A stretch of DNA of 64,000 bases. Origin: Aedes albopictus. Lineage: Eukaryota > Arthropoda > Insecta > Diptera > Culicidae. The notes under the pieces were generated by a model. That model was given only the letters and a program-made list of their open reading frames with translations. It did no database searches and had not been told where the DNA came from. The translations under genes and the position numbers were made by a program. Location of the stretch: positions 27,844,878-27,908,877 of the forward strand of contig NC_085138.1 in the NCBI RefSeq assembly GCF_035046485.1, in the 5' to 3' direction. Positions 1 through 64,000 of the stretch are shown in pieces (positions within the stretch are counted from its first letter, which is position 1; each line of letters starts with the position of its first letter).

Positions 1-1100
1 TCTCCGGATGAATTCCAGAAGTAATCTGCGAAGGAATGCCAGGAGGAATCTCCGAAGAAATTATTGCAGGAATCTTTGAGAGAATCTTCGGAGGAATTAG
101 CGAAGGAATTTCCGGAGGAATCTCCGGAAGAATACCCGGAGGAATTTCCAAAGGAATTCCCGTAGGAATTATTGGTAAAATCTCAGAAGAAACTCCTAGA
201 GGAATCTCCGGAGGAATTCCTAGAGGAATCTTCGGAGAAATTTCTGGAGGAATCTCCGGAAGAATTTCTGAAGGAATCTCCGGTGAAATTCATGCAGGAA
301 ACTTTCAGGGAATTGGCGGACGAATTTGCGGAGGAATTTCCAGAGGAATCTCCAAAAGCATTCCCGGAGGAATCTCCAGAGAAATTCCCGGAGAAATCTC
401 CGAAAGAATTCCTGAAGGAATTTCCGGAGGAATTATTGGGGGAATCTCCGGAGGAATTTTTGGAGGAATCTCCGGAGGAATTATTGGAGAAATCTCAGAA
501 GGAATTTCTGGAGATTTTCTCCAGAAGATCTTCTGATGATTGCTCCAGGAATCCCTCCGGGGAAGTCCTGCAGGAATTCTTGAATAATTGCACGGGAATT
601 TCAGAGGAACTCCTGGGAAATTCCTGGTGGAATTATTGGTGAACTTCTGGTGGAATTCTCTAGGTAATTTTTAATGAGTTCCTGGGAAATTCCTGGAGGA
701 ATTTCTTGGAAACTCATTGGGGAATCCCAAAAGAACTCCCGGGGAACTACTACAAGAATTCACGGGGAACTCCTGGATATTCTCCCGACAAACACCTGAA
801 GGAATTAACGAAAACTTCTGGAGGCATTCCTAGGGAACTCCCGGAAGTTTTATCGGCAATTTTCTGGAAAAACATGATAATTTCTTGATGATTTCCTGGG
901 GAATCCCTGGAGGAATTTCCAAAACACTCCTTGCGGAATTCCCGGGGAACTCTTGGAGGAATTTACGGGGAACTCCCTCGGGAATAACTGGGAAACTCCG
1001 GAGGAATCCCTGATAATCTCCTGGAGGAAGAACTGGAGGAGAACTTCTGGATGAATTCCCGTGAACTCCTGCGGGATATTCTACAGGAATTATCAGGAAA
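1..1100. repeat. Degenerate 12-bp minisatellite (TTCCTGGAGGAA family)
   Basis: The first ~540 bp are well ordered with units such as TCTCCGGAGGAA; order decays to 1100. Period 12 equals four codons, producing pseudo-protein repeats (FLEE, PGGI) in overlapping frames. The 166- and 156-codon overlapping frames here are therefore not taken as genes. Confidence 0.85.
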
Positions 1101-1745
1101 CTCCTGAAAGAACTTTTTTTTGGAATTTTCGAGAACTAGGAAACTTCAGATTTCTTTCGATAGAGCAAGACAGAGCAAGAGCAATGCGGCAGATTCTCAC
1201 ATAATTCTTTTCTTCCAGGAAACAAACATATCCACCATATCCACCGAACTTAAGTTGTTTTGAAATTAACCGCAGGAAATCCGCGCTCATTGTGTTTTAC
1301 CGCAGCGGCATACTTGCGGGTTGGTCCATACCGCAGTGCTTCCGCATTCCGTTTCTTGAGTTCTTTCCTTGTCAAATATTTGACCCTGTGTACTACAGAC
1401 CTAAGGCCTCTGTGTACTAACAGCTTAATGCACACTGATGTCTTTGGTGCGAAAGATGAAACAAAAACGAAAGAGAAATGTCACTTTTACTAACGGAATA
1501 ATACATCGACATATTATTCCGTACGGAAAATTAACAACATGACTGACAGCATTGCATGACACTGCCATCTGTTGGCAAATCTTTCTGGCTGCAAATTACT
1601 TATCAACTGCGAACGCTTAAGTAATTTTGATTGCAAAAGTTTTACGTGACCATTACTTGTTCTATCTTTTTACACAGTACTTACCAGGTGGAAACTAGCC
1701 ATTAAGTTGACCTCTCTACGCTGAAGGCTTGAGTCCTGGCTAGTA
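1101..1745. other. No gene recognised; one hairpin
   Basis: Mixed-composition spacer. A perfect 11 bp inverted repeat (ACGGAATAATA at 1493-1503 and TATTATTCCGT at 1512-1522) with an 8 nt loop is visible. Short overlapping frames on both strands show no conserved motif. Confidence 0.5.
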
Positions 1746-1752
1746 CTGTAGA

Positions 1753-1991
1753 CTACCCTTTGGACTCAAGCTCCCGGATGGAAAGGGGAGCCAACTCAAC
1801 TAGCTGTTGTTCGGCTCGCCATTTTCTCTGTAGTTCAAGGACGATTCGTGAGACCATGGAAGTAACGGAATCCCACTTGTCCGCCTCTGTACACATCTTT
1901 TCAACAATGTTGTCCGGTGTGATATCTCTAGCGCACATTTCCTGCATACTCAACCTATGCTCCACAAAGCATGGGCATTCGAAGAGCACAT
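1753..1991 (-). pseudogene. LINE ORF2 C-terminal fragment, part 2 (3' portion)
   Basis: The minus strand encodes VLFECPCFVEHRLSMQEM...LELQRKWRAEQQ then a stop. This is the typical zinc-knuckle-to-C-terminus region of R1/LOA-like non-LTR retrotransposon polyproteins. It continues the fragment at 2886-3300 after removal of the inserted element 1992-2883. The reverse transcriptase core is absent. Confidence 0.7.
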
Positions 1992-2883
1992 CCCAAGTAA
2001 CAATGAATGCTGAACAGTAAGAGTATTAGCTGAACATTGGTTGGTTAACCCTAAAAGGGATACCTGGGGTCCATTGGACCCCAGGCGCCTTTCAGAGCTC
2101 GTCTTTAATGGAACACACTCAGCGAGGTGACCAAACTGAAGCCATGAAGGTATCCCTTTTAGGGTTAATGGTGTCAGTGGCTGAAAACAATGACAGCTGA
2201 AAATTGGTTTGAAGTATGGCTTGTTTAACATTTTTAATCAGCAATACATAAATGGCTGAATATAAAATTGAATAGAGTATTCTCCATCTGTGTAAGCAGA
2301 TTTAAAACATTAACCAGCGGGCACAATTGTTCATCTGTTGTTCAGCCTTTAATCAAATAATTTTTGAAAACTGACCCAAGCAAGTTTTCGTAGTGTCCAT
2401 ATTGCTTCTCCAGCCTCAATGCAGACTCAGTTCAGCTGGTGTTATTGATTATTCAGACACAACAAGGGATGCTCTCGTTTTCGAAAATCTGTATACGATT
2501 GTGTGTGGTGTAGATGCTAAGGTCAGTGACTATGTATGAGCAGATCCGAGTTCAATTCCCAGTTTTTCACATACATTAATTTATAAAGTCCAATACATCT
2601 CTTCTGGGAAATAAAGCCGCAAATAATAAAATATGGCTTACGATTTTTTTTAATGTTTAATCACAATAAGTAAATTTGATTGATTACTGATTAAGCACAT
2701 ATTAAGCCTTAAATCAGCCTGTCAATGAACCTTCAATCAGCTAAAGGTTGAATGAAATCACCAAAATTAGATGTTTAGGAACTGATTAAAGGATTGTACC
2801 TCTTGTGCCCAGCTTTTGTTCAAATGAAGGCTGCTTTAAAATAGCTGGAAAAACGTTTTTACAGCCTGGAAGTGTTACCTGGG
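1992..2883. mobile_element. 892 bp TIR element inserted in the LINE
   Basis: It begins CCCAAGTAACA and ends TGTTACCTGGG (inverted: CCCAGGTAACA), with AT on both sides. Excising it restores the LINE reading EH|VLFECP. Related sequence occurs at 17240-17650, and a similar terminus at 9952. No transposase frame is visible, so it is non-autonomous. Confidence 0.65.
2049..2164. mobile_element. 116 bp TTAA MITE nested in the TIR element
   Basis: TTAA at 2045-2048 and 2165-2168 flank a short element with termini CCCTAAAAGGGATACC and GGTATCCCTTTTAGGG, perfectly inverted over 16 bp. TTAA duplication is typical of piggyBac-type transposition. Confidence 0.8.
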
Positions 2884-2885
2884 AT

Positions 2886-3300
2886 GCTCCGCGATCTCGT
2901 CGCAGTCTGCGCATTCAAGACATGCGGGGGAGCCTGCATGTCCGAATCTGTGCAGATACCACCTAAAGCACCCATGGCCTAACACATTATTTTTTTTCCT
3001 AGTGGAAGTTCACCTCGGGGCCTTTAGACACGCTCGGTAGTCGGTATGAACCTGAGTGTCCATCTACCCTTGCTGAAGGAATCTCTTAATCCTCTGCCAC
3101 CACTAGTGCTATGGGCATCATGCCCGCTAGCACACATACCGCGTCCTTTAAGACCATGCGGTATGCGCTGACTGACCACCCGAAGGCACTTTTACCTGTG
3201 GGTACTCTTGAGTCGCTTAACGTTTCGATTGACCACTAGCGCATTCGACCGCGACCGCTACTGTCGCGAGCAGCTTGCGCTTACTCGAGACTATTGCCGA
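2886..3300 (-). pseudogene. LINE ORF2 C-terminal fragment, part 1
   Basis: The minus strand of 2886-2985 encodes GHGCFRWYLHRFGHAGSPAC then LECADCDEIAEH, a characteristic post-RT Cys/His segment of R1-like LINEs. Further upstream (to about 3300) the frame is broken by stops. The Ala-Glu-His followed by Val-Leu-Phe-Glu-Cys-Pro expected in the family is split by the insertion at 1992-2883. Confidence 0.65.
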
Positions 3301-3359
3301 GCTGTTGTTCAGACTTACGGTTGTTTACTACCACCACCTCCGTTTTGTGATTAGATTAA

Positions 3360-4110
3360 TCCTTGGAGGAATTCCTACAGAAATGCCTGGAGAAAACCTT
3401 GTAGAAACCCCGGAGGAATTGGGTTTTTAAATTAAGAAAAATGTATTGATTTTTTTGATTTTATACGAAAGAGCACCTTTTTCTGAACCACCATGATTTT
3501 TTCAGATTTTTGGAACTTTATTTTGGTACCTAAAATCGCTTTCGAAGAGATTTTTCGAAATCACCTTTTGACAGCTGGCCAACTGCTTGACAGCTCCACC
3601 CAGTACAAAATGCGACGAGGGGTGATTCGACAAATCGCTCCCATACAAACTTCAAACTGATTTTTAAATAGGTTCCCGGGCACCAAAATTCATGAAAATT
3701 TGGATTTCGGCTCAGTTTTGCATGCAGATTCTGAATATGGAATTATCTCAACACCGCTAAAGAAGCCAATTCCCGTGGGAATTCCCGGAGCTATCCCTGG
3801 GGGAATTTCTGAATACCTGGACGAACTCCTGGATGAATTCTGGAAGGACCCCTGAAGAAATTTCTGAAGAAATCTCTAGAAGAATGCATAGAAGAAATCC
3901 TAGATAAATTTCTGAAGGATTCCTTGCAGGAATTTGTGGAGGAATTCCTAGAGGAATTGTGGGAGGGATCTCTAAAAAAAAATCTGAAGAAATCTCTTGA
4001 GGAATTTCTGGAGAAAATCTTAGAAAAATGTCTGAAGGAATTCTTGGAGAAATCTCTGAAGGAATTCCTGGGGGAATCCCTGAAGCAATTCCTGGAAAAA
4101 TCGCACTGAA
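3360..4110. repeat. 12-bp minisatellite blocks with intervening unique DNA
   Basis: 12-bp-type units lie at 3360-3420 and 3770-4110. Between them (3420-3770) is AT-rich sequence without a recognisable feature. Confidence 0.65.
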
Positions 4111-4350
4111 TTAAAATTCAACCATCGCGCAACAATAATGACAATGTCAATTTGTTGCGACAATCCACCAAATGCGACATAAGTTTGTCCCAACTTGAAC
4201 AGTACGCAACAAATTCAGCTTCCGTTTTGTCTGCAACAAAAAAATATCGAGATCCGGTCATTATCTGTTACCAGTTGGGACAATGACTAATCGCCACGCC
4301 TTCTTTGTTGCTTGTTTTGTGCCTCTTTTGTCTGACAATTCTCTTCATTG
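4111..4350. mobile_element. Putative MITE inserted in the minisatellite
   Basis: A non-repeat block of about 240 bp has inverted segments (TTTGTCCCAACT near 4183 and AGTTGGGACAA near 4271) and CAACAA-rich ends. It interrupts the 12-bp array. Exact termini are not resolved. Confidence 0.35.
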
Positions 4351-4354
4351 CTCT

Positions 4355-6843
4355 AGAGAGAATTCTGGAGGAATGCCTGAAAGTACTGCTGAACAAATTC
4401 CTAGCGTAATCGCTGGAGGAATTCTTGGAACGATTGGAATAGAAAAAATTGGATGAGACCCAGCGATAATTCCTGGAGAAGTCCACGATGAATTCTGGGA
4501 GCAATTCCTGGAGGAATTCTTGGAGAAATTTCTGGAGGACTTCCTGGAGGAATCTCTGGGAAAATCCCTGGAGGCATTCGTGAAGAAATACCTGGAGGAA
4601 TCCCTGCAGCAACTCCTGAAAGCATCTTTGGAAGAATTCCTGGAGGGATGCCTGTAGGAATTCCTGAAAATATTCTAAAGGTATTCCTGTAGAATGTCCT
4701 GGAAGAATCTCAGAAAAATTTCTAGGAGGAATTCTCGGAGGAATCTGTAAAGGAATTCTTGAAAGAATTCCTGGATAAATTTCTGAAGGAAACTAGAGGA
4801 ATTCAGGGAGATTTCTATTCCTATTATTTTTTATTTCTGAAAAAAAAATCCTTTAAGAAGTTCTTGGGGGAATTTCTAGAGGAATTTCTGGTCGAATTTC
4901 TGGAGGAATACTCGAAAGAATTCCTGAAGGAATCCCTCGGACAATCCTTGGAGCAATTCAATCCATGAAGCAATCTCTGGAGAAATTTCTGGAGTAATGC
5001 CTGGAGGAATCGCTTGAAAATACCTGAAGAAGTTCCTCAAAAAAATCATCGCGGAATTCCTAGAGAAATCCCTGCAGCAATTCCTGGGTGGAAATCTAGA
5101 ATTTCTAGAGGAATTCCTGGAGTAATCGTGGAGACATTTCTGAAAGAATCCCTGGGGGAATCTTTGGAGAAATTTGTGGAGAAATCCCAGGAAAATACCT
5201 GAAGAAGTTCTTGGAGGAAGAATCCCTGGAAAAATTGCAGAAGGTATTCCTAGAGGAAATCCTGGAAGAATTTTTGAAGGAATCCCTGAAAGATTTCATA
5301 GAGTAATTCTCTGATGAGTTGCTGATAGAATTTATGAAGGAATTCCTGGATCAATTCCCGGAGGAATTCCTGAAGACACCCTGGACAAATTTCTGTGTGA
5401 AATTCTGGATGAATGGCTGCATGAATTCCTAGAGGAATCCTACGAGAATTCCTGATGGAAATCTTGAAGGAATCCCTGAAGTAATTCCTGGAGAAATCTT
5501 TGGAGGAATTCCAGTAGGAGTCTCTGGAAAAATCCTTGGAAAAATCCCTAGAAGAATTCCTGGATAAGTTCCAGTAGGAATTTCTAGGAGAATTCCTAGT
5601 GGAATTCTTGGAGGAACGCCTTGAGGAAACCCTAGAGAAATTCTGGGAGGAATTCTTGAAAGAATTCCTGGATTCTTGAAAAAAATCTTATGCGATCTTC
5701 GAAACGTTCGTGGTGGAATCCCTTTAGCTGTTCCTGAAGAAATCCCTAGAGGAATTCTTGAAGAAACTCCAGAAGGAATCCTTGGAAAATACCTGGAAAA
5801 ATTTCTGAAAAAATCCCTTGACAAATTTCTGAAGGATTTCCTAGGGGAACCTCTGGGAAAATCCATGGAGAAATTCGTGGAGAAATACCTGAAGCAATTC
5901 CTGAAGAAATCTTTGGAAGAATTTCTGTAGGAATCCCTGAAAAAAATCTGAAGGTATTCCTGAAGAATTTCCAGGAAGAATCTCTGAAGAAATCCCTAGA
6001 GGATTTCCTGGTGAAATTCCTGAATAAATTGCTGACATAATTTCTGAAGAATGTCCAGGAAGAATTCCTAGAGGAATATCTAAAGTAATTCTAGAAAGAA
6101 TTATTGGATAAATTTCTGAAGGAATCTCTAGAGGAATTCAGGAAGATTTCTATTTCTACATATTTCTAATACTTTAATTTTTCTATTTCTAAAAACAAAT
6201 CCCTTCTGAAACTCCAAGAGGAATTTCCAGAGTAATTCCTGGAGAAATCCTCGAAGGAATTCCTGAAGGAATCCCGACAATGGCTGGAGAAGTTTGTAGA
6301 GAAATCCCTGGAGGAATTCATGAAGCAGTTCCTGGAGGAATCTTTGAAGAATTTTGCCTAGAGGAATCTCTGAAAAATTCCTAAAGGTATTCCTGGAGAA
6401 TTTTCTTCAAGAATTTTTTAAGAATTACTTCGAGAATTTCCTGGAGAAATTTCTAAAAAAAATGCTGACATAATTTCTGAAGGATGTCTAGGACCAATTC
6501 CTGGATCAATTCTTGGAGGAATTCCTCAAGAAATTCCTGGAGAATTTCCTGGAAAAGTTCCTGGAGAAATTCCTGGATAAAGTCCTGAATTCGTTAAGGA
6601 ATACCTCGAAAAATCTCGGGCAGACTTCCTTAAGGTATTTCAGTGAGTATTGCTGGGGGAATCGCTGAAGGAATGCCTGGAGGAATCTCTAGAAGTATTA
6701 TTGAAAGTAATTGTAATTGAATTTCTGGAGGAATCTCTAGAGAAACTCTGGGATAAATTTCTGAAAAATCCCTTGAGAAAATCCTGGAGAAAATCTTCTA
6801 AGAATTTTTTGAAAGAATACCTGGGGGAATCTTTGGAGAAATG
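4355..6843. repeat. 12-bp minisatellite array
   Basis: Clear period 12 is visible, for example at 4497-4640: TTCCTGGAGGAA, TTCTTGGAGAAA, TTTCTGGAGGAC, TTCCTGGAGGAA. The array carries several short T/A-rich interruptions (for example 4815-4850 and 6140-6200). Frames of up to 145 codons on both strands are repeat artefacts. Confidence 0.85.
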
Positions 6844-7130
6844 TGAGCATGAGCATGAGCATGAGGCATGATTGACCGCCCGCGGTTGCTCCTCTGTTAT
6901 TGCAAGGACATCTGCATTTACACAAAGAACCAACAGATAGTGCTTGGGACTAGCCTTCTCCTCATTGTGTAAATACTGACATCCCAATACTTTTCAATGG
7001 GCAATACCAGCGCCGGCCGCGTCCGAATGCAGGTCAATTGAGGATAGGGAAGGAAGTGATGACGTGATTCTCGCTTAGGCCAATAACCGAGGAATTCTCT
7101 GCGTTACTACGAGAGATCACTAGGAGTTTG
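6844..7130. repeat. GAGCAT microsatellite and an interspersed repeat
   Basis: (GAGCAT)3-4 at 6844-6868 leads into TTGACCGCCCGCGGTTGCTC. A related GATTGACCGCCCGTGGATGC on the minus strand near 17195-17225 shows that this is a dispersed element. Its class is not recognised. Confidence 0.45.
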
Positions 7131-8155
7131 GATAAGGGAAGGGAACATTAAGGATTTTGTCTTGGTAAACAAATCACTTCAATTACCGGACCGATTTTTG
7201 TTTTGCTATGAACGATGCACTCACGAAAAATTCTGTTTGAATTCGTCCCCACATACGCGTTATTTTCAGGAATCATTAACAGAGTTTAAGGGGTTACATA
7301 CTTTGCAGGGGTAAAGAAAAACCGAATTTTTAACGCATTTTCCAGATTCATGACAATTCCAACAGTGACGGATCACACGAACTAAATTGAAAGTACTTTA
7401 ACAGACCTACGCAACAAAATAGTGTGGCCAACACCGTATGGTGGCAGACTGTACAAAAATACAACAAAATTGTATCAAAATAAAATAAAATTATTAAAAA
7501 TTTGGGCCGATACTAGAAGTGACGAACTTCGCAGTAAGTTATTGTTTTGTAAATATATAAAGGAGACCGAATATCACAGAATATATTTTTCGCCACACAC
7601 TCGCAAAGCGATTATATTTTCTGGTACTGATTTCGGATTTCACAACTACTCTCCTATCCGCCCATCGCGAGAAACGATGCGAAAGCGCGTCACTATTTCC
7701 CGACACTGATTCCGGATTTCACACTCCAGCAAGAAAATATATAATACTAAACACTAAAACATCCGCGCATCTATAGTTTTTGTTTCCACTTGAGAACAAT
7801 GCCACACGCGAATCGTTATGTAAAACTGCATCAGAGTAAAATTTATATGGTCACTTTAATAATACAGAAGAAAAACAGAAAACTTAGCTTTATTTGGTCG
7901 CTGCCGCTCCGGTCATTGATGATGATTTTGGCCTGGACAAGCTGCCTTCAGGGGTCCCCACCTGTACATCGCTCCGATTGTTACCCACGGACGCGGACAC
8001 CACGAACGCAAAAAAGTTACCACTCCTTTCATTGATAAACATTTCACAGTCTTCGAATCACTTCACATCTTCAATCACTCATCAGAATACCTAATTCTAT
8101 TAGCTAAACTAATTTTCTTCGTCCAAATTGAAAATTCCGCGGACACGAGTTGAAC
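7131..8155. other. No gene recognised
   Basis: AT-rich spacer with short frames (95 codons at 7422-7709, 81 at 7790-8035). None has a recognisable domain, signal peptide or splice context. A TTTCGGATTTCACA / TTCCGGATTTCACA repeat occurs near 7632 and 7711. Confidence 0.4.
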
Positions 8156-9470
8156 CGTGACAGTAAAACATTTTCACCAAATACCTGGGGGAATCTTTGG
8201 AGAAATGTGTGGAGAAACCCCTGGAAAGCACCTGAAGAAGTTCCTGGAGAAATTCTTTGTGGAATTCCTAGTTGAATCCCTGCAGCAATTTCTGGGGGAG
8301 AATCTGGAAGAATTCCTGGAGGCATCCCTGGGAAAATTCCAGAAGGTAATCCGAGAGGAAATCCTGGAATAATTTCTGAAGGAATCCCTGAAGGATTTCC
8401 TGGAGAAATTCTATGATGAATTGCTGATAGAATTTATGAAGGAATTCCTAGATCAATTTCTGGAGGAATACCTGAAGAGACCCTGGACAAATTTCTGGGT
8501 GAAATCCTGGATGAATGCCTGCATGAATGCCTACGAAAATTTCTGATGGAAATCTTGAAGGAATCCCTGAAGTAATTCCTAGAGAAATCTTTGGATGAAT
8601 TCCTGTAGGAGTCTCTGGAAAAATCCTTAGAGAAATCCCTTGAAGAATTCCTGGCTAAGTTCCTGTAGGAATTTTTAGGGGAATTTCTGGTGAAATTCTT
8701 GGAGGAGTCCCTGAAGCAATTCTTGGAGGAATCTGTGGAGGAACGTCTGGAGAAAGTTCTGAAGAAATTCATGGAGGAAACCCTGGAAAGATTCTTGGAG
8801 GGATCCCTGGATTCTTGGAAAAAATCTGAAGGAACTCTTAGAAGATTTTGTGGTGGAATCCCTTTAGCAGTTTCTGAAGAATTTCAAAAGTTTCTTGAAG
8901 AATACAAGGAGAAATTTATGAAATAATCCTAGGAAGAGTTCCTGGGGGAATCCCGAAGAAATCTGTGAAGGAAAACTCGCAGTAACACCTAAAAGGATCT
9001 CTGTTGACGTTCCTTTTGGAATCTCTGGAGAATTTCCTGGAGGAATCCTCGAAAAAAGCACTGGAACAATGACTAGAGAAATCTCTGAAGGTATCCCAGG
9101 AGAAAATCCCGGAGGAATGTCTGGTGAAACCCCTAGAGGAATTCTTGAAAAAAAAATCTGGAGCAATCCATGATGAAATCACTGAAAGAAGGTATGAAGA
9201 AATTCCTGGAGAAATTCGTCGATGCATCCCTGCAGAAGTATCTGTAAAAAATCTGAAGGAATCGTGAGAGAAATTCCTGAAGCATTTCTTGGAACAAACT
9301 CTGAAACAACCACTATCGGAACCCTGCAAGATACCCATGGAAGAATTCACGAAGGAGAAATTCCAGGAGAAGTCCTTTGAGGAATTCCTGAAAGAAGCCC
9401 TGAAGAAGTTCCAGAAAAAAATGCCTGAAGGAATTTCCGAAAGTGTCCTTGAAAGAATTCATAAAGAATA
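8156..9470. repeat. 12-bp minisatellite array
   Basis: Same family as 4355-6843, with parts closely resembling it (compare 8410-8580 with 5300-5480), indicating segmental duplication between arrays. Frames of up to 144 codons are artefacts. Confidence 0.8.
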
Positions 9471-9951
9471 ATTCATTCAAACATGTTTCTATGATAAGAT
9501 TGAAGTGATTCTCTTGGAGAAATACTTGTGGTTTTCAAGTTAAAAAGGTTTGATAATTATGAATAAAATCCTTAATTATTATAAAAGTTTATTTACTTAT
9601 TGAGATATTTTTTCTGGAACTCTAAATTACACTAGTTTACAAAATAAAAAGAAAGCCGTGAACTTCTTTCAACGACCAACATTTTTGAAGCAGAATTTAT
9701 CACTGATTTCGAAACCGTGAGTGTTAGCTCAATATTGAGTTTTACAACTTTTTGAAATATGGGATTTACTAAAATTCAAATATCTTGCGTTTCGTTTAAC
9801 TAATTTTAAATATTTTTCCATAAATTAAGAGCTGAATATAATACCATTTGTTCATCTGAATACAGGTTTTGCATCAGATTAATAAAATTCAAGATATTGG
9901 TGAGTTTTAGAGACAATCTCCTTAAATTTTAGCGAAATTTTCAAAAATTTA
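9471..9951. other. AT-rich spacer, nothing recognised
   Basis: No open frame, inverted terminus or tandem order is visible. It might include decayed 5' sequence of the LINE that follows. Confidence 0.4.
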
Positions 9952-10089
9952 CCCAAGTAACATTTTATAGTTAAATAGACTAGAGAGGGTTCTAAAAACC
10001 ATTATGAAACCTAAATAAAAGTGTTTAAGTTTTATGGAGGTTCTCAAAACCTCTACAAGACATATTGGTCATCAAAATGTTACTTGTTA
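9952..10089. mobile_element. Short TIR element next to or in a LINE RNase H region
   Basis: The left end CCCAAGTAACATTTTATAG pairs with AAAATGTTACTTG near 10077-10089. The left terminus is shared with the element at 1992. LINE RNase H coding resumes directly after it. Confidence 0.45.
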
Positions 10090-10960
10090 CTTGTTGTTTG
10101 GGTTCCAGCTCATTGTAGTATTTTTGGCAACGAACAAGCTGATTGTTTGGCAAAATTGGGTGTTTTTCGTGAAATAGTTTATAATCGTGTTATTTTTTTC
10201 ATACGAATATTTCTCCTCATTGAAGAAACAATCATTGAACAATTGGCAAATATCTTGGAATGAAAGTGAACAGGGACGATATTGTATTTCTATTTATCCG
10301 AGAATTAAGGATCATCCTTGGTTCAAAAACTTAAGATGTTGGACGTAATTTCATTTGTTCTATTTCAAGATTAATGTCAAATCATTACATTTGTAATGAT
10401 TATTTGTATCGCATGAAAATTAAGGATTCTAATCTCTGTGAATGTAATAAATCTTATGAAGACATAGATCATATTGTTTTTAAATGTCCTAATTATACAT
10501 TACCGAGACAAAAATTGATGGATAGAATGGTTTGCCTGAGTAATGATGTTCCTGTCTCTGTTCGAGATATTTTAGCCATCAAATTTATTCCCATTCTAAA
10601 AATACTTTTCAAATATTTAAATGAAATCTCTTGTCAAATTTGATACTCGTTGTTTTTTTTTCTCTTTTATAATTTTTCTTTTCAGAAAACTCCTGCCTAG
10701 GCTACGCTGGTTCCACCCAAGCATTTGATTCATGGTTTGGGATTGGCCCCTTGGATGTTGTCGGCTCTGGCATGGATCGATTCCGGATGAGCCTTTAGTA
10801 TTAAGTTTTGTTATTATAATTATTGTTTTTTTGAAAAGATAAAGAGGTTTTATGCCTTTTTGAGAACGATTTCGAAATGCAAGGAAATCACTCAAAGGGG
10901 CTTTTCCCTCTTTCAAAATTTTTAGTTAAATAAACAACATCAACAACAACAACAGTAAAA
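10090..10960 (+). pseudogene. 3' part of a non-LTR retrotransposon (RNase H, C-terminal domain, 3' UTR)
   Basis: The plus strand encodes LLVVWVPAHCSIFGNEQADC, an RNase H motif with the usual WVPxH and GNExAD signature. After frame breaks comes SNHYICNDYLYRMKI...NLCECNKSYEDIDHIVFKCP, the Cys/His C-terminal segment of I/LOA-like LINEs. The 3' UTR runs to a CAACATCAACAACAACAAC tail ending near 10954. No RT core is present, so this is a 5'-truncated, decayed copy. Confidence 0.75.
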
Positions 10961-13090
10961 AATTCTGCAAAACCGTAGCATTTTCTCCATATTTTCTTTA
11001 ACTGGATTCCGAAATTTAGAAATCGCGGAACGAATTTCCGATGGTTTAGATAAGAGATAATCTGTGAAAATCCCTAAAAAATCGGGAAGCAAAATTTGAA
11101 AGAATTGTGAAAAAATCCTTAGCTGGAATCCAGCAGAAATATCCGAAGAATTCGGGGAAATACCTGAATGAATTTACTGGTATAATTCCAATAAAACATC
11201 ATGGGAAAATTGCGAAAAGCGTCCCAGAGAGAATGGCTAAAGGAATCCATGGAATAACTCCGGGAACAATAAGTGAAAAAAACAAGGAAAATCCTTTGTC
11301 GAAGAAATGCCTGAAAGAATAGTAAAAGGGAACTCAAGAATAAAAAACTTGAAAAAAAAACCACGAAGAATTGTGAATGAATCTATATAAAAATCAAGGA
11401 ATAATTTATAGAAACAAAAATGCCCGAAGGATTCATTTTTTGTGTAAAATTTGTGAACATAGTTCTGGGAGCATCTATGGGAGAAAACTCTGGCAGAATT
11501 TAATGGGAAGTTTAAGAGAAGAAGCTCGACAGGAAATTCCTCAAGAGTAACGAGAGAAGTTCTCAAAAAAAATTCCGAGAAGAATGTTAAAACATTTTCC
11601 GAGCAAGATTTTTTTTTTAAATTGTCATGTAAAAAGTCGTATGATATTCTTGAAAGAATTCCCGAATGGAGCCTTGGAAGAGTTCTGGTAGAACTTTCTG
11701 GAAGAACTTTGGAAGAATTGGAAGATGGAAGTCCTATTAACTTCCCTGTTGAATATTGGAAAGAGTTCCGAAACAAATCTCTAGAAAAAAGTGGTATATT
11801 CCAGGAGAATTTGAATTAGAATCTTTACAAGAACTCCGAGCAGAAATCCTTGGATGGACTTCGGAAGAAACCTTGGTAAACTTGGAAAAGCTCCGAGATG
11901 AATTCTTGAAAGAACTTGAGATGAAATCTGTACAAGAATACAGGATTAATCATTGAGAAAATTCCGAAATAATTTTCGAGAAGATTTTCGGAAAGAGATG
12001 CTATGAAAGTTTTTTTTTTCCAAATATTCTTGAAAAAAAAATCTGGATTCAATCTGGGAGCATTCTCTGAAATAACTTCAGAAAGAACCCTTGAAGCCAT
12101 GTCAGGAAGCCCGAGCAGAAGGGCATACCTTACAAATACCATGCGAAGAGCAATTCGTTTTTGTTATTTTGCCTCTTTTTACTACCTTATGAAGGGCATA
12201 TCAAGGTATGGTAGTATTGAAGATAAATACCTTGATATGTTATTCTATTGTTATTTTCTTCTGCTCGGGAGAAGCCTCTAAAATTTCGGATCGAAATCTG
12301 TAAGCAATTCCGTGTAGAATACGTGAAAGAGAAATCTGGGAAGAATCCTTGGGATTAGGTATGGAAGTAAACCCTAGAAGAGCTTCAAAAAACATATCTG
12401 AATGAGTTGAGGAAAAAAAAGTTGTGGAAGAGTTTTGGAAGGAATCTATGTTAAAAATGCAAGAGAAAATTTAAAAAAAAATCTTGACGAACCCTTTTGA
12501 GGGTTCCGAGAGAGATCTTAGCAAGAATTTCTAAAGAAATTTCTGAAAGAATTCTGAAAGGTATCTTATTAGAATTATTGGAAGATGGAACTAACATAGT
12601 TCCAGCAAGATTTCGTGTAAAAATTCCGGTTTGAATTCCCTGGAACAATTCCCGGTTGAGTTGTGGGAGAAATCCCTGAGGAATTCTGAGAAAAAACTCA
12701 TGAATTCCATGTAATACTTCCGTTAGGAATTGCCTAAAATTTCGGGAGATATTCAGATATTCATCTGCAGTAATTCTGGAAAGAATTAATGGGAGACGGA
12801 AGGAAATTGTTAAAAAAAATACCAGGTGCAATGCTTGGAGAAAATTTAAGAAAAAAATCCTGGAAGAGTTTTGGGAGCAATTCTGGGGAGAATTTCAGAA
12901 GAAGTCCCTGGAATAGTTTCGAGAAGATTCAATGAGAAATTTTCAAGTGGATACTCTAGGAGAGCTTAGCAACAAAGCCAAGCCAATAAAGTAAAAAGAG
13001 AAATGTCTGGAAAAAAATGCCAGATAGCCGACGAAGATTTCAGGGAGATGTCTGAGTTCCAGAAGATGTCCATAGGGAATTTCCAGGGAG
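10961..13090. repeat. Strongly decayed 12-bp minisatellite
   Basis: GAATTCC, GAAGAA and CTTGGAAGA words persist, but period 12 is largely lost and homopolymer A runs are frequent. The 179-codon minus frame at 11237-11776 has no recognisable motif and is probably fortuitous. Confidence 0.55.
12110..12269. mobile_element. 160 bp MITE with CCCGAGCAGAAG termini
   Basis: CCCGAGCAGAAG at 12110-12121 is perfectly inverted as CTTCTGCTCGGG at 12258-12269. The interior also contains inverted ATACCTTGATATG-type segments. GAAGC on both sides may reflect the duplication. Confidence 0.65.
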
Positions 13091-13118
13091 CAATATTTGT
13101 AAAAAAAAACGGGATATA

Positions 13119-13347
13119 CCGTCTACCCCCGTTGGTTTGACCGCATGTAATCTGAACAATTTTTAATTTAACCCCCGCTGATCTGCACATTGTTTAAACC
13201 AAAAATGGTTCAAACATCGAAACAAAACAGCAAATAAGATTGCCAGTGTGCGTTTTTCCGACGCCCATCGGGTTGCTAGAAGTTCAAATTAAAAACGAAC
13301 CCCGTTGGTTTGCATGAGGTGTCGTTCAAACCAAGGGGGATAGACGG
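13119..13347. mobile_element. 229 bp TA-flanked MITE
   Basis: Left end CCGTCTACCCCCGTTGGTTT and right end (inverted) CCGTCTATCCCCCTTGGTTT, with TA on both outer sides. Interrupts the degenerate 12-bp repeat, which resumes to about 13560. No coding capacity. Confidence 0.7.
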
Positions 13348-13559
13348 TAGCATATTTAAAATTCCATGATAAATCTCCGGAAGAAGCCCGGGAGACTTTT
13401 CTGAAAGATATTTAGAAAAAGACTTTGGAAGAATTTTGAAAGGAATCTCTGAAATAATTCCAAAGGGAATTCCTGAAAGAATTCAGGAAAAAAATCATAA
13501 GAAATATTCTAAAATATGCTACTGAAATAATTCCAGGAAGAATTCTGGTTGGAATCTCT

Positions 13560-14080
13560 GTATTTTTTTTTATTAATTTACACATTTTTTCTTTATTAAT
13601 TCATTTCATCATTGATTCATCTATTTATTCAATTCATTCATATACTGATTGATCGATTTATTTATTTATTAGTGTATATAATTTTAAATTTTATTTATAT
13701 ATGTATTCTTTCATTTTTTTGTTCATTCATTTATTTCATCTTTGCTAGGGTACGTGTGCCATCATTAATCTGACGTTCTCATATTCATCTTATTCGACAA
13801 CAAGCGATTACGGCACCGATTGATTCCGCTCTTTTTGTTTTCATGGGTGCTCACTTCTAACAAAAAATACAAAAATATGAAACAAAACAAACAACGCTTC
13901 AATCCTTAGTTTTTCGTAAGATGAAAATGGGAGCCACATGCTTAAGAAGTGAACCAATACCCTATATTTATTAATTTATCAATTCATTCAATAGTTTATT
14001 TATTGATTTTTTCAATGATTTACTGATTTATGAATTTATTAATTGATTTTTTTTTAATTTATATAAAGAGAAATTTCTAG
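13560..14080. repeat. AT-rich low-complexity DNA (TTCATTTATT-like)
   Basis: Runs of ATTTATT, TTCATTCA and ATTGATT words occur without fixed period on both sides of an inserted element at 13748-13962. No coding signal. Confidence 0.6.
13748..13962. mobile_element. Putative 215 bp TA-flanked MITE
   Basis: Non-repetitive block inside the AT-rich tract; ends GGGTACGTGTGCCA and (inverted) GGGTATTGGTTCAC, flanked by TA. The subterminal TTTTCATCTTA / ATTCATCTTAT segments also pair. Termini match only partly. Confidence 0.45.
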
Positions 14081-15110
14081 AAAAAATGCCACATATCAGA
14101 AGAATATTTTTGGGTGATGCCTGAATTGCCCCTAGGGAATTTCCGAGGAGAAATAGCTTATTTAAAATTCAATAATAAATCTTTGGGTATGATTATGGGC
14201 TGGATAGCGATTCTTGTGTAATTATGTAATAGTCTATTATTAATACATAATTCGAAGTTGATAAAAATATTACAATTATTGCAACATTTTTATCAATTTC
14301 GTTTGACCTTGCGTTTGATTAATTATGAATTATTTACATGTAACTTTGCAAGGCAAAAAGTTACCAAACGATTTATCCCAACGATCTCGGATATATGGGA
14401 TGAGTGGATGTCTAAAATGAAAATGCCATGAGTTTTTTTAATAATCGATAAAATAATCGAACCAAATAATCGATTATCCGATTAATCGAGCAAGGCGGTA
14501 ATCGATTAAAATTTAATTGATTAGTGGAACGATTAATCGATTAGTTGAGATAATCGATTAATTTGCGACATCCCTAGATGCCCCCTTAGGATTAGAAATT
14601 CCTAGACAAAACTCGAGCTATGAAAGCAACTAATGTTGCGAACAAAAAGCGAACAAAAAAATACGATTACAGTATTGACTGATGGACGAACAACATTAAT
14701 GAAACCTCGCATTCCTGCCATTGGAAATTGTTTTCCAATAGGGTAACAGGGCCAAATATATGTTCTGTGTTGTATATGTCCATATGTGATGTCCTATTTT
14801 ATTACGCATAGTGTTTTACCACAAGATGTTATATTTTAATATGCGCATTTGTAGCACAGACAAACAGACCTATTACTTAGACGAAATTTGTTTCAAAAAC
14901 ATCGTTAGGCATCACTCTAGCACCCTCTATAATGCACAATCCGAAGCATTCGCTTGCAGGTGTACTATCCCTCGGCTCGATGTAATAATTTTGCAGGTGA
15001 CGACTCCCCCGTGGCGTTATTCATTCATGAAAGATGAATAAAGGTTCATGATTGAGTCATTTTATGTAAACATTGATCAGCGTCGCGTTCATTTCTCTCC
15101 AAAAGTGAGA
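14081..15110. other. No gene; cluster of AATCGATTA motifs
   Basis: About eight variants of AATCGATTA/ATTAATCGA occur at 14441-14576, ending in ATTTGCGACATCCCTAG. That terminus resembles hAT-type ends (inverted CTAGGGATGTCGCAAAT). The rest is AT-rich with a 76-codon frame at 14811 that has no recognisable motif. Confidence 0.4.
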
Positions 15111-15467
15111 CGTTATGAAGAAACAGCAGCGCCACCATGACACATGCGAGCATAGTCCGAGCCACACTGCATTTTCAAAATGACTGTTAAATCGTGCGAC
15201 GATTGCGATTTGAGTGGTATGTCTGTTTGTCTGTGTTTGTAGTGCATCATTATTTTTTCGTAATAAGAATTATAGACGGATTTTGGAGGCCCTAGAGATG
15301 TGTTTTCGATAGTGCAGGAGGGTCTCAGGTGCGTTACACGGGCACAGACAAACAGACATACCACTCAAATCGCAATCGTCGCACGATTTAACAGTCATTT
15401 TGAAAATGCAGTGTGGCTCGGACTATGCTCGCATGTGTCATGGTGGCGCTGCTGTTTCTACATAACG
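15111..15467. mobile_element. Palindromic element with 125 bp inverted arms
   Basis: Arms 15111-15235 and 15343-15467 are near-identical inverted copies, each containing AGCAGCGCCACCATGACACA and TCGCACGATTTAACAGTC (or its complement). A 107 bp spacer lies between them. The two long frames on opposite strands here arise from the palindrome. Confidence 0.75.
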
Positions 15468-16400
15468 CAAAATGCAGAAATAGCGGTATCAGTACTTTGT
15501 TTGTTTTTGTGTTTCTTTTCTAGTCCCTGGAGGATCTCTTTTCCCACTACAATCAGGATTAAGTATTTGAATATTGGTTGCTTTTCGACTTTTGCTCAAA
15601 ACGGCAGTGCTGAACTCAGAATCAGAAGGGGTGACTCACCTTTTCTCTACCTCTTTATGAAACGCATACAAATGTATGTACAAACATATGTCTGGTCAAT
15701 GTTTCGCAGGGACATCGTCCAAAAGGATAACGCTAATTTATGGCGAGATTTTAGGAATTATAATTGGAATGCATGATTCATGCTAAAAACCCAAAAGACC
15801 ACGGGAGAAACATTGACCATTCGATTCGACTCGTCAGTTGGCCATTTATATATCAGAACACGTTGTTCCCAACTGGGGGTTATGTCTGACCTGAAGCATA
15901 TCGAATTGCAGTTCCCCCTTTCGGTATCATCGCCACTTACATAAACCCAATGGCTGTGCGAATGCGAGAGTTTCATTCATTCATACCTTTTCGTGTGCTG
16001 TCCCACGACGACTTGGTCTCCTGCTGGAACTCCTATGCAGCGTAGTTATTCAGTTATTTTCCAGTAAAGCCAGCGGATTAGTCGTGTTTAGATGCCTGCA
16101 TTTCAAAACACATCACAATGGTTGTTGTAAGAGGACGCCACACCGCCGCCTAGCTTCCAAGTGCACAAACCACGTTGACAATTGCAAATTCTTCTTCTTT
16201 TGCTTGCTTATTCACTAGCACTAGAATCACGCACACGGAACACAACCTTCTCAAATTTCACTTCGTCACTTTGAGGACGCCAACAAACAGTAGACAACGA
16301 CAACAGCCTTTGCGGCACAATGAATTCCTGCCATCAAAACCGGTTGGTCACTTGTGGCGACGCGATGATTGAAGATCACTCACAACCAATAATTAACGAC
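15468..16400. other. No gene recognised
   Basis: Moderately GC-rich sequence with frames of 60-158 codons lacking recognisable motifs; part of one frame reads through the palindrome at 15343. Ends at an assembly gap. Confidence 0.4.
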
Positions 16401-16900
16401 NNNNNNNNNNNNNNNNNNNNNNNNNNNNNNNNNNNNNNNNNNNNNNNNNNNNNNNNNNNNNNNNNNNNNNNNNNNNNNNNNNNNNNNNNNNNNNNNNNNN
16501 NNNNNNNNNNNNNNNNNNNNNNNNNNNNNNNNNNNNNNNNNNNNNNNNNNNNNNNNNNNNNNNNNNNNNNNNNNNNNNNNNNNNNNNNNNNNNNNNNNNN
16601 NNNNNNNNNNNNNNNNNNNNNNNNNNNNNNNNNNNNNNNNNNNNNNNNNNNNNNNNNNNNNNNNNNNNNNNNNNNNNNNNNNNNNNNNNNNNNNNNNNNN
16701 NNNNNNNNNNNNNNNNNNNNNNNNNNNNNNNNNNNNNNNNNNNNNNNNNNNNNNNNNNNNNNNNNNNNNNNNNNNNNNNNNNNNNNNNNNNNNNNNNNNN
16801 NNNNNNNNNNNNNNNNNNNNNNNNNNNNNNNNNNNNNNNNNNNNNNNNNNNNNNNNNNNNNNNNNNNNNNNNNNNNNNNNNNNNNNNNNNNNNNNNNNNN
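16401..16900. other. Assembly gap (500 N)
   Basis: Exactly 500 N, the usual placeholder for unknown length. Frames reported across it are meaningless. Confidence 0.99.
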
Positions 16901-17239
16901 CATCCAAGCACCAATGTGTGAACCCATTGCCAACCATACCTTACCAACACTCCGACATCTGCATGAATTTGTGCAGACGCAGAGGTATATTCGGTCTGAT
17001 GTGAATACAAACGATTGCAATCATCACGTCCTTCCCCTCCCCCACATTGACCAGCAACCTGACGTGGCAGGCGCCATTGTCGCCTAAATATAGAAGATCA
17101 CCAACACTCACACACTGAAGATACCTCTGCTTAGTTCCCTGGCAGATATTTCATTGGTTCCTTGTGTGAGTGTAGCTGGTCTGGCGATACTGGAGAAGCA
17201 TCCACGGGCGGTCAATCAAGCCCAAGCTCAAGCTAATTA
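16901..17239. other. Spacer plus a copy of the GACCGCCC interspersed repeat
   Basis: 17110-17225 on the minus strand resembles 6868-6980 (TTGATTGACCGCCC, then an AAGGAACCAA-type segment). The remainder shows no feature. Confidence 0.4.
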
Positions 17240-17650
17240 CTCAGGCACAACAAGTTAAGCTCTCGTTTCCGAGGAAATGTATACATTTGTGTGTGGTGCA
17301 GATGATAAGTGAGTGACAATAAATCAGGATATTCAAGTTCAATTCCCAGTTTTCTTCCCAAAGATTAATTTAAACATTATATTACAATACATTTATTCTG
17401 TGAATTAAAGGGGCGATGTGAATGGCAATTTTTTAAAATTTTGACCAAAACAAATATGCTGATTGCATGCATATTCAGCCTTAAATCAGCATTTCAAAGA
17501 ACCTCAAATTAGATAAAGGTTGAATAAAATCACCAGAATTAGACATTTGGGAGCTGAAAAAAAGACTAATACCCCCTATGTACAGCTTTTGTTCAATTTA
17601 AGAATGTTTAAATGAGTTGCAAAAACGTTTATACAGCATCATATCGTTAC
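17240..17650. mobile_element. Diverged partial copy of the 1992-2883 element
   Basis: Shares ordered blocks with 2450-2860: a CTCTCGTTT...GTGTGTGGTG block, GTTCAATTCCCAGTTTT, GCCTTAAATCAGC, AAATCACCARAATTAGA, CAGCTTTTGTTCAA and AAAAACGTTT. The termini are not preserved. Confidence 0.6.
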
Positions 17651-18389
17651 GTGGTTAATTAAGTTCAGGAGAACAGGTTTGTCTATGTTTGAGATGAGGC
17701 TAAGGAGTTTTCCAGCAGTTCATGGGTAGCCTGGACGACTTAGAGCTACGCGCATCGTCTCTGGGAATTAAGAACTAGCGAATGTTTTGAATGACCGAGG
17801 GCATTGGTAAATGGATTTCCAACATGCATTTTGTAGGAGCTTGAATTATGATCTTTCGAAAGTTCTTTCAGTGATATATCAAGGAATTCCGAATTTTTTT
17901 AGCCATTTTTATGAAACTGTTTTAAACCATTTCAGAAGCACCTTAAAAAGTTCTTCTAGGATTTCCTTTAGGGAATGTCTCTTGAAGTTACTACACAAGT
18001 TTCTACAAGAGTTTTTTTTTTTAAATAAGTCCAAACTTTTGGAGAAACTTTTTGGAGCACTCCTTTTGGAAGAACTTAAGAGGAGTGCTTCAAGAAGTTT
18101 CCCCAAAAAATTTCTCTACAGAGTTTTGAATCATGATGCAAATTTTCACCTCACGAGTGCTCATCAAAACTTATCGTTTGTATTTTATTCGCTTGCGATT
18201 GAACTGTGCACTGCCAATCGATGATCAGAAGCAAAGAGGTGGCAAAACTAGCTTGATGTAATTACCATACGATTTTGAGCACATGTGACAGTGCTGCCAC
18301 TCGCGCGCCCGAACAGCCTAACCTCACCGAATAGGTAGGTTGTAGAGGCTCTCGATGCTCGACACGCACACAGATGCAACATTCGCATA
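17651..18389. other. No gene recognised; imperfect inverted repeat
   Basis: At 17960-18110 the segments TTCTAGGATTTCC...CTTGAAG and GGAGTGCTTC...AGGAGTGCTT form imperfect inverted repeats, giving mirrored frames on both strands (137 and 65 codons). No domain is visible. Confidence 0.35.
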
Positions 18390-18571
18390 GCGGGCCCCAC
18401 ACGAGCATCAATACTTCATCAATATCGGTACTTTTTGTCGGAATTCTTGTAAAACTTATGGTTTTCCCAATGTATTTTTGAAAAATATTTCGATTAAACT
18501 GAAGGTTTGATGAAAATTTCGACAAAAAAGATCGATATTGATGAAGTATTGATGCTCGTGTGGGGTCCACT
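18390..18571. mobile_element. 182 bp TIR element downstream of the gene
   Basis: CACACGAGCATCAATACTTC near 18396 is inverted as GAAGTATTGATGCTCGTGTG near 18543; TA flanks the block on both sides. The inverted arms extend about 50 bp. Confidence 0.65.
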
Positions 18572-18619
18572 TATCGCATACTATGTCAAAAAAAAGCGCC
18601 CCCAGGCTCCCCTAGGCGA

Positions 18620-18664
18620 CATCAATATATTGATGGTTTAAAAAAACACATCAATATATTGATG
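18620..18664. repeat. Twin 16 bp palindromes CATCAATATATTGATG
   Basis: Identical perfect palindromes lie at 18620-18635 and 18649-18664, 13 bp apart, with a related TTCAATATGTTGATG at about 18680. They sit about 255 bp beyond the stop codon of the gene, possibly in its 3' UTR or flank. Confidence 0.6.
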
Positions 18665-18917
18665 CCGTGTGATGGGACTTCAATATGTTGATGCAAATAT
18701 TGAGGGAAATCAGAAAAGTTTGATTTCGCGTTGGACTTCCTCGATGAACACTCGATGAACAAGGTTATGGACCCACAGACTCTTCCAACAAAACAAATCA
18801 ATGGAAACAACTATCAAAATTCCTTATAAAACTGGCTATACTTTCAACAATAACAACTATTCATACAATCGAACAAATATTGTACAACATCAAACATAAC
18901 ACCTAAATATTCAAGTC

Positions 18918-19274
18918 TCACTCCTCATCATCACAGTCCACCTGGACCGCCAGTCCGCAATCGCCTTGCGTCTTGGCACGCAACATGATCAGTTCGTTCT
19001 GCTCGGTCGAGATCGCCAGGTAGTGCAGCTTGCAGCGGATCATCAACGGCTGCGGTAGCGAAACTTCGGCCATGGCCCTGGCCGGACCCGTCAGTTTAAA
19101 GTTGCTGAGCCGCACGAAACCCTGCATCCCCCGGTAGATGTAGATCTGGACGGTTTGCCGTGCCTCCAGGAAGGCGAGGATAGTTTCGTCCCGGAGTTCC
19201 AGGGCGGTCAGATGGGACGGGCGGTGACAGGGGAGAACCTGGTAGAGCTTACCCGTTTGGATGTCGGTGTAGAT
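18918..19274 (-). CDS. Exon E: C-terminal exon with stop
   Basis: The acceptor TTTTTCCAG ends at 19275, after a 62 bp intron. The exon begins IYTDIQTGKLYQV in phase 0 and runs 118 residues to TGA at 18920-18918, ending in an acidic tail (CDDEE). The beta-rich content completes the second propeller-like region. No AATAAA signal is seen in the first 100 bp after the stop, so the polyadenylation site is not assigned. Confidence 0.87.
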   Translation of the reverse strand: MYTDIQTGKLYQVLPCHRPSHLTALELRDETILAFLEARQTVQIYIYRGMQGFVRLSNFKLTGPARAMAEVSLPQPLMIRCKLHYLAISTEQNELIMLRAKTQGDCGLAVQVDCDDEE

Positions 19275-22200
19275 CTGGAAAAAGGTTTAAAGATTTAGAT
19301 TGTTCGACTAGAACTCTTGGGATACAGTGATCTTACCTTGATCGCGTCTTGATCTCCTTGGACGACGGTGTGGACCACGGTGGACACCGCCACCAGATGG
19401 CGCTTCTTGTTGTGTGGACCTGCGTGGAACGCCACCACATCGCCTTTGGATCTTTCGGGGAAGTGCTGATTGTCGGCGATCATAATTCCTCCGTGTGGAA
19501 TATCCCGGGCGATCGGAGTCTCCGTGGGCAGTTGGTCTTCGCTTACCGGAGGTTCCGGTATGTCAACTGCTTCCGGCTCAACAACGATCACTGTATCGTT
19601 GCCGAAGTGGTTGTATTCTTCTTGTGGAGATAGGTTCTCGGGGTGGATGATATCACTGACCTCCGCTGATTCTGCCGTGGAATTCAGCAACTTTTCAGAG
19701 TACGTCTTTTTCATACGATCGTGCATCGATTGTGACGAGAATAGCGCCATTTCAAGGCCACTGTTTACGGTTGGGCCTTCATCAACAGTCTTGTTTACAT
19801 TCGACAGCAACACAAGCAGCTTACTGTCACTCAAGGCCAATCCAAGTCCAACTCTACTGGGGATAAACTCGTAACCTAGGGCACTCTTCGGAAGCCTCCA
19901 CTGTTCCAAGGTGCTTCCATCAACGCTGTACTCCACCACGACATCTGGCGACAGCACATAGAAACTTGTGGACTTTGCCGGATCAGCAGCTACGGATTGC
20001 ATCGACGCGGTGTCAATCGTATTCCACACCAGCTGCAGTTGAACTCCCGTGAACAACCATACGCTGAGACCCGAGACTTCACATTGCGTGATCTCGCTGA
20101 TTGATCGCGTCACCAAGAAAATCACTTCCTCGCCATTGACCACGTGATTCCATTCCTCGACCAACCCAGTGTAGTATTTAAAAATCGGTACAAACGCCTT
20201 CCCAGTTGGATCCCACTGATAGAAATGACTTTCACATCCCATGTTCACCCCCAGGAAGTGGTACCCCAAGTGATCGAAGAAGTGGAACGACACGATCGGT
20301 AAATGCTCGTTGATCACCTGCCGCTGCACGAAGTACTTGAAGAAGTACATCCGACTCTGCGATTTGTCCACCAACTGTTTGGTGTTGGAGCAGAACGATC
20401 GCATCTCCGACTGGTAGTCTTGCAACTGATCCTCCACGTTCTTCTTGGCGGCCTTCATCCGCTGGACGACGTCCATGATATCGACTCCGTTGATATTACC
20501 GTTGCCTTCCACGTCGCCGTTGAACCTAACATTCCGAGCGGAAATTTTCGCTTCGATGGTTTGGTGATCGCGACCCTTGCTCCACAGGCTGTTCTCGTAC
20601 CAGCGGTCAAAGTCCACGCCGGAGATCATATCCTCCGTCTCCAGACGATCGACGATCAGATGCCGGAAGGAGATGGGTGACTCGATCACCATTTCGGGCC
20701 CGATGGCGACCGGGGGTCCGAAAGGTTTCCCATTCAGAACCGGCGGGAGGGTGAGCGATTGAAGGACGCGGATCGTGTGGAAGACCGTCGGAAGCCGGAC
20801 TCGCTGGTTGCCGTAGGTCTGGAAATAGAAGAGCGTTAGCTGAAGCGGTGAGGTTTGGGAAGAGGATCCTCACCATAAGGGTGTTCTTGCGCTCGTACGG
20901 TAGCGTAACTCCGTTGACGTAGCCGCCGACCTCCATCGGTTGGGTGATTGTCATCTCGTGGATGAACAGGGTGGTCTCGATCGTCTGATCGGTGTTCAGC
21001 GTGATCAAGTTGTTCATCGGTTGTCCGTTCAGGTAGTCCACGCGGAGGTGATCCGTGCGGAAGGCTCCCGGTGAGAAGAGGGTTTTTGCTGGAATTGGAA
21101 GGAGAATGTCATACTAATTCGTATTCTAACATCTGGGACTCCAACACATGCTGAATTTGAACTACGGTTCTTCATATCTACAGCAGCAGCATCTACCTAT
21201 CTCTCTGTCACTTAAAGAAGTGAATTGTACCATTACCGACTCGTAGAACGAAACCTTAAGTTCTTCTAAGTATTCCTAGAAAAGACCTTTAGGTCTACAA
21301 AAGTAAATGATCATTTATCTGTAGCATACAAATGCCATACAAGCTCATAGAACAAAAAGATAGCGGGTATTGAGCTCTACCGATGCTCAGGACCCCCAAT
21401 AATTCATGGCCCTCACATCTAGATGATTGATCACTAACGATGCCTGTTACTCTGAAGTAATATCGTCCAGACGGTTCATACATACATGGCTTAGAACCAC
21501 AGTAGAACTCAAATCATACTTCAGATCAAATCCTCATTAAATATCAAGTAGACCTAAAGGCCTGCGCTCCCGGGAGCTCTTGCATAACTCAGAATATCCG
21601 TCTATTACTGGTTATACCTGTAGATCTGAAGGCCTGTACTTCCGCGAGTTTTTGGATGCCCCGGAATATCCGTCTTCATTCAGAACAGCTCTATTGGTAT
21701 CATGAGCATATGTCGCTAACATAAAATACCCTTTGATCACCGGACATACCTCTACATTTGAAATCATGTATTCCTGGGAGTTCTTGGATAACTCTTGGAG
21801 CTTAAGCCATCGGATCTGGACGCATAACATGTGACTTCTTACTGTACTATGAGTAAGGTTAACGCAAACATAGGCTCATTCATCTATGTTTATTCTAACT
21901 ATGAGTTCAATGAACATCTAAGAGTATCCTAGAACTCCCTGGCGTATAGCGCATCGGATCTACAAGCATATTCAACGATCTATTTAAGCATTATTAACGA
22001 AATTGACGATTTACACAGCCTCTTGCTTGTTAAGTGGTGAGTTCAATGTATGTTTCCGGATTTCCATGAACTCCCTTGAGTGTAGGCCATCAGATCTACA
22101 AACGTTACTAGTTGTATCTGAGGGCTTTATGATTAACGTTGACACTCACATAGCCTCAGATAGCCAGGCCTGGATTAAGGATTGTGGGGGCCTGGGGCCA

Positions 22201-25200
22201 GAGTGCTACGATTTATAAAGCGATGACTTCAATTACACTTGGAGAGTCTCTAAGATTTCCCTTTAGTATAGGTCATCGAATCTACAAGCGTAATCAATTG
22301 GATACCCTTCTGAAATCACTGAAACGCTTTGAATGCTTTCTAAACCCCTCTTAAACGTCTTGAAACACACATGATTGCTTGGGAAGCCCCAAAAAACACG
22401 AGAGCCCCTCAGGAACCCCTTAAAACGTCTTGAAATGCTTCTGAAACACCACGAAAGGCAATGATGCCTTCAAAACTCCCAGGAGTTCCTCTGAAACTTC
22501 CTGAAGCTCACCCAAAAGCACCCCCCCCCCACCCCCCAGAAACACCTCCGAAGCTTATCTGAAAGCACAAAACCCCCGGTAACTCTTCTGAAAGCCCATG
22601 AAGCCTACTGAAATCTCCTTCAAACGAACTAATGTGCTTTGAAAACGCTTCGACATCCCTTCTGGATTTCTCTTGAAGCTATCCTGAAAGCTTCTGAACT
22701 TTCAAGTGATGTCTTCAACTATTCTGAGTCTCCAAGATCTCCCTTGAGTGAAGGTAATCGAATCTACAAGCGTAATCAATTGGATAGGTCCTGAAGCCCT
22801 TGTGAAACCCCCTGACACGACTTGAAATGCTTTTGAAATGCTTCTGAAACACCTCTCAATCTCACACGGAAGGCAGTGAAGCCTCCAGAACTCCCGGAAT
22901 TTCCTCTGAAACCTCCTGAAACGTCTCTGAAACCCCCTGAAACCTTCCTGAAGCTTGCCCAAAAGTCTGTAAATCCCCCACGGGAACTCATTAAAAAACC
23001 GCCAGAACGCCCTAAAATACATTGAATCCACCATGGAACTCCCTTTGAGTTCACCTGGAAGCCTGTAAACTTCATTGGAAATAGCTTCTGATATCCCCCT
23101 CCCCTTCTCCGCTGAAACCCTCGGAAACTCCTCTGAAAGCTCTTGCAGCCTCCTGAAATCTCCTTCAAACGACTTGATGTGCCTTGAAACCGCTTCGAAA
23201 CCCCTTCTGGATCAAGTGATGACTTCAATTACTCTTTGAGTAATTCAAGATCTACCTTGAGTAATGGTCATGATATCTACAAGCGTAATCAATTGAATAG
23301 ACCCTTAAGCCCTTCTGAAATCCCCTGAAACGCCCTAAAACGCATTTAAACCCCCCACGAAACGTTTTGTGGCACACCCGAATGCCTGAGAAGCCCCAAA
23401 ACTACCTGGGGCCTCCTTAAATTACCTGAAACGCATTGAAAGGCGTCGAAAACGCCTCTGAAACTCATTTGAGGCTCACATGAAAACCAGTGAAAATCCC
23501 TGGGAGCCCCTCTGGAACCTCCTGAAACTCCCTAAAACGTCTCTAAAACTCTTTGTAAACTTCCTGAAACTCGCTCAAAAGCTTGTGAATACCCCATAAC
23601 AGCTCACGGGACCCCATCCAAACTCCCCGCAACGTCCTGAAACAGATCTCGAGTTCACCTGGAAGCCTATAAACCCCCCACCCCAAACAATCTCTCACAC
23701 TAACAACCACCCCCCCCCCCCTCCCCCTCTCGAACACCCCCATCAAGGTCACTAGAAACGCCTTGAAACGCTGCTGAAACTCCTTTAAACACACCTGAAT
23801 GCCTTTGAAGCCCCAAAAACCCTGGAAACCCCGATAAATGCCTTGAAATGCTTTGGAATTCCACTGAAGCTTACTTGAAAGGAAACGAAGCTTCCAAAAC
23901 CCTCGGGAGTCTCTCTGAAACCTCATGGAAAGCCCTGAAACCCCTTGAAGCACACCTGGGTGCCTGTGAAGCCCTAAAGAACCTGGGGACTCCTTCTGGA
24001 ACCCTGTCAAATGCCTTGAAAAGCATTTAAATGCTTGTTAAACTCCTCCGCAGCTCACACGATAGGCAAAGGCCTCCAAACCCTCCGGGAGTTCTTCTGA
24101 AACCTCCTGAAACCCCCTGAAGCCATAAAAACCTAGAAATCCATCCAAAACCCGCCAGAACGCCCTCAAACGCATTGAAATTCCAGTAGAACTTTCCTTG
24201 GTTCTCCTCGAAACCGGCAAAATCCATCAAAATTCCTCTGAAACCCCTCAGAAACACCTCTGAAGCTCATCTGGAAGTCTGCAGAACCCCCTGAATCCCC
24301 CGGAAACTCCACTGAAACCTCTGGAAGCCTTATGAAAACCCCTTTTAACCTTGATGCAGCTTAATGCCGCACTAGACCCCTTTCAAATCTCTCTTGAAGC
24401 TCTCCTGTAAGTTTCTGATCACTTGAAACCTGCCTATGAAGCTTCCTGAAACAACACGAAACGCCTTGAAACGCCCCGAAAACTACCCTAAAGCTAGCTT
24501 TAAAGCCTGTGAACCCTCCTTAAAAATCTCTGGAGCTCCATTGGTACCCCCTGAGGCGTCCTGAAGTCCTTTTGAATCCGCTTCAAAACCCCCAGGATCT
24601 CTCTCAAAGTTTTCCTGAAAGCCTCTGGACCACTTGATACCTACGAAACCGTAATAAAACGTTTCGAAACCTTTAAAAAAGCCCCGTAAAATGATCCAGA
24701 ACCGTCTTGGCAAGTTTCTGCAAACTTCATGAATCCCCGCCACTCCCTCTGGAACTTACCTGACAGCCTATGAAATCCCTCTTAAACTCCTGGGATCTTT
24801 CTGAAATCACCATTAGCCTTTTTAAATCACTTCAATCTTGAAAGCACTTTAAATTCGTCCCTGAAAGCCTCTGAACCCCTTAAAATCTACGAAAACGTGC
24901 TGACCTATTTCGAAGCCCTTGGAATTACTCCTGAAAGCCTCTGAAACCCTCCTTTAACCCCATCCCATCCCCCACCAAGAGTTTATCTAAGAGCCTGTGA
25001 AGTCCTCTAAAGCCCCGGAAAGCCTCCATACACCCCCTGAAATGTCTTAAAACTCCCTGGAACCACTTTAGGTCTCCACTAAAATGCCTTGAAAATTTTC
25101 TGTAAGTCCTCTGAATACCCTCCTGAAATTCTCAGGAAACGCCTCTGAAACTCTCCTGAAGGTCTGTGAAGCTCTCCCAAAACTCCCGGGAACTCCTTTG

Positions 25201-28200
25201 AAAAACCCTGAAGTGTCCTGAAGCACCCTTGAACTGCTTCGAAACCACTCTAAAACCCCAAGGATCTCTACCGAAGTTTTCCTGAAAGCCTCTGAGCCCT
25301 TTTGAAATCTACGAAAACGCAAAAAAAAAGTTTTAGAATCCATTAGAAACACTGTGAAACGCACTAGAAACGTCTTGAAACGTCTCTTGAAGTTTCTGAA
25401 ACACCACCACCACTCTTGGAGTTTACCGTAAACCCTGTGAAGTCCCTTTGAAGCTCGCGGGAATCTTCTGAAATCGCCTTCTCAAATTTCCTTATAATGC
25501 CTTCAATGCGCTTTTACCTCCTCCCTGGATCTCTCCTGAAAGCATCTAATTTACTTGAAATTCTATGAAAACGACATGAAAAATTTTGAAGCTCTTGACC
25601 CCTTTAAACGCCTCTGAACCCCTTCTGCAAGACTACCCCACCAGGAGTTAACCTGAAAGCATGTAAAGACCCCTAAAGCCCTGGGAAGCATCCTCAAATT
25701 TCCATTAAAATTCCATCAACGTTTCCTTAACCCCCTTGAAACTCCCTGAAACCCTCCGGAGACCTCCAATGAACCCCCTTGAAACAGCTTTGTAAGCCCA
25801 CTGGAATACCCCCTCAAGTTCCCATGAAAGTCTCTGAAGCCCTTGGGAACTCCATGAAACCACCACTATAATGCTTCAAAACGCCTTGAAACGCCTCTGA
25901 AACTCACCCGCAAACCTGTGAAACCATCCTAAAACTTTCGGGAGCTCCTTTTAAAACCCCTAAAGCGTCCTGAAGTTCCCTTGAAACGCCTTAAAACCGC
26001 TCTTAAACCCCAAGAATTTCTTCTGACGCTTTCCTGAAAGCCTTTGAACCCTTTAAAATGCTATAAAACGTTTTGAAACCGTTTAGAAACCCCGTGAAAT
26101 GTCCCAGAAACGTCTCTTTAACCTTCTGATACATCACCACCGCCCCTGGAGTTTATCTGAAAGCCTGTGATGTCCCTCTGAAGCTCTCGGGAATTTTCTG
26201 AAATCACCTCCTCAAATCTCCTTGAAATGCCTTGAAAGCGCTTTGAATTCCTCCCTGAATTTCACCTGATAGCCTCTAAATCCCTTGAAACCTACGAAAA
26301 CGCTATGAAACATGTCGAAGCCCTTGACCTCTTGAAACGCCTCTGAAAGCTTTCTGCAAGGCTTCCCCACCAGGAGTATACTTAAAAGCCTGTAAAGGCC
26401 CCTAAAACCCTGAGAAGCATCCTCATATCTCCATTAATATGCCTTCAACGTTTCTTTAACTCCCTTGAAACTCCCTGAAACCCTCCGGAGACCTCCACTG
26501 AAATACATTTAAACAGCTTTGTTAGAAACCCCCTGAAATTATCATGAAAGTCTCTAAAGCCCCTTGAAACTCCATGAGACTACCACTGCAATGCTTTAAC
26601 AACGCTTCTGAAACTCATCCGCAAACCTGTGAAGCTCTCGTAAAACTCCCGGGAGTTCTTTTTAAAATCCCGAAGTCATCTTGAAATGCCTTGAAACTGC
26701 TCTAAAACCCCAAGGATCTCTCTTGAAGGTTTCCTGAAAGCCTATGAACTCCTTGGAAACTACGAAAACGCCATGAAACCCTTTAGAAACCCCGTGAAAT
26801 GCCCCAGAAACGTCTTGAAACGTCTATTAAACATTCTGAAACCCCGCAACCACTCGTGGAGTTTTAATGCCTGTAAAGTCTATCTAAAGCTCTCAGAAAC
26901 CTTCTGATATTCACCTGGAATCTCTTTAACATGCCTTGAAAGCGCTTTAAAACTCCTCCCTGGATCTCTCCTGAAAGCCTACAAACCTCTAAAAACCTTG
27001 CCATTTGCCCCCTGAATCGCCTCTGAAACCCTCCTGCAACACTTCCATACCAAACACCAGGAGTTTACTTGAAAGCCTGTAAAGTTCCCTATAACCCTGG
27101 AAATCTGCATTGAAAGTTTCCTTAACCTTCCGGAAACCTTCACTGAACCGCCTTTCAACAGCTTTATAAGCCATCTATTTGGAAACCCCCCTGAAGTTTT
27201 CACGAAAGTGTCTCAAGCCCATTGAATCTCCATAAGACTACCACTGAAATGCTTCAAAACGCTTTGAAAAGCCTCTGGATCTCACCGGAAAGCCTATGCA
27301 TCCCTCCTAAAACTCTCGGGAACTCCTTTAAAACCCCCTAAAGCGACAAGAAGTCCCCTTGAAACATCTTGAAACCGCTCTAAAACCCCAAGGATCTCCT
27401 AAAGGTTCCCTGAAAGCCTCTGAACCCCTTGAAATCTACAAAAGCGTCATAAAACGTTTTGGAACCCTTTAAACCCCCGTAAAATGCCCCAGGAAGGTCT
27501 TGACACGTCTCTTAAACCTTCTAAAACCCCGCCACCACCCCTGGAGTTTACTATAAAGCTTGTGAAGTCCCTCTGAAGCTCTCGAGAATCTTCTGAAATC
27601 ACCTGAAGCCTCCTGATATCTCTTAAAAACGACTTGGAAGCGCTTTTAACTCCTCCCCGGAACCCTCCTAGAGGCCTCGGAATCCCTTGAAACCTACGGA
27701 TGCCCTGATACACTTTGAAACCCTTTTAAAACCTCTGAAGCGCCTCTTTAACCCTTCTGTATCACTACACCTTTGCCCACCAGGAGTTTAATTGAAAGCG
27801 TGTGAAGTCCCCTAAAACCCTGAGAAGCCTCCTGTTTCTAAAATCTCCCTGACATATCCTGGAAAGCCCCTTGAAATCCCAAAGCTGCTCGGTCCCCTTT
27901 GAGATAATAAAGTGATACCATTTTGATAATTGATCATTTTAGTTGGTTGAGATACGACGAGATAGATTGTTACCCACGTTTCGGTCCGTATGGGACCTTT
28001 TTCAAGGGTTCAAGGAAACCTTGACCGATTGAATCATTGAAAAATGTCCCATATGGACCGAAACGTCGGTAAAAATCAAAAACTAGTGTTTTCGATTCCC
28101 CAAAAAAGGCTGCAACGGCAATATTCTGAAGCATAATCAATTTATGCAAAACAGTTATGTGTGCACTCCCTAGTCATTACCTAAATTCTGTACCTGAACT

Positions 28201-31200
28201 GTAGATCATAACTTTAAAGCACCAGAATATTTTGGATGACCTGGAATATTTCGCCGCGATTCTTCTCTATAGAGATGAAAAACTATTACTGATTATGAAC
28301 CAAAACTTCACGCTTCTAATTAGGGCTAAAAATCCTGTGTTACGAACTTCCGGACACTTTGGATAACCTAGGATATCCAAAAAGTATCTAACAAAATTTA
28401 ACAACCTTGCAGAGGTTTCAATAGGGATCTCCAAGTAGCCTAGTGGTTACGGTTATGGGTCGCCAATCCGGAGACGGCGGATTCAACTCTCGCTCTGGTC
28501 GAGACAGTTTCCTCGATTCCCTGGGCATAGTGTATCGTTGTACTTGCCACACAATGTACAAATTCATGCAATGGCAGGCAAAGAAAGCCCTTCAATTAAT
28601 AATTGGGAAGTGCTCAAAGAACACTAAGTTGAAGAGAGGCAGGCCACGTTCCAGTGGGAACGTAGAGCCACAAAGAAGAAAAAGAAGCAGAAGCAGAAGG
28701 TTTCAAGAAGCCTGATGTTTCGGGTAACTAACTGCTGTTACGGCAGTAGAATTGAAGTTTTGAAGTCTCGTTCAAACAGTCCAGATCAGTATATGTGCAT
28801 GCAATACGAACCTTTACGTCAACTTACCGTAGATCTCTGCATCCCGGTTGATCATAACGCCGGTGCTCATCCAAACGTCCGGATTGCATCCAACCAAGTT
28901 CGCCGCAATCATATCGCCCTTGATCGCCAACCGATCCGCGTAGACCGGTTCGGCGAACACGATCCGATCCGCTTCGATCTCCACCGGGCGTTGGTCGTTG
29001 ATCCGTACGATGTCCTGCTGGATGGTGGAAATGTCCATCTCATTGAGGTACGTGGCCGAGAAGCCCCGATCGAAGAAGACCTCGTTCCTGAACAGCAACG
29101 GCTTGGTGAAGTTGTAGTCTTGGGCCTTGCGGATGATCGACGCCAGGTGGGCGTCTACGTTCGGGATTTGATTCATCATTCCTGCGATGCGAAGCGATCC
29201 GATATGGGCACCGTACAGGTAGAGATCACCTTTGATCGTGTGGACGTCTTTGGCTTCGTCGTAGCCGTACGAGGTCAGGAGGTTCTGGATGGGCTCTTGG
29301 TTTAAATGGTTTTCGATGTGTAGGTGTTCCACGAAGATATCTCCCTGAATCTCCACATCGCCTTGCAGGTAGATCGTGTCGTTTCGCAACGCCAATTCGC
29401 TCATGTGGATGTTGTTGATGCTCTCGGTATTGGCGTTCCCCTCGACCACCAAACCGTTTATGAATACGGTCGTACCATGGAACTCCGCAACTCCGGACGA
29501 TTTCCGAACCACGTCTTCCAAAAAGTCCCCGAGATCGGCATTGTTGATCTGTCCTCGTATTGTCAAATTTCCTTCAACCTGTATAGGATCGAGGAACCGA
29601 AACGTTCCAGGTATCCTGTTCGGGCGGTTCAACCAGATGACCTGCTTGACTAAAGCATCGAAGTTCACGTCATTCAGCATGTTGACCTGCAGATCACCTC
29701 CCACGTAGAGATTCTCAATAGGAATACTGCCCTGCAGTAGATGAGTCTTGAAATTGTCCACGCGATCGAAACTCTCCTTCAAACCGCGGATGTCTCGTCC
29801 ATTCACGTGAGCCGTCGCTATTTGACTTCCCACGACCAGTTTGTTCACGTAGAACGGTGCAGTGACCTGCTGAGGTCTTGACAAGCTGAATCGGAGGCTG
29901 TCGAATGTTGGCAAGTGCACCAAGTTGATCATCTTCGAAGGCCCGCTCAAGCTCGACCCCGTCAACTTCATGTGATTTACGTGCAAATGACTCAAGCTGA
30001 TTTGTCCCGAGAGCACCAGTTCCTCCTGTTCCGTATCCTTGTACTCGCTCCTGGCTTTCGAGTTCAGTGTTTTCATGATCTTCAACTCATTCGCTTCCAC
30101 GTCCGGATACAGAGCGTTCTCCCGGTTCTTAAAGATCAACGAAGTCTCCGTGTACTGATCGCCGAACAACTTCACCGAGCTTACATCCAAGGCCGTCGCG
30201 TTCAGTCCATCAAACAGCCCGTCCAGCTTCAAATCGTGGATGAACACATTTCCATTGATCTCCCGTACGCTCAACTCCTGCTTGGTGCTTCGCGTCACAA
30301 ACTGATCCAGCTTGAACTCGTTGACCATGCCGGAGCCGATGGTAACCTTATCACCGAATTCCACCGAAGCGATCCGCTTGGCCGCCTCGATCGTCACCGT
30401 GTGCTCCGAGTCGTAGACCACATCCGATAGGACAGCGTCCACATCCATGCCGTTGAGTTTGCCCTCCACGACCACTGGCCCGTCGACAAAGAGCTGCTTG
30501 AAGTGGCAGGCGGCCTTGACCAATGGGGTTTGAAGTAGTGACGGGTTATCGAGGAATTCGTCCAAATGTTTTCCGCGGATGGCTCCCTTCACTTCCAGAC
30601 GCTCGGTTACGTGAAGTTCTCCGAAGGTTACGTCGCCGGGGATGTGCTGATCATCGTGTAAGGTCACAATGTCCAGCAGGTCAACCCCGTTGATTTTACG
30701 TTCAATGTCCAGGGCGTCAATATCTGGAATTAAGAGAGGGATTGGTGTATGCACTGGAAAAATATCTGAAAAGACTTACTTGTAAAGTTCACAAACCGCT
30801 TGTACCCGGTTACGATCGACTCTATGGGGCTGTTGGACAGCAAATAGTCCATCGGGAAGGCCAGTCCATTCAGATGGTAAACCGTCACGTTGTCGTTCTC
30901 TAGTATCAAGCTTCCATTGATCCTCACTTCAGCAAGTCGATTCGGTCGATTCTTCAGCACAATTCGATGGATAATATCGCTCCACGGTACTCCGTTGACG
31001 CTGTGCACGTACAAGTTGCCGTCCAGTTGTAGCTTTTCCGTAACTAAAACATCCGTCATGTCATCGCTAGCTTGTCTGAACCGGGCATCCAACTCTTCCA
31101 GATCCAGCTTTACACCGTTGATCGTCTCCTGAACCATCACGTCTTCCAGTACTTCGACCGAATCAAACTTCAATCCATCCCACCGACGATTCTTACAGTT

Positions 31201-32900
31201 GAAATACACCGTAGATTCGCTCAAATCTACCCCATTCACCGTACCTCCTTTCGGCAAGATCACATTTTGTGCCACAACCACATTATCCACGATCAGCGCA
31301 TTGGCAAGCTCGATCTTCTCGCCCGTGTTGAACACCAGATCACTCGCCGGGATTCCGTTCACAGTTTCAAAATTCAAGTGGCGTACTTTTAGATCTTTCA
31401 CCCGAAGCTCTTTAACACTATCATCGCCGGTTTGTCGAAGCACCCGAAGAAGCGGTGGATCCTCCTCCAGTTGCCGAACGTATAGATCATCCGTGACCAA
31501 AGCTCCTCCGACCTCCACTCTACCCTGAACGTACAACGGCTGGTCCAAATCAAGCGAAAAGCTGTCGTTGTGTCGTCGAACCGTGTAGTTCAGTTGTTGT
31601 TCTAGTTGACTCAGTAGCGCCGCCTCCGCTTCGATCTCTTGCGCGATCGCCGGTACGTTGACCGCCGTGTCACGATGTGACCAAATCTTGCTTCCAACCA
31701 CGATCGTACCATTCGGCCAATTGAAGTGCGAATCCTGAATGACCAGGTCCGCTTGGATCGTTCCCAGAGAACAATTCTGCAGCGTCAACAGTGGAACATC
31801 GTACAACTGATCCGCTTCGGCGATCGCCGCGAAGCCTTCGCTGATCACCTCGTCCTGGTAGTGGACGATCTTGGTGAATGCATCGATCGTGTCCTGCATC
31901 TCCTGAGTCTTCTGCCGAATTGGATGCTCCGCTGATAGCAGTTCTATGTGTAGATTGAACAGAGTGGAATGAGTCTGGTACCGGGGAACGATCATCGAAA
32001 CCTTCTTGCCGCGAAGGATGATCGCGGACCCGACGATGCCGGTAGGTCGGTACAAATCCAGCATGCATGAAACTTCGTTGTCCATCAGTTCGTCTTCCAC
32101 GTAGCATGGGATATTACTTCGGAGATCGAAGGACTCGCCGTTCCACACAAAGACGTCCAACCTCTGGAGATCGTGCGTCGAGAAAAGCATCTTGTGCTGA
32201 ACCAGCAGGATCAGATCATCACGGTAGGTCGGAGTCGGAATTTCGTAGTACGCTTCAACAGTCTCCATAGCTTCCATTGGGATACGCTGGGACGTAAACA
32301 CACCATTTGCGTAACGTACGATCTGTGGTGATCGTCCTCCGATCGCTATATACGCGTACCTGCCAACCTGGAAAGCACCTACCGTTTGGACCATCTCCGA
32401 CGTGTAGTTCGCGATCAAATTGAACCTTCCGCGGTATTTCTCCCCGGCTTCCAGCGTGTAGATCATGGCCGTATCGTTCTGCGGAAACGTCACCAGAAAC
32501 TCCCTTCCGACCCTCACCAATCCAACTTTGCTACAAGGGAAAGCAAGATCCAACCTCTGCAGCAGCCAAAACTGCTGTCGTTCAAAGTTGAACTCGTACA
32601 ATGTTGCCGAAACGGACTTGTGCTTGTTCGGATGCGTCCCCACCAGCAAGATCATGTGGATATCCCGGTATTTGAACCCCTTGATCAACGTCGTCATCTT
32701 GTACAGTGGCCATCGCCACTCCTCCGTCAGCTCAAAGTTCGTATCGGGCCTCATCGTGTACCATATCAGCTGCAGCTCGGTCGCCACGATCAAGCAGCTG
32801 ATCGGGGACTCCGCCACCGAGTCCCAGACCGTGATGATCTCGAAAGCCGTCGGAGCCGTCTCCATCAAGACCTCCTGTTGCAGCTTATACTCGCCAAAGT
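18918..32900 (-). CDS. Large secreted-type protein: two beta-propeller-like regions flanking an NG-repeat domain (5' partial, 5 exons)
   Basis: Five exons join in phase on the minus strand: 32900-30780, 30723-28828, 21088-20874, 20818-19337 and 19274-18918 (TGA), giving 2022 residues from the gap edge. All introns are GT-AG. Counting from the gap, residues ~20-310 look like a beta-propeller (blade-like runs such as YAYIAIGG). Residues ~310-370 are a polar helical linker. About twenty repeats with an (I/V/L)NG(hydrophobic)x(hydrophobic) core, such as INGVDL, follow to about residue 1450. After a second helical linker comes another propeller-like region (YHFLGVNMG, LQLVW) interrupted by an acidic Pro-rich stretch. 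Several N-x-S/T sites fit a secreted protein, but the signal peptide would lie in the gap at 32901-33400. Exons are GC-richer than their surroundings. From memory, size and style resemble insect eggshell proteins of the Nasrat/Polehole/Closca group; this identity is tentative, while existence of the gene is secure. Confidence 0.85.
19337..20818 (-). CDS. Exon D: last NG repeats, helical linker and second propeller-like region
   Basis: The acceptor TTTCCAG ends at 20819 and the donor GTAAGA starts at 19336; both junctions are phase 0. The exon holds VLNGKPFGP, ISGVDFDRW and NINGVDIMD. A charged helical stretch follows (QRMKAAKKNVEDQLQDYQ), then propeller-like blades: GYHFLGVNMG with SHFYQWDPTGKAF, a VQLQLVW segment, and LEQWRLPKSALGYEF. 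The ELQLIWYT and EEWRWPL segments of exon A look like counterparts. Near the 3' end lies an acidic, Pro-rich and probably disordered segment (about VVEPEAVDIPEPPVSEDQ). Confidence 0.9.
20874..21088 (-). CDS. Exon C: two further NG repeats
   Basis: The acceptor AATTCCAG ends at 21089 and the donor GTGAGG starts at 20873. With the last base of exon B it forms a GCA codon and continues KTLFSPGAF, then YLNGQPMNN and YVNGVTLPY. The 215 bp length and phases keep the frame open across both junctions. It is separated from exon B by the 7.7 kb repeat-filled intron. Confidence 0.87.
21540..22330. repeat. Degenerate tandem repeat with ATCKRATCTACAAG core
   Basis: Successive units share a block reading roughly aactccctTGAGTataGGCCATCGGATCTACAAGC, with copies near 21560, 21640, 21790, 21940, 22080 and 22260. 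Spacing is irregular at about 80-190 bp. The last unit leads into the larger units that follow. Confidence 0.6.
22219..23700. repeat. ~490 bp higher-order repeat, three copies
   Basis: A block beginning near GATGACTTCAATTACTCT and running through TCTACAAGCGTAATCAATTG recurs near 22219, 22704 and 23213, about 485 and 510 bp apart. Each copy is followed by GAAAC-rich decamer repeats. Long C runs occur near 22516 and 23705. Confidence 0.65.
22330..27890. repeat. Degenerate ~10-11 bp minisatellite (CCTTGAAACGC-like)
   Basis: The stretch is built almost entirely of short units resembling CCTTGAAACGC, CTCCTGAAACC and CCTGAAAGCC, with strong strand asymmetry (C and A on the plus strand). It lies inside the large intron, so it is transcribed as a G/T-rich RNA strand. 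Open frames across it are short and on the wrong strand for coding. Confidence 0.75.
24700..27860. repeat. ~700 bp higher-order repeat in the intron, about 4.5 copies
   Basis: Two landmark blocks recur at constant spacing. One (GGAGTTTA...GAAGTCCCTCTGAAGCTCTCGG-like) lies near 24739, 25413, 26146, 26851 and 27537. The other (CCACCAGGAGTTTA...) lies near 24974, 25639, 26367, 27054 and 27778. Spacings are 665-733 bp. The array stops shortly before the AT-rich DNA at about 27900. Confidence 0.7.
27972..28069. repeat. Inverted pair of GAAACGT motif with stem-loop
   Basis: On the plus strand GTCCCATATGGACCGAAACG ends near 28065. On the minus strand the counterpart GGTCCCATACGGACCGAAAC lies within 27972-28008. 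Each has a GTCC/GGAC stem immediately before GAAACGT, resembling stem II and the GAAA core of hammerhead ribozymes in Penelope-like elements. The CTGANGA core is degraded (TTGAAAA). Confidence 0.4.
28422..28697 (+). mobile_element. Feilai-type tRNA-derived SINE (in intron, antisense to the gene)
   Basis: The head is tRNA-like, with box A (TAGCCTAGTGGTTACGG) and a box B region (GGATTCAACTC). The body includes CTGGGCATAGTGTATCGTTG and GGCAGGCAAAGAAAGCCC, and the tail is (AAGAAGC)-rich. A 9 bp duplication AGGTTTCAA flanks it at 28413-28421 and 28698-28706. It closely matches the copy at 41374. I recognise the family as Feilai of Aedes aegypti. Confidence 0.85.
28828..30723 (-). CDS. Exon B: central NG-repeat region
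   Basis: The acceptor TTCCAG ends at 30724 and the donor GTAAGT starts at 28827. Joining to exon A across a 56 bp intron restores an Asn codon and the repeat KINGVDLLD. The exon encodes about 632 residues of beta-rich repeats spaced about 50-75 residues, with cores KINGVDLLD, KLNGMDVDA, HVNGRDIRG, QINNADLGD, SINNIHMSE and YLNEMDIST. No catalytic motif is evident. It ends one base into a codon completed by exon C. Confidence 0.9.
30780..32900 (-). CDS. Exon A (5' partial): N-terminal propeller-like region, helical linker, first NG repeats
   Basis: The frame is open right up to the gap at 32901, so no start codon is visible; the ATG at about 32867 lies inside continuing reading frame and is not taken as the start. 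The exon encodes about 706 residues. The propeller-like part includes ELQLIWYT, an EEWRWPLYK segment and YAYIAIGG near residue 181. NG motifs begin near residue 500 (TVNGIPASD, TVNGVDLSE, TINGVKLDL, SVNGVPWSD, HLNGLAFPM). The 3' end is the donor GTAAGT at 30779, after the first base of an Asn codon. Confidence 0.88.
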
Positions 32901-33400
32901 NNNNNNNNNNNNNNNNNNNNNNNNNNNNNNNNNNNNNNNNNNNNNNNNNNNNNNNNNNNNNNNNNNNNNNNNNNNNNNNNNNNNNNNNNNNNNNNNNNNN
33001 NNNNNNNNNNNNNNNNNNNNNNNNNNNNNNNNNNNNNNNNNNNNNNNNNNNNNNNNNNNNNNNNNNNNNNNNNNNNNNNNNNNNNNNNNNNNNNNNNNNN
33101 NNNNNNNNNNNNNNNNNNNNNNNNNNNNNNNNNNNNNNNNNNNNNNNNNNNNNNNNNNNNNNNNNNNNNNNNNNNNNNNNNNNNNNNNNNNNNNNNNNNN
33201 NNNNNNNNNNNNNNNNNNNNNNNNNNNNNNNNNNNNNNNNNNNNNNNNNNNNNNNNNNNNNNNNNNNNNNNNNNNNNNNNNNNNNNNNNNNNNNNNNNNN
33301 NNNNNNNNNNNNNNNNNNNNNNNNNNNNNNNNNNNNNNNNNNNNNNNNNNNNNNNNNNNNNNNNNNNNNNNNNNNNNNNNNNNNNNNNNNNNNNNNNNNN
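32901..33400. other. Assembly gap (500 N) removing the gene's 5' end
   Basis: The reading frame of exon A enters the gap from the right side of the gene. The start codon, signal peptide and promoter should lie in or beyond it. On the other side only minisatellite is found. Confidence 0.99.
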
Positions 33401-34230
33401 GCCGGAAGAAGTACCCGAAGAAATCCACGAAGGAGTTCCTGAAGAAATTGGCAGAATTTCAGAAAATAATTCCGTAGGAATTCCTGGTGTAGCTCCCGAA
33501 AGAATCCAGTAAGTAGTTCGTGGAGGAATCCCGGAAGAAGTTCCCGGTGGAATTACCGTAGAAATCGCGGAAGGAATTCTTGAAACAATGCCAGAACTAG
33601 TTCATGAAAGAATCCCGAAAGGAGGTCCTGGGAAAATCCCAAAGAAGTTTTTGTAGGATTCTTCGAAGGATCTCAGAAAGAATTCCTGAAGAAATCCCAG
33701 AAGGAACTCCGGCAATAATCTCGCAAAGAATTCCTAGAAGGAATCCCTGGCGGAATTTTGGAAGGAGTTTCTGGATAATTTTCTCGGAACAAATCCCTGA
33801 AGCAGTCTCCGAGAGAACGCCTGGAGGAATCCCGAAAAAAAACCCGAGTAAAATTGCTGGAATTCTCAGGAATTCCTTCTGGAAGTAAAAAAAAAAAACT
33901 TCTGAAGACATTTCAAAAGAAACCATTAGGAGAATTTAGGATGGAATTCCTGGAGGAGAAATCCGGAGAAATCCCAATAAAATCTTTGGATGAATCTCGG
34001 GAGTATCTCCTGGAAGAATCCTGGCAAGAGCTCTTGAAGGAATCAAAGAAGGCATCTCTTTTGGAATCTCAGAACAAACTCCTGGAAGTACCACAGAGAA
34101 TCGCACTGAGAACCCCACATAAAACTCTTGAAGGAGTCCTGGAACAAATTTGTGGAGAAATAGCAAAGGATTTCTTGGAGAAATCGTGGATAGAATTCCT
34201 GTGGAATACCAGAAGGACCTCCTGAAGGGG
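33401..34230. repeat. 12-bp minisatellite array
   Basis: Units such as GAATCCCGGAAGAA and TTCCTGGAGGAG at about period 12 occur with moderate decay. The frames of 94-123 codons are artefacts; no coding exon of the neighbouring gene is recognisable here. Confidence 0.75.
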
Positions 34231-34413
34231 TGCCATCGTGCCGTCATCATGTCATAAATCAGCACACTTTCCCACGCACGTGCACTTTACATTTGGAATC
34301 GAATCAAACCACCCATGAAAAGCTGGCGAAATTCTTCTATGTCCGATTAATGGTTAACAATACGGCTACGAAACGTCAAAAACTTAGAAAAAATTATCAT
34401 AGCAATTAACGTA

Positions 34414-34698
34414 CACGCTAAGAAAAAGTTACTCTAAAATGAGTAAGATTCACACAAAACTGAGCTAAACTGGAAAAGCTCAAAAATGAGTAAATTGCAT
34501 TTCCACCGATAGCGCTGGCCCAAATGCAAAAATCCAACCAATTTAAGCCGTATAATATTCTTCACATCAGCAAGAATCTTATACGACTTGAACTGATGAG
34601 ATTTTCGCATTTGGGCCAGCGCTATCGATGGAAATAAAATTTACTCATTTTTGAGTTGTCCCACTTTAGCTCTAAAATGAGTGAATTTTCTGACCGTG
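34414..34698. mobile_element. 285 bp palindromic TA MITE
   Basis: Ends CACGCTAAGAAAA and TTTTCTGACCGTG are inverted, with TA on both sides (34412-34413 and 34699-34700). Long inner arms include TAGCGCTGGCCCAAATGC, inverted as GCATTTGGGCCAGCGCTA. Confidence 0.8.
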
Positions 34699-34712
34699 TA
34701 TGCAATGCCCTA

Positions 34713-34876
34713 TGGATTTATCCACCGATGAATCAAATTCACTTGGTCCGAGAATTTTGAACTGTAGCGGGGCCTTTTCTAATCAGAATCGTCAAATTCT
34801 TATTGGAATCGACTTCGCTCTGGTGTAAAAATTCTCGGACCGAGTGAATTTGACTCACTACTAGTGGATAAGTCCA
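34713..34876. mobile_element. 164 bp palindromic TA MITE
   Basis: Ends TGGATTTATCCAC and GTGGATAAGTCCA, with TA at 34711-34712 and 34877-34878. Inner arms GGTCCGAGAATTTT and AAAATTCTCGGACC. Confidence 0.75.
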
Positions 34877-34878
34877 TA

Positions 34879-35035
34879 GACGAGTGCACCGATGAACTGA
34901 ATTTATCCGAGAATTTTGACACTAGAGCGGGGTCGCTTCCAATCAGAATTGAACAACTCTGATTGGGAATGGCCCCGCTCTAGAGGCAAAATTCTCGGTT
35001 CATCGCGGTGAATTTAGTTCATCTGTGCACTCGTC
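34879..35035. mobile_element. 157 bp palindromic TA MITE (GACGAGTGCA family, copy 1)
   Basis: Ends GACGAGTGCACCGATGAAC and GTTCATCTGTGCACTCGTC; TA on both sides, the left TA shared with the preceding element. Inner CTAGAGCGGGG/CCCCGCTCTAG arms pair. Confidence 0.8.
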
Positions 35036-35037
35036 TA

Positions 35038-35209
35038 TAGACCACCTCACGGCGGCATTCTATCTCTTTCGCTCTTTCAGAGAGTTTGAAAACAACAGGA
35101 CCAGTACCTGTCAAATTTGACAGGTTTTGGTCCTGTTGTTTTCTAATTTCCTGTATGAGAGAAAGAGAGCGATTTCTTGATGATGTCACCGTCACCGTGC
35201 AATGGAGTA
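35038..35209. mobile_element. ~172 bp palindromic element between two GACGAGTGCA copies
   Basis: The central hairpin GAAAACAACAGGACCA / TGGTCCTGTTGTTTTC is perfect, and outer arms (CTATCTCTTTCGCTC / GAGAAAGAGAGCG) pair imperfectly. Outer termini are diverged. Confidence 0.6.
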
Positions 35210-35211
35210 TA

Positions 35212-35380
35212 GACGAGTGCACTGATGAACTGAATTCATCGCGGTCCGAGAATTTTGACACTAGAGCGGGGCCGTTCCCAATCAGAATTGTTCAAATCGT
35301 TCACTTCTGATTGGAAGCGACCCCGCTGTAGTGTCAAAATTCTCGGTCCGCGATGAATTCAGTTCATCAGTGCACTCGTC
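35212..35380. mobile_element. 169 bp palindromic TA MITE (GACGAGTGCA family, copy 2)
   Basis: Ends GACGAGTGCACTGATGAAC and GTTCATCAGTGCACTCGTC; TA at 35210-35211 and 35381-35382. Arms of about 70 bp are nearly perfect (GAATTCATCGCGGTCCGAGA and its complement). Confidence 0.85.
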
Positions 35381-35510
35381 TATTATAGGGCTCTGCACGA
35401 AATTCTCTCCTTTTTACTTTTATTGAGTTTTTGTAAACAACAATGCCATGAAATGTCAAAATTACTTGCAAAATCAAAACAATGGAGTGTCCTATACATT
35501 CAGGAATAAA

Positions 35511-37120
35511 TACTTTTCAAGATTTCTCCAGGATTTTTTTTCTGGGATTCCTCTAGGAATATTCCTGCAGGTTTTCTCCTGATATTGTTTTATCTGTGAT
35601 TTACCTAGGAGTTCTTTGCGAGATTCCTCTAGAAACTCCATTTGGCTTTCCTCAAGAGATTTCTCCAGCTGTTCCAGGAATTCGTTCCAAGAGTTTTACA
35701 GATTTTTACGATTCCTCCAGGAAGTCCTTCCTAGATTTCCTCAGAAATATTTCTTGGGATTCCCGGAGGGTTTTTTCCTTGTTTCCCCCATAAATTTGTT
35801 CTTATGACCCTTCTAAGATCCCTCCATAGAACATGGGATAATTATGCTGCACACAGCAGTTCAGGAGTTCCTTTATCGATCCATTGAGGAGTTCCATCAG
35901 GATTTCCTCCATGATTTTCATCTGAAATTCCACCTGGAATTACTTCTGGGATCCTTTCCTTCAGGAATTTTCCAGGTGTTCCTTTTGTGATTTCTCTAGG
36001 GTTTTTTTCTGGAATTCCTGTATGAGTTTAATCCGTGGGTTTCTTCTGAGATTTCATCAGTAATTTCAACCGGAACTGCTTCCGGGGCTCCTCCAGTCCA
36101 GGAGATTATTCAGGAATTCCTTCTGGGATTCACTCAAGTATTCATTCCGAGATTCCTCCAGGTATTCCATTCGGGATTCTCCCAGGGATTGCTTCCGAGC
36201 AAAATGAGATTTATCCAGGAGTTCCATCTGGGATTATTCCAGGGTATACTTTCGGGATAGCTACGGAAACTTTTTCTGTGATTGTTTCTATAACGCCTTC
36301 CGGGATACCTTTATCACCTACTTCCGGAATTTCTTCTCGAATTCTTTGCGGGATTCCTTCTGTTTTTTTGTGCAGCTCCTTCTGGAATGCCTCCGAAAGT
36401 TTATTCTGAAGTTCTCTCAGGTTTTCCAAATAGAAATCCTCCAAAAGTTTGTTACGGAATTCCTACAACGATGTTTATGAAATTCCTCATGAAATCACTC
36501 GGTATGGAATTCTGTCATGAATCCTTATGATATTCCTACAAGACTTCCTTAAAAAGACACTTCAACCAGGCTCCAACAATTACTCAAGGAATTCCTCCAG
36601 CATTTCTCATCTAAGAGTTCCATCTGAGTTTCCTCCAACAGTGCCTTCTAAGATTGCATTTCTATCGAAATTCCTACTAAGAATCTCAGAAAAAAAAATA
36701 CTTCTGACCACTTTCCAAGAGGAACTGGAAAAATCTTGTAGAAATCTCGGAAGTAATTTTGAAGAATTCCAGGTAGAGCTTCCTATGGAATCTTGGTAGG
36801 AGGAATTCTGGCATAAATTTCTGGAGAAAACATGGATGTATTTCCTAGTGGAATCACAGGAAGAATTCCTGGGGAAGATACTTGTAGGAATTTCTTTAAG
36901 GATTGCTGGAGAAATCTTGGAAGTTCCGGCACTCCTGGATGATTCCCAAGAGAAATTCCCGGCGAAATTCTGGAAGGAATCTCTGGAGCAATGCCAGAAG
37001 AAGTTCTTGGAAGAATTTCGGAAATAATTCATAGAGGAATCACGCAAAAAAACTCCTAGAGGAATCTCAGGTAGAACCTGTTCAGGAATTCCAGATGAAA
37101 TTACTAGTAAGCACTTCTAG
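35511..37120. repeat. 12-bp minisatellite, partly in reversed orientation
   Basis: 35511-36480 carries TTCCTCCAGGAAT-type units (reverse orientation); after about 36790 the forward GGAGGAATTCCTGG type returns. The switch near 36.5-36.8 kb suggests an inversion or two independent arrays. Frames of up to 146 codons are artefacts. Confidence 0.7.
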
Positions 37121-38440
37121 AAGAACTTCTTTTCACAATCCAAGTCTCCTTCGGATGGAATTAGATGAATATCTACACGTCACTGTTGTTTGTTTGTTGT
37201 TTTGATGTTCAATTTGTAAAATATCTGGTACAGATGTAACATATTTGGCAATTTTGGTTTATTTGTTCAATCACAGTGCAAACACTTTGCTCAGACTCAT
37301 GTGAACTCTTAGTGCATCCATTATACATGACATCTACTTGATTTCCATTTCCAAGTAAATACTGGCNNNNNNNNNNNNNNNNNNNNNNNTTCATTACTTT
37401 GGTGTGTTTTGTTTTAGGGAGTTGAGGGTAAAATGCGTTGTCCAACGAGAATAGTCAATCATACTCAAATTGGAAATGTAAAATCAAACAAGATTGTTGT
37501 AACTCAAAGTAAAGCGATAAGTTCACATTTAATATAATTCAGTTTATTGACTTTCATGTATAAGGATTTGGATCCATATCGGACCAATTGATTCCAAAAA
37601 TTATTTGGTAGTGCCTGACGGACTGATGCTCGTCAACAAAATACATAAACGTTTCATATCTACTGAAATATCGTAGTAGTCGTTATCCATTCAAAATTAA
37701 AAACAATAAAATATCATTAAACGAGCTTATAAAGCCAACCATAATGGATTACTGCCCGAATTTATACTGGCCTGCTTAGTCTCACACGAAATTTGATGTT
37801 TGAGCGGAGTCGGCACCGCTCAAACGTCAAATTTTCTGTGAGAGTAAGTAGGCCATAAAATATCATGAAAGTTACCCGAAGACAGCATATATGTAAAACT
37901 AATAGTTTAGGTGTACATTATTGTAGCTAGATTCGGCTCTGGGACCATTGCACAATGGGTCCAGAGCGGTTTTTACGAAGACAAAAATATTTTTTTATTT
38001 GTGGGAAGGTTTCTTCTTATTTTCCAAACATAGCATGTATGTTTTCAAATAATTTTATATACATTTACAAAAGGTTTTGTTAAATCATACAAAAGTGAAA
38101 TTTCCTTTATTTTTTTTTGTTTTCCATACGAAAATCGGTTTTCGTTCATTTCAATATTGTTTGTTAAACCGAGTTGTGTTTACCGATCAAGCCCAACATT
38201 GTACAATTTATAGCTAACTATTTGAGGAACTAGCAGTTAAAATTTGAGAATGTTTGCTGTGCTAAATGATAAGTTACAACTGTTGCATCTAAAAATCTAA
38301 AGCATCTTGTCGAAGACTGCATCGTTTCAAAATGCAAATCAAGAACAATAGACCGACACACAAAAAGAAACATTGTCTAGAGCAGGCATAGCCAAACTAG
38401 ATCAAAATGGAAGGCCTTTCATGATATCTAGAACACAACA
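37121..38440. other. AT-rich spacer with a short hairpin and a 23 N gap
   Basis: Contains a gap at 37367-37389 and a hairpin at about 37767-37855 (GAAATTTGATGTTTGAGCGG pairs with CCGCTCAAACGTCAAATTTT), probably a TA-flanked MITE. No gene is recognised. Confidence 0.5.
37367..37389. other. Assembly gap (23 N)
   Basis: Run of 23 N. Confidence 0.99.
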
Positions 38441-38442
38441 TA

Positions 38443-39367
38443 CAGGGGATGGCCAAAATGTTTGGGATAGGCACCTTTTTTTCTCCCACAAAAAAAATCA
38501 ACACGCTGTTACTTTTCATAGAGTGCATCAAAAAATCTCAAATTTTGACTGTTTGTCAACCTATTATATGTGCATCATTGGTACAAACTTGGGCTCGATT
38601 GATTAATTTTTAGCAAAGTTAGAACCGGTCGGGTAAAACATTATTTTTTAGACAACCATTTTTTGAACTGTCACATCTCGGAAACCAGTGAACCGAATTG
38701 AATGATTTTTTTAACGTTTATCAACAATATATTGATACTTAATACGACGTTATAAAATGTAATATTTTCTCACGGCGAATTAAGTTAAACCGGGTTGAAA
38801 TTTTTACCAATATAGAGGAAAATAAATCAAATTTACAATACCATGCAAAAATTATTAAATGTGTTCTTCCTTCAATCTAAATTGGCTCTAATATATCTGA
38901 TTAGAGATAATTTAATAACAGAAGTGGAAAATCTTTGGATATCAACACTAAAATTTATTGATATTGATGTAAAAAAATACATTTTTTCGAGAAAAATCCA
39001 AAAAGTGTCAATCCATGAAAACTTTGTTCAACGTTTAAAAAGTATCTATGTTTAAATAGTTTGTGAAGCATTTACATATTGTTAGTGTACGTTCAAAATT
39101 TCATTCAATTCGGTTCACTGGTTTCCGAGATATGACAGCTCAAAAATGAGTTGTCTAAAAAATAGTATTTTACCCGAACGGTTCTAACTTTGCGAAATAT
39201 TAATCAATCGAGCCCAAATTTGTACCATTGATGCACATATAATAGGTTGACAAACAGTCAAAATTTGAGATTTTTTGATGCGCTCTATGAAAAGTTATAG
39301 GTAGCATGTTGAACCTTTTTGTGAAAGAAAAAAAGTTGCCTATCCCAAACATTATGGCCATCCCCTG
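38443..39367. mobile_element. 925 bp non-autonomous TIR element, TA duplication
   Basis: Ends CAGGGGATGGCCAAAATGTT and (inverted) CAGGGGATGGCCATAATGTT, with TA on both sides. Inverted arms extend about 300 bp (TTGACTGTTTGTCAACCTAT with its complement). TA target and CAGGGG start fit a Tc1/mariner-like element. The interior encodes only a 70-codon frame (38843-39055) that I do not recognise. Confidence 0.8.
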
Positions 39368-39804
39368 TATTCATATCAAAAGATGCAACTGCCCTTGATC
39401 AGTATCATCAGATCCAGATCGAAACCGAAGGCGTAAGAATGTAGTACCAACCAATACAAATCACTTTATCGAAGACTTCAACCCTCTAGGATGCATATCG
39501 AGAACCCTAGAGCGTCGTATCAAAAGATAAAACTTATCTAGATCAGTTTCAGTAGATCTAGATCAAAACCAAAGACATAAAAATGTAGCACCAATCAATC
39601 GAGACAACTTTGCTGAAGACCCTAACTCTCCAGGATGCTTGACAAGAGCACTGGAGCGCTTGTTCGTCGAGAGCCGTAATTGATCGTAGCTAGGGATGTT
39701 CAAGATAGTTGCTAACTTTTTTTTATTACCTCTACACTATGCCTGATTAGCAGAAATCACGTTTTGCTGTCATTTTAGGTTGTCACGACCTTGGTCAGAC
39801 TTAA

Positions 39805-40009
39805 GGTGAATATATAACGAAGCCACGCCTCGAAATTTTAAGAGCACAAATCTGAGAAACCAGAAGACGGATTGCGCTGAAAAGTTGATCGATTGGAGAC
39901 CCGCTGGTGGTGACCAATCGATCTACTTTTCAGCGCAATCCGTCTTCTGGTTTCTCAGATTTGTGCTCTTAAAAATTCAAGGTATGGCTTCGTTATATAT
40001 GTATTCACC
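39805..40009. mobile_element. 205 bp hairpin MITE, TTAA duplication
   Basis: TTAA at 39801-39804 and 40010-40013; arms of about 90 bp contain CTGAGAAACCAGAAGACGGA and its complement. The central loop is about 20 bp. The TTAA target suggests piggyBac-type mobilisation. Confidence 0.8.
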
Positions 40010-40013
40010 TTAA

Positions 40014-40702
40014 ATTTTTTATGCAAACAAAAAAAAATCAGATTTTTTTTTAAAATGTTCCTTACTCACGCTACTCTGGAGGAAAAATGAGCATCCCTAA
40101 AAACATTGATTGGTTGATTTGTCTTTATTTAAGAGACTTTCAGCCCTTGGCTGGTTCGTCTCTCCTAAAAACATGAATATTGTATAAAAAAAGAAGTAGA
40201 ATAGTTGGGTAAAAGATCCCTTAAAGAAAATTGAAAATCGGTTCACAGGCGACTGAGAACGAGCTGCTCAAACTTTTAGTTCCCACTTTTTTTCCTATCA
40301 CGGTATTCTGAGTGTTAAAAATAAACTAACTTGGAATCGTAGCTGATCGTTTTTAGGTATTCATATTTGAATGCTTATTTTTCACGCTTTAAAGGAAATA
40401 CATTTGAAAATCATTTAAGCAAAATGCAAATAATTTCAGAGCGTAAATATTCGTTTCGAAAGTTCACATTTTTTACAAATACATTTAAAAAAAATCCACA
40501 AACAAAATTGTTTAATAACTTTAAATTATAAAAAGCTGAAAAAAATAGTAATGCTTCCTATTATTTCAAAAATTTCGTATGAAAGATAGCACCAAAATTC
40601 ATCGTTAAATTTAGAAGAACATAAACTTGCATTGCCAAGTTTAATCTGGCATTAACAAATGCATTATCTAGGTTCTTAGTTTAAACCACAAATGAAGCAC
40701 CC
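40014..40702. other. AT-rich spacer with one retroelement tail
   Basis: Apart from the retroelement 3' end at 40108-40170 no structure is recognised. Confidence 0.45.
40108..40170 (-). mobile_element. 3' end of a retroelement with (CAAT)n tail
   Basis: On the minus strand GAGACGAACCAGCCAAGG is followed by CTGAAAGTCTCTTAAATAAA, then GACAAATCAACCAATCAATG. The same tail pattern occurs at 53295-53340, so this is the common 3' terminus of a SINE/LINE family. Only the end is present. Confidence 0.5.
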
Positions 40703-40953
40703 AGATGCAAAGGGGTGTAAGTGATCTTTTTATCGATTTCAAGCTAAGTATATTTGAAAATTTCAAGCTTATTTTGAGTATATTTGAAAATTTCAAGATT
40801 ATTTTTACGATGATTAGAAACATTACAATAAATCGGAGAAAATTGGATCTTTTTTGAAAATTCATACATTTTGTATGGGATGAAAAATTGGTGAAAAACT
40901 TTAATCCTCATTTACTTGAAAATGGGGTTTGTCACTTACACCCCTTCGCTTCT
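40703..40953. mobile_element. Putative ~250 bp TIR element
   Basis: AAGGGGTGTAAGTGA at 40710 is inverted as TCACTTACACCCCTT near 40931-40945. Inside, TATTTGAAAATTTCAAG is tandemly duplicated near 40750-40800. Outer limits are uncertain. Confidence 0.5.
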
Positions 40954-41360
40954 AACCCCCTCAAATGAAGGTCCAAGATTAGATATGTATTAATTTTTCG
41001 AAGTTTTTACTGATTGTGGTTGAATATATGCATATATATTATTTTTTAATTTTTTGACCTTGTGTTCCGAGCCTAGCTTTAACCTCATGGTCTGAGTAAA
41101 CTTTTGTTACCGTGTACGTCAGACAGGAACTTTTTTTAACCACCGGTATGAAAAATGTTGAATACCATCACGTCAAGGTCGACTTCAAACGTCAAACTAA
41201 ATTTTTTTACCATTTTACTTGCTTTGAGTTTTTTTTTATTATTGTTTCGTTTTTTTGAGTTTCGGAAAAGTATTGTAGCGAACAGAATACCACAGTCATG
41301 TATTATTTACGTATTTTTCGTATTCTCAAAAACTCAGATTTCTCTAGTTTATTTTAAATA
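40954..41360. other. AT-rich spacer, nothing recognised
   Basis: A 77-codon Phe/Leu-rich frame (41155-41388) runs into the SINE and is not considered a gene. Confidence 0.4.
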
Positions 41361-41373
41361 TGTTAACTGGACA

Positions 41374-41640
41374 GGGGTCTCCAATTAGCCTAGTGGTTAA
41401 GGCTATGGATCGCCAATCCGGAGACGGCGGGTTCGATTCCCGTTTCGGTCGGGAAAATTTTCTCGACACCCTGGGCATAGTGTATCATTGTACTTGCCTC
41501 ACAATATACAAATTCATGCAATGGCAGGCAAAGAAAGCCCATCAATTAATAACTGTGGAAGTGCTCAAAGAACACTAATTTGAAGCAAGGCAGGCCAAGT
41601 CCCAGTGAGGACGTAGAGCCACATAGAAGAAGAAGAAGAA
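41374..41640 (+). mobile_element. Feilai-type tRNA-derived SINE
   Basis: Box A (TAGCCTAGTGGTTAAGG) and a near-perfect box B (GGTTCGATTCC) are followed by the same body as the copy at 28422 and a GAAGAAGAAGAAGAA tail. A 13 bp duplication TGTTAACTGGACA flanks it exactly at 41361-41373 and 41641-41653. The long intact duplication suggests a relatively recent insertion. Confidence 0.9.
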
Positions 41641-41653
41641 TGTTAACTGGACA

Positions 41654-42267
41654 TTTAAATTTTGGGAAGCTATTTCAGCTTTGTTCATAGCAAAGCAAAG
41701 TCAATATGCTTTCAAAATTCTAGTGAAAGTTTCTTTCTGAAAATTCCTAAACATTTACACTGGGAATGTCTTGAGTAGCTTCGCATTCGTCGAAATATTT
41801 TACAGTGTTGACAAAACAGTATTTTTATGAAAATTATCCAGACGATGATTTTAGCAATTGTTATTTCCAGTACATTTCTCAATTTGTAACTATCAGTAAG
41901 TTTTTTTTATTGTTATTTCCTCAAAACAAATTAAATGTTCCAAGAAGTATTTCTTCAAAATTTCTTGCTGTTTTTTTTCAATTTTTTTCAGAAATTACTC
42001 TAGGGATTTCCTTGAAAAATTCTGAAAAAAAAATTTATCCACAAATTCTCACAGAAACTCCATCAGGAATTGTTACAAATAAACAAATCAAGAATTCTTC
42101 TGGAGATCCCTTTTGAAATTTTTCGGATGATTGTTATGGAAAATCGTCCAGGGAGGCTTCCAAGAAGTTTTCTAGAAATTTGTTCAGAAATTAGTCAAAG
42201 AATGCCTCCCGATATTTCTCCAAGGATTTTGTTAGATAATCTTCCATAATTTCTTTAAGCAATTCTG
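41654..42267. other. AT-rich spacer grading into decayed minisatellite
   Basis: No gene is recognised. From about 41960 GAATTCTT/GGAATTCC words of the 12-bp family appear sparsely. The 103-codon frame at 41805-42116 has no motif. Confidence 0.4.
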
Positions 42268-42269
42268 TA

Positions 42270-42486
42270 AGGTACACCGGGGCAAGTTGAAACGGGTGGG
42301 GCAAGATGAAACAGCGGGTTAACATGATGTTTTCTAATGATGATAAACAGTTTGATCGCCATAACACATAGTTTTTGATTCAAACAATCTTTTAGCGAAG
42401 GACTAATTTCCAAATTGTATTGAAATCTATTTCAAAACTAAGTGTTCCATCTTGCCCCAGCTGTTTCAACTTGCCCCGGTGTACCT
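42270..42486. mobile_element. 217 bp MITE, TA duplication
   Basis: Ends AGGTACACCGGGGCAAGTTG and CAACTTGCCCCGGTGTACCT are perfectly inverted for 20 bp, and a second GGGGCAAGATG block also pairs. TA at 42268-42269 and 42487-42488. Confidence 0.85.
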
Positions 42487-43059
42487 TAGATTTTGTTTCT
42501 AAAAATCTTTCAGGGATAAATTCAGGAATTTCCTTCAAGAATATCTTCAGACGAAGTGTAGAATAAGCATAAGTTAAAATACACAGAAAGAAAAATAAAA
42601 TAAAAATCTTCACGCATTCCTACACAGATTCCTTCAAAAAATCTTCAAGGAGTTCATACTTATATTTCTCAATACTTCTACTTTACAAATTTTTGCTGGT
42701 TTTGTCCTGGAAAATCTTCAATGAATTTCTTAACACTCCCACTGCCATGCCTCCCAAACAGTGGAAACGGTAATTTCAACTTGATATAACTCAGCCGTTT
42801 TTCATCCGATTTGCAAAATTTTTGAAGCTATGAATTTTCCCAGCTTTCTAGATGAGTATAAAATTTTCAAATTATGGATTTGACCAAAGTTCTATTTTTG
42901 AGTACTCAAAAACTCGGAGCAAGTACCTTAAAAATACTGTTTTTCTGGAGCCATTCCGAATGTAAATTAGTTTCCACGCATATTTTTATGTTGAATTGCC
43001 CATATTAATAAAGCAAAATTATTGCAAAGAAATATATGGAGATACTCATTATTTAAGAC

Positions 43060-44480
43060 TATAAAATCTTCACAAAATTACGTATAATACAGAAAATATG
43101 TATATTCGATTTGAACTTTGTATTCATCGCGACAACCCCTGTGTTTTATTGCTTGAAACCAATCACGTGCACATGAGAAATCTCTTTCCAAACGATTGTG
43201 AAAAGTATGAATCTCAGAAACTACAAAATTTTCATAAAATCACGTATAATACAGGAATTTCGTATTTTCAGTTTGAACTTTACGTTCATCGCGACAATCC
43301 CCATGTTATATTGCTTGAAAACAATCACGTGTACATAGGAATACTTTTCAACGCGAAAGTGAGAAGTGTGAATCGTAAAAAAAATACAAAATCCTCACAA
43401 ACTTACGTATAATACAGAAAATAAGTATATTCGGTTCGAATTTCACATTTGCCGTTACAATCCCTGTGTTTTATTGCTTGATTGAGAACAATCGCATGTG
43501 CATAAGAATACTTTTTCAAAACGAATGTGAAATGTGTAAATCTTAGGAACTAAAAAAACACAAAATTACGTGAAATACTGGAAATTTGTATTTTCAGTTT
43601 TACACTTCACGTCCGTCGCAACAATCCATGTCTATCATTGCTTCAAAACAATCACATACATACATAAGAATACATTTCCACAGCGATAGGGAGAAGTTTG
43701 AATCATAAAAACTGCACAGTTTTCACAATTTTACGTATAATACAGGAAGTTTGTATTTGTGGTTGGAACTCAACATTCATCGCGACAACCCCTGTGTATT
43801 ATTTTTTTAAACAATCAAATGCGCATGATAAGTATGATTCTTGAAAACTACAAAATCTTCAAAAAATTACGTGAAATACAGGGTTTTACTAACACATGTT
43901 TTATCTCTCGCTTCAGCTCTAGCGGTTGTTAGCTCGACTTCATTTGTTATAGAAGACGTAAATTAGTGTCAAACGGGCCGCTCCTTTTATGTGCAATCAA
44001 GTGAACTTAAATTTACATGATTTTTTCTGAGAGTGTACACTTACATTTTGACGACGATGATTCACGATACACTGAAAATTTTCAATGCTGAAAATTGTTT
44101 TTTGTTCTTTAGATAAAATCATAAGATAATATTCTTGAATTGGCAATTCCCCGCATGAAAGAACGAAATTCCCCCCTATGGGGGAATTCCCCCCTGGTTG
44201 AAAACCACTGGTATAATGCAAGATAAATGTATTTTAAGTTCGAGCTCAGCATTGATCGTGACAACCTTATTGCTTTTTTGCATGAAAATAATCAAGTACA
44301 TAAGAATACATTCTCAGAATGATTGTGAGAATGAGGAACTATTAGAACTACACTATCTTCACAAAATTACGTAAAATACAGATTTTGTTTTATTTTTGGT
44401 GAAAACACAACGTTCGTAGCGGCATCCTCTTTGTATAATTATTTTGAAATAACCTTCAGTCTAATTGTTCCGAGTACATC
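43060..44480. repeat. Left arm: ~160 bp tandem repeats
   Basis: CAATCACGTGCACAT-type landmarks recur near 43160, 43323, 43492, 43649, 43813 and, after a 332 bp insertion, 44287 and 44450. Each unit has TACGTATAATACAG, a TTCGAACTT-like block and CGCGACAACCCCTGTG. They are more diverged than the right-arm units. Confidence 0.75.
43879..44210. mobile_element. Putative 332 bp hAT-like MITE in the left arm
   Basis: It interrupts the 160 bp periodicity. The right end GGTTGAAAACCACTG inverts to CAGTGGTTTTCAACC, a typical hAT terminus; the left end CAGGGTTTTACTAAC is a diverged match. The 8 bp flanks GTGAAATA and GTATAATG are similar, as for an aged 8 bp duplication. Confidence 0.5.
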
Positions 44481-44579
44481 CTTGCTGGAATCTCTCTAAA
44501 GGTGGTATTATATACCCATATACTGCATGCACTTATGTCAGAGCATAATCCTAAAGAAATGTAAATGAACGTATTTCCA

Positions 44580-45372
44580 GAAGGATCCTTAGAAGAATTT
44601 AAAAAATCCTAGAGTTTATTCAAAGAAAAATGTTTGGAAGAATTTGAGAAGAATTTCCTGGAGGAATTCCTGCTGTATTTTTGAGAGAAATTTCGGGATG
44701 AATTCATGGGAGAATTCCGAAAGATTCTTTCCTGGGTGAATTCCTTAAGGAATTCCTAGAGAAAGTCTTGGAGGAATTACTGAAGGAACCTCTGAAGAAA
44801 TTCTTGGAGTAATCCGTGAAGGAATTCCTGGAGGAATGTCTGAAGCAATTCCTGAAAGAATCTCTAGAGAGAATCCTGAAGGAATGCATGGAGCAACTTT
44901 TAAATGAATTGCTGGCGTAACCACCTGAGGAATTCTTGGATGAGACCCAGTAGCAATTCCTGGATAAATACCTGATGGAGCTCTTGGAGAAACTCCTGGT
45001 GAAATATCCAGAGGAATTCTGGAAGGAATTTCTGGAGAAATTTCTAGAAAAATCCCTTGAGAAATTTCAGTAGGATTTCCTGGAAAAATCCTTAGAGGAA
45101 TTTCTGGAGGATTTCCTGGATGAATTTTCGAAGAATTTCCCGGAAGAATCTCTGGAAAAATCTGAAATCTGCAAGATGTCCAGGAGCATTTCCTGGAAGA
45201 ATTCCTGAAGAAATTCCTGGAGTTATTCCCGGAGGAGTTCCTGGAGAAATTCCTTGATAAAACCCTGAAGGAATGCCTGGAGGAATTCCTAGAAGAATTC
45301 CTGTGAGAAGTGTTGGAGGAATCCTTGAAGGTATTCCTGGATGAATCTCTAGAGAAATTCTTGAAAGAATTA
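44580..45372. repeat. 12-bp minisatellite inside the foldback-like element
   Basis: Clear TTCCTGGAGGAA-type units; continues after the MITE at 45373-45859. Confidence 0.8.
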
Positions 45373-45859
45373 GGGTAAATGTACCAATTATGGCTATAGT
45401 ACTAATTGTTCGCCATAGTTGATTTTCACCCTTTAACGATGTAAATCAACAAGAAAAAAATTTGTGAAAAATAGATCACGTTCACAAAAGATGGTTGCAA
45501 TCATTTAAACTTCACATTTTGCTCAAATTATGGTAGAAAGAAATCATTTTCTTTAAAATTTCGGCTTCCTTGCACCCTTTTTCGTCATAGAGTACCAATT
45601 ATGGCTAACCCCATAAGGAATGCATGCAAATAGTGCGAAAAGGAACCGAAGTTAAAAAATATAACCATAATTGGTGCAGGGTTCCTATCATTGGCACACG
45701 CTGTAATAAATACTTAAAGTTGTTTTGGGTCAGTTTCTATATTTTTCCTGTAAAGTATGGAAACTAAGCTTTTAACATATTGATGACATTCGTTGGTCCT
45801 CTCATTACTTTTGTACAAATAGTTTTCCTTAGGTAGTGCCATAATTGGTACAGCCACCC
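45373..45859. mobile_element. 487 bp TA MITE nested in the minisatellite
   Basis: Ends GGGTAAATGTACCAATTATG and (inverted) GGGTGGCTGTACCAATTATG, with TA on both sides (45371-45372 and 45860-45861). The sequence ATAATTGGTRC recurs internally. No coding capacity. Confidence 0.8.
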
Positions 45860-45861
45860 TA

Positions 45862-48318
45862 CTGGATGAATTTTTGGAGATATCTCTATAGGAAATCTGG
45901 AAAATTTGTTTTTCTGAAAAAAAAAAACCCTTGAGAAATTCCTGAAGGATTTTCTAGAGGAATTTCTGAAGGGATTCCTGGAGAAATTTTCGAAGGAATT
46001 ACTGAACTAATGCCTAGTGGAGTCCTTAGAGAAATTTGTGAGAAATCCCAGGAGGAATTCCTGGAGCAACTCCTAGAGGAATTCCTGAAAGTATCCCTGG
46101 AAAAAAATCCTGGAAGGATTTCTGAAGAAATCCCTAGAAGATTCTTAGAGGAATTTCTGAACGATTTCCTGGATGAATCTTTGAAGTATTTCTTGAAGGA
46201 ATCTTCGAAGGATTTCCTGGAGGAATTCTTGAGAAACGCCCTGGAGAAATTCATGGAGAAATCCCAGGAGGAATCATTGAAACAATTCTTGAAACAATAT
46301 TTGGAGTAATTCCTGGAGAAATGCCTAAAGGATTCCCTAAAAAATCCTTAAGGTATTCCTGGAGAATTTCCTGCAAGAATTTTTGAAGAAATTCCTATAG
46401 GATTTTCTGGAGAAATTCCTGGGGAAATTGCTGACATAATTTCTGAAGAATGTTCAGGAGCAATTTTTGTATCAACTCCTGAAGAAATGCCTGGGGCATT
46501 TCCTGGAGATTTTCCTGCAGGAGTTCCTGGAGCAATTCCTAGACTAAATCCTACAGGAATTCCTGGAGATATTTCTGTGAGAATTTCTGGAGGAATATCT
46601 GGAAGATTACCTGGAGGAATCCCCTAGAGGAATCATTGAAATAGTTATTGGATGAATTTCTGGAGGAACCTCTAAAGGAACTCTAGGAGATTTTTTTGTA
46701 AAAATCTTGAAAAGTTCCTGAAGGAATTTCTAGAGGAATTTCTGGAGGAATTCATGAAGAAATCCTCAAGGGAATTTTTGAAAAATCCCTGGAGGAATCC
46801 TCAGAGAAATTCGTGCAGAAATCCACGAAGAAGTTTCTGGAAGAATTCTCTTTGCAGAATTCCTGAAGGAATCGCTGCAGCAATTACTGGAGGGAAATCT
46901 GGAAGAATTCCTGAAGGAAACCCTGGAAAAATTTCAAAGGGTCTTCCTAGAGATAATCCTTGAAGAATTTTTGAAGGGATCCCTGAAGGATTTCATAGAG
47001 AAATTCTTGGATGAATTTATGACAGAATTTATGGAGGAATTTCTAGATCAATTCTTGGTGAATTTTCTGGAGAATTTTCCTATATTTGAGGAATGCCTGC
47101 ATGAATTCCTGGAGGAATATCAGGGGGGATCTCTGAAGGAATCGCTGAAAAGAACCTTGGAAAATTTTCTTCATGAACCCAAGTTGGAATCCCTGGAAAA
47201 TCCCTGAATAAATTCCTGGAAGAATGCCGAGGAGAATTCGTAGTGGAATTCTTGAAGGAACCCTTGAATAAATTCCTGGAGAAATCTTTGGAGGAATTCC
47301 TGTAGGAGTATCTGAAAAAACCCTTGGAGGAATCCCCTGAATAATTACTGGGAAAAATCCTGTGGGAATTCCTAGGGAAATTCCTGATGGAATTCTCGGA
47401 GGAATCCCTATAGCAGTTCCTGAAGAAAACTCTAGAGGAATTCCTGGAGAATCCCAAGGAATTCCCGAAAGAATCCCTAAACAGTTCCTGAAGGAAGTAC
47501 TGAATTTATACCTGGAGGAGTTCCTTAAAGAATTCAAGGAGAAATTCCTGAAGGAATCCTAAGAAAAGTTACTGGGGGAATTTTTAAAATAAGTTGTTCC
47601 AGAAAGAATCACAGAAGGAATTCCCGAGTGAAGCCTTGGAGAAATTCCTGGAGGAGTTTCTGGAAGATACCCTAGAGGAAAGCGTGTAGGGATTTCCTCA
47701 GGAATCTCTGCAGAAACTCCTGGAGGAATCTCTACAAGAATTCCTGGAAGCATTTCTGAAGGAATTCCTAGAGGAATATGATAAAAAAATTAGAGGTATT
47801 TCAGTAGGATTCCTTGGAGGAGTTTTTAGAGGAGTCCCTGAAACAATCCCCAGAGAAATCACTGGAAGAGTTCTTAGAGGAATTCCTGAACAAATTCGTG
47901 GAGAAATCCCATGATAAGTTCCTGAATAAATCACAGATGGAATTCTTGGAGGAATCCTGAAGTAATTTTAGAAAGAGTGGATGAACTTTTGGATGAATCC
48001 CTGTAGCAGTTTCTGAAGGAATCCCTGCAGGCGTTCCTGTAGAAACTCCAGGATGAATCCTGGAAGCAATTCCAAGAGGCATTCCTAAGGGAATCCATAT
48101 AAAGTTCTTGGAGAAAGTACTGGATTAATTCCTGGAGGAATTCCTGAAAGAATTCCAAGAGGAAGTCCTAAAGAAATTCTTAAAAGAGTTCCTGGGGAAT
48201 TCTTGGAGGAATTTTTAAAATTATTCCTGCAGCTGTTCCTGAAATAAACACAAAAGAAATGATCTCAGGATGAATTCCTGAAGAAATTCAATGAAGAATC
48301 TCATAAGCAAACCCATGA
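45862..48318. repeat. 12-bp minisatellite inside the foldback-like element
   Basis: Long, relatively regular array; the frames of up to 164 codons on both strands are repeat artefacts. 46740-47210 closely parallels 8160-8520 and 5000-5400, indicating a shared origin of the arrays. The last units lie between the SINE and 48590. Confidence 0.8.
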
Positions 48319-48494
48319 GGATTTTTTTTATCTGTATTAACGAGATTTTTAGTCCTTGGCTAGTTCATCTCGGGACCCACGTTTTACTTCCGAAGGAAGA
48401 ACTCACATTGTGTGTGTTTTTTCGGGAGTGGGATTTGATCCCAGGGCCTCGGGGTGAAATGCCTGTGCTTTAACTAATCATCACACCAGGTCCG
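48319..48494 (-). mobile_element. tRNA-derived SINE (second family)
   Basis: On the minus strand the head reads CGGACCTGGTGTGATGATTA, with box B-like GGGATCAAATCCC. A body (GAACTAGCCAAGGACTAAAA) and an A-rich tail follow. It is inserted in 12-bp minisatellite; GAGGA flanks both sides, a possible short duplication. Confidence 0.6.
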
Positions 48495-48589
48495 AGGAAT
48501 TACATAGGAAATCCCAGGAAAGATTTCTCAACAATTCTTGAAACAATTTCTGTAGGAATGCCTAGAAGAAATAAAATTGTAGGAATCCA

Positions 48590-50035
48590 TGTTTCCAGTG
48601 ATCTGTAAATTTATTCTTATATACACGTGATTGCTTTGAAACAATATTACACAAGGATTGTCACGATGAGTGTAAAGTTCGAACCAAATATACAACATTT
48701 CTGTATTGTACGTAATTTTGTGAAGATTTTGTAGTTTTGATGATTCACACTTCTCACAAATGCTTTTAAAAAATTTTCCTATGTGCACGTGATTATTTTC
48801 AAGCAATAAAACACAAGGATTGTCGCGATGAACGTAAAATTCGAACTGAAAATACGAATTCCCTGTATTATACGTGATTTTGTGAAAATTTTGTAGTTAC
48901 TAAAACACACACTTTTCACAATCGATTGGAAGAAGTTTTATAATGTACACGTGATTGTTTTCAAGCAATAAACAAGGGTTGTCGAGATGGACGTGAAGTT
49001 CAAACTGAAAAGACACATTTCCTGTAATATACGTGGTTTTGTGAAAATGTTGTAGTTCCTAAAATACACACTATTCACAATCGTTCGGAAAAAGTTATCT
49101 CATCTACACGTGATTGTTTTCAAGCAATAAAACACAGGGGTTGTCGCGATGAATGTAAAGTTCAAACCGAATATACAAATTTTCTGTATTATACGTAATT
49201 TTGTGAAGATTTTGCAATTTTTTTATTCACACTTGTCCCCATTTATCTGTAGATGTATTCTTATGTACACGCGATTATTTTCAAGCAATATAACATGGGG
49301 ATTGTCGCGATGAACGTAAAGTTCAAACTAAAAATAAAAATTCCCTATATTATACGTGATTTTATGAAGCTTTTGTAGTTTCTAAAATACACACTTTTCA
49401 CAATCGTTTGGAAAAAGCTTTCTCATGTGCACGTGATTGTTTTCAAGCAATAAACACAAGGGTTGTCACGATGGACGTGAAGTTCAAACTGAAAAGACAA
49501 ATTTCCTGTATTATACGTGATTTTGTGAAAATGATGTAGTTCCTAAAATACACACTTTTCACAATCGTTCTGAAAAAGTTTTATCATGTACACGTGATTG
49601 TTTTCAAGCAATAAAACACAGGGGTTGTCGCGATGAATGTAAAGTTCAAACCGAATATACCAATTTTCTGTATTACACGTAAATTTGTGAAGATTTTGTA
49701 GTTTTTATGAATCACACTTGTCCTCATTTATCTGTAAATGTATTCTTATGCACACGTGATTGTTTTCAAGCAATATAACATGGAGATTGCCGCGATGAAC
49801 GTGAAGTTCAAACTGAAAATACTAATTTCCTGTATTATACGTGATTTTATGAAAATTTTGTAGTTTCTAAGATACACAATTTTCACAACTGTTTGGAAAA
49901 AGCTTTCTCATGTGCACGTGATTGGTTTCAAGCAATAAAACACAGGGGTTGTCGCGATGAATACAAAGTTCAAATCGAATATACAAATTTTCTGTATTAT
50001 ACGTAATTTTGTGAAGATTTTATAGTCTTAAATAA
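48590..50035. repeat. Right arm: nine ~160 bp tandem repeats with ~484 bp higher order
   Basis: CACGTGATTGTTTT landmarks lie near 48628, 48787, 48950, 49108, 49268, 49431, 49591, 49753 and 49914 (spacing 158-163). Every third unit is most alike, for example those at 49108 and 49591, giving a 480-485 bp super-repeat. Orientation is inverted relative to the left arm. Confidence 0.85.
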
Positions 50036-50378
50036 TGAGTATCTCCATATATTTCTTTGCAATAATTTTGCTTTATTAATATGGGCAATTCAACATTAAA
50101 ATAAGCTTGGAAACTAATTTACATTCGGAATGGCTCCAGAAAAACAGTATTTTTTAAGGTACTTGCTCCGAGTTTTTGAGTACTCAAAATAGAACTTTGG
50201 TCAAATCCATAGTTTGAAAATTTTATATTCATCTAGAAGGCTGGGAAAATTCATAGCTTCAAAAATTTTGCAAATCGGATAAAAAACGGCTGAGATATTA
50301 GCAGTTGAAAAATACCGTTCCCACTGTTTTGAGGCATGGCAGTTGGTGTAAGTGATTTATAGCATGGCAGTGGGAGTG

Positions 50379-51300
50379 TTAAGAAATTTTCAAGAATTTC
50401 CTTCAAAATTTCTTTTACGTAGGGATTCCTGCAAAATATCTTTAACGATTACTTAGAAACCCTTGAATAGATTTCCTTAGTTATTCCTCCATGGATTCCT
50501 ATGGAAAATCCTACATATTTTTTTTAAAGAAACCCCTCTAAGAATTCCTTCAGAAAATCTTCCAGTGATTTTTTTAGAAAATCGTCCATGGATTTCTTTA
50601 GAAATTTGGCCCATTTGAAAAAAAAATGTGTCTTTGAGATTTCTGAAATGCAAAATATATTCGTACTTTTTCTCATAAAAGAGAAATAATTTTTGAAAAT
50701 ATTTATGGGACTCACATTTAAACTCCTTAAGAAATGGAATGAAAAAAAAATGAGAAAAAGCAAAAGCGGTGGAACCTTGTTTCTTCGGAACACCAAAATC
50801 AAACTTTTAAAAAAACTTAAAAAAAAGAATAAATACAAACTTTTGCAAATTAACCATGTCCATAGTTGTGAAGCGCTAATCTGGATGCTCGCCAAAGGCG
50901 CCATGGAACCACGCAACGGCTCTGCTAGTATGGCAATGGTGACGAATACAAATCACCGTGTTTTATAAACTATAGATCATGGAAAGTGACTTGTTTCATC
51001 TCATTTTGCACTTTTCGTTCAATTTAGGTGCTTAACTTAACCAATCAGCAGATGTAGTCCTGAGTAATTGATGTAAATCCCTAGGAAACATTAAATACTA
51101 AAGCACAGGAGATTAGAAAAGAACCTGAAAGTTTTTCAATACCCTTCACGATCACGATAATGACCTATTTTGCCTCATACAACCTAAAAGTATAAAAAAT
51201 CTAAGTTTCGTCGTAGTTTTTTGAAGCTTCTTCTGATTCCTTTCAAGCAAAAAGAATATTTTGTGCATAGGCAACTGGAAAACATGTTAAAACCATTATG
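50379..51300. other. Decayed minisatellite, then AT-rich spacer
   Basis: 50390-50600 has residual GATTCCT words. 50640-51000 has a short GC-richer block without a recognisable gene; the 130- and 91-codon frames overlap on opposite strands and are Phe/Lys-rich. Confidence 0.4.
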
Positions 51301-51845
51301 CTAGAACACTTCACAAAGAACGATAACACCGTTTGGAAGCCCGAATAAAAAATACAGTAGAAAAACCGAACGTTGTATTGTAATAGTACTATTTAGAACC
51401 ATATTTTTACAATAGACACCACTGTAAAAATAAAAATACAAAAATGTAATGTAGACACCATACAGTAAACTGTAAATAAGATTTTTACAATATACTATAC
51501 GGGTTGTTAAGTATCGTAACAATATAAAAAAATATTTTTTTCCATATATATTTTTTTGCATAACCATACATTATATTGTAAATGAATTGTTCTAAATACT
51601 GATACGTGGGTTTTAATATACCGTACATTGTATGGTATACGTATGGTTTCAAACAATAAAATGTACCGTAAATATATTGTTTTTAATTGTAATTTCACTA
51701 CTGACTATACATTTAATCAAATGGTTTTGGAATGGTTCTCTTTTGTTATGTTGTATTGTTTTACATTACATAAACCATATAATGTTATATTATCTTGTCA
51801 TTTTCCTCCTGTTAATGGCATCTTAGGCTTACTAGCATTATAAGA
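51301..51845. repeat. AT-rich repeat with TACAATRTA words
   Basis: Many variants of TTGTATGGTA, TACAATATA and AATGGTT occur. Similar sequence recurs at 55010-55230 (CACTGTATGGTACAGGAATG), so this is probably an interspersed element; its ends are not resolved. Confidence 0.4.
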
Positions 51846-52437
51846 ATGCGCTTTGGGAATTCTCCAGAGCGTTTTGGATAACCCTTCATATATTGGATCG
51901 CCCACGTCTAAGTCTGAGTAGTCTCTGATTGCATTAACAGTTGAAGCTTAGGCTCCCATGCCCCACCAGCCAGATAACCGGGTTTTGCAAACTAAGCATT
52001 ATTTGTGGCAACACTTTGAGCGGCATGATGGAACTATGCCGAGCGCACTAAGTGTTATTAGACCACTAATGTAGTTGCATGAAGTGAGTGACGAGGTACA
52101 TAAGTATCATTACAGCGTGCTTAGCCGTTATTGCAATATTGACGCTCCAGTTTGACTAAAGTTTGAAATACATAACAACTTATGAGAAAACTTTCACGTT
52201 CGATTCAAATATAAGTTAGATTAAAAAGCGAACCCGCAGACGAACTTATATCAGAGGTCATTTCAGTGTCCAGTCCAGTCCATATGTTAAAGAAGGCTCT
52301 ACGTGAAAGCATTTGATTCGGTTGTGGTAGAAGGCAAGTTCATATGAGAGAAGGGGAGAAAACTCCCCTAAATGCAAATACAACAAGAATAGTGTTGAAC
52401 TCATCCACTGATTTACGGTAATCTGACCTGCGTCTTT
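51846..52437. other. No gene recognised
   Basis: Mixed-composition spacer; no frame above 63 codons and no inverted or tandem structure noted. Confidence 0.4.
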
Positions 52438-52560
52438 GGGGGCGTCCATAAATGACGTAGCTTTTTGGGGGGGAGGGGGGTGTTTGTGATTTTGTGACGA
52501 AGTGTGACGATAGGGGGGTAGGGGTTTATGATATGCTACGTAGCTTTCTATTAAGCCTAT
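52438..52560 (+). mobile_element. G-rich MITE, 5' part (GGCGTCCATAAATGACGTAG)
   Basis: GGGGGCGTCCATAAATGACG is followed by G-rich blocks and GTGACGAAGTGTGACGATAG. The family terminus appears inverted at 54779-54802. The 3' terminus is not found nearby, so this is either truncated or the left end of a larger split element. Confidence 0.65.
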
Positions 52561-52905
52561 TGAAAAAGTATTTCGTACTTAATAAATTTTTTACTTGCAT
52601 TAAATATCATTATCCAGTAATTCGAAAAAAAAATATATTTCATGAATTATTTTTTTTTCATTCACATCCATGTAAATAACCAATAATAAAGATTAAAGGC
52701 AACCTCATTTCATAAGACATGCAGCTATCGGACGCAACAACTGTATCTGAGAAAATGGTTTTGAAATCATGCGTAAATAATAATGTTTTGTGTTTGCAGA
52801 CAAAAATCAATTTCACTCATGCTTCTCACGACCAATAGTTTGTTGCTTGCTATACAGCACTGCATGCCGCTAAGGTTGCAAAGGATTTTTTTTTAAGTTT
52901 TTGGC
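52561..52905. other. AT-rich spacer, nothing recognised
   Basis: Contains a 61-codon Phe/His-rich frame start only. Confidence 0.4.
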
Positions 52906-54345
52906 ATTATAGCATTATTCCAGGAGCTCTTTTCTACAGGACTTCCTCGAAGAATTCCTTCAACAAATTCTTAAGGAGCTCCTCTAGCAGCTATGCAAGG
53001 AATTTCTCATGGTGTTCTTTATAGGTTTCCCCAACAGGAAAAGGATAACATTTCCACAGTAAATCCTACTGGGTATCCCAAAAAAAAAGCCTTCTGAAAA
53101 CATTCCAAAAGGATCTGGAGGAATCTCAGAAGGAACTTCCAGAAGAATTTCAGAAGGAACTCCTGGAGGAACTTGGAAAGGAAATCATTGTGAAATTTCA
53201 AAAGAAACTCCGTGAGGAGTTCTTTGAGCGATTCTAGATGGAACATTCGGAGAAATCTTGAATAAACTCCTGGAAGAGTCTCAGAAGGAAATATTTTTAA
53301 TTGATTGATTGATTTGTCTTTATTAAAGAGGATTAGATTTCTCAGAAGGAACTCCTGGATCAACTTCTGAAGAATACACGGAAGAAATTTTTGAAAGAAT
53401 CCAAGAAGGAATCTCTGAAGGAATCCCGAATGTAACTTTTAGGGAATCCCGGAAGATTATCTGGACATAACTCCTGTTGAAATCTGAGAAAGAAAATCCT
53501 GGAGGAATTCCAGAAGGAACAATGGGAGGAATCCGTGAAGGAATTCCTCGTGGAATTCTAAGAGAATGGAGGGATGGCGGAAAAAGTTCCTGGAGGAGTC
53601 CCGGGAAAAAATCCTGGATAAATCGTAGAAGGAAGTGCTCGAGGAATTCCTGAAGAATCCAGGAAGGAATACCTGATCCTTAATCTTAGAAAGAAGTTCT
53701 CGAGAAATTCCTGAAAGAATCCGAAAAAGAACTCCTGGAGGAATCCCAGAAGCAATTCCTGGGAGGGCTTTTAAAGACCGGTGGGGTTTCCTGCCGAGAT
53801 TTCGGAATGAATATCATAATGAATAACTGAAGAATATCAAGAAGGCACTCCTGGAGGAATCCCGAAAGGAGCTTCTTTGGGAAACACAAAAAGAAGTTCT
53901 GATGGTATCTCAAAAAAAAAAAAATACGGTCAAAATCCATGAAGAGATGTCCGAAGAAACTGCTGGTGAAATAGAGGAGAAGAAAACCTTGAAAGAACTC
54001 TTGAAGGAAACCATGGGTAAACTTTTAGAAAAACATTAGAAAATAAACTGCTGGAGCAATCTCAGAAGGAACGTTTGGAGGAATGTAAGAAGGAACTCCG
54101 GAAGAGAATATTGGAGGGATCTCTGAAAGAACCCCTGAAGGAATACAATAAGGAGAAATTTTCAAATATGGAATCCCAAAGGCAATTCATGGAGAAATCC
54201 CAGAAGGAAATCCTGAAGGAATTAAAAAGGGAGAAATTCTCAAAACGGGATTCCCAAAAAAAGAACTCCTTGAGGAATTACAAAATGAACTGCTGTAAGA
54301 GTTTTAGAAGAAACTCCTGCAGGGTCCTTCAAATGTCGTGGTGAA
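52906..54345. repeat. 12-bp minisatellite array
   Basis: GGAATCCCAGAAGGAACTCC-type units are visible, with decay and homopolymer A runs. Frames of up to 114 codons on both strands are artefacts. A short retroelement tail is inserted at 53293-53340. Confidence 0.7.
53293..53340 (-). mobile_element. Short 3' end of the same (CAAT)n-tailed retroelement
   Basis: The minus strand shows CTCTTTAATAAAGACAAATC followed by AATCAATCAATT, matching the tail at 40108. It is inserted in 12-bp minisatellite; only about 45 bp is recognisable. Confidence 0.45.
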
Positions 54346-54654
54346 TTTTATTCAAATGAAACCAATGTGATATTTTGAAGAGATTCATTAGTGAGCAAAC
54401 TAATATCTTCGGAAGAGCTCAGGCTAATACGATATTGGGAGCATCAATTTCCTGTTCTTCGGCATCAAGCAGAACGATGGGTGGTTTATTGAGACATTCG
54501 CTTTGGTGATAATCTCCACTGGTTGCACCTATGATCTTGATGTCGGCGATCTGATCCTGGCAGTCGGTAATGTTATTTTGCTATTGTTGTTTTTTCATAA
54601 TATTCTATAAACACGAAATCAGAGCTAAATTTGATTTTTTTTTTTGTTTTTTGA

Positions 54655-54802
54655 CATGATTTTTTAAGGGGTGGGGGGGGGATGTTCAAAAAGCTACGTC
54701 ATTTATAGAGGGGGGTATCTGAATATGTGACGAAATGCTACGAGGGGGGAGGGGGGTATTAAAAATCGCTTTAAAAAAGCTACGTCATTTATGGACGACC
54801 CC
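54655..54802 (+). mobile_element. G-rich MITE, 3' part
   Basis: Contains AAAAAGCTACGTCATTTATA, then GTGACGAAATGCTACGAGGG, then terminal AGCTACGTCATTTATGGACG and ACCCC. G runs of 6-9 lie on the same strand as in the copy at 52438. Confidence 0.65.
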
Positions 54803-55230
54803 TTTCCGGGTTGACCTGCATTCGTATTCCTCTCATCGCACTGCAGTCCTTAGGACACCTGGTTTACCACTTATTCAAACATTTCATTGACTTTAAATAT
54901 ATGTTTCAACTTATTCACAATTTTTTCTTTCTTTTTCTTTGCATCAAAAAAAGTCACGAACATCAACAAAACAGAGCAAGGAAAAAACTAAAACTGAATA
55001 AATAATTAAAAATGCACGGAAAAATAATATTGCGAAATAGTGAATGGTTCAATCGTAAGAAAAACAGTATAATATATTGTTACATAAAGATCGATTGTAA
55101 ATGTATAGTTGCTACAATGTGCACAGCTTTTAGCGAACCATTCCATTACAATACACTTTATTGTAGCTGGTACACTGTATGGTACAGGAATGGTTTTCAC
55201 CAAATTCCCTATGGTTAGTTTTTATCCGGG
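54803..55230. other. AT-rich spacer with a copy of the TACAATRTA repeat
   Basis: 55010-55220 shares words with 51301-51845. Overlapping 65- and 68-codon frames on opposite strands arise from its inverted composition. Confidence 0.4.
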
Positions 55231-55860
55231 AGTGTTATCAATTTTGAAACCAAATGTTATACATTAACCAACCTTGCAGAACACCCTGAAGAAGACCACC
55301 CTGAAGATCGAAACATTAGGAAAGATCAAATAGTATCGTTTGATTTCCTCGAGACTGCTTAGCCGTTTCCGTAGCATAATTATCCCATTCAGTCGAAATC
55401 TCCCAATCCATTGAAACAGAAAACATGTTTTATGGATTTTAAGTTATAGGTATGGGGTGAAATGCGACATTATCGTCATCTAGACAGCATGGAAATGTTC
55501 AAAGCGCATTCCGAATAATCTTTACAGCAGTATTAAAAGTTTTCTTAAGAATGTAAATTAGCAGTGTGCTCTTGATAGAAAAGGGTAGAACTGGACAAAA
55601 TGGGATACTTACGTATTTTAACATTTCAACGTTCTAATTTTTAGAATGCCAATTACAATTTTGAAAATAAACGTAGAAGTAAGGTATATTTGGCTCCAAA
55701 GTGTTCTCGAAACTTTTACCTGGGGCTGTTTTACCCCGATGATGGCGCATTTTACCGTTTGCGACTTCAAGCACTAAAACAGAACCCCTATTCTCATAGT
55801 TATATGCACACACGTCCAAACTAGCTCATCAAATTCAGCTGTCATTACGTCAAAGTTGCA
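55231..55860. other. Spacer with a GAAACATTAGG motif
   Basis: CCTGAAGAAGACC...CTGAAGATCGAAACATTAGG at about 55287-55323 weakly resembles the motif at 63108-63140. Otherwise unremarkable. Confidence 0.35.
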
Positions 55861-56575
55861 AATTTTCAAGATTCGCAAACCCATTCGAAGCCGTGAAGGG
55901 CGGCGCTCGCTCGATGCAATCATCGCAAGCGAAACCAATATTTTCCCACCTCAGCGCTAGCAGAACTCGCTGCTGCAGTCTGCATTAATTCAGCAATGAA
56001 GCCGAATTGCACCACCAATTTTTTTCCGTTTGTTTCAAATTCGCAAATTCGATTTCATTTGAATTTGAATTTCGTCAACGCGGTACTGCGACGCGATGAC
56101 CGCGTCGTAATCATTCGTCAAGTGAAAGAACTTTCACTCTTCCGCGAGTTAGCTCTCGATTTCGTTTCACCCAATCCAATAGTGCAGTCCATGCTAATCC
56201 AAGTTGGCTGGCGATAACTTGACGAACGACCAACAGTTTGGCACGTGCCTTGCATGCCAAAATCGAATCTGTTGCTAAACAACCAGCGCGCATAGCCTAC
56301 TGTGGCGCAGGTGTCGAAAATTGGTTTTGGGTGTGTTTACATTTGCTGGCTACAAGATACTCTCTCCGCCGGTAGTGTCTGGATTGGTTGGATCATGGCC
56401 GGCCATCGTCTTCGGACGAAGGTGGTAGTTTCAATTATTCAGGGCGCGTACGGAACGGACCGCGAACCAAATAGCCGGAAGTTTGGACAATTTCCATTCA
56501 ATCGGTCAGCAGTGTGCGCGCGCACCAAAGTGCGCTGAGTTGATGGCGACTGCAAGCAAGGGGAGACACATTGGA
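55861..56575 (+). promoter_or_regulatory. CpG-rich, promoter-like stretch (tentative)
   Basis: Relative to the AT-rich surroundings this block is rich in CpG (GCGACGCGATGACCGCGTCG near 56087) and free of obvious repeats. It precedes a short frame starting with a signal-peptide-like sequence at 56576. A gene's 5' region is a reasonable but unproved reading. Confidence 0.3.
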
Positions 56576-56659
56576 ATGAGTCGATTGCTTTTTGTTTATG
56601 GCTTTCTAATTTGTTTGCATTTCGGTGGACAGTCTGTGGCGGTGATTCCGGGTTTTGTA
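56576..56659 (+). CDS. Candidate first coding exon with signal peptide (tentative)
   Basis: ATG at 56576 with G at -3 encodes MSRLLFVYGFLICLHFGGQS then VAVIPGF. This is a hydrophobic N-terminal stretch with small residues before a possible cleavage site after QSVA, as in a secreted or type I membrane protein. Possible donors are GTGATT at 56642 and GTAAAC at 56657. The frame itself ends without any domain (stop near 56732). No downstream exon is recognisable before the satellite, so the gene would extend beyond the window or the signal is fortuitous. Confidence 0.25.
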
Positions 56660-56949
56660 AACGTATTTTGGGTCAACGGTTGTGGGTGTTTACGAGGCGT
56701 TTACGTGGTAATTATTGGATTTCGATGTTTGTAACGATTGTTATGTGTGATGGAAAGTTCATAAGTACTACTTAAGTTTTATGAAAAGCTAGATTGGAGC
56801 CACTTCTATACGTTTGTATCGACATATAATGTTTTAGAAGGTTTGGAGTATTCATTTATCTAAAATATGTAAGTCAATCGAATTCTATTTCAGAAGAAAT
56901 ATTCAGAAACAGACAGGGTTCAATTTCCAAGGAAAATTCTGAGCAAGAT

Positions 56950-59900
56950 TCAAACGTTTCTATCCTGAGCAAGATTCCAAGGAAAATCCTGGACAGGATT
57001 CCAAGGAAAATCCTGGTCAGGATTCCATGGAGAATCCTGAACAGGATTCCGAGGAGAATCCTGAACAGGATTCCGAGGAGAATCCTGAACAGGATTCCGA
57101 GGAGAATCCTGAACAGGATTCCGAGGAGAATCCTGAACAGGATTCCGAGGAGAATCCTGAACAGGATTCCGAGGAGAATCCTGAACAGGATTCCGAGGAG
57201 AGTCCTGAACAGGATTCCGAGGAGAATCCTGAACAGGATTCTGAACGGGATTCCAAGGAGAATCCTGGTTCAGGATTCCAAGGAGAATCCTAGTTCAGGA
57301 ATCCAAGGAGAATCCTGGTTCAGAATTCCAAGGAGAATCCTGGTTCAGGATTCCAAGGAGAATCCCGGTCAGGATTCCGGAGAGAAACCTAAGCAGGATT
57401 CCGGAGAGAATCCTGAGCAGGATTCCGGAGAGTATCCTGAAAAGGATTCCAAGGAGAATCCTGAACAGGATTCCAAGGGGAATCCTGAACAGGATTCCAA
57501 GAGGAATCCTGAACAGGATTCCAAGGAGAATCCTGGTCAGGATTCCAAGGGGAATCCTGGTTCAGGATTCCAAGGGGAATCCTGGTTCAGGATTCCAAGG
57601 GGAATCCTGGTTCAGGATTCCAAGGGGAATCCTGGTTCAGGATTCCAAGGGGAATCCTGGTTCAGGATTCCAAGGGGAATCCTGGTTCAGGATTCCAAGG
57701 GGAATCCTGGATCAGGATTCCAAGGGGAATCCTGGTTCAGGATTCCAAGGGGAATCCTGGTTCAGGATTCCAAGGGGAATCCTGGTTCAGGATTCCAAGG
57801 GGAATCCTGGTTCAGGATTCCAAGGGGAATCCTGGTTCAGGATTCCAAGGGGAATCCTGGTTCAGGATTCCAAGGGGAATCCTGGTTCAGGATTCCAAGG
57901 GGAATCCTGGTTCAGGATTCCAAGGGGAATCCTGGTTCAGGATTCCAAGGGGAATCCTGGTTCAGGATTCCAAGGGGAATCCTGGTTCAGGAATCCAAGG
58001 GGAATCCTGGTTCAGGATTCCAAGGGGAATCCTGGTTCAGGATTCCAAGGGGAATCCTGGTTCGGGATTCCAAGGAGAATCCCGGTTAGGATTCCAAGTA
58101 GAATCATGATCAGGATTCCAAGCAGAATCCTGGTCAGGAATCCAAGCAGAATCCTGGTCAGGATTCCAAGCAGAATCCTGGTCAGGATTCCAAGCAGAAT
58201 CCTGGTCAGGATTCCAAGCAGAATCCTGGTCAGGATTCCAAGCAGAATCCTGGTCAGGATTCCAAGCAGAATCCTGGTCAGGATTCCAAGCAGAATCCTG
58301 GTCAGGATTCCAAGGAGAGTCCTGGTTCAGGATTCCAAGGAGAATCCTGGTCAGCATCCAAGGAGAATCCTGGTCAGGATTCCAAGGAGAATCCTGGTCA
58401 GAATTCCAAGGAGAATTCTGGTCAGAATTCCAAGGAGAATCCTGGTCAGGACTCCACGGAGATTCCTGGTCAGGACTCCACGGAGAATCCTGGTCAGGAC
58501 TCCACGGAGAATCCTGGTCAGGACTCCACGGAGAATCCTGGTCAGGACTCCACGGAGAATCCTGGTCAGGACTCCACGGAGAATCCTGGTCAGGACTCCA
58601 CGGAGAATCCTGGTCAGGATTCCAAGGAGAATTCTGGTCAGGATTCCAAGGAGAATTCTGGTCAGAATTCCAAGGAGAATCCTGGTCAGGATTCCAAGGA
58701 GAATCCTGGTCAGGATTCCGTGGAGAATCCTGAACAGGATTCCGTGGAGAATCCTGAACAGGATTCCGTGGAGAATCCTGAACAGCATTCCAAGGAGAAT
58801 CCTGAACAGGATTCCTAAGAGAATCCTGGTTCAGGATTCCAAGGAGAATCCTGGTTCAGGATTCCAAGGAGAATCCTGGTTCAGGATTCCAAGGAGAATC
58901 CTGGTTCAGGATTCCAAGGAGAATCCTGGTTCAGGATTCCAAGGAGAATCCTGGTTCAGGATTCCAAGGAGAATCCTGGTTCAGGATTCCAAGGAGAATC
59001 CTGGTTCAGGATTCCAAGGAGAATCCTGGTTCAGGATTCCAAGGAGAATCCTGGTTCAGGATTCCAAGGAGAATCCTGGTTCAGGATTCCAAGGAGAATC
59101 CTGGTTCAGGATTCCAAGGAGAATCCTGGTTCAGGATTCCAAGCAGAATCCTGGTCAGGCATCCAAGGAGAATCCTAGTCAGGAATCCAAGGAGAATCCT
59201 GGTCAGGATTCCAAGGAGAATCCTGGTTCAGGATTCCAAGGAGAATTCTGGTCAGAATTCCAAGGAGAATCCTGGTCAGGATTCCAAGGAGAATCCTGGT
59301 CAGGATTCCGTGGAGAATCCTGAACAGGATTCCGTGGAGAATCCTGAACAGCATTCCAAGGAGAATCCTGAACAGGATTCCTAAGAGAATCCTGAACAGG
59401 ATTCCAAGGAGAATCCTGGTTCAGGATTCCAAGGAGAATCCTGGTTCAGGATTCCAAGGAGAATCCTGGTTCAGGATTCCAAGGAGAATCCTGGTTCAGG
59501 ATTCCAAGGAGAATCCTGATTCAGGATTCCAAGGAGAATCCTGGTTCAGGATTCCAAGGAGAATCCTGGTTCAGGATTCCAAGGAGAATCCTGGTTCAGG
59601 ATTCCAAGGAGAATCCTGGTTCAGGATTCCAAGGAGAATCCTGGTTCAGGATTCCAAGGAGAATTCTGGTTCAGGATTCCAAGGAGAATCCTGGTTCAGG
59701 ATTCCAAGGAGAATCCTGGTTCAGGATTCCAAGGAGAATCCTGGTTCAGGATTCCAAGGAGAATCCTGGTTCAGGATTCCAAGGAGAATTCTGGTCAGGC
59801 ATCCAAGGAGAATCCTAGTCAGGAATCCAAGGAGAATCCTGGTCAGGATTTCAAGGAGAATCCTGGTTCAGGATTCCAAGGAGAAATCTGGTCAGGATTC

Positions 59901-59958
59901 CAAGAAGAATTCTTAACAGGATTCAAAAAAGAATCCTGAGCAGGATTCCAAGAAGTGC
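56950..59958. repeat. 3 kb satellite of 24/25-bp units
   Basis: Unit consensus CAGGATTCCAAGGAGAATCC plus TGGT (24 bp) or TGGTT (25 bp). Blocks: 24-bp GAACAGGATTCCGAGGAGAA type at 57027-57250; 25-bp AAGGGGAATCC type at about 57540-58075; 24-bp AAGCAG type at 58100-58310; 24-bp ACTCCACGG type at 58440-58615; 25-bp AAGGAG type at 58805-59140 and 59400-59790. About 120 units in all. Every unit contains inverted GGATTC/GAATCC segments. Open frames of up to 405 codons result from the repeat. Confidence 0.95.
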
Positions 59959-59981
59959 NNNNNNNNNNNNNNNNNNNNNNN
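59959..59981. other. Assembly gap (23 N) at the end of the satellite
   Basis: Run of 23 N at the boundary of the tandem array, so true array length is uncertain. Confidence 0.99.
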
Positions 59982-60116
59982 GAAGGTGATATACTTGCTG
60001 GAACTGAATGAAGTGTTACTTCGCTTATTCTGTTGATTAGAATCGAGAAGCATATCGATCGAGCTCGATCAACTCTATGTGATTGCACTTTCCAAGGAAT
60101 ATGTAACCCAGGTTAA

Positions 60117-60729
60117 CCCTCTAATAGCTAACTTTTTTATTTTGACCTAAATATCATTTTTCGTCATGCAGAATCGATTTAAACATGTTTTGAAAAGTAA
60201 TTCTTCTTAACTCTCGATTTTATAAATTTTGGTTTTTGATTTTTCTATTTTTTTTCACATCTTTATACTTTTATATTTTGCCTAGAAGCCTTTTTGACAT
60301 ACCGATTTTTTTTAAGAAGAAAACCTTTCAAGATTTTATAATTATTCTTATTTTTTTTATTTTTATTTTTTTTTATGAAAAATTAAATTTTTCTTGTAAT
60401 TATTAGGAAAAATCATTTAAGTGTATTTTAAACTCCCTTAAACTCTTTGTCATTATAGAATGATTGAGAAAAAAATTAAAATATGTAAATTGTTGTGATT
60501 CAAAACAAAAGAAACAATGATATCTAAAAGGCAATCAAAACTTCAATTTTTCAATGATTTTCAAAAAAAATGTAAATACGCTTCAAAAGACACGAAAACC
60601 ATTTTGTGATATACAAAATAGCCCTAAATATCTGTCAAAAATATGAAAGTTTTGATTGCCCAAGCAAGAAAAAAATACAAAAATGCTCAAACTATACCCT
60701 GTCTAAAGGCGGGCTTGGGTATTAGAGGG
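60117..60729. mobile_element. 613 bp TTAA element
   Basis: TTAA at 60113-60116 and 60730-60733. Ends CCCTCTAATAGC and (inverted) CCCTCTAATACC. The interior is extremely T/A-rich without coding capacity. The CCCT start recalls the TTAA MITE at 2049. Confidence 0.75.
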
Positions 60730-60733
60730 TTAA

Positions 60734-61428
60734 CAGGTTAAATTATACATGATTAGCTGTACATGAAATTGAAGAGTTGTATTGCTCCAAACAAGCGCCA
60801 TTCACAATATTTTCGATGGTTCACCCACACAGGTTATCCTATGCAATCGCTGGAATCGCCTGAAGCTTAACGGCTCAGTAAAGCTGGGAAGAGCTCATTG
60901 GCTCATCAAGCGAGTGTCTAATTGTATTGTGGTTAAGTGGCCAGCTAGAAAAGTTAGCAAAAAAGACGATTTAACCTGCAAAACTTTGAAAAAGTGGTTC
61001 CATGATGGAACTTCCATCGGATATAATTGAAACTTTATGAGTTTTCCGCTAATTTCAAAACTATGAGCTTAAGGGCTCACGCTCGATTCAAACGGATTCT
61101 AAGTTTGATAAAGCTACCCCCTTGAAGAATTACCCACGTAAGCATTGATTCAAGTTCAGAGAGATTATCACTATAGTGAATCATAGGAATTCCTGGAGAT
61201 TGACGGTTCAAAAACGGTTGTTCGTATCGAGAAACAGCGTAGTAAGAAATCACTACAACAGTAGGCCAGGTAAAGATGAGCCCAATGGCTCATCAAGCGA
61301 CCATTCAATTGAAGTTCGGTGAAATTAAAAGCCAGCAAACTCATCAAATCTAATAAGGTTTCAAAGCCATGATATACTCAAAAAGGGTAACGTAGAGACC
61401 ATCGGCTCCTTACTCCTATAGGCTAATT
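60734..61428. other. No gene recognised
   Basis: An 82-codon frame at 60782-61030 has no recognisable motif. TTGGCTCATCAAGCGA and ATGGCTCATCAAGCGA recur at about 60899 and 61288, with a related GACTCATCGAGC at 62445: a dispersed short repeat of unknown nature. Confidence 0.4.
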
Positions 61429-61507
61429 CCGACTAGCAAATTATATCAAGATTATATCATATTGTGTTATGATGTTATAATATTTTTCAATAACTTAATA
61501 TGTTTAA

Positions 61508-61859
61508 GGCGAAACTGGAAGCATTTCCTCACTTTTTGGTTTTTGATTTTTTATTAAATAACGAAGCAATATTTTCAAAATCGGTTTTCGTGCACATGTA
61601 AAGTATGGATCAAGGTATCTTCTGTTTTTTTGTGATGGAAAATGTTTTTCGTTTTTGCAGAAACCATTTTTGAACAAAATTTCACAAAAAAATGGTTTTT
61701 GCAAAAATGGAAAACATTTTCCACCTCAAAAAAATTAAAATTCGGAAGATACCTTGACTCATACTCTACATGTGTACGAAAACTGATTTCGAAAATATTG
61801 CTTCGTTATTTAATAAAATTCAAAAACCAAAAAGATGAGGAAATGCTTCCAGTTTCACC
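61508..61859. mobile_element. 352 bp palindromic TTAA MITE
   Basis: TTAA at 61504-61507 and 61860-61863; arms of about 150 bp (GAAACTGGAAGCATTTCCTC and its complement; CGAAGCAATATTTTCAAAAT). Mirror frames on both strands are a by-product. Confidence 0.8.
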
Positions 61860-61863
61860 TTAA

Positions 61864-62600
61864 AACTAGGTGCAGAATGATGTTAAAATTACTTAAACTG
61901 TAACAAAAAGCACACTGGTCTCAAGGTAATAACCTATTTTGTTATAATCAGATCAAAATTATAACAAAATATAATATGAATTTAACCTTCAGTATTACTA
62001 GTTTCTATCAAAGTTTGATACTATTTTGTAACATTATTGTCCAAATGTCGAAAAATCAAAACAAAATTATATCACAATAAGTTATCAAGCAACATTTATG
62101 ACTCCTCCTCTTCTTGGCGTAACGTCCTCACTGGGACAAAACTCAACTAAGTTCAAGCGATCTCGCACATGCAAAAACTACTTTGACTGGAGAATTCCCT
62201 ATAGTTGCATTGATTCACTCTTAGTGAGGTTTTCTTAGGCAATTAGTGAGACTGTTGGCTCAAAATAAATGGATGTATTGATTTTCCAGTAAAGATGTTC
62301 ATTCCAAATATCCGGGTGCTAACGGTGAAACTACTTCCACTTGACAATCTGTAATGTTTGCCGTGAAATTTAGGATAAACTCTTCATCCTACGGAGGAGC
62401 TGACAGTAGTTCGATAGCTCAAAAAATAAAGAAACATCCATTGACTCATCGAGCTACTGAGCTGTAGATATGTGAAAGTACTTACTAAAACACGACGAAA
62501 GGGTAGTTATCCAACTCTGTCTGTATTGATGTCTGAGATAGGCAAGGACACATACCTGAAAAAAATAAAATAAAAATAAAAGACTTAGTATATTAGTATC
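61864..62600. other. AT-rich interior, no gene
   Basis: Contains arm sequence of the CCGACTAG element (to about 62000), then mixed spacer. A Feilai-like CTTGGCGTAACGTCCTCACT...GGGACAAA fragment near 62113 resembles other mosquito SINE/LINE bodies but is too short to assign. Confidence 0.35.
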
Positions 62601-62770
62601 CCGACTAGAAAATTGTAACAAAAATGTAGCATAATTATAACTAACCATGATATTTATAACCGTGTTCACCATGATATTTATAACCGTGTTCAACATCCTT
62701 AGTGTTTTCAAAATACTAGAACTCAATTATATCACATTATGGTCTAAATGTTGTTTGATAAATCATTGTA

Positions 62771-63202
62771 ATATTTGGAGGTAGCTATCGACTGAGGAAT
62801 CTGGAAATCTGGGACGATTTTCGGCTTGGCAGTCCCAATTGCAATCAAACGATCAGATATTTTCCTTCATCCGACGTTTCGATGTTTATTACATCTTCAT
62901 ATTATACATACATTCAGGGAATTAGAAGTGTTGATCGCTTTCGTTCTGAAAGCTTTGTGAAAGCATAATCTGTCTAAAACCGGATTCTGCGAATATTATT
63001 GGTGTTCTAAAAGTGGATCCCAACGTTTTATAAAATATTGTTTTAGACGGATTATGCTTTCACAAAGCTTTTCAGAACGAAAGCGATTAACACTTCTAAT
63101 TCCCTGAAGAAGATGTAATAAACATTGAAACGTCGGACGAAGGAGAATATCTGATCGTTTGATTGCAATTGCGACTGCCATGCCGAAAATCGTCCCAGGT
63201 TT
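62771..63202. mobile_element. Palindromic unit with hammerhead-like motif, 11 bp duplication
   Basis: AAATCATTGTA flanks it at 62760-62770 and 63203-63213. Arms 62809-62985 and about 63025-63198 are inverted copies (CTGGGACGATTTTCGGC; AATCAAACGATCAGATATT; TTAGAAGTGTTRATCGCTTT). The right arm contains CTGAAGA, an ATGT/ACAT stem and GAAACGTC (63106-63138), as in hammerhead ribozymes of Penelope-like elements. The left arm has the same motif inverted (62872-62905) with a better GATGT/ACATC stem but an altered CTGAAGA. Confidence 0.55.
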
Positions 63203-63439
63203 AAATCATTGTATTATAATTAGTTTCGAGTCTGAAATTCATATCATATTTTGTTATATTTTTTTCTGATTATAACAAAATAGGTTATTATTTTGATTAG
63301 ACCAGTGCACTTTTTGTTACAATTTTAGTTATTTAAACATCCACCTGCATTTAGTTTATAACATAGTGAGTTGTAGAAAACTATTATAACATCATAACAT
63401 AATATGATATAATCTTGATATAGTTTTCTAGTCGGGATC

Positions 63440-64000
63440 AATATAGGTCCACTCGTTTGAAAATTATGGAGAATGTTTTGACCCAGGAATCAATTGAAGA
63501 CCGAGTATGGAGAGGCCATCGACAACGGCTTTTTGATCTTAGAAAGGCTTTTCTGGAAGATTCTAGAAAGGAATTGCTGCAGGACTTCTTGGAAGGAATT
63601 ATCGGAAAACTCCCCAATAGGGAAACCCAAGGATTCCTCAGAAGGACTTCCTGGAATATTCCCCGACACATTTCAGGTGGATTTCCCGGAAGTAATCGGT
63701 GACGGTTGAAACGGACTGCATACTGTCGGGTGGAACTGCTGAAGGATTTTCCGGAAATGATTCCCAGAGCATTTGCCAGTATTGCTGACGAGTCCCCAGC
63801 GAAGTTTTCTTCAAGGGTTCTGTCTGAGGATTACTGTATTGCTGGGGGTTCCTTCAGAGATTCCCTCTAGGGATTACTCCAGAAGTTCATACTGCAAATT
63901 CGTTGAGAAATTCCAGTGAATTCTAGAAGAAATACCCAGATGATAGTCAAAATTCCCCTTCGAGTAATTTCTAGAAAAATCCTAAGAGGTTCCCAGACGG
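63440..64000. repeat. Decayed 12-bp minisatellite to the window end
   Basis: GGAAGGAATT, AGGAATTGC and TTCCTGGAAT words continue to the window edge. The overlapping frames of 71-81 codons are not supported as genes. Confidence 0.55.

What the first reader, a model, noticed from the sequence alone, without database searches (positions are those of the whole stretch)
42734..50378. 7.6 kb foldback-like element with TTAA duplication and a minisatellite as cargo
Both outer ends carry CACTCCCACTGCCATG in inverted orientation next to TTAA, each arm is a ladder of ~160 bp units, and the interior is the same 12-bp minisatellite found elsewhere in the window. Foldback elements with tandem-repeat arms are known in insects, but one with a TTAA site and a degenerate minisatellite interior is not one I recognise. 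It offers a way for the minisatellite to spread.
Basis: partly seen in the sequence, partly recalled or inferred. Interest (0 to 1): 0.75.

Follow-up and report, generated by a model that had tools for sequence, protein, structure and literature searches.

The report
Large non-coding TTAA transposon with minisatellite
This is a real 7.6 kb mobile DNA element with no recognisable gene of its own, one of more than a hundred copies in a mosquito-like genome, which has jumped into TTAA sites much as piggyBac elements do and carries kilobases of old minisatellite DNA with it.

Summary
Window 42734-50378 is one copy (7,645 bp) of a dispersed family. The 16-bp terminus occurs 273 times in the genome, 247 of them with TTAA directly outside. 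Among the first 100 listed termini, 40 inward-facing pairs lie within 30 kb, median spans 8.6-8.8 kb. Four insertion sites have an uninterrupted copy with one TTAA elsewhere. Two elements without TTAA have TTAT on both sides, so the 4 bp are duplicated target. The minor sites (TTAT/ATAA/CTAA) are those published for the piggyBac element Pokey. The two ends differ in inner spacing by 27-28 bp, close to T. ni piggyBac. No transposase was seen in 21 sampled copies. The minisatellite is a fixed part of the family, mostly 94-96% identical between copies, not fresh cargo. Other window arrays are mostly 71-85% related, not recent copies. Best reading: a giant, foldback-shaped, non-autonomous TTAA element moved in trans by a piggyBac-type transposase. 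No partner with the same ends was found. New variant of a known kind.

The parts
42730..42733 (.). TTAA, left target-site copy
   Evidence: family-wide 247 of 273 termini
42734..42749 (+). 16-bp terminus CACTCCCACTGCCATG, A end
   Evidence: 273 genomic copies
42734..43057 (+). unique A end before the ladder, about 320 bp, less diverged between copies than the interior
   Evidence: Wilcoxon p=2.6e-4, bases 17-320, 20 copies
43058..44451 (-). left ladder of 162-bp units (6 unit hits), interrupted near 43880-44215 (by eye) by a non-ladder stretch inside a segment that aligns in one piece to several other copies
44560..45370 (.). 12-bp minisatellite, first part (start by eye; TRF array from 44729); this copy lacks 747 alignment columns after 44744
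45371..45859 (.). private 489-bp nested insert with its own inverted ends, TA on both sides
45860..48290 (.). 12-bp minisatellite, main part, shared with the other copies
48291..48500 (-). SINE-like stretch (tRNA-type box read by eye only)
   Evidence: sequence; no tRNA match among the Rfam matches up to E 0.1
48614..50026 (+). right ladder of 162-bp units, 8.8 copies by TRF, 9 unit hits
50059..50378 (-). B end, about 320 bp, with an extra 28 bp (about 50344-50371) against the A end
50379..50382 (.). TTAA, right target-site copy

Best explanation
A large non-autonomous cut-and-paste transposon of the TTAA class. Its two ends (16-bp terminal repeat plus an inner inverted copy of the octamer TCCCACTG, set 27 bp further in at one end) are recognised by a piggyBac-type transposase supplied in trans. 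The element is cut out at TTAA and pasted into a new TTAA, duplicating it. Everything between the ends (162-bp ladders and several kb of ancestral minisatellite) is carried passively; the ladders gain and lose units between copies. SHOWN: family, termini, 4-bp target duplication, empty sites, common interior, no transposase found in 21 copies, ladder length variation. INFERRED: that the enzyme is of the piggyBac superfamily, the trans supply, the cut-and-paste chemistry, the passive role of the interior.
For: Termini and TTAA. Twenty paired copies were fetched, chosen to fit 10 kb, out of the 40 pairs among the first 100 listed termini: 19 of 20 have TTAA on both sides, as has the window copy. 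Empty sites: L010's joined flanks match a nearby second copy of the target over 239 bp at 98.3%, no gap, one TTAA; 3 of 9 further joined sites (L014, L017, L025) have junction-spanning copies, the best at 99-100% over about 204 bp. Two elements without TTAA carry TTAT on both sides. Sites in the first 100 listed termini: 88 TTAA, 8 TTAT/ATAA/CTAA (from 6 insertions), 4 other; published per insertion for piggyBac-superfamily Pokey: TTAA 88.13, TTAT 5.93, ATAA 5.09, CTAA 0.85% (PMC3849761, passages). End asymmetry: ACTGCCATG at 8 in A ends and at 8 and 36 (28 bp further) in 19 of 21 B ends; the inner octamer at 26 in 20 of 21 A ends and at 53 (27 bp further) in 18 of 21 B ends; T. ni piggyBac repeats are spaced 3 bp at one end and 31 bp at the other (PMC2532691, one passage). 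The genome holds 117 PF13843 (piggyBac DDE) matches, several in open frames of 450-650 aa. One stretch (L031/L032) holds TTAA-flanked ends that match the 16-mer at 11 of 16; over the 14 piggyBac loci 1 of 300 shuffled 16-mers did as well. Interior without codon phase (0.026/0.027/0.023).
Against: The terminus starts CACT, not the CC[C/T]T given as general for piggyBac (PMC2872659). The 11-of-16 ends belong to a short neighbouring element and two of its copies; the perfect 20-bp ends around the L032 transposase itself match only 9 of 16. No other family shares the terminus: TTAACACTCCCACTGD has 3 places, control 2. No PF13843 match lies in or within 3 kb of the 40 listed pairs; the nearest to 100 listed A ends is 21.7 kb from the A end, about 10 kb outside that element's B end. 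6 of 9 joined sites showed no empty copy among the 40 scored candidates. L023 lacks TTAA on one side. Two-part end motifs are not universal in the superfamily: piggyBat is said to lack the recognisable pattern (PMC11707139, passages).
Confidence: 0.78

Rival explanations
1. A Kolobok-superfamily non-autonomous element, another TTAA-duplicating group.
For: Kolobok also duplicates TTAA (PMC9587614, passage).
Against: The same passage gives Kolobok termini as 5'-RR and YY-3'; here they are 5'-CA and TG-3' in the 21 copies read. The TTAT/ATAA/CTAA minor sites are those reported for piggyBac; whether Kolobok uses them too was not looked up.
Confidence: 0.06
2. A true foldback (Mutator-type) element of the Tetris/FB kind that happens to sit beside TTAA.
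For: Long inverted arms built of tandem repeats, variable unit number, non-coding middle, as described for Tetris (PMC4079207, passages).
Against: Tetris has 8-10 bp duplications; here the duplication is 4 bp, TTAA or TTAT.
Confidence: 0.04
3. A composite: two separate arm elements flank minisatellite DNA and were mobilised together, the arms still moving alone.
For: 20 of the first 100 listed termini have no exact partner within 30 kb; L004 has only 106 bp of the B end next to minisatellite that does not match the interior of four copies.
Against: The ends are asymmetric (A and B) and not homogenised (A against B within a copy 92.3%, A against A between copies 97.5%, B against B 95.6%, 14 copies); 40 pairs are mostly of similar span; the interior is mostly 94-96% identical at the same place, so the whole unit moves. 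Single termini can be decayed copies (the partner of C1:198044734 has one changed base). It may still describe the remote origin.
Confidence: 0.08
4. Not a transposon: spread by segmental duplication or satellite exchange.
For: Three termini on C1 63.57-63.60 Mb share their outer flank (AATG; L048-L050) and so were copied with it.
Against: Flanks of the 21 copies differ, empty sites.
Confidence: 0.02

Closest known systems
Pokey, piggyBac superfamily, Daphnia (PMC3849761; passages seen, some from the abstract)
   Same: TTAA target duplication with the same minor sites in similar proportion; carries repeats derived from elsewhere in the genome; has non-autonomous derivatives.
   Different: Pokey encodes a transposase and its 200-bp repeats come from the rDNA spacer; its non-autonomous forms are about 750 bp. 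Here most sampled copies are 7.6-9.6 kb, without a transposase, with ladder arms and minisatellite.
piggyBac of Trichoplusia ni (PMC2532691; one passage seen)
   Same: Two-part ends whose spacing differs between the two ends by 28 bp (here 28 or 27 bp by the motif measured).
   Different: 2.4 kb, encodes its transposase; a different terminal sequence (recalled).
Tetris foldback element, Drosophila virilis (PMC4079207; passages seen, some from the abstract)
   Same: Long inverted arms with internal tandem repeats, non-coding middle, no autonomous partner found, link between a transposon and satellite DNA.
   Different: 8-10 bp duplications (its authors suggest Mutator), three structurally complete copies; here 4-bp TTAA, more than 100 copies, and a minisatellite as the middle.
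CMITE, piggyBac-related MITEs of corals (PMC2872659; abstract and passages seen)
   Same: Non-autonomous, TTAA, conserved internal region of unknown origin; whole elements can form tandem arrays.
   Different: Classed by the authors as miniature elements; the word minisatellite does not occur in the paper and no ladder arms appear in the passages seen.

Membership tests
piggyBac superfamily | TTAA target-site duplication | tested here: met
   247 of 273 termini; empty sites
piggyBac superfamily | rare non-TTAA sites keep the middle TA (TTAT, ATAA, CTAA) | tested here: met
   8 of the 12 non-TTAA termini among the first 100 listed; two elements with TTAT on both sides
piggyBac superfamily | 12-19 bp terminal repeat with CC[C/T]T motif (given as general in PMC2872659) | tested here: not met
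   16-bp repeat but CACT
piggyBac superfamily | DDE transposase of PF13843 in the element or in an element with the same ends | tested here: not met
   no PF13843 match in the 40 listed pairs; no Pfam match in 5 of the longest frames of the 21 copies; none near 100 of 109 exact A ends; no other family shares the terminus. Pairs beyond the listing caps were not checked.
piggyBac superfamily | asymmetric two-part ends (as in T. ni piggyBac; not universal) | tested here: met
   28 bp for ACTGCCATG in 19 of 21 copies; 27 bp for the octamer, 20 of 21 A ends and 18 of 21 B ends
Kolobok | termini 5'-RR ... YY-3' | tested here: not met
   CA ... TG; rule from PMC9587614
Mutator-type foldback (Tetris) | 8-10 bp target duplication | tested here: not met
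   4 bp
Mutator-type foldback (Tetris) | long inverted arms with internal tandem repeats | tested here: met
MITE | small size, non-coding, inverted ends | tested here: not met
   non-coding and inverted ends met, but 20 of 21 copies read are 7.6-9.6 kb and one is 4.2 kb
any family named in Repbase | sequence match to a named consensus | not testable with these tools
   no library of animal repeats was available

The most novel reading that the evidence does not exclude
A foldback-shaped lineage on piggyBac-type (TTAA) ends that has no autonomous partner with matching ends in its own genome. It has been moved well over a hundred times in trans, perhaps by a host-domesticated or cross-acting piggyBac transposase, and so acts as a TTAA shuttle that disperses minisatellite DNA over the three large contigs.
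Probability: 0.3. Interest if true: 0.6.

Novelty: new variant of a known kind. Interest (0 to 1): 0.45.

Why it matters
It shows that long tandem-repeat arms (the foldback shape) can arise on TTAA-type ends, and that such a system can keep moving 8-9 kb of non-coding repeat DNA. That gives one documented route by which minisatellite sequence is dispersed, and a clean set of ends, target sites and copies for testing which of the genome's many piggyBac transposases accepts foreign ends.

Tried and rejected
Autonomous partner: the PF13843 search, 14 piggyBac loci read for ends, and the terminus variants TTAACACTCCCACTGCCATGD (0 places), TTAACACTCCCACTGCCB (3 places, control 0) and TTAACACTCCCACTGD (3 places, control 2) gave no second family with the same ends. 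One place (C2:286663185) lies about 6 kb from an interior match (C2:286656409) and so is probably a decayed copy.

A coding role for the 12-bp array was rejected: no codon phase; of 86 deletions up to 60 columns 25 are multiples of 3 and 19 multiples of 12; no Pfam match in five of the longest frames. RNA families: four sub-threshold matches only. Recent spread of the other window arrays from this element was rejected, although short hits covering 140 of the 2,809 matched bases reach 85% or more, 86 of them 90% (run with 4 of 21 copies). Insertion preference for minisatellite: comparing the flanks of 21 copies with the loci held, the one flank seen to match the shared interior of several copies was the window's right flank; no genome-wide test was made. 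Terminal folding: no excess over shuffles.

Literature: ten searches. No listing shows a TTAA foldback with a minisatellite interior; only listings, abstracts and passages were read. ATon, a non-autonomous group of Aedes aegypti, was looked at in abstract (PMC3422177) and set aside because it inserts at AT.

Failed or replaced: one search timed out and was replaced.

Rows dropped: L012 stood in B-to-A order in the alignment (so include it so) and was excluded (divergence part); one search also left out L023 and L024; one search used 14 of 21 copies; one search tested 9 of the 19 joined sites prepared, chosen by eye as likely to lie in repeats; one search used 74 typed positions standing for the 117 PF13843 matches, and those of C1 and C2 only. 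The copies were picked by an exact 16-mer, so the zero divergence of the last 16 bases is by construction.

Searches were added.
Full report
What is there. The window lies in an unnamed 1.34 Gb genome with three large contigs of 338, 519 and 450 Mb; from recall this resembles an Aedes mosquito, but no call names it. The stretch 42734-50378 is as described: CACTCCCACTGCCATG at both ends in inverted orientation, TTAA outside each end, inverted arms of about 1.7 kb (74.5% identical) made of a 162-bp unit, and a degenerate 12-bp minisatellite between them.

Is it a mobile element? Yes. The 16-mer occurs 130 times forward and 143 times reverse (control 0 and 1). With TTAA in front it occurs 247 times (control 0). 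Among the first 100 listed places 40 inward-facing pairs lie within 30 kb (median spans 8.79 kb on C1, 8.63 kb on C2; range 4.2-26.9 kb) and 20 termini are single. The exact 41-base string of TTAA plus the first 37 bases of the A end occurs 109 times. I infer roughly 110-140 copies.

Target duplication. Of 20 fetched pairs, 19 have TTAA on both sides; L023 has it on one. Because TTAA is a palindrome it could be part of the element, so two further tests were made. First, empty sites: the joined flanks of L010 match a second copy of its target region, about 1.3 kb beyond the element, over 239 bp at 98.3% without a gap, with one TTAA. Of nine more joined sites, three (L014, L017, L025) have uninterrupted copies in the genome, the best at 99-100%; for L017 and L025 the best copy lies 6-9 kb from the insertion. 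The other six gave none among the 40 scored candidates, which does not exclude them. Second, all 12 of the first 100 listed termini that lack TTAA were read (11, L023): eight show TTAT, ATAA or CTAA, three share one outer flank ending in AATG, and one is the L023 end. Two of these elements are complete pairs and carry TTAT on both sides (C1:159492394 and C2:160967327), so the four bases are duplicated target.

Which enzyme? The published site spectrum of Pokey, a piggyBac element, is TTAA 88.13%, TTAT 5.93%, ATAA 5.09%, CTAA 0.85% of insertions (PMC3849761, passages), close to the 88 TTAA and 8 TTAT/ATAA/CTAA of 100 termini here. Kolobok, another TTAA group, has purine-purine starts (PMC9587614, passage), unlike CA here. 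The two ends are asymmetric: ACTGCCATG stands at position 8 in the A ends, and at 8 and 36 in the B ends of 19 of 21 copies (L010 and L022 have other DNA inserted there). An inverted octamer stands at 26 in 20 of 21 A ends and at 53 in 18 of 21 B ends. So the shift is 28 bp by one motif and 27 by the other. T. ni piggyBac repeats are spaced 3 and 31 bp (PMC2532691, passage), a difference of 28; piggyBat is said to lack such a recognisable pattern (PMC11707139, passages), so this is a likeness and not a defining test. The genome has 117 PF13843 matches. Of 14 piggyBac loci read, L032 has perfect 20-bp ends around its transposase, which match the 16-mer at 9 of 16; ends of a short neighbouring element at L031/L032 match at 11 of 16 (1 of 300 shuffles). 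Against a piggyBac origin, the element starts CACT rather than CC[C/T]T (rule in PMC2872659), and no second family with the same ends was found. I therefore say that it works like a piggyBac element and very probably uses such an enzyme, but do not file it as a proven member.

The interior. No PF13843 match lies inside or within 3 kb of the 40 listed pairs. The longest open frames in the 21 copies read (up to 393 codons) look like minisatellite frames, and five of the longest have no Pfam match. Median pairwise identity per 300 columns is 90-99%, mostly 94-96%. Mean divergence from the per-column majority is 2.6% in the interior and 1.3-1.5% in the terminal 320-330 bp (18 copies). Without the last 16 bases, and with 20 copies, it is 3.5% against 1.9% at each end (p=2.6e-4 for each), which suggests that the ends are what matters for mobility. 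There is no codon phase. An 801-bp interior piece has 40 scored full or near-full matches at 93% or more; 35 of 40 lie within 15 kb of a listed terminus and the other five are on C3, whose termini are only partly listed. The window copy is 1.9% from the majority, lacks 332 columns (about two ladder units) and 747 further columns, and carries a private 489-bp nested insert.

The minisatellite at large. Other arrays of this window share short stretches with the element interior: the 25 best of 57 hits are at 71-85%, and 140 of 2,809 matched bases lie in hits of 85% or more. One of those arrays, used as a query, finds arrays of over 10 kb elsewhere, with long matches at 66-73% (e.g. C2:146289838-146303076). 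So the minisatellite is an old and widespread kind of sequence, of which this element holds one piece that it has copied; the element does not explain the other arrays.

Arms. Unit hits vary from 5 to 11 on the left and 4 to 10 on the right in the 20 correctly oriented copies, as expected from unequal exchange or slippage. Whether the units bind transposase, as described for Galileo (mentioned in PMC4079207, passage), is unknown.

Verdict. Observation confirmed; the cargo idea is replaced by an ancestral interior; a new variant of a known kind, of moderate interest.

Noticed in passing
45371-45859: A 489-bp element nested in this copy, not shared by most other copies, inverted ends GGGT...GTACCAATTATGGC, flanked by TA.
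   Followed up: partly
48291-48500: SINE-like stretch with a tRNA-type box, read by eye, inside the minisatellite.
   Followed up: no
56962-59952: A separate, very regular 24-25 bp tandem array (about 110 copies, 94% matches).
   Followed up: no
L006 1517-2732: Copy L010 is inserted beside a tandem array of about 137-bp units.
   Followed up: partly
L048-L050 (G000:C1:63571980-63603587): Three termini with the same outer flank ending AATG: probably one old insertion multiplied by local duplication.
   Followed up: partly
L004 1411-1516: A lone B end of 106 bp with TTAA outside, and inside it minisatellite that does not match the element interior.
   Followed up: partly
G000:C2:146289838-146303076: A 13-kb array of the 12-bp minisatellite with no listed terminus near it.
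   Followed up: no
L029, L030, L033: piggyBac transposase frames of 564-600 aa for which the scan saw no matching inverted ends within the fetched 5 kb; possibly domesticated genes.
   Followed up: no
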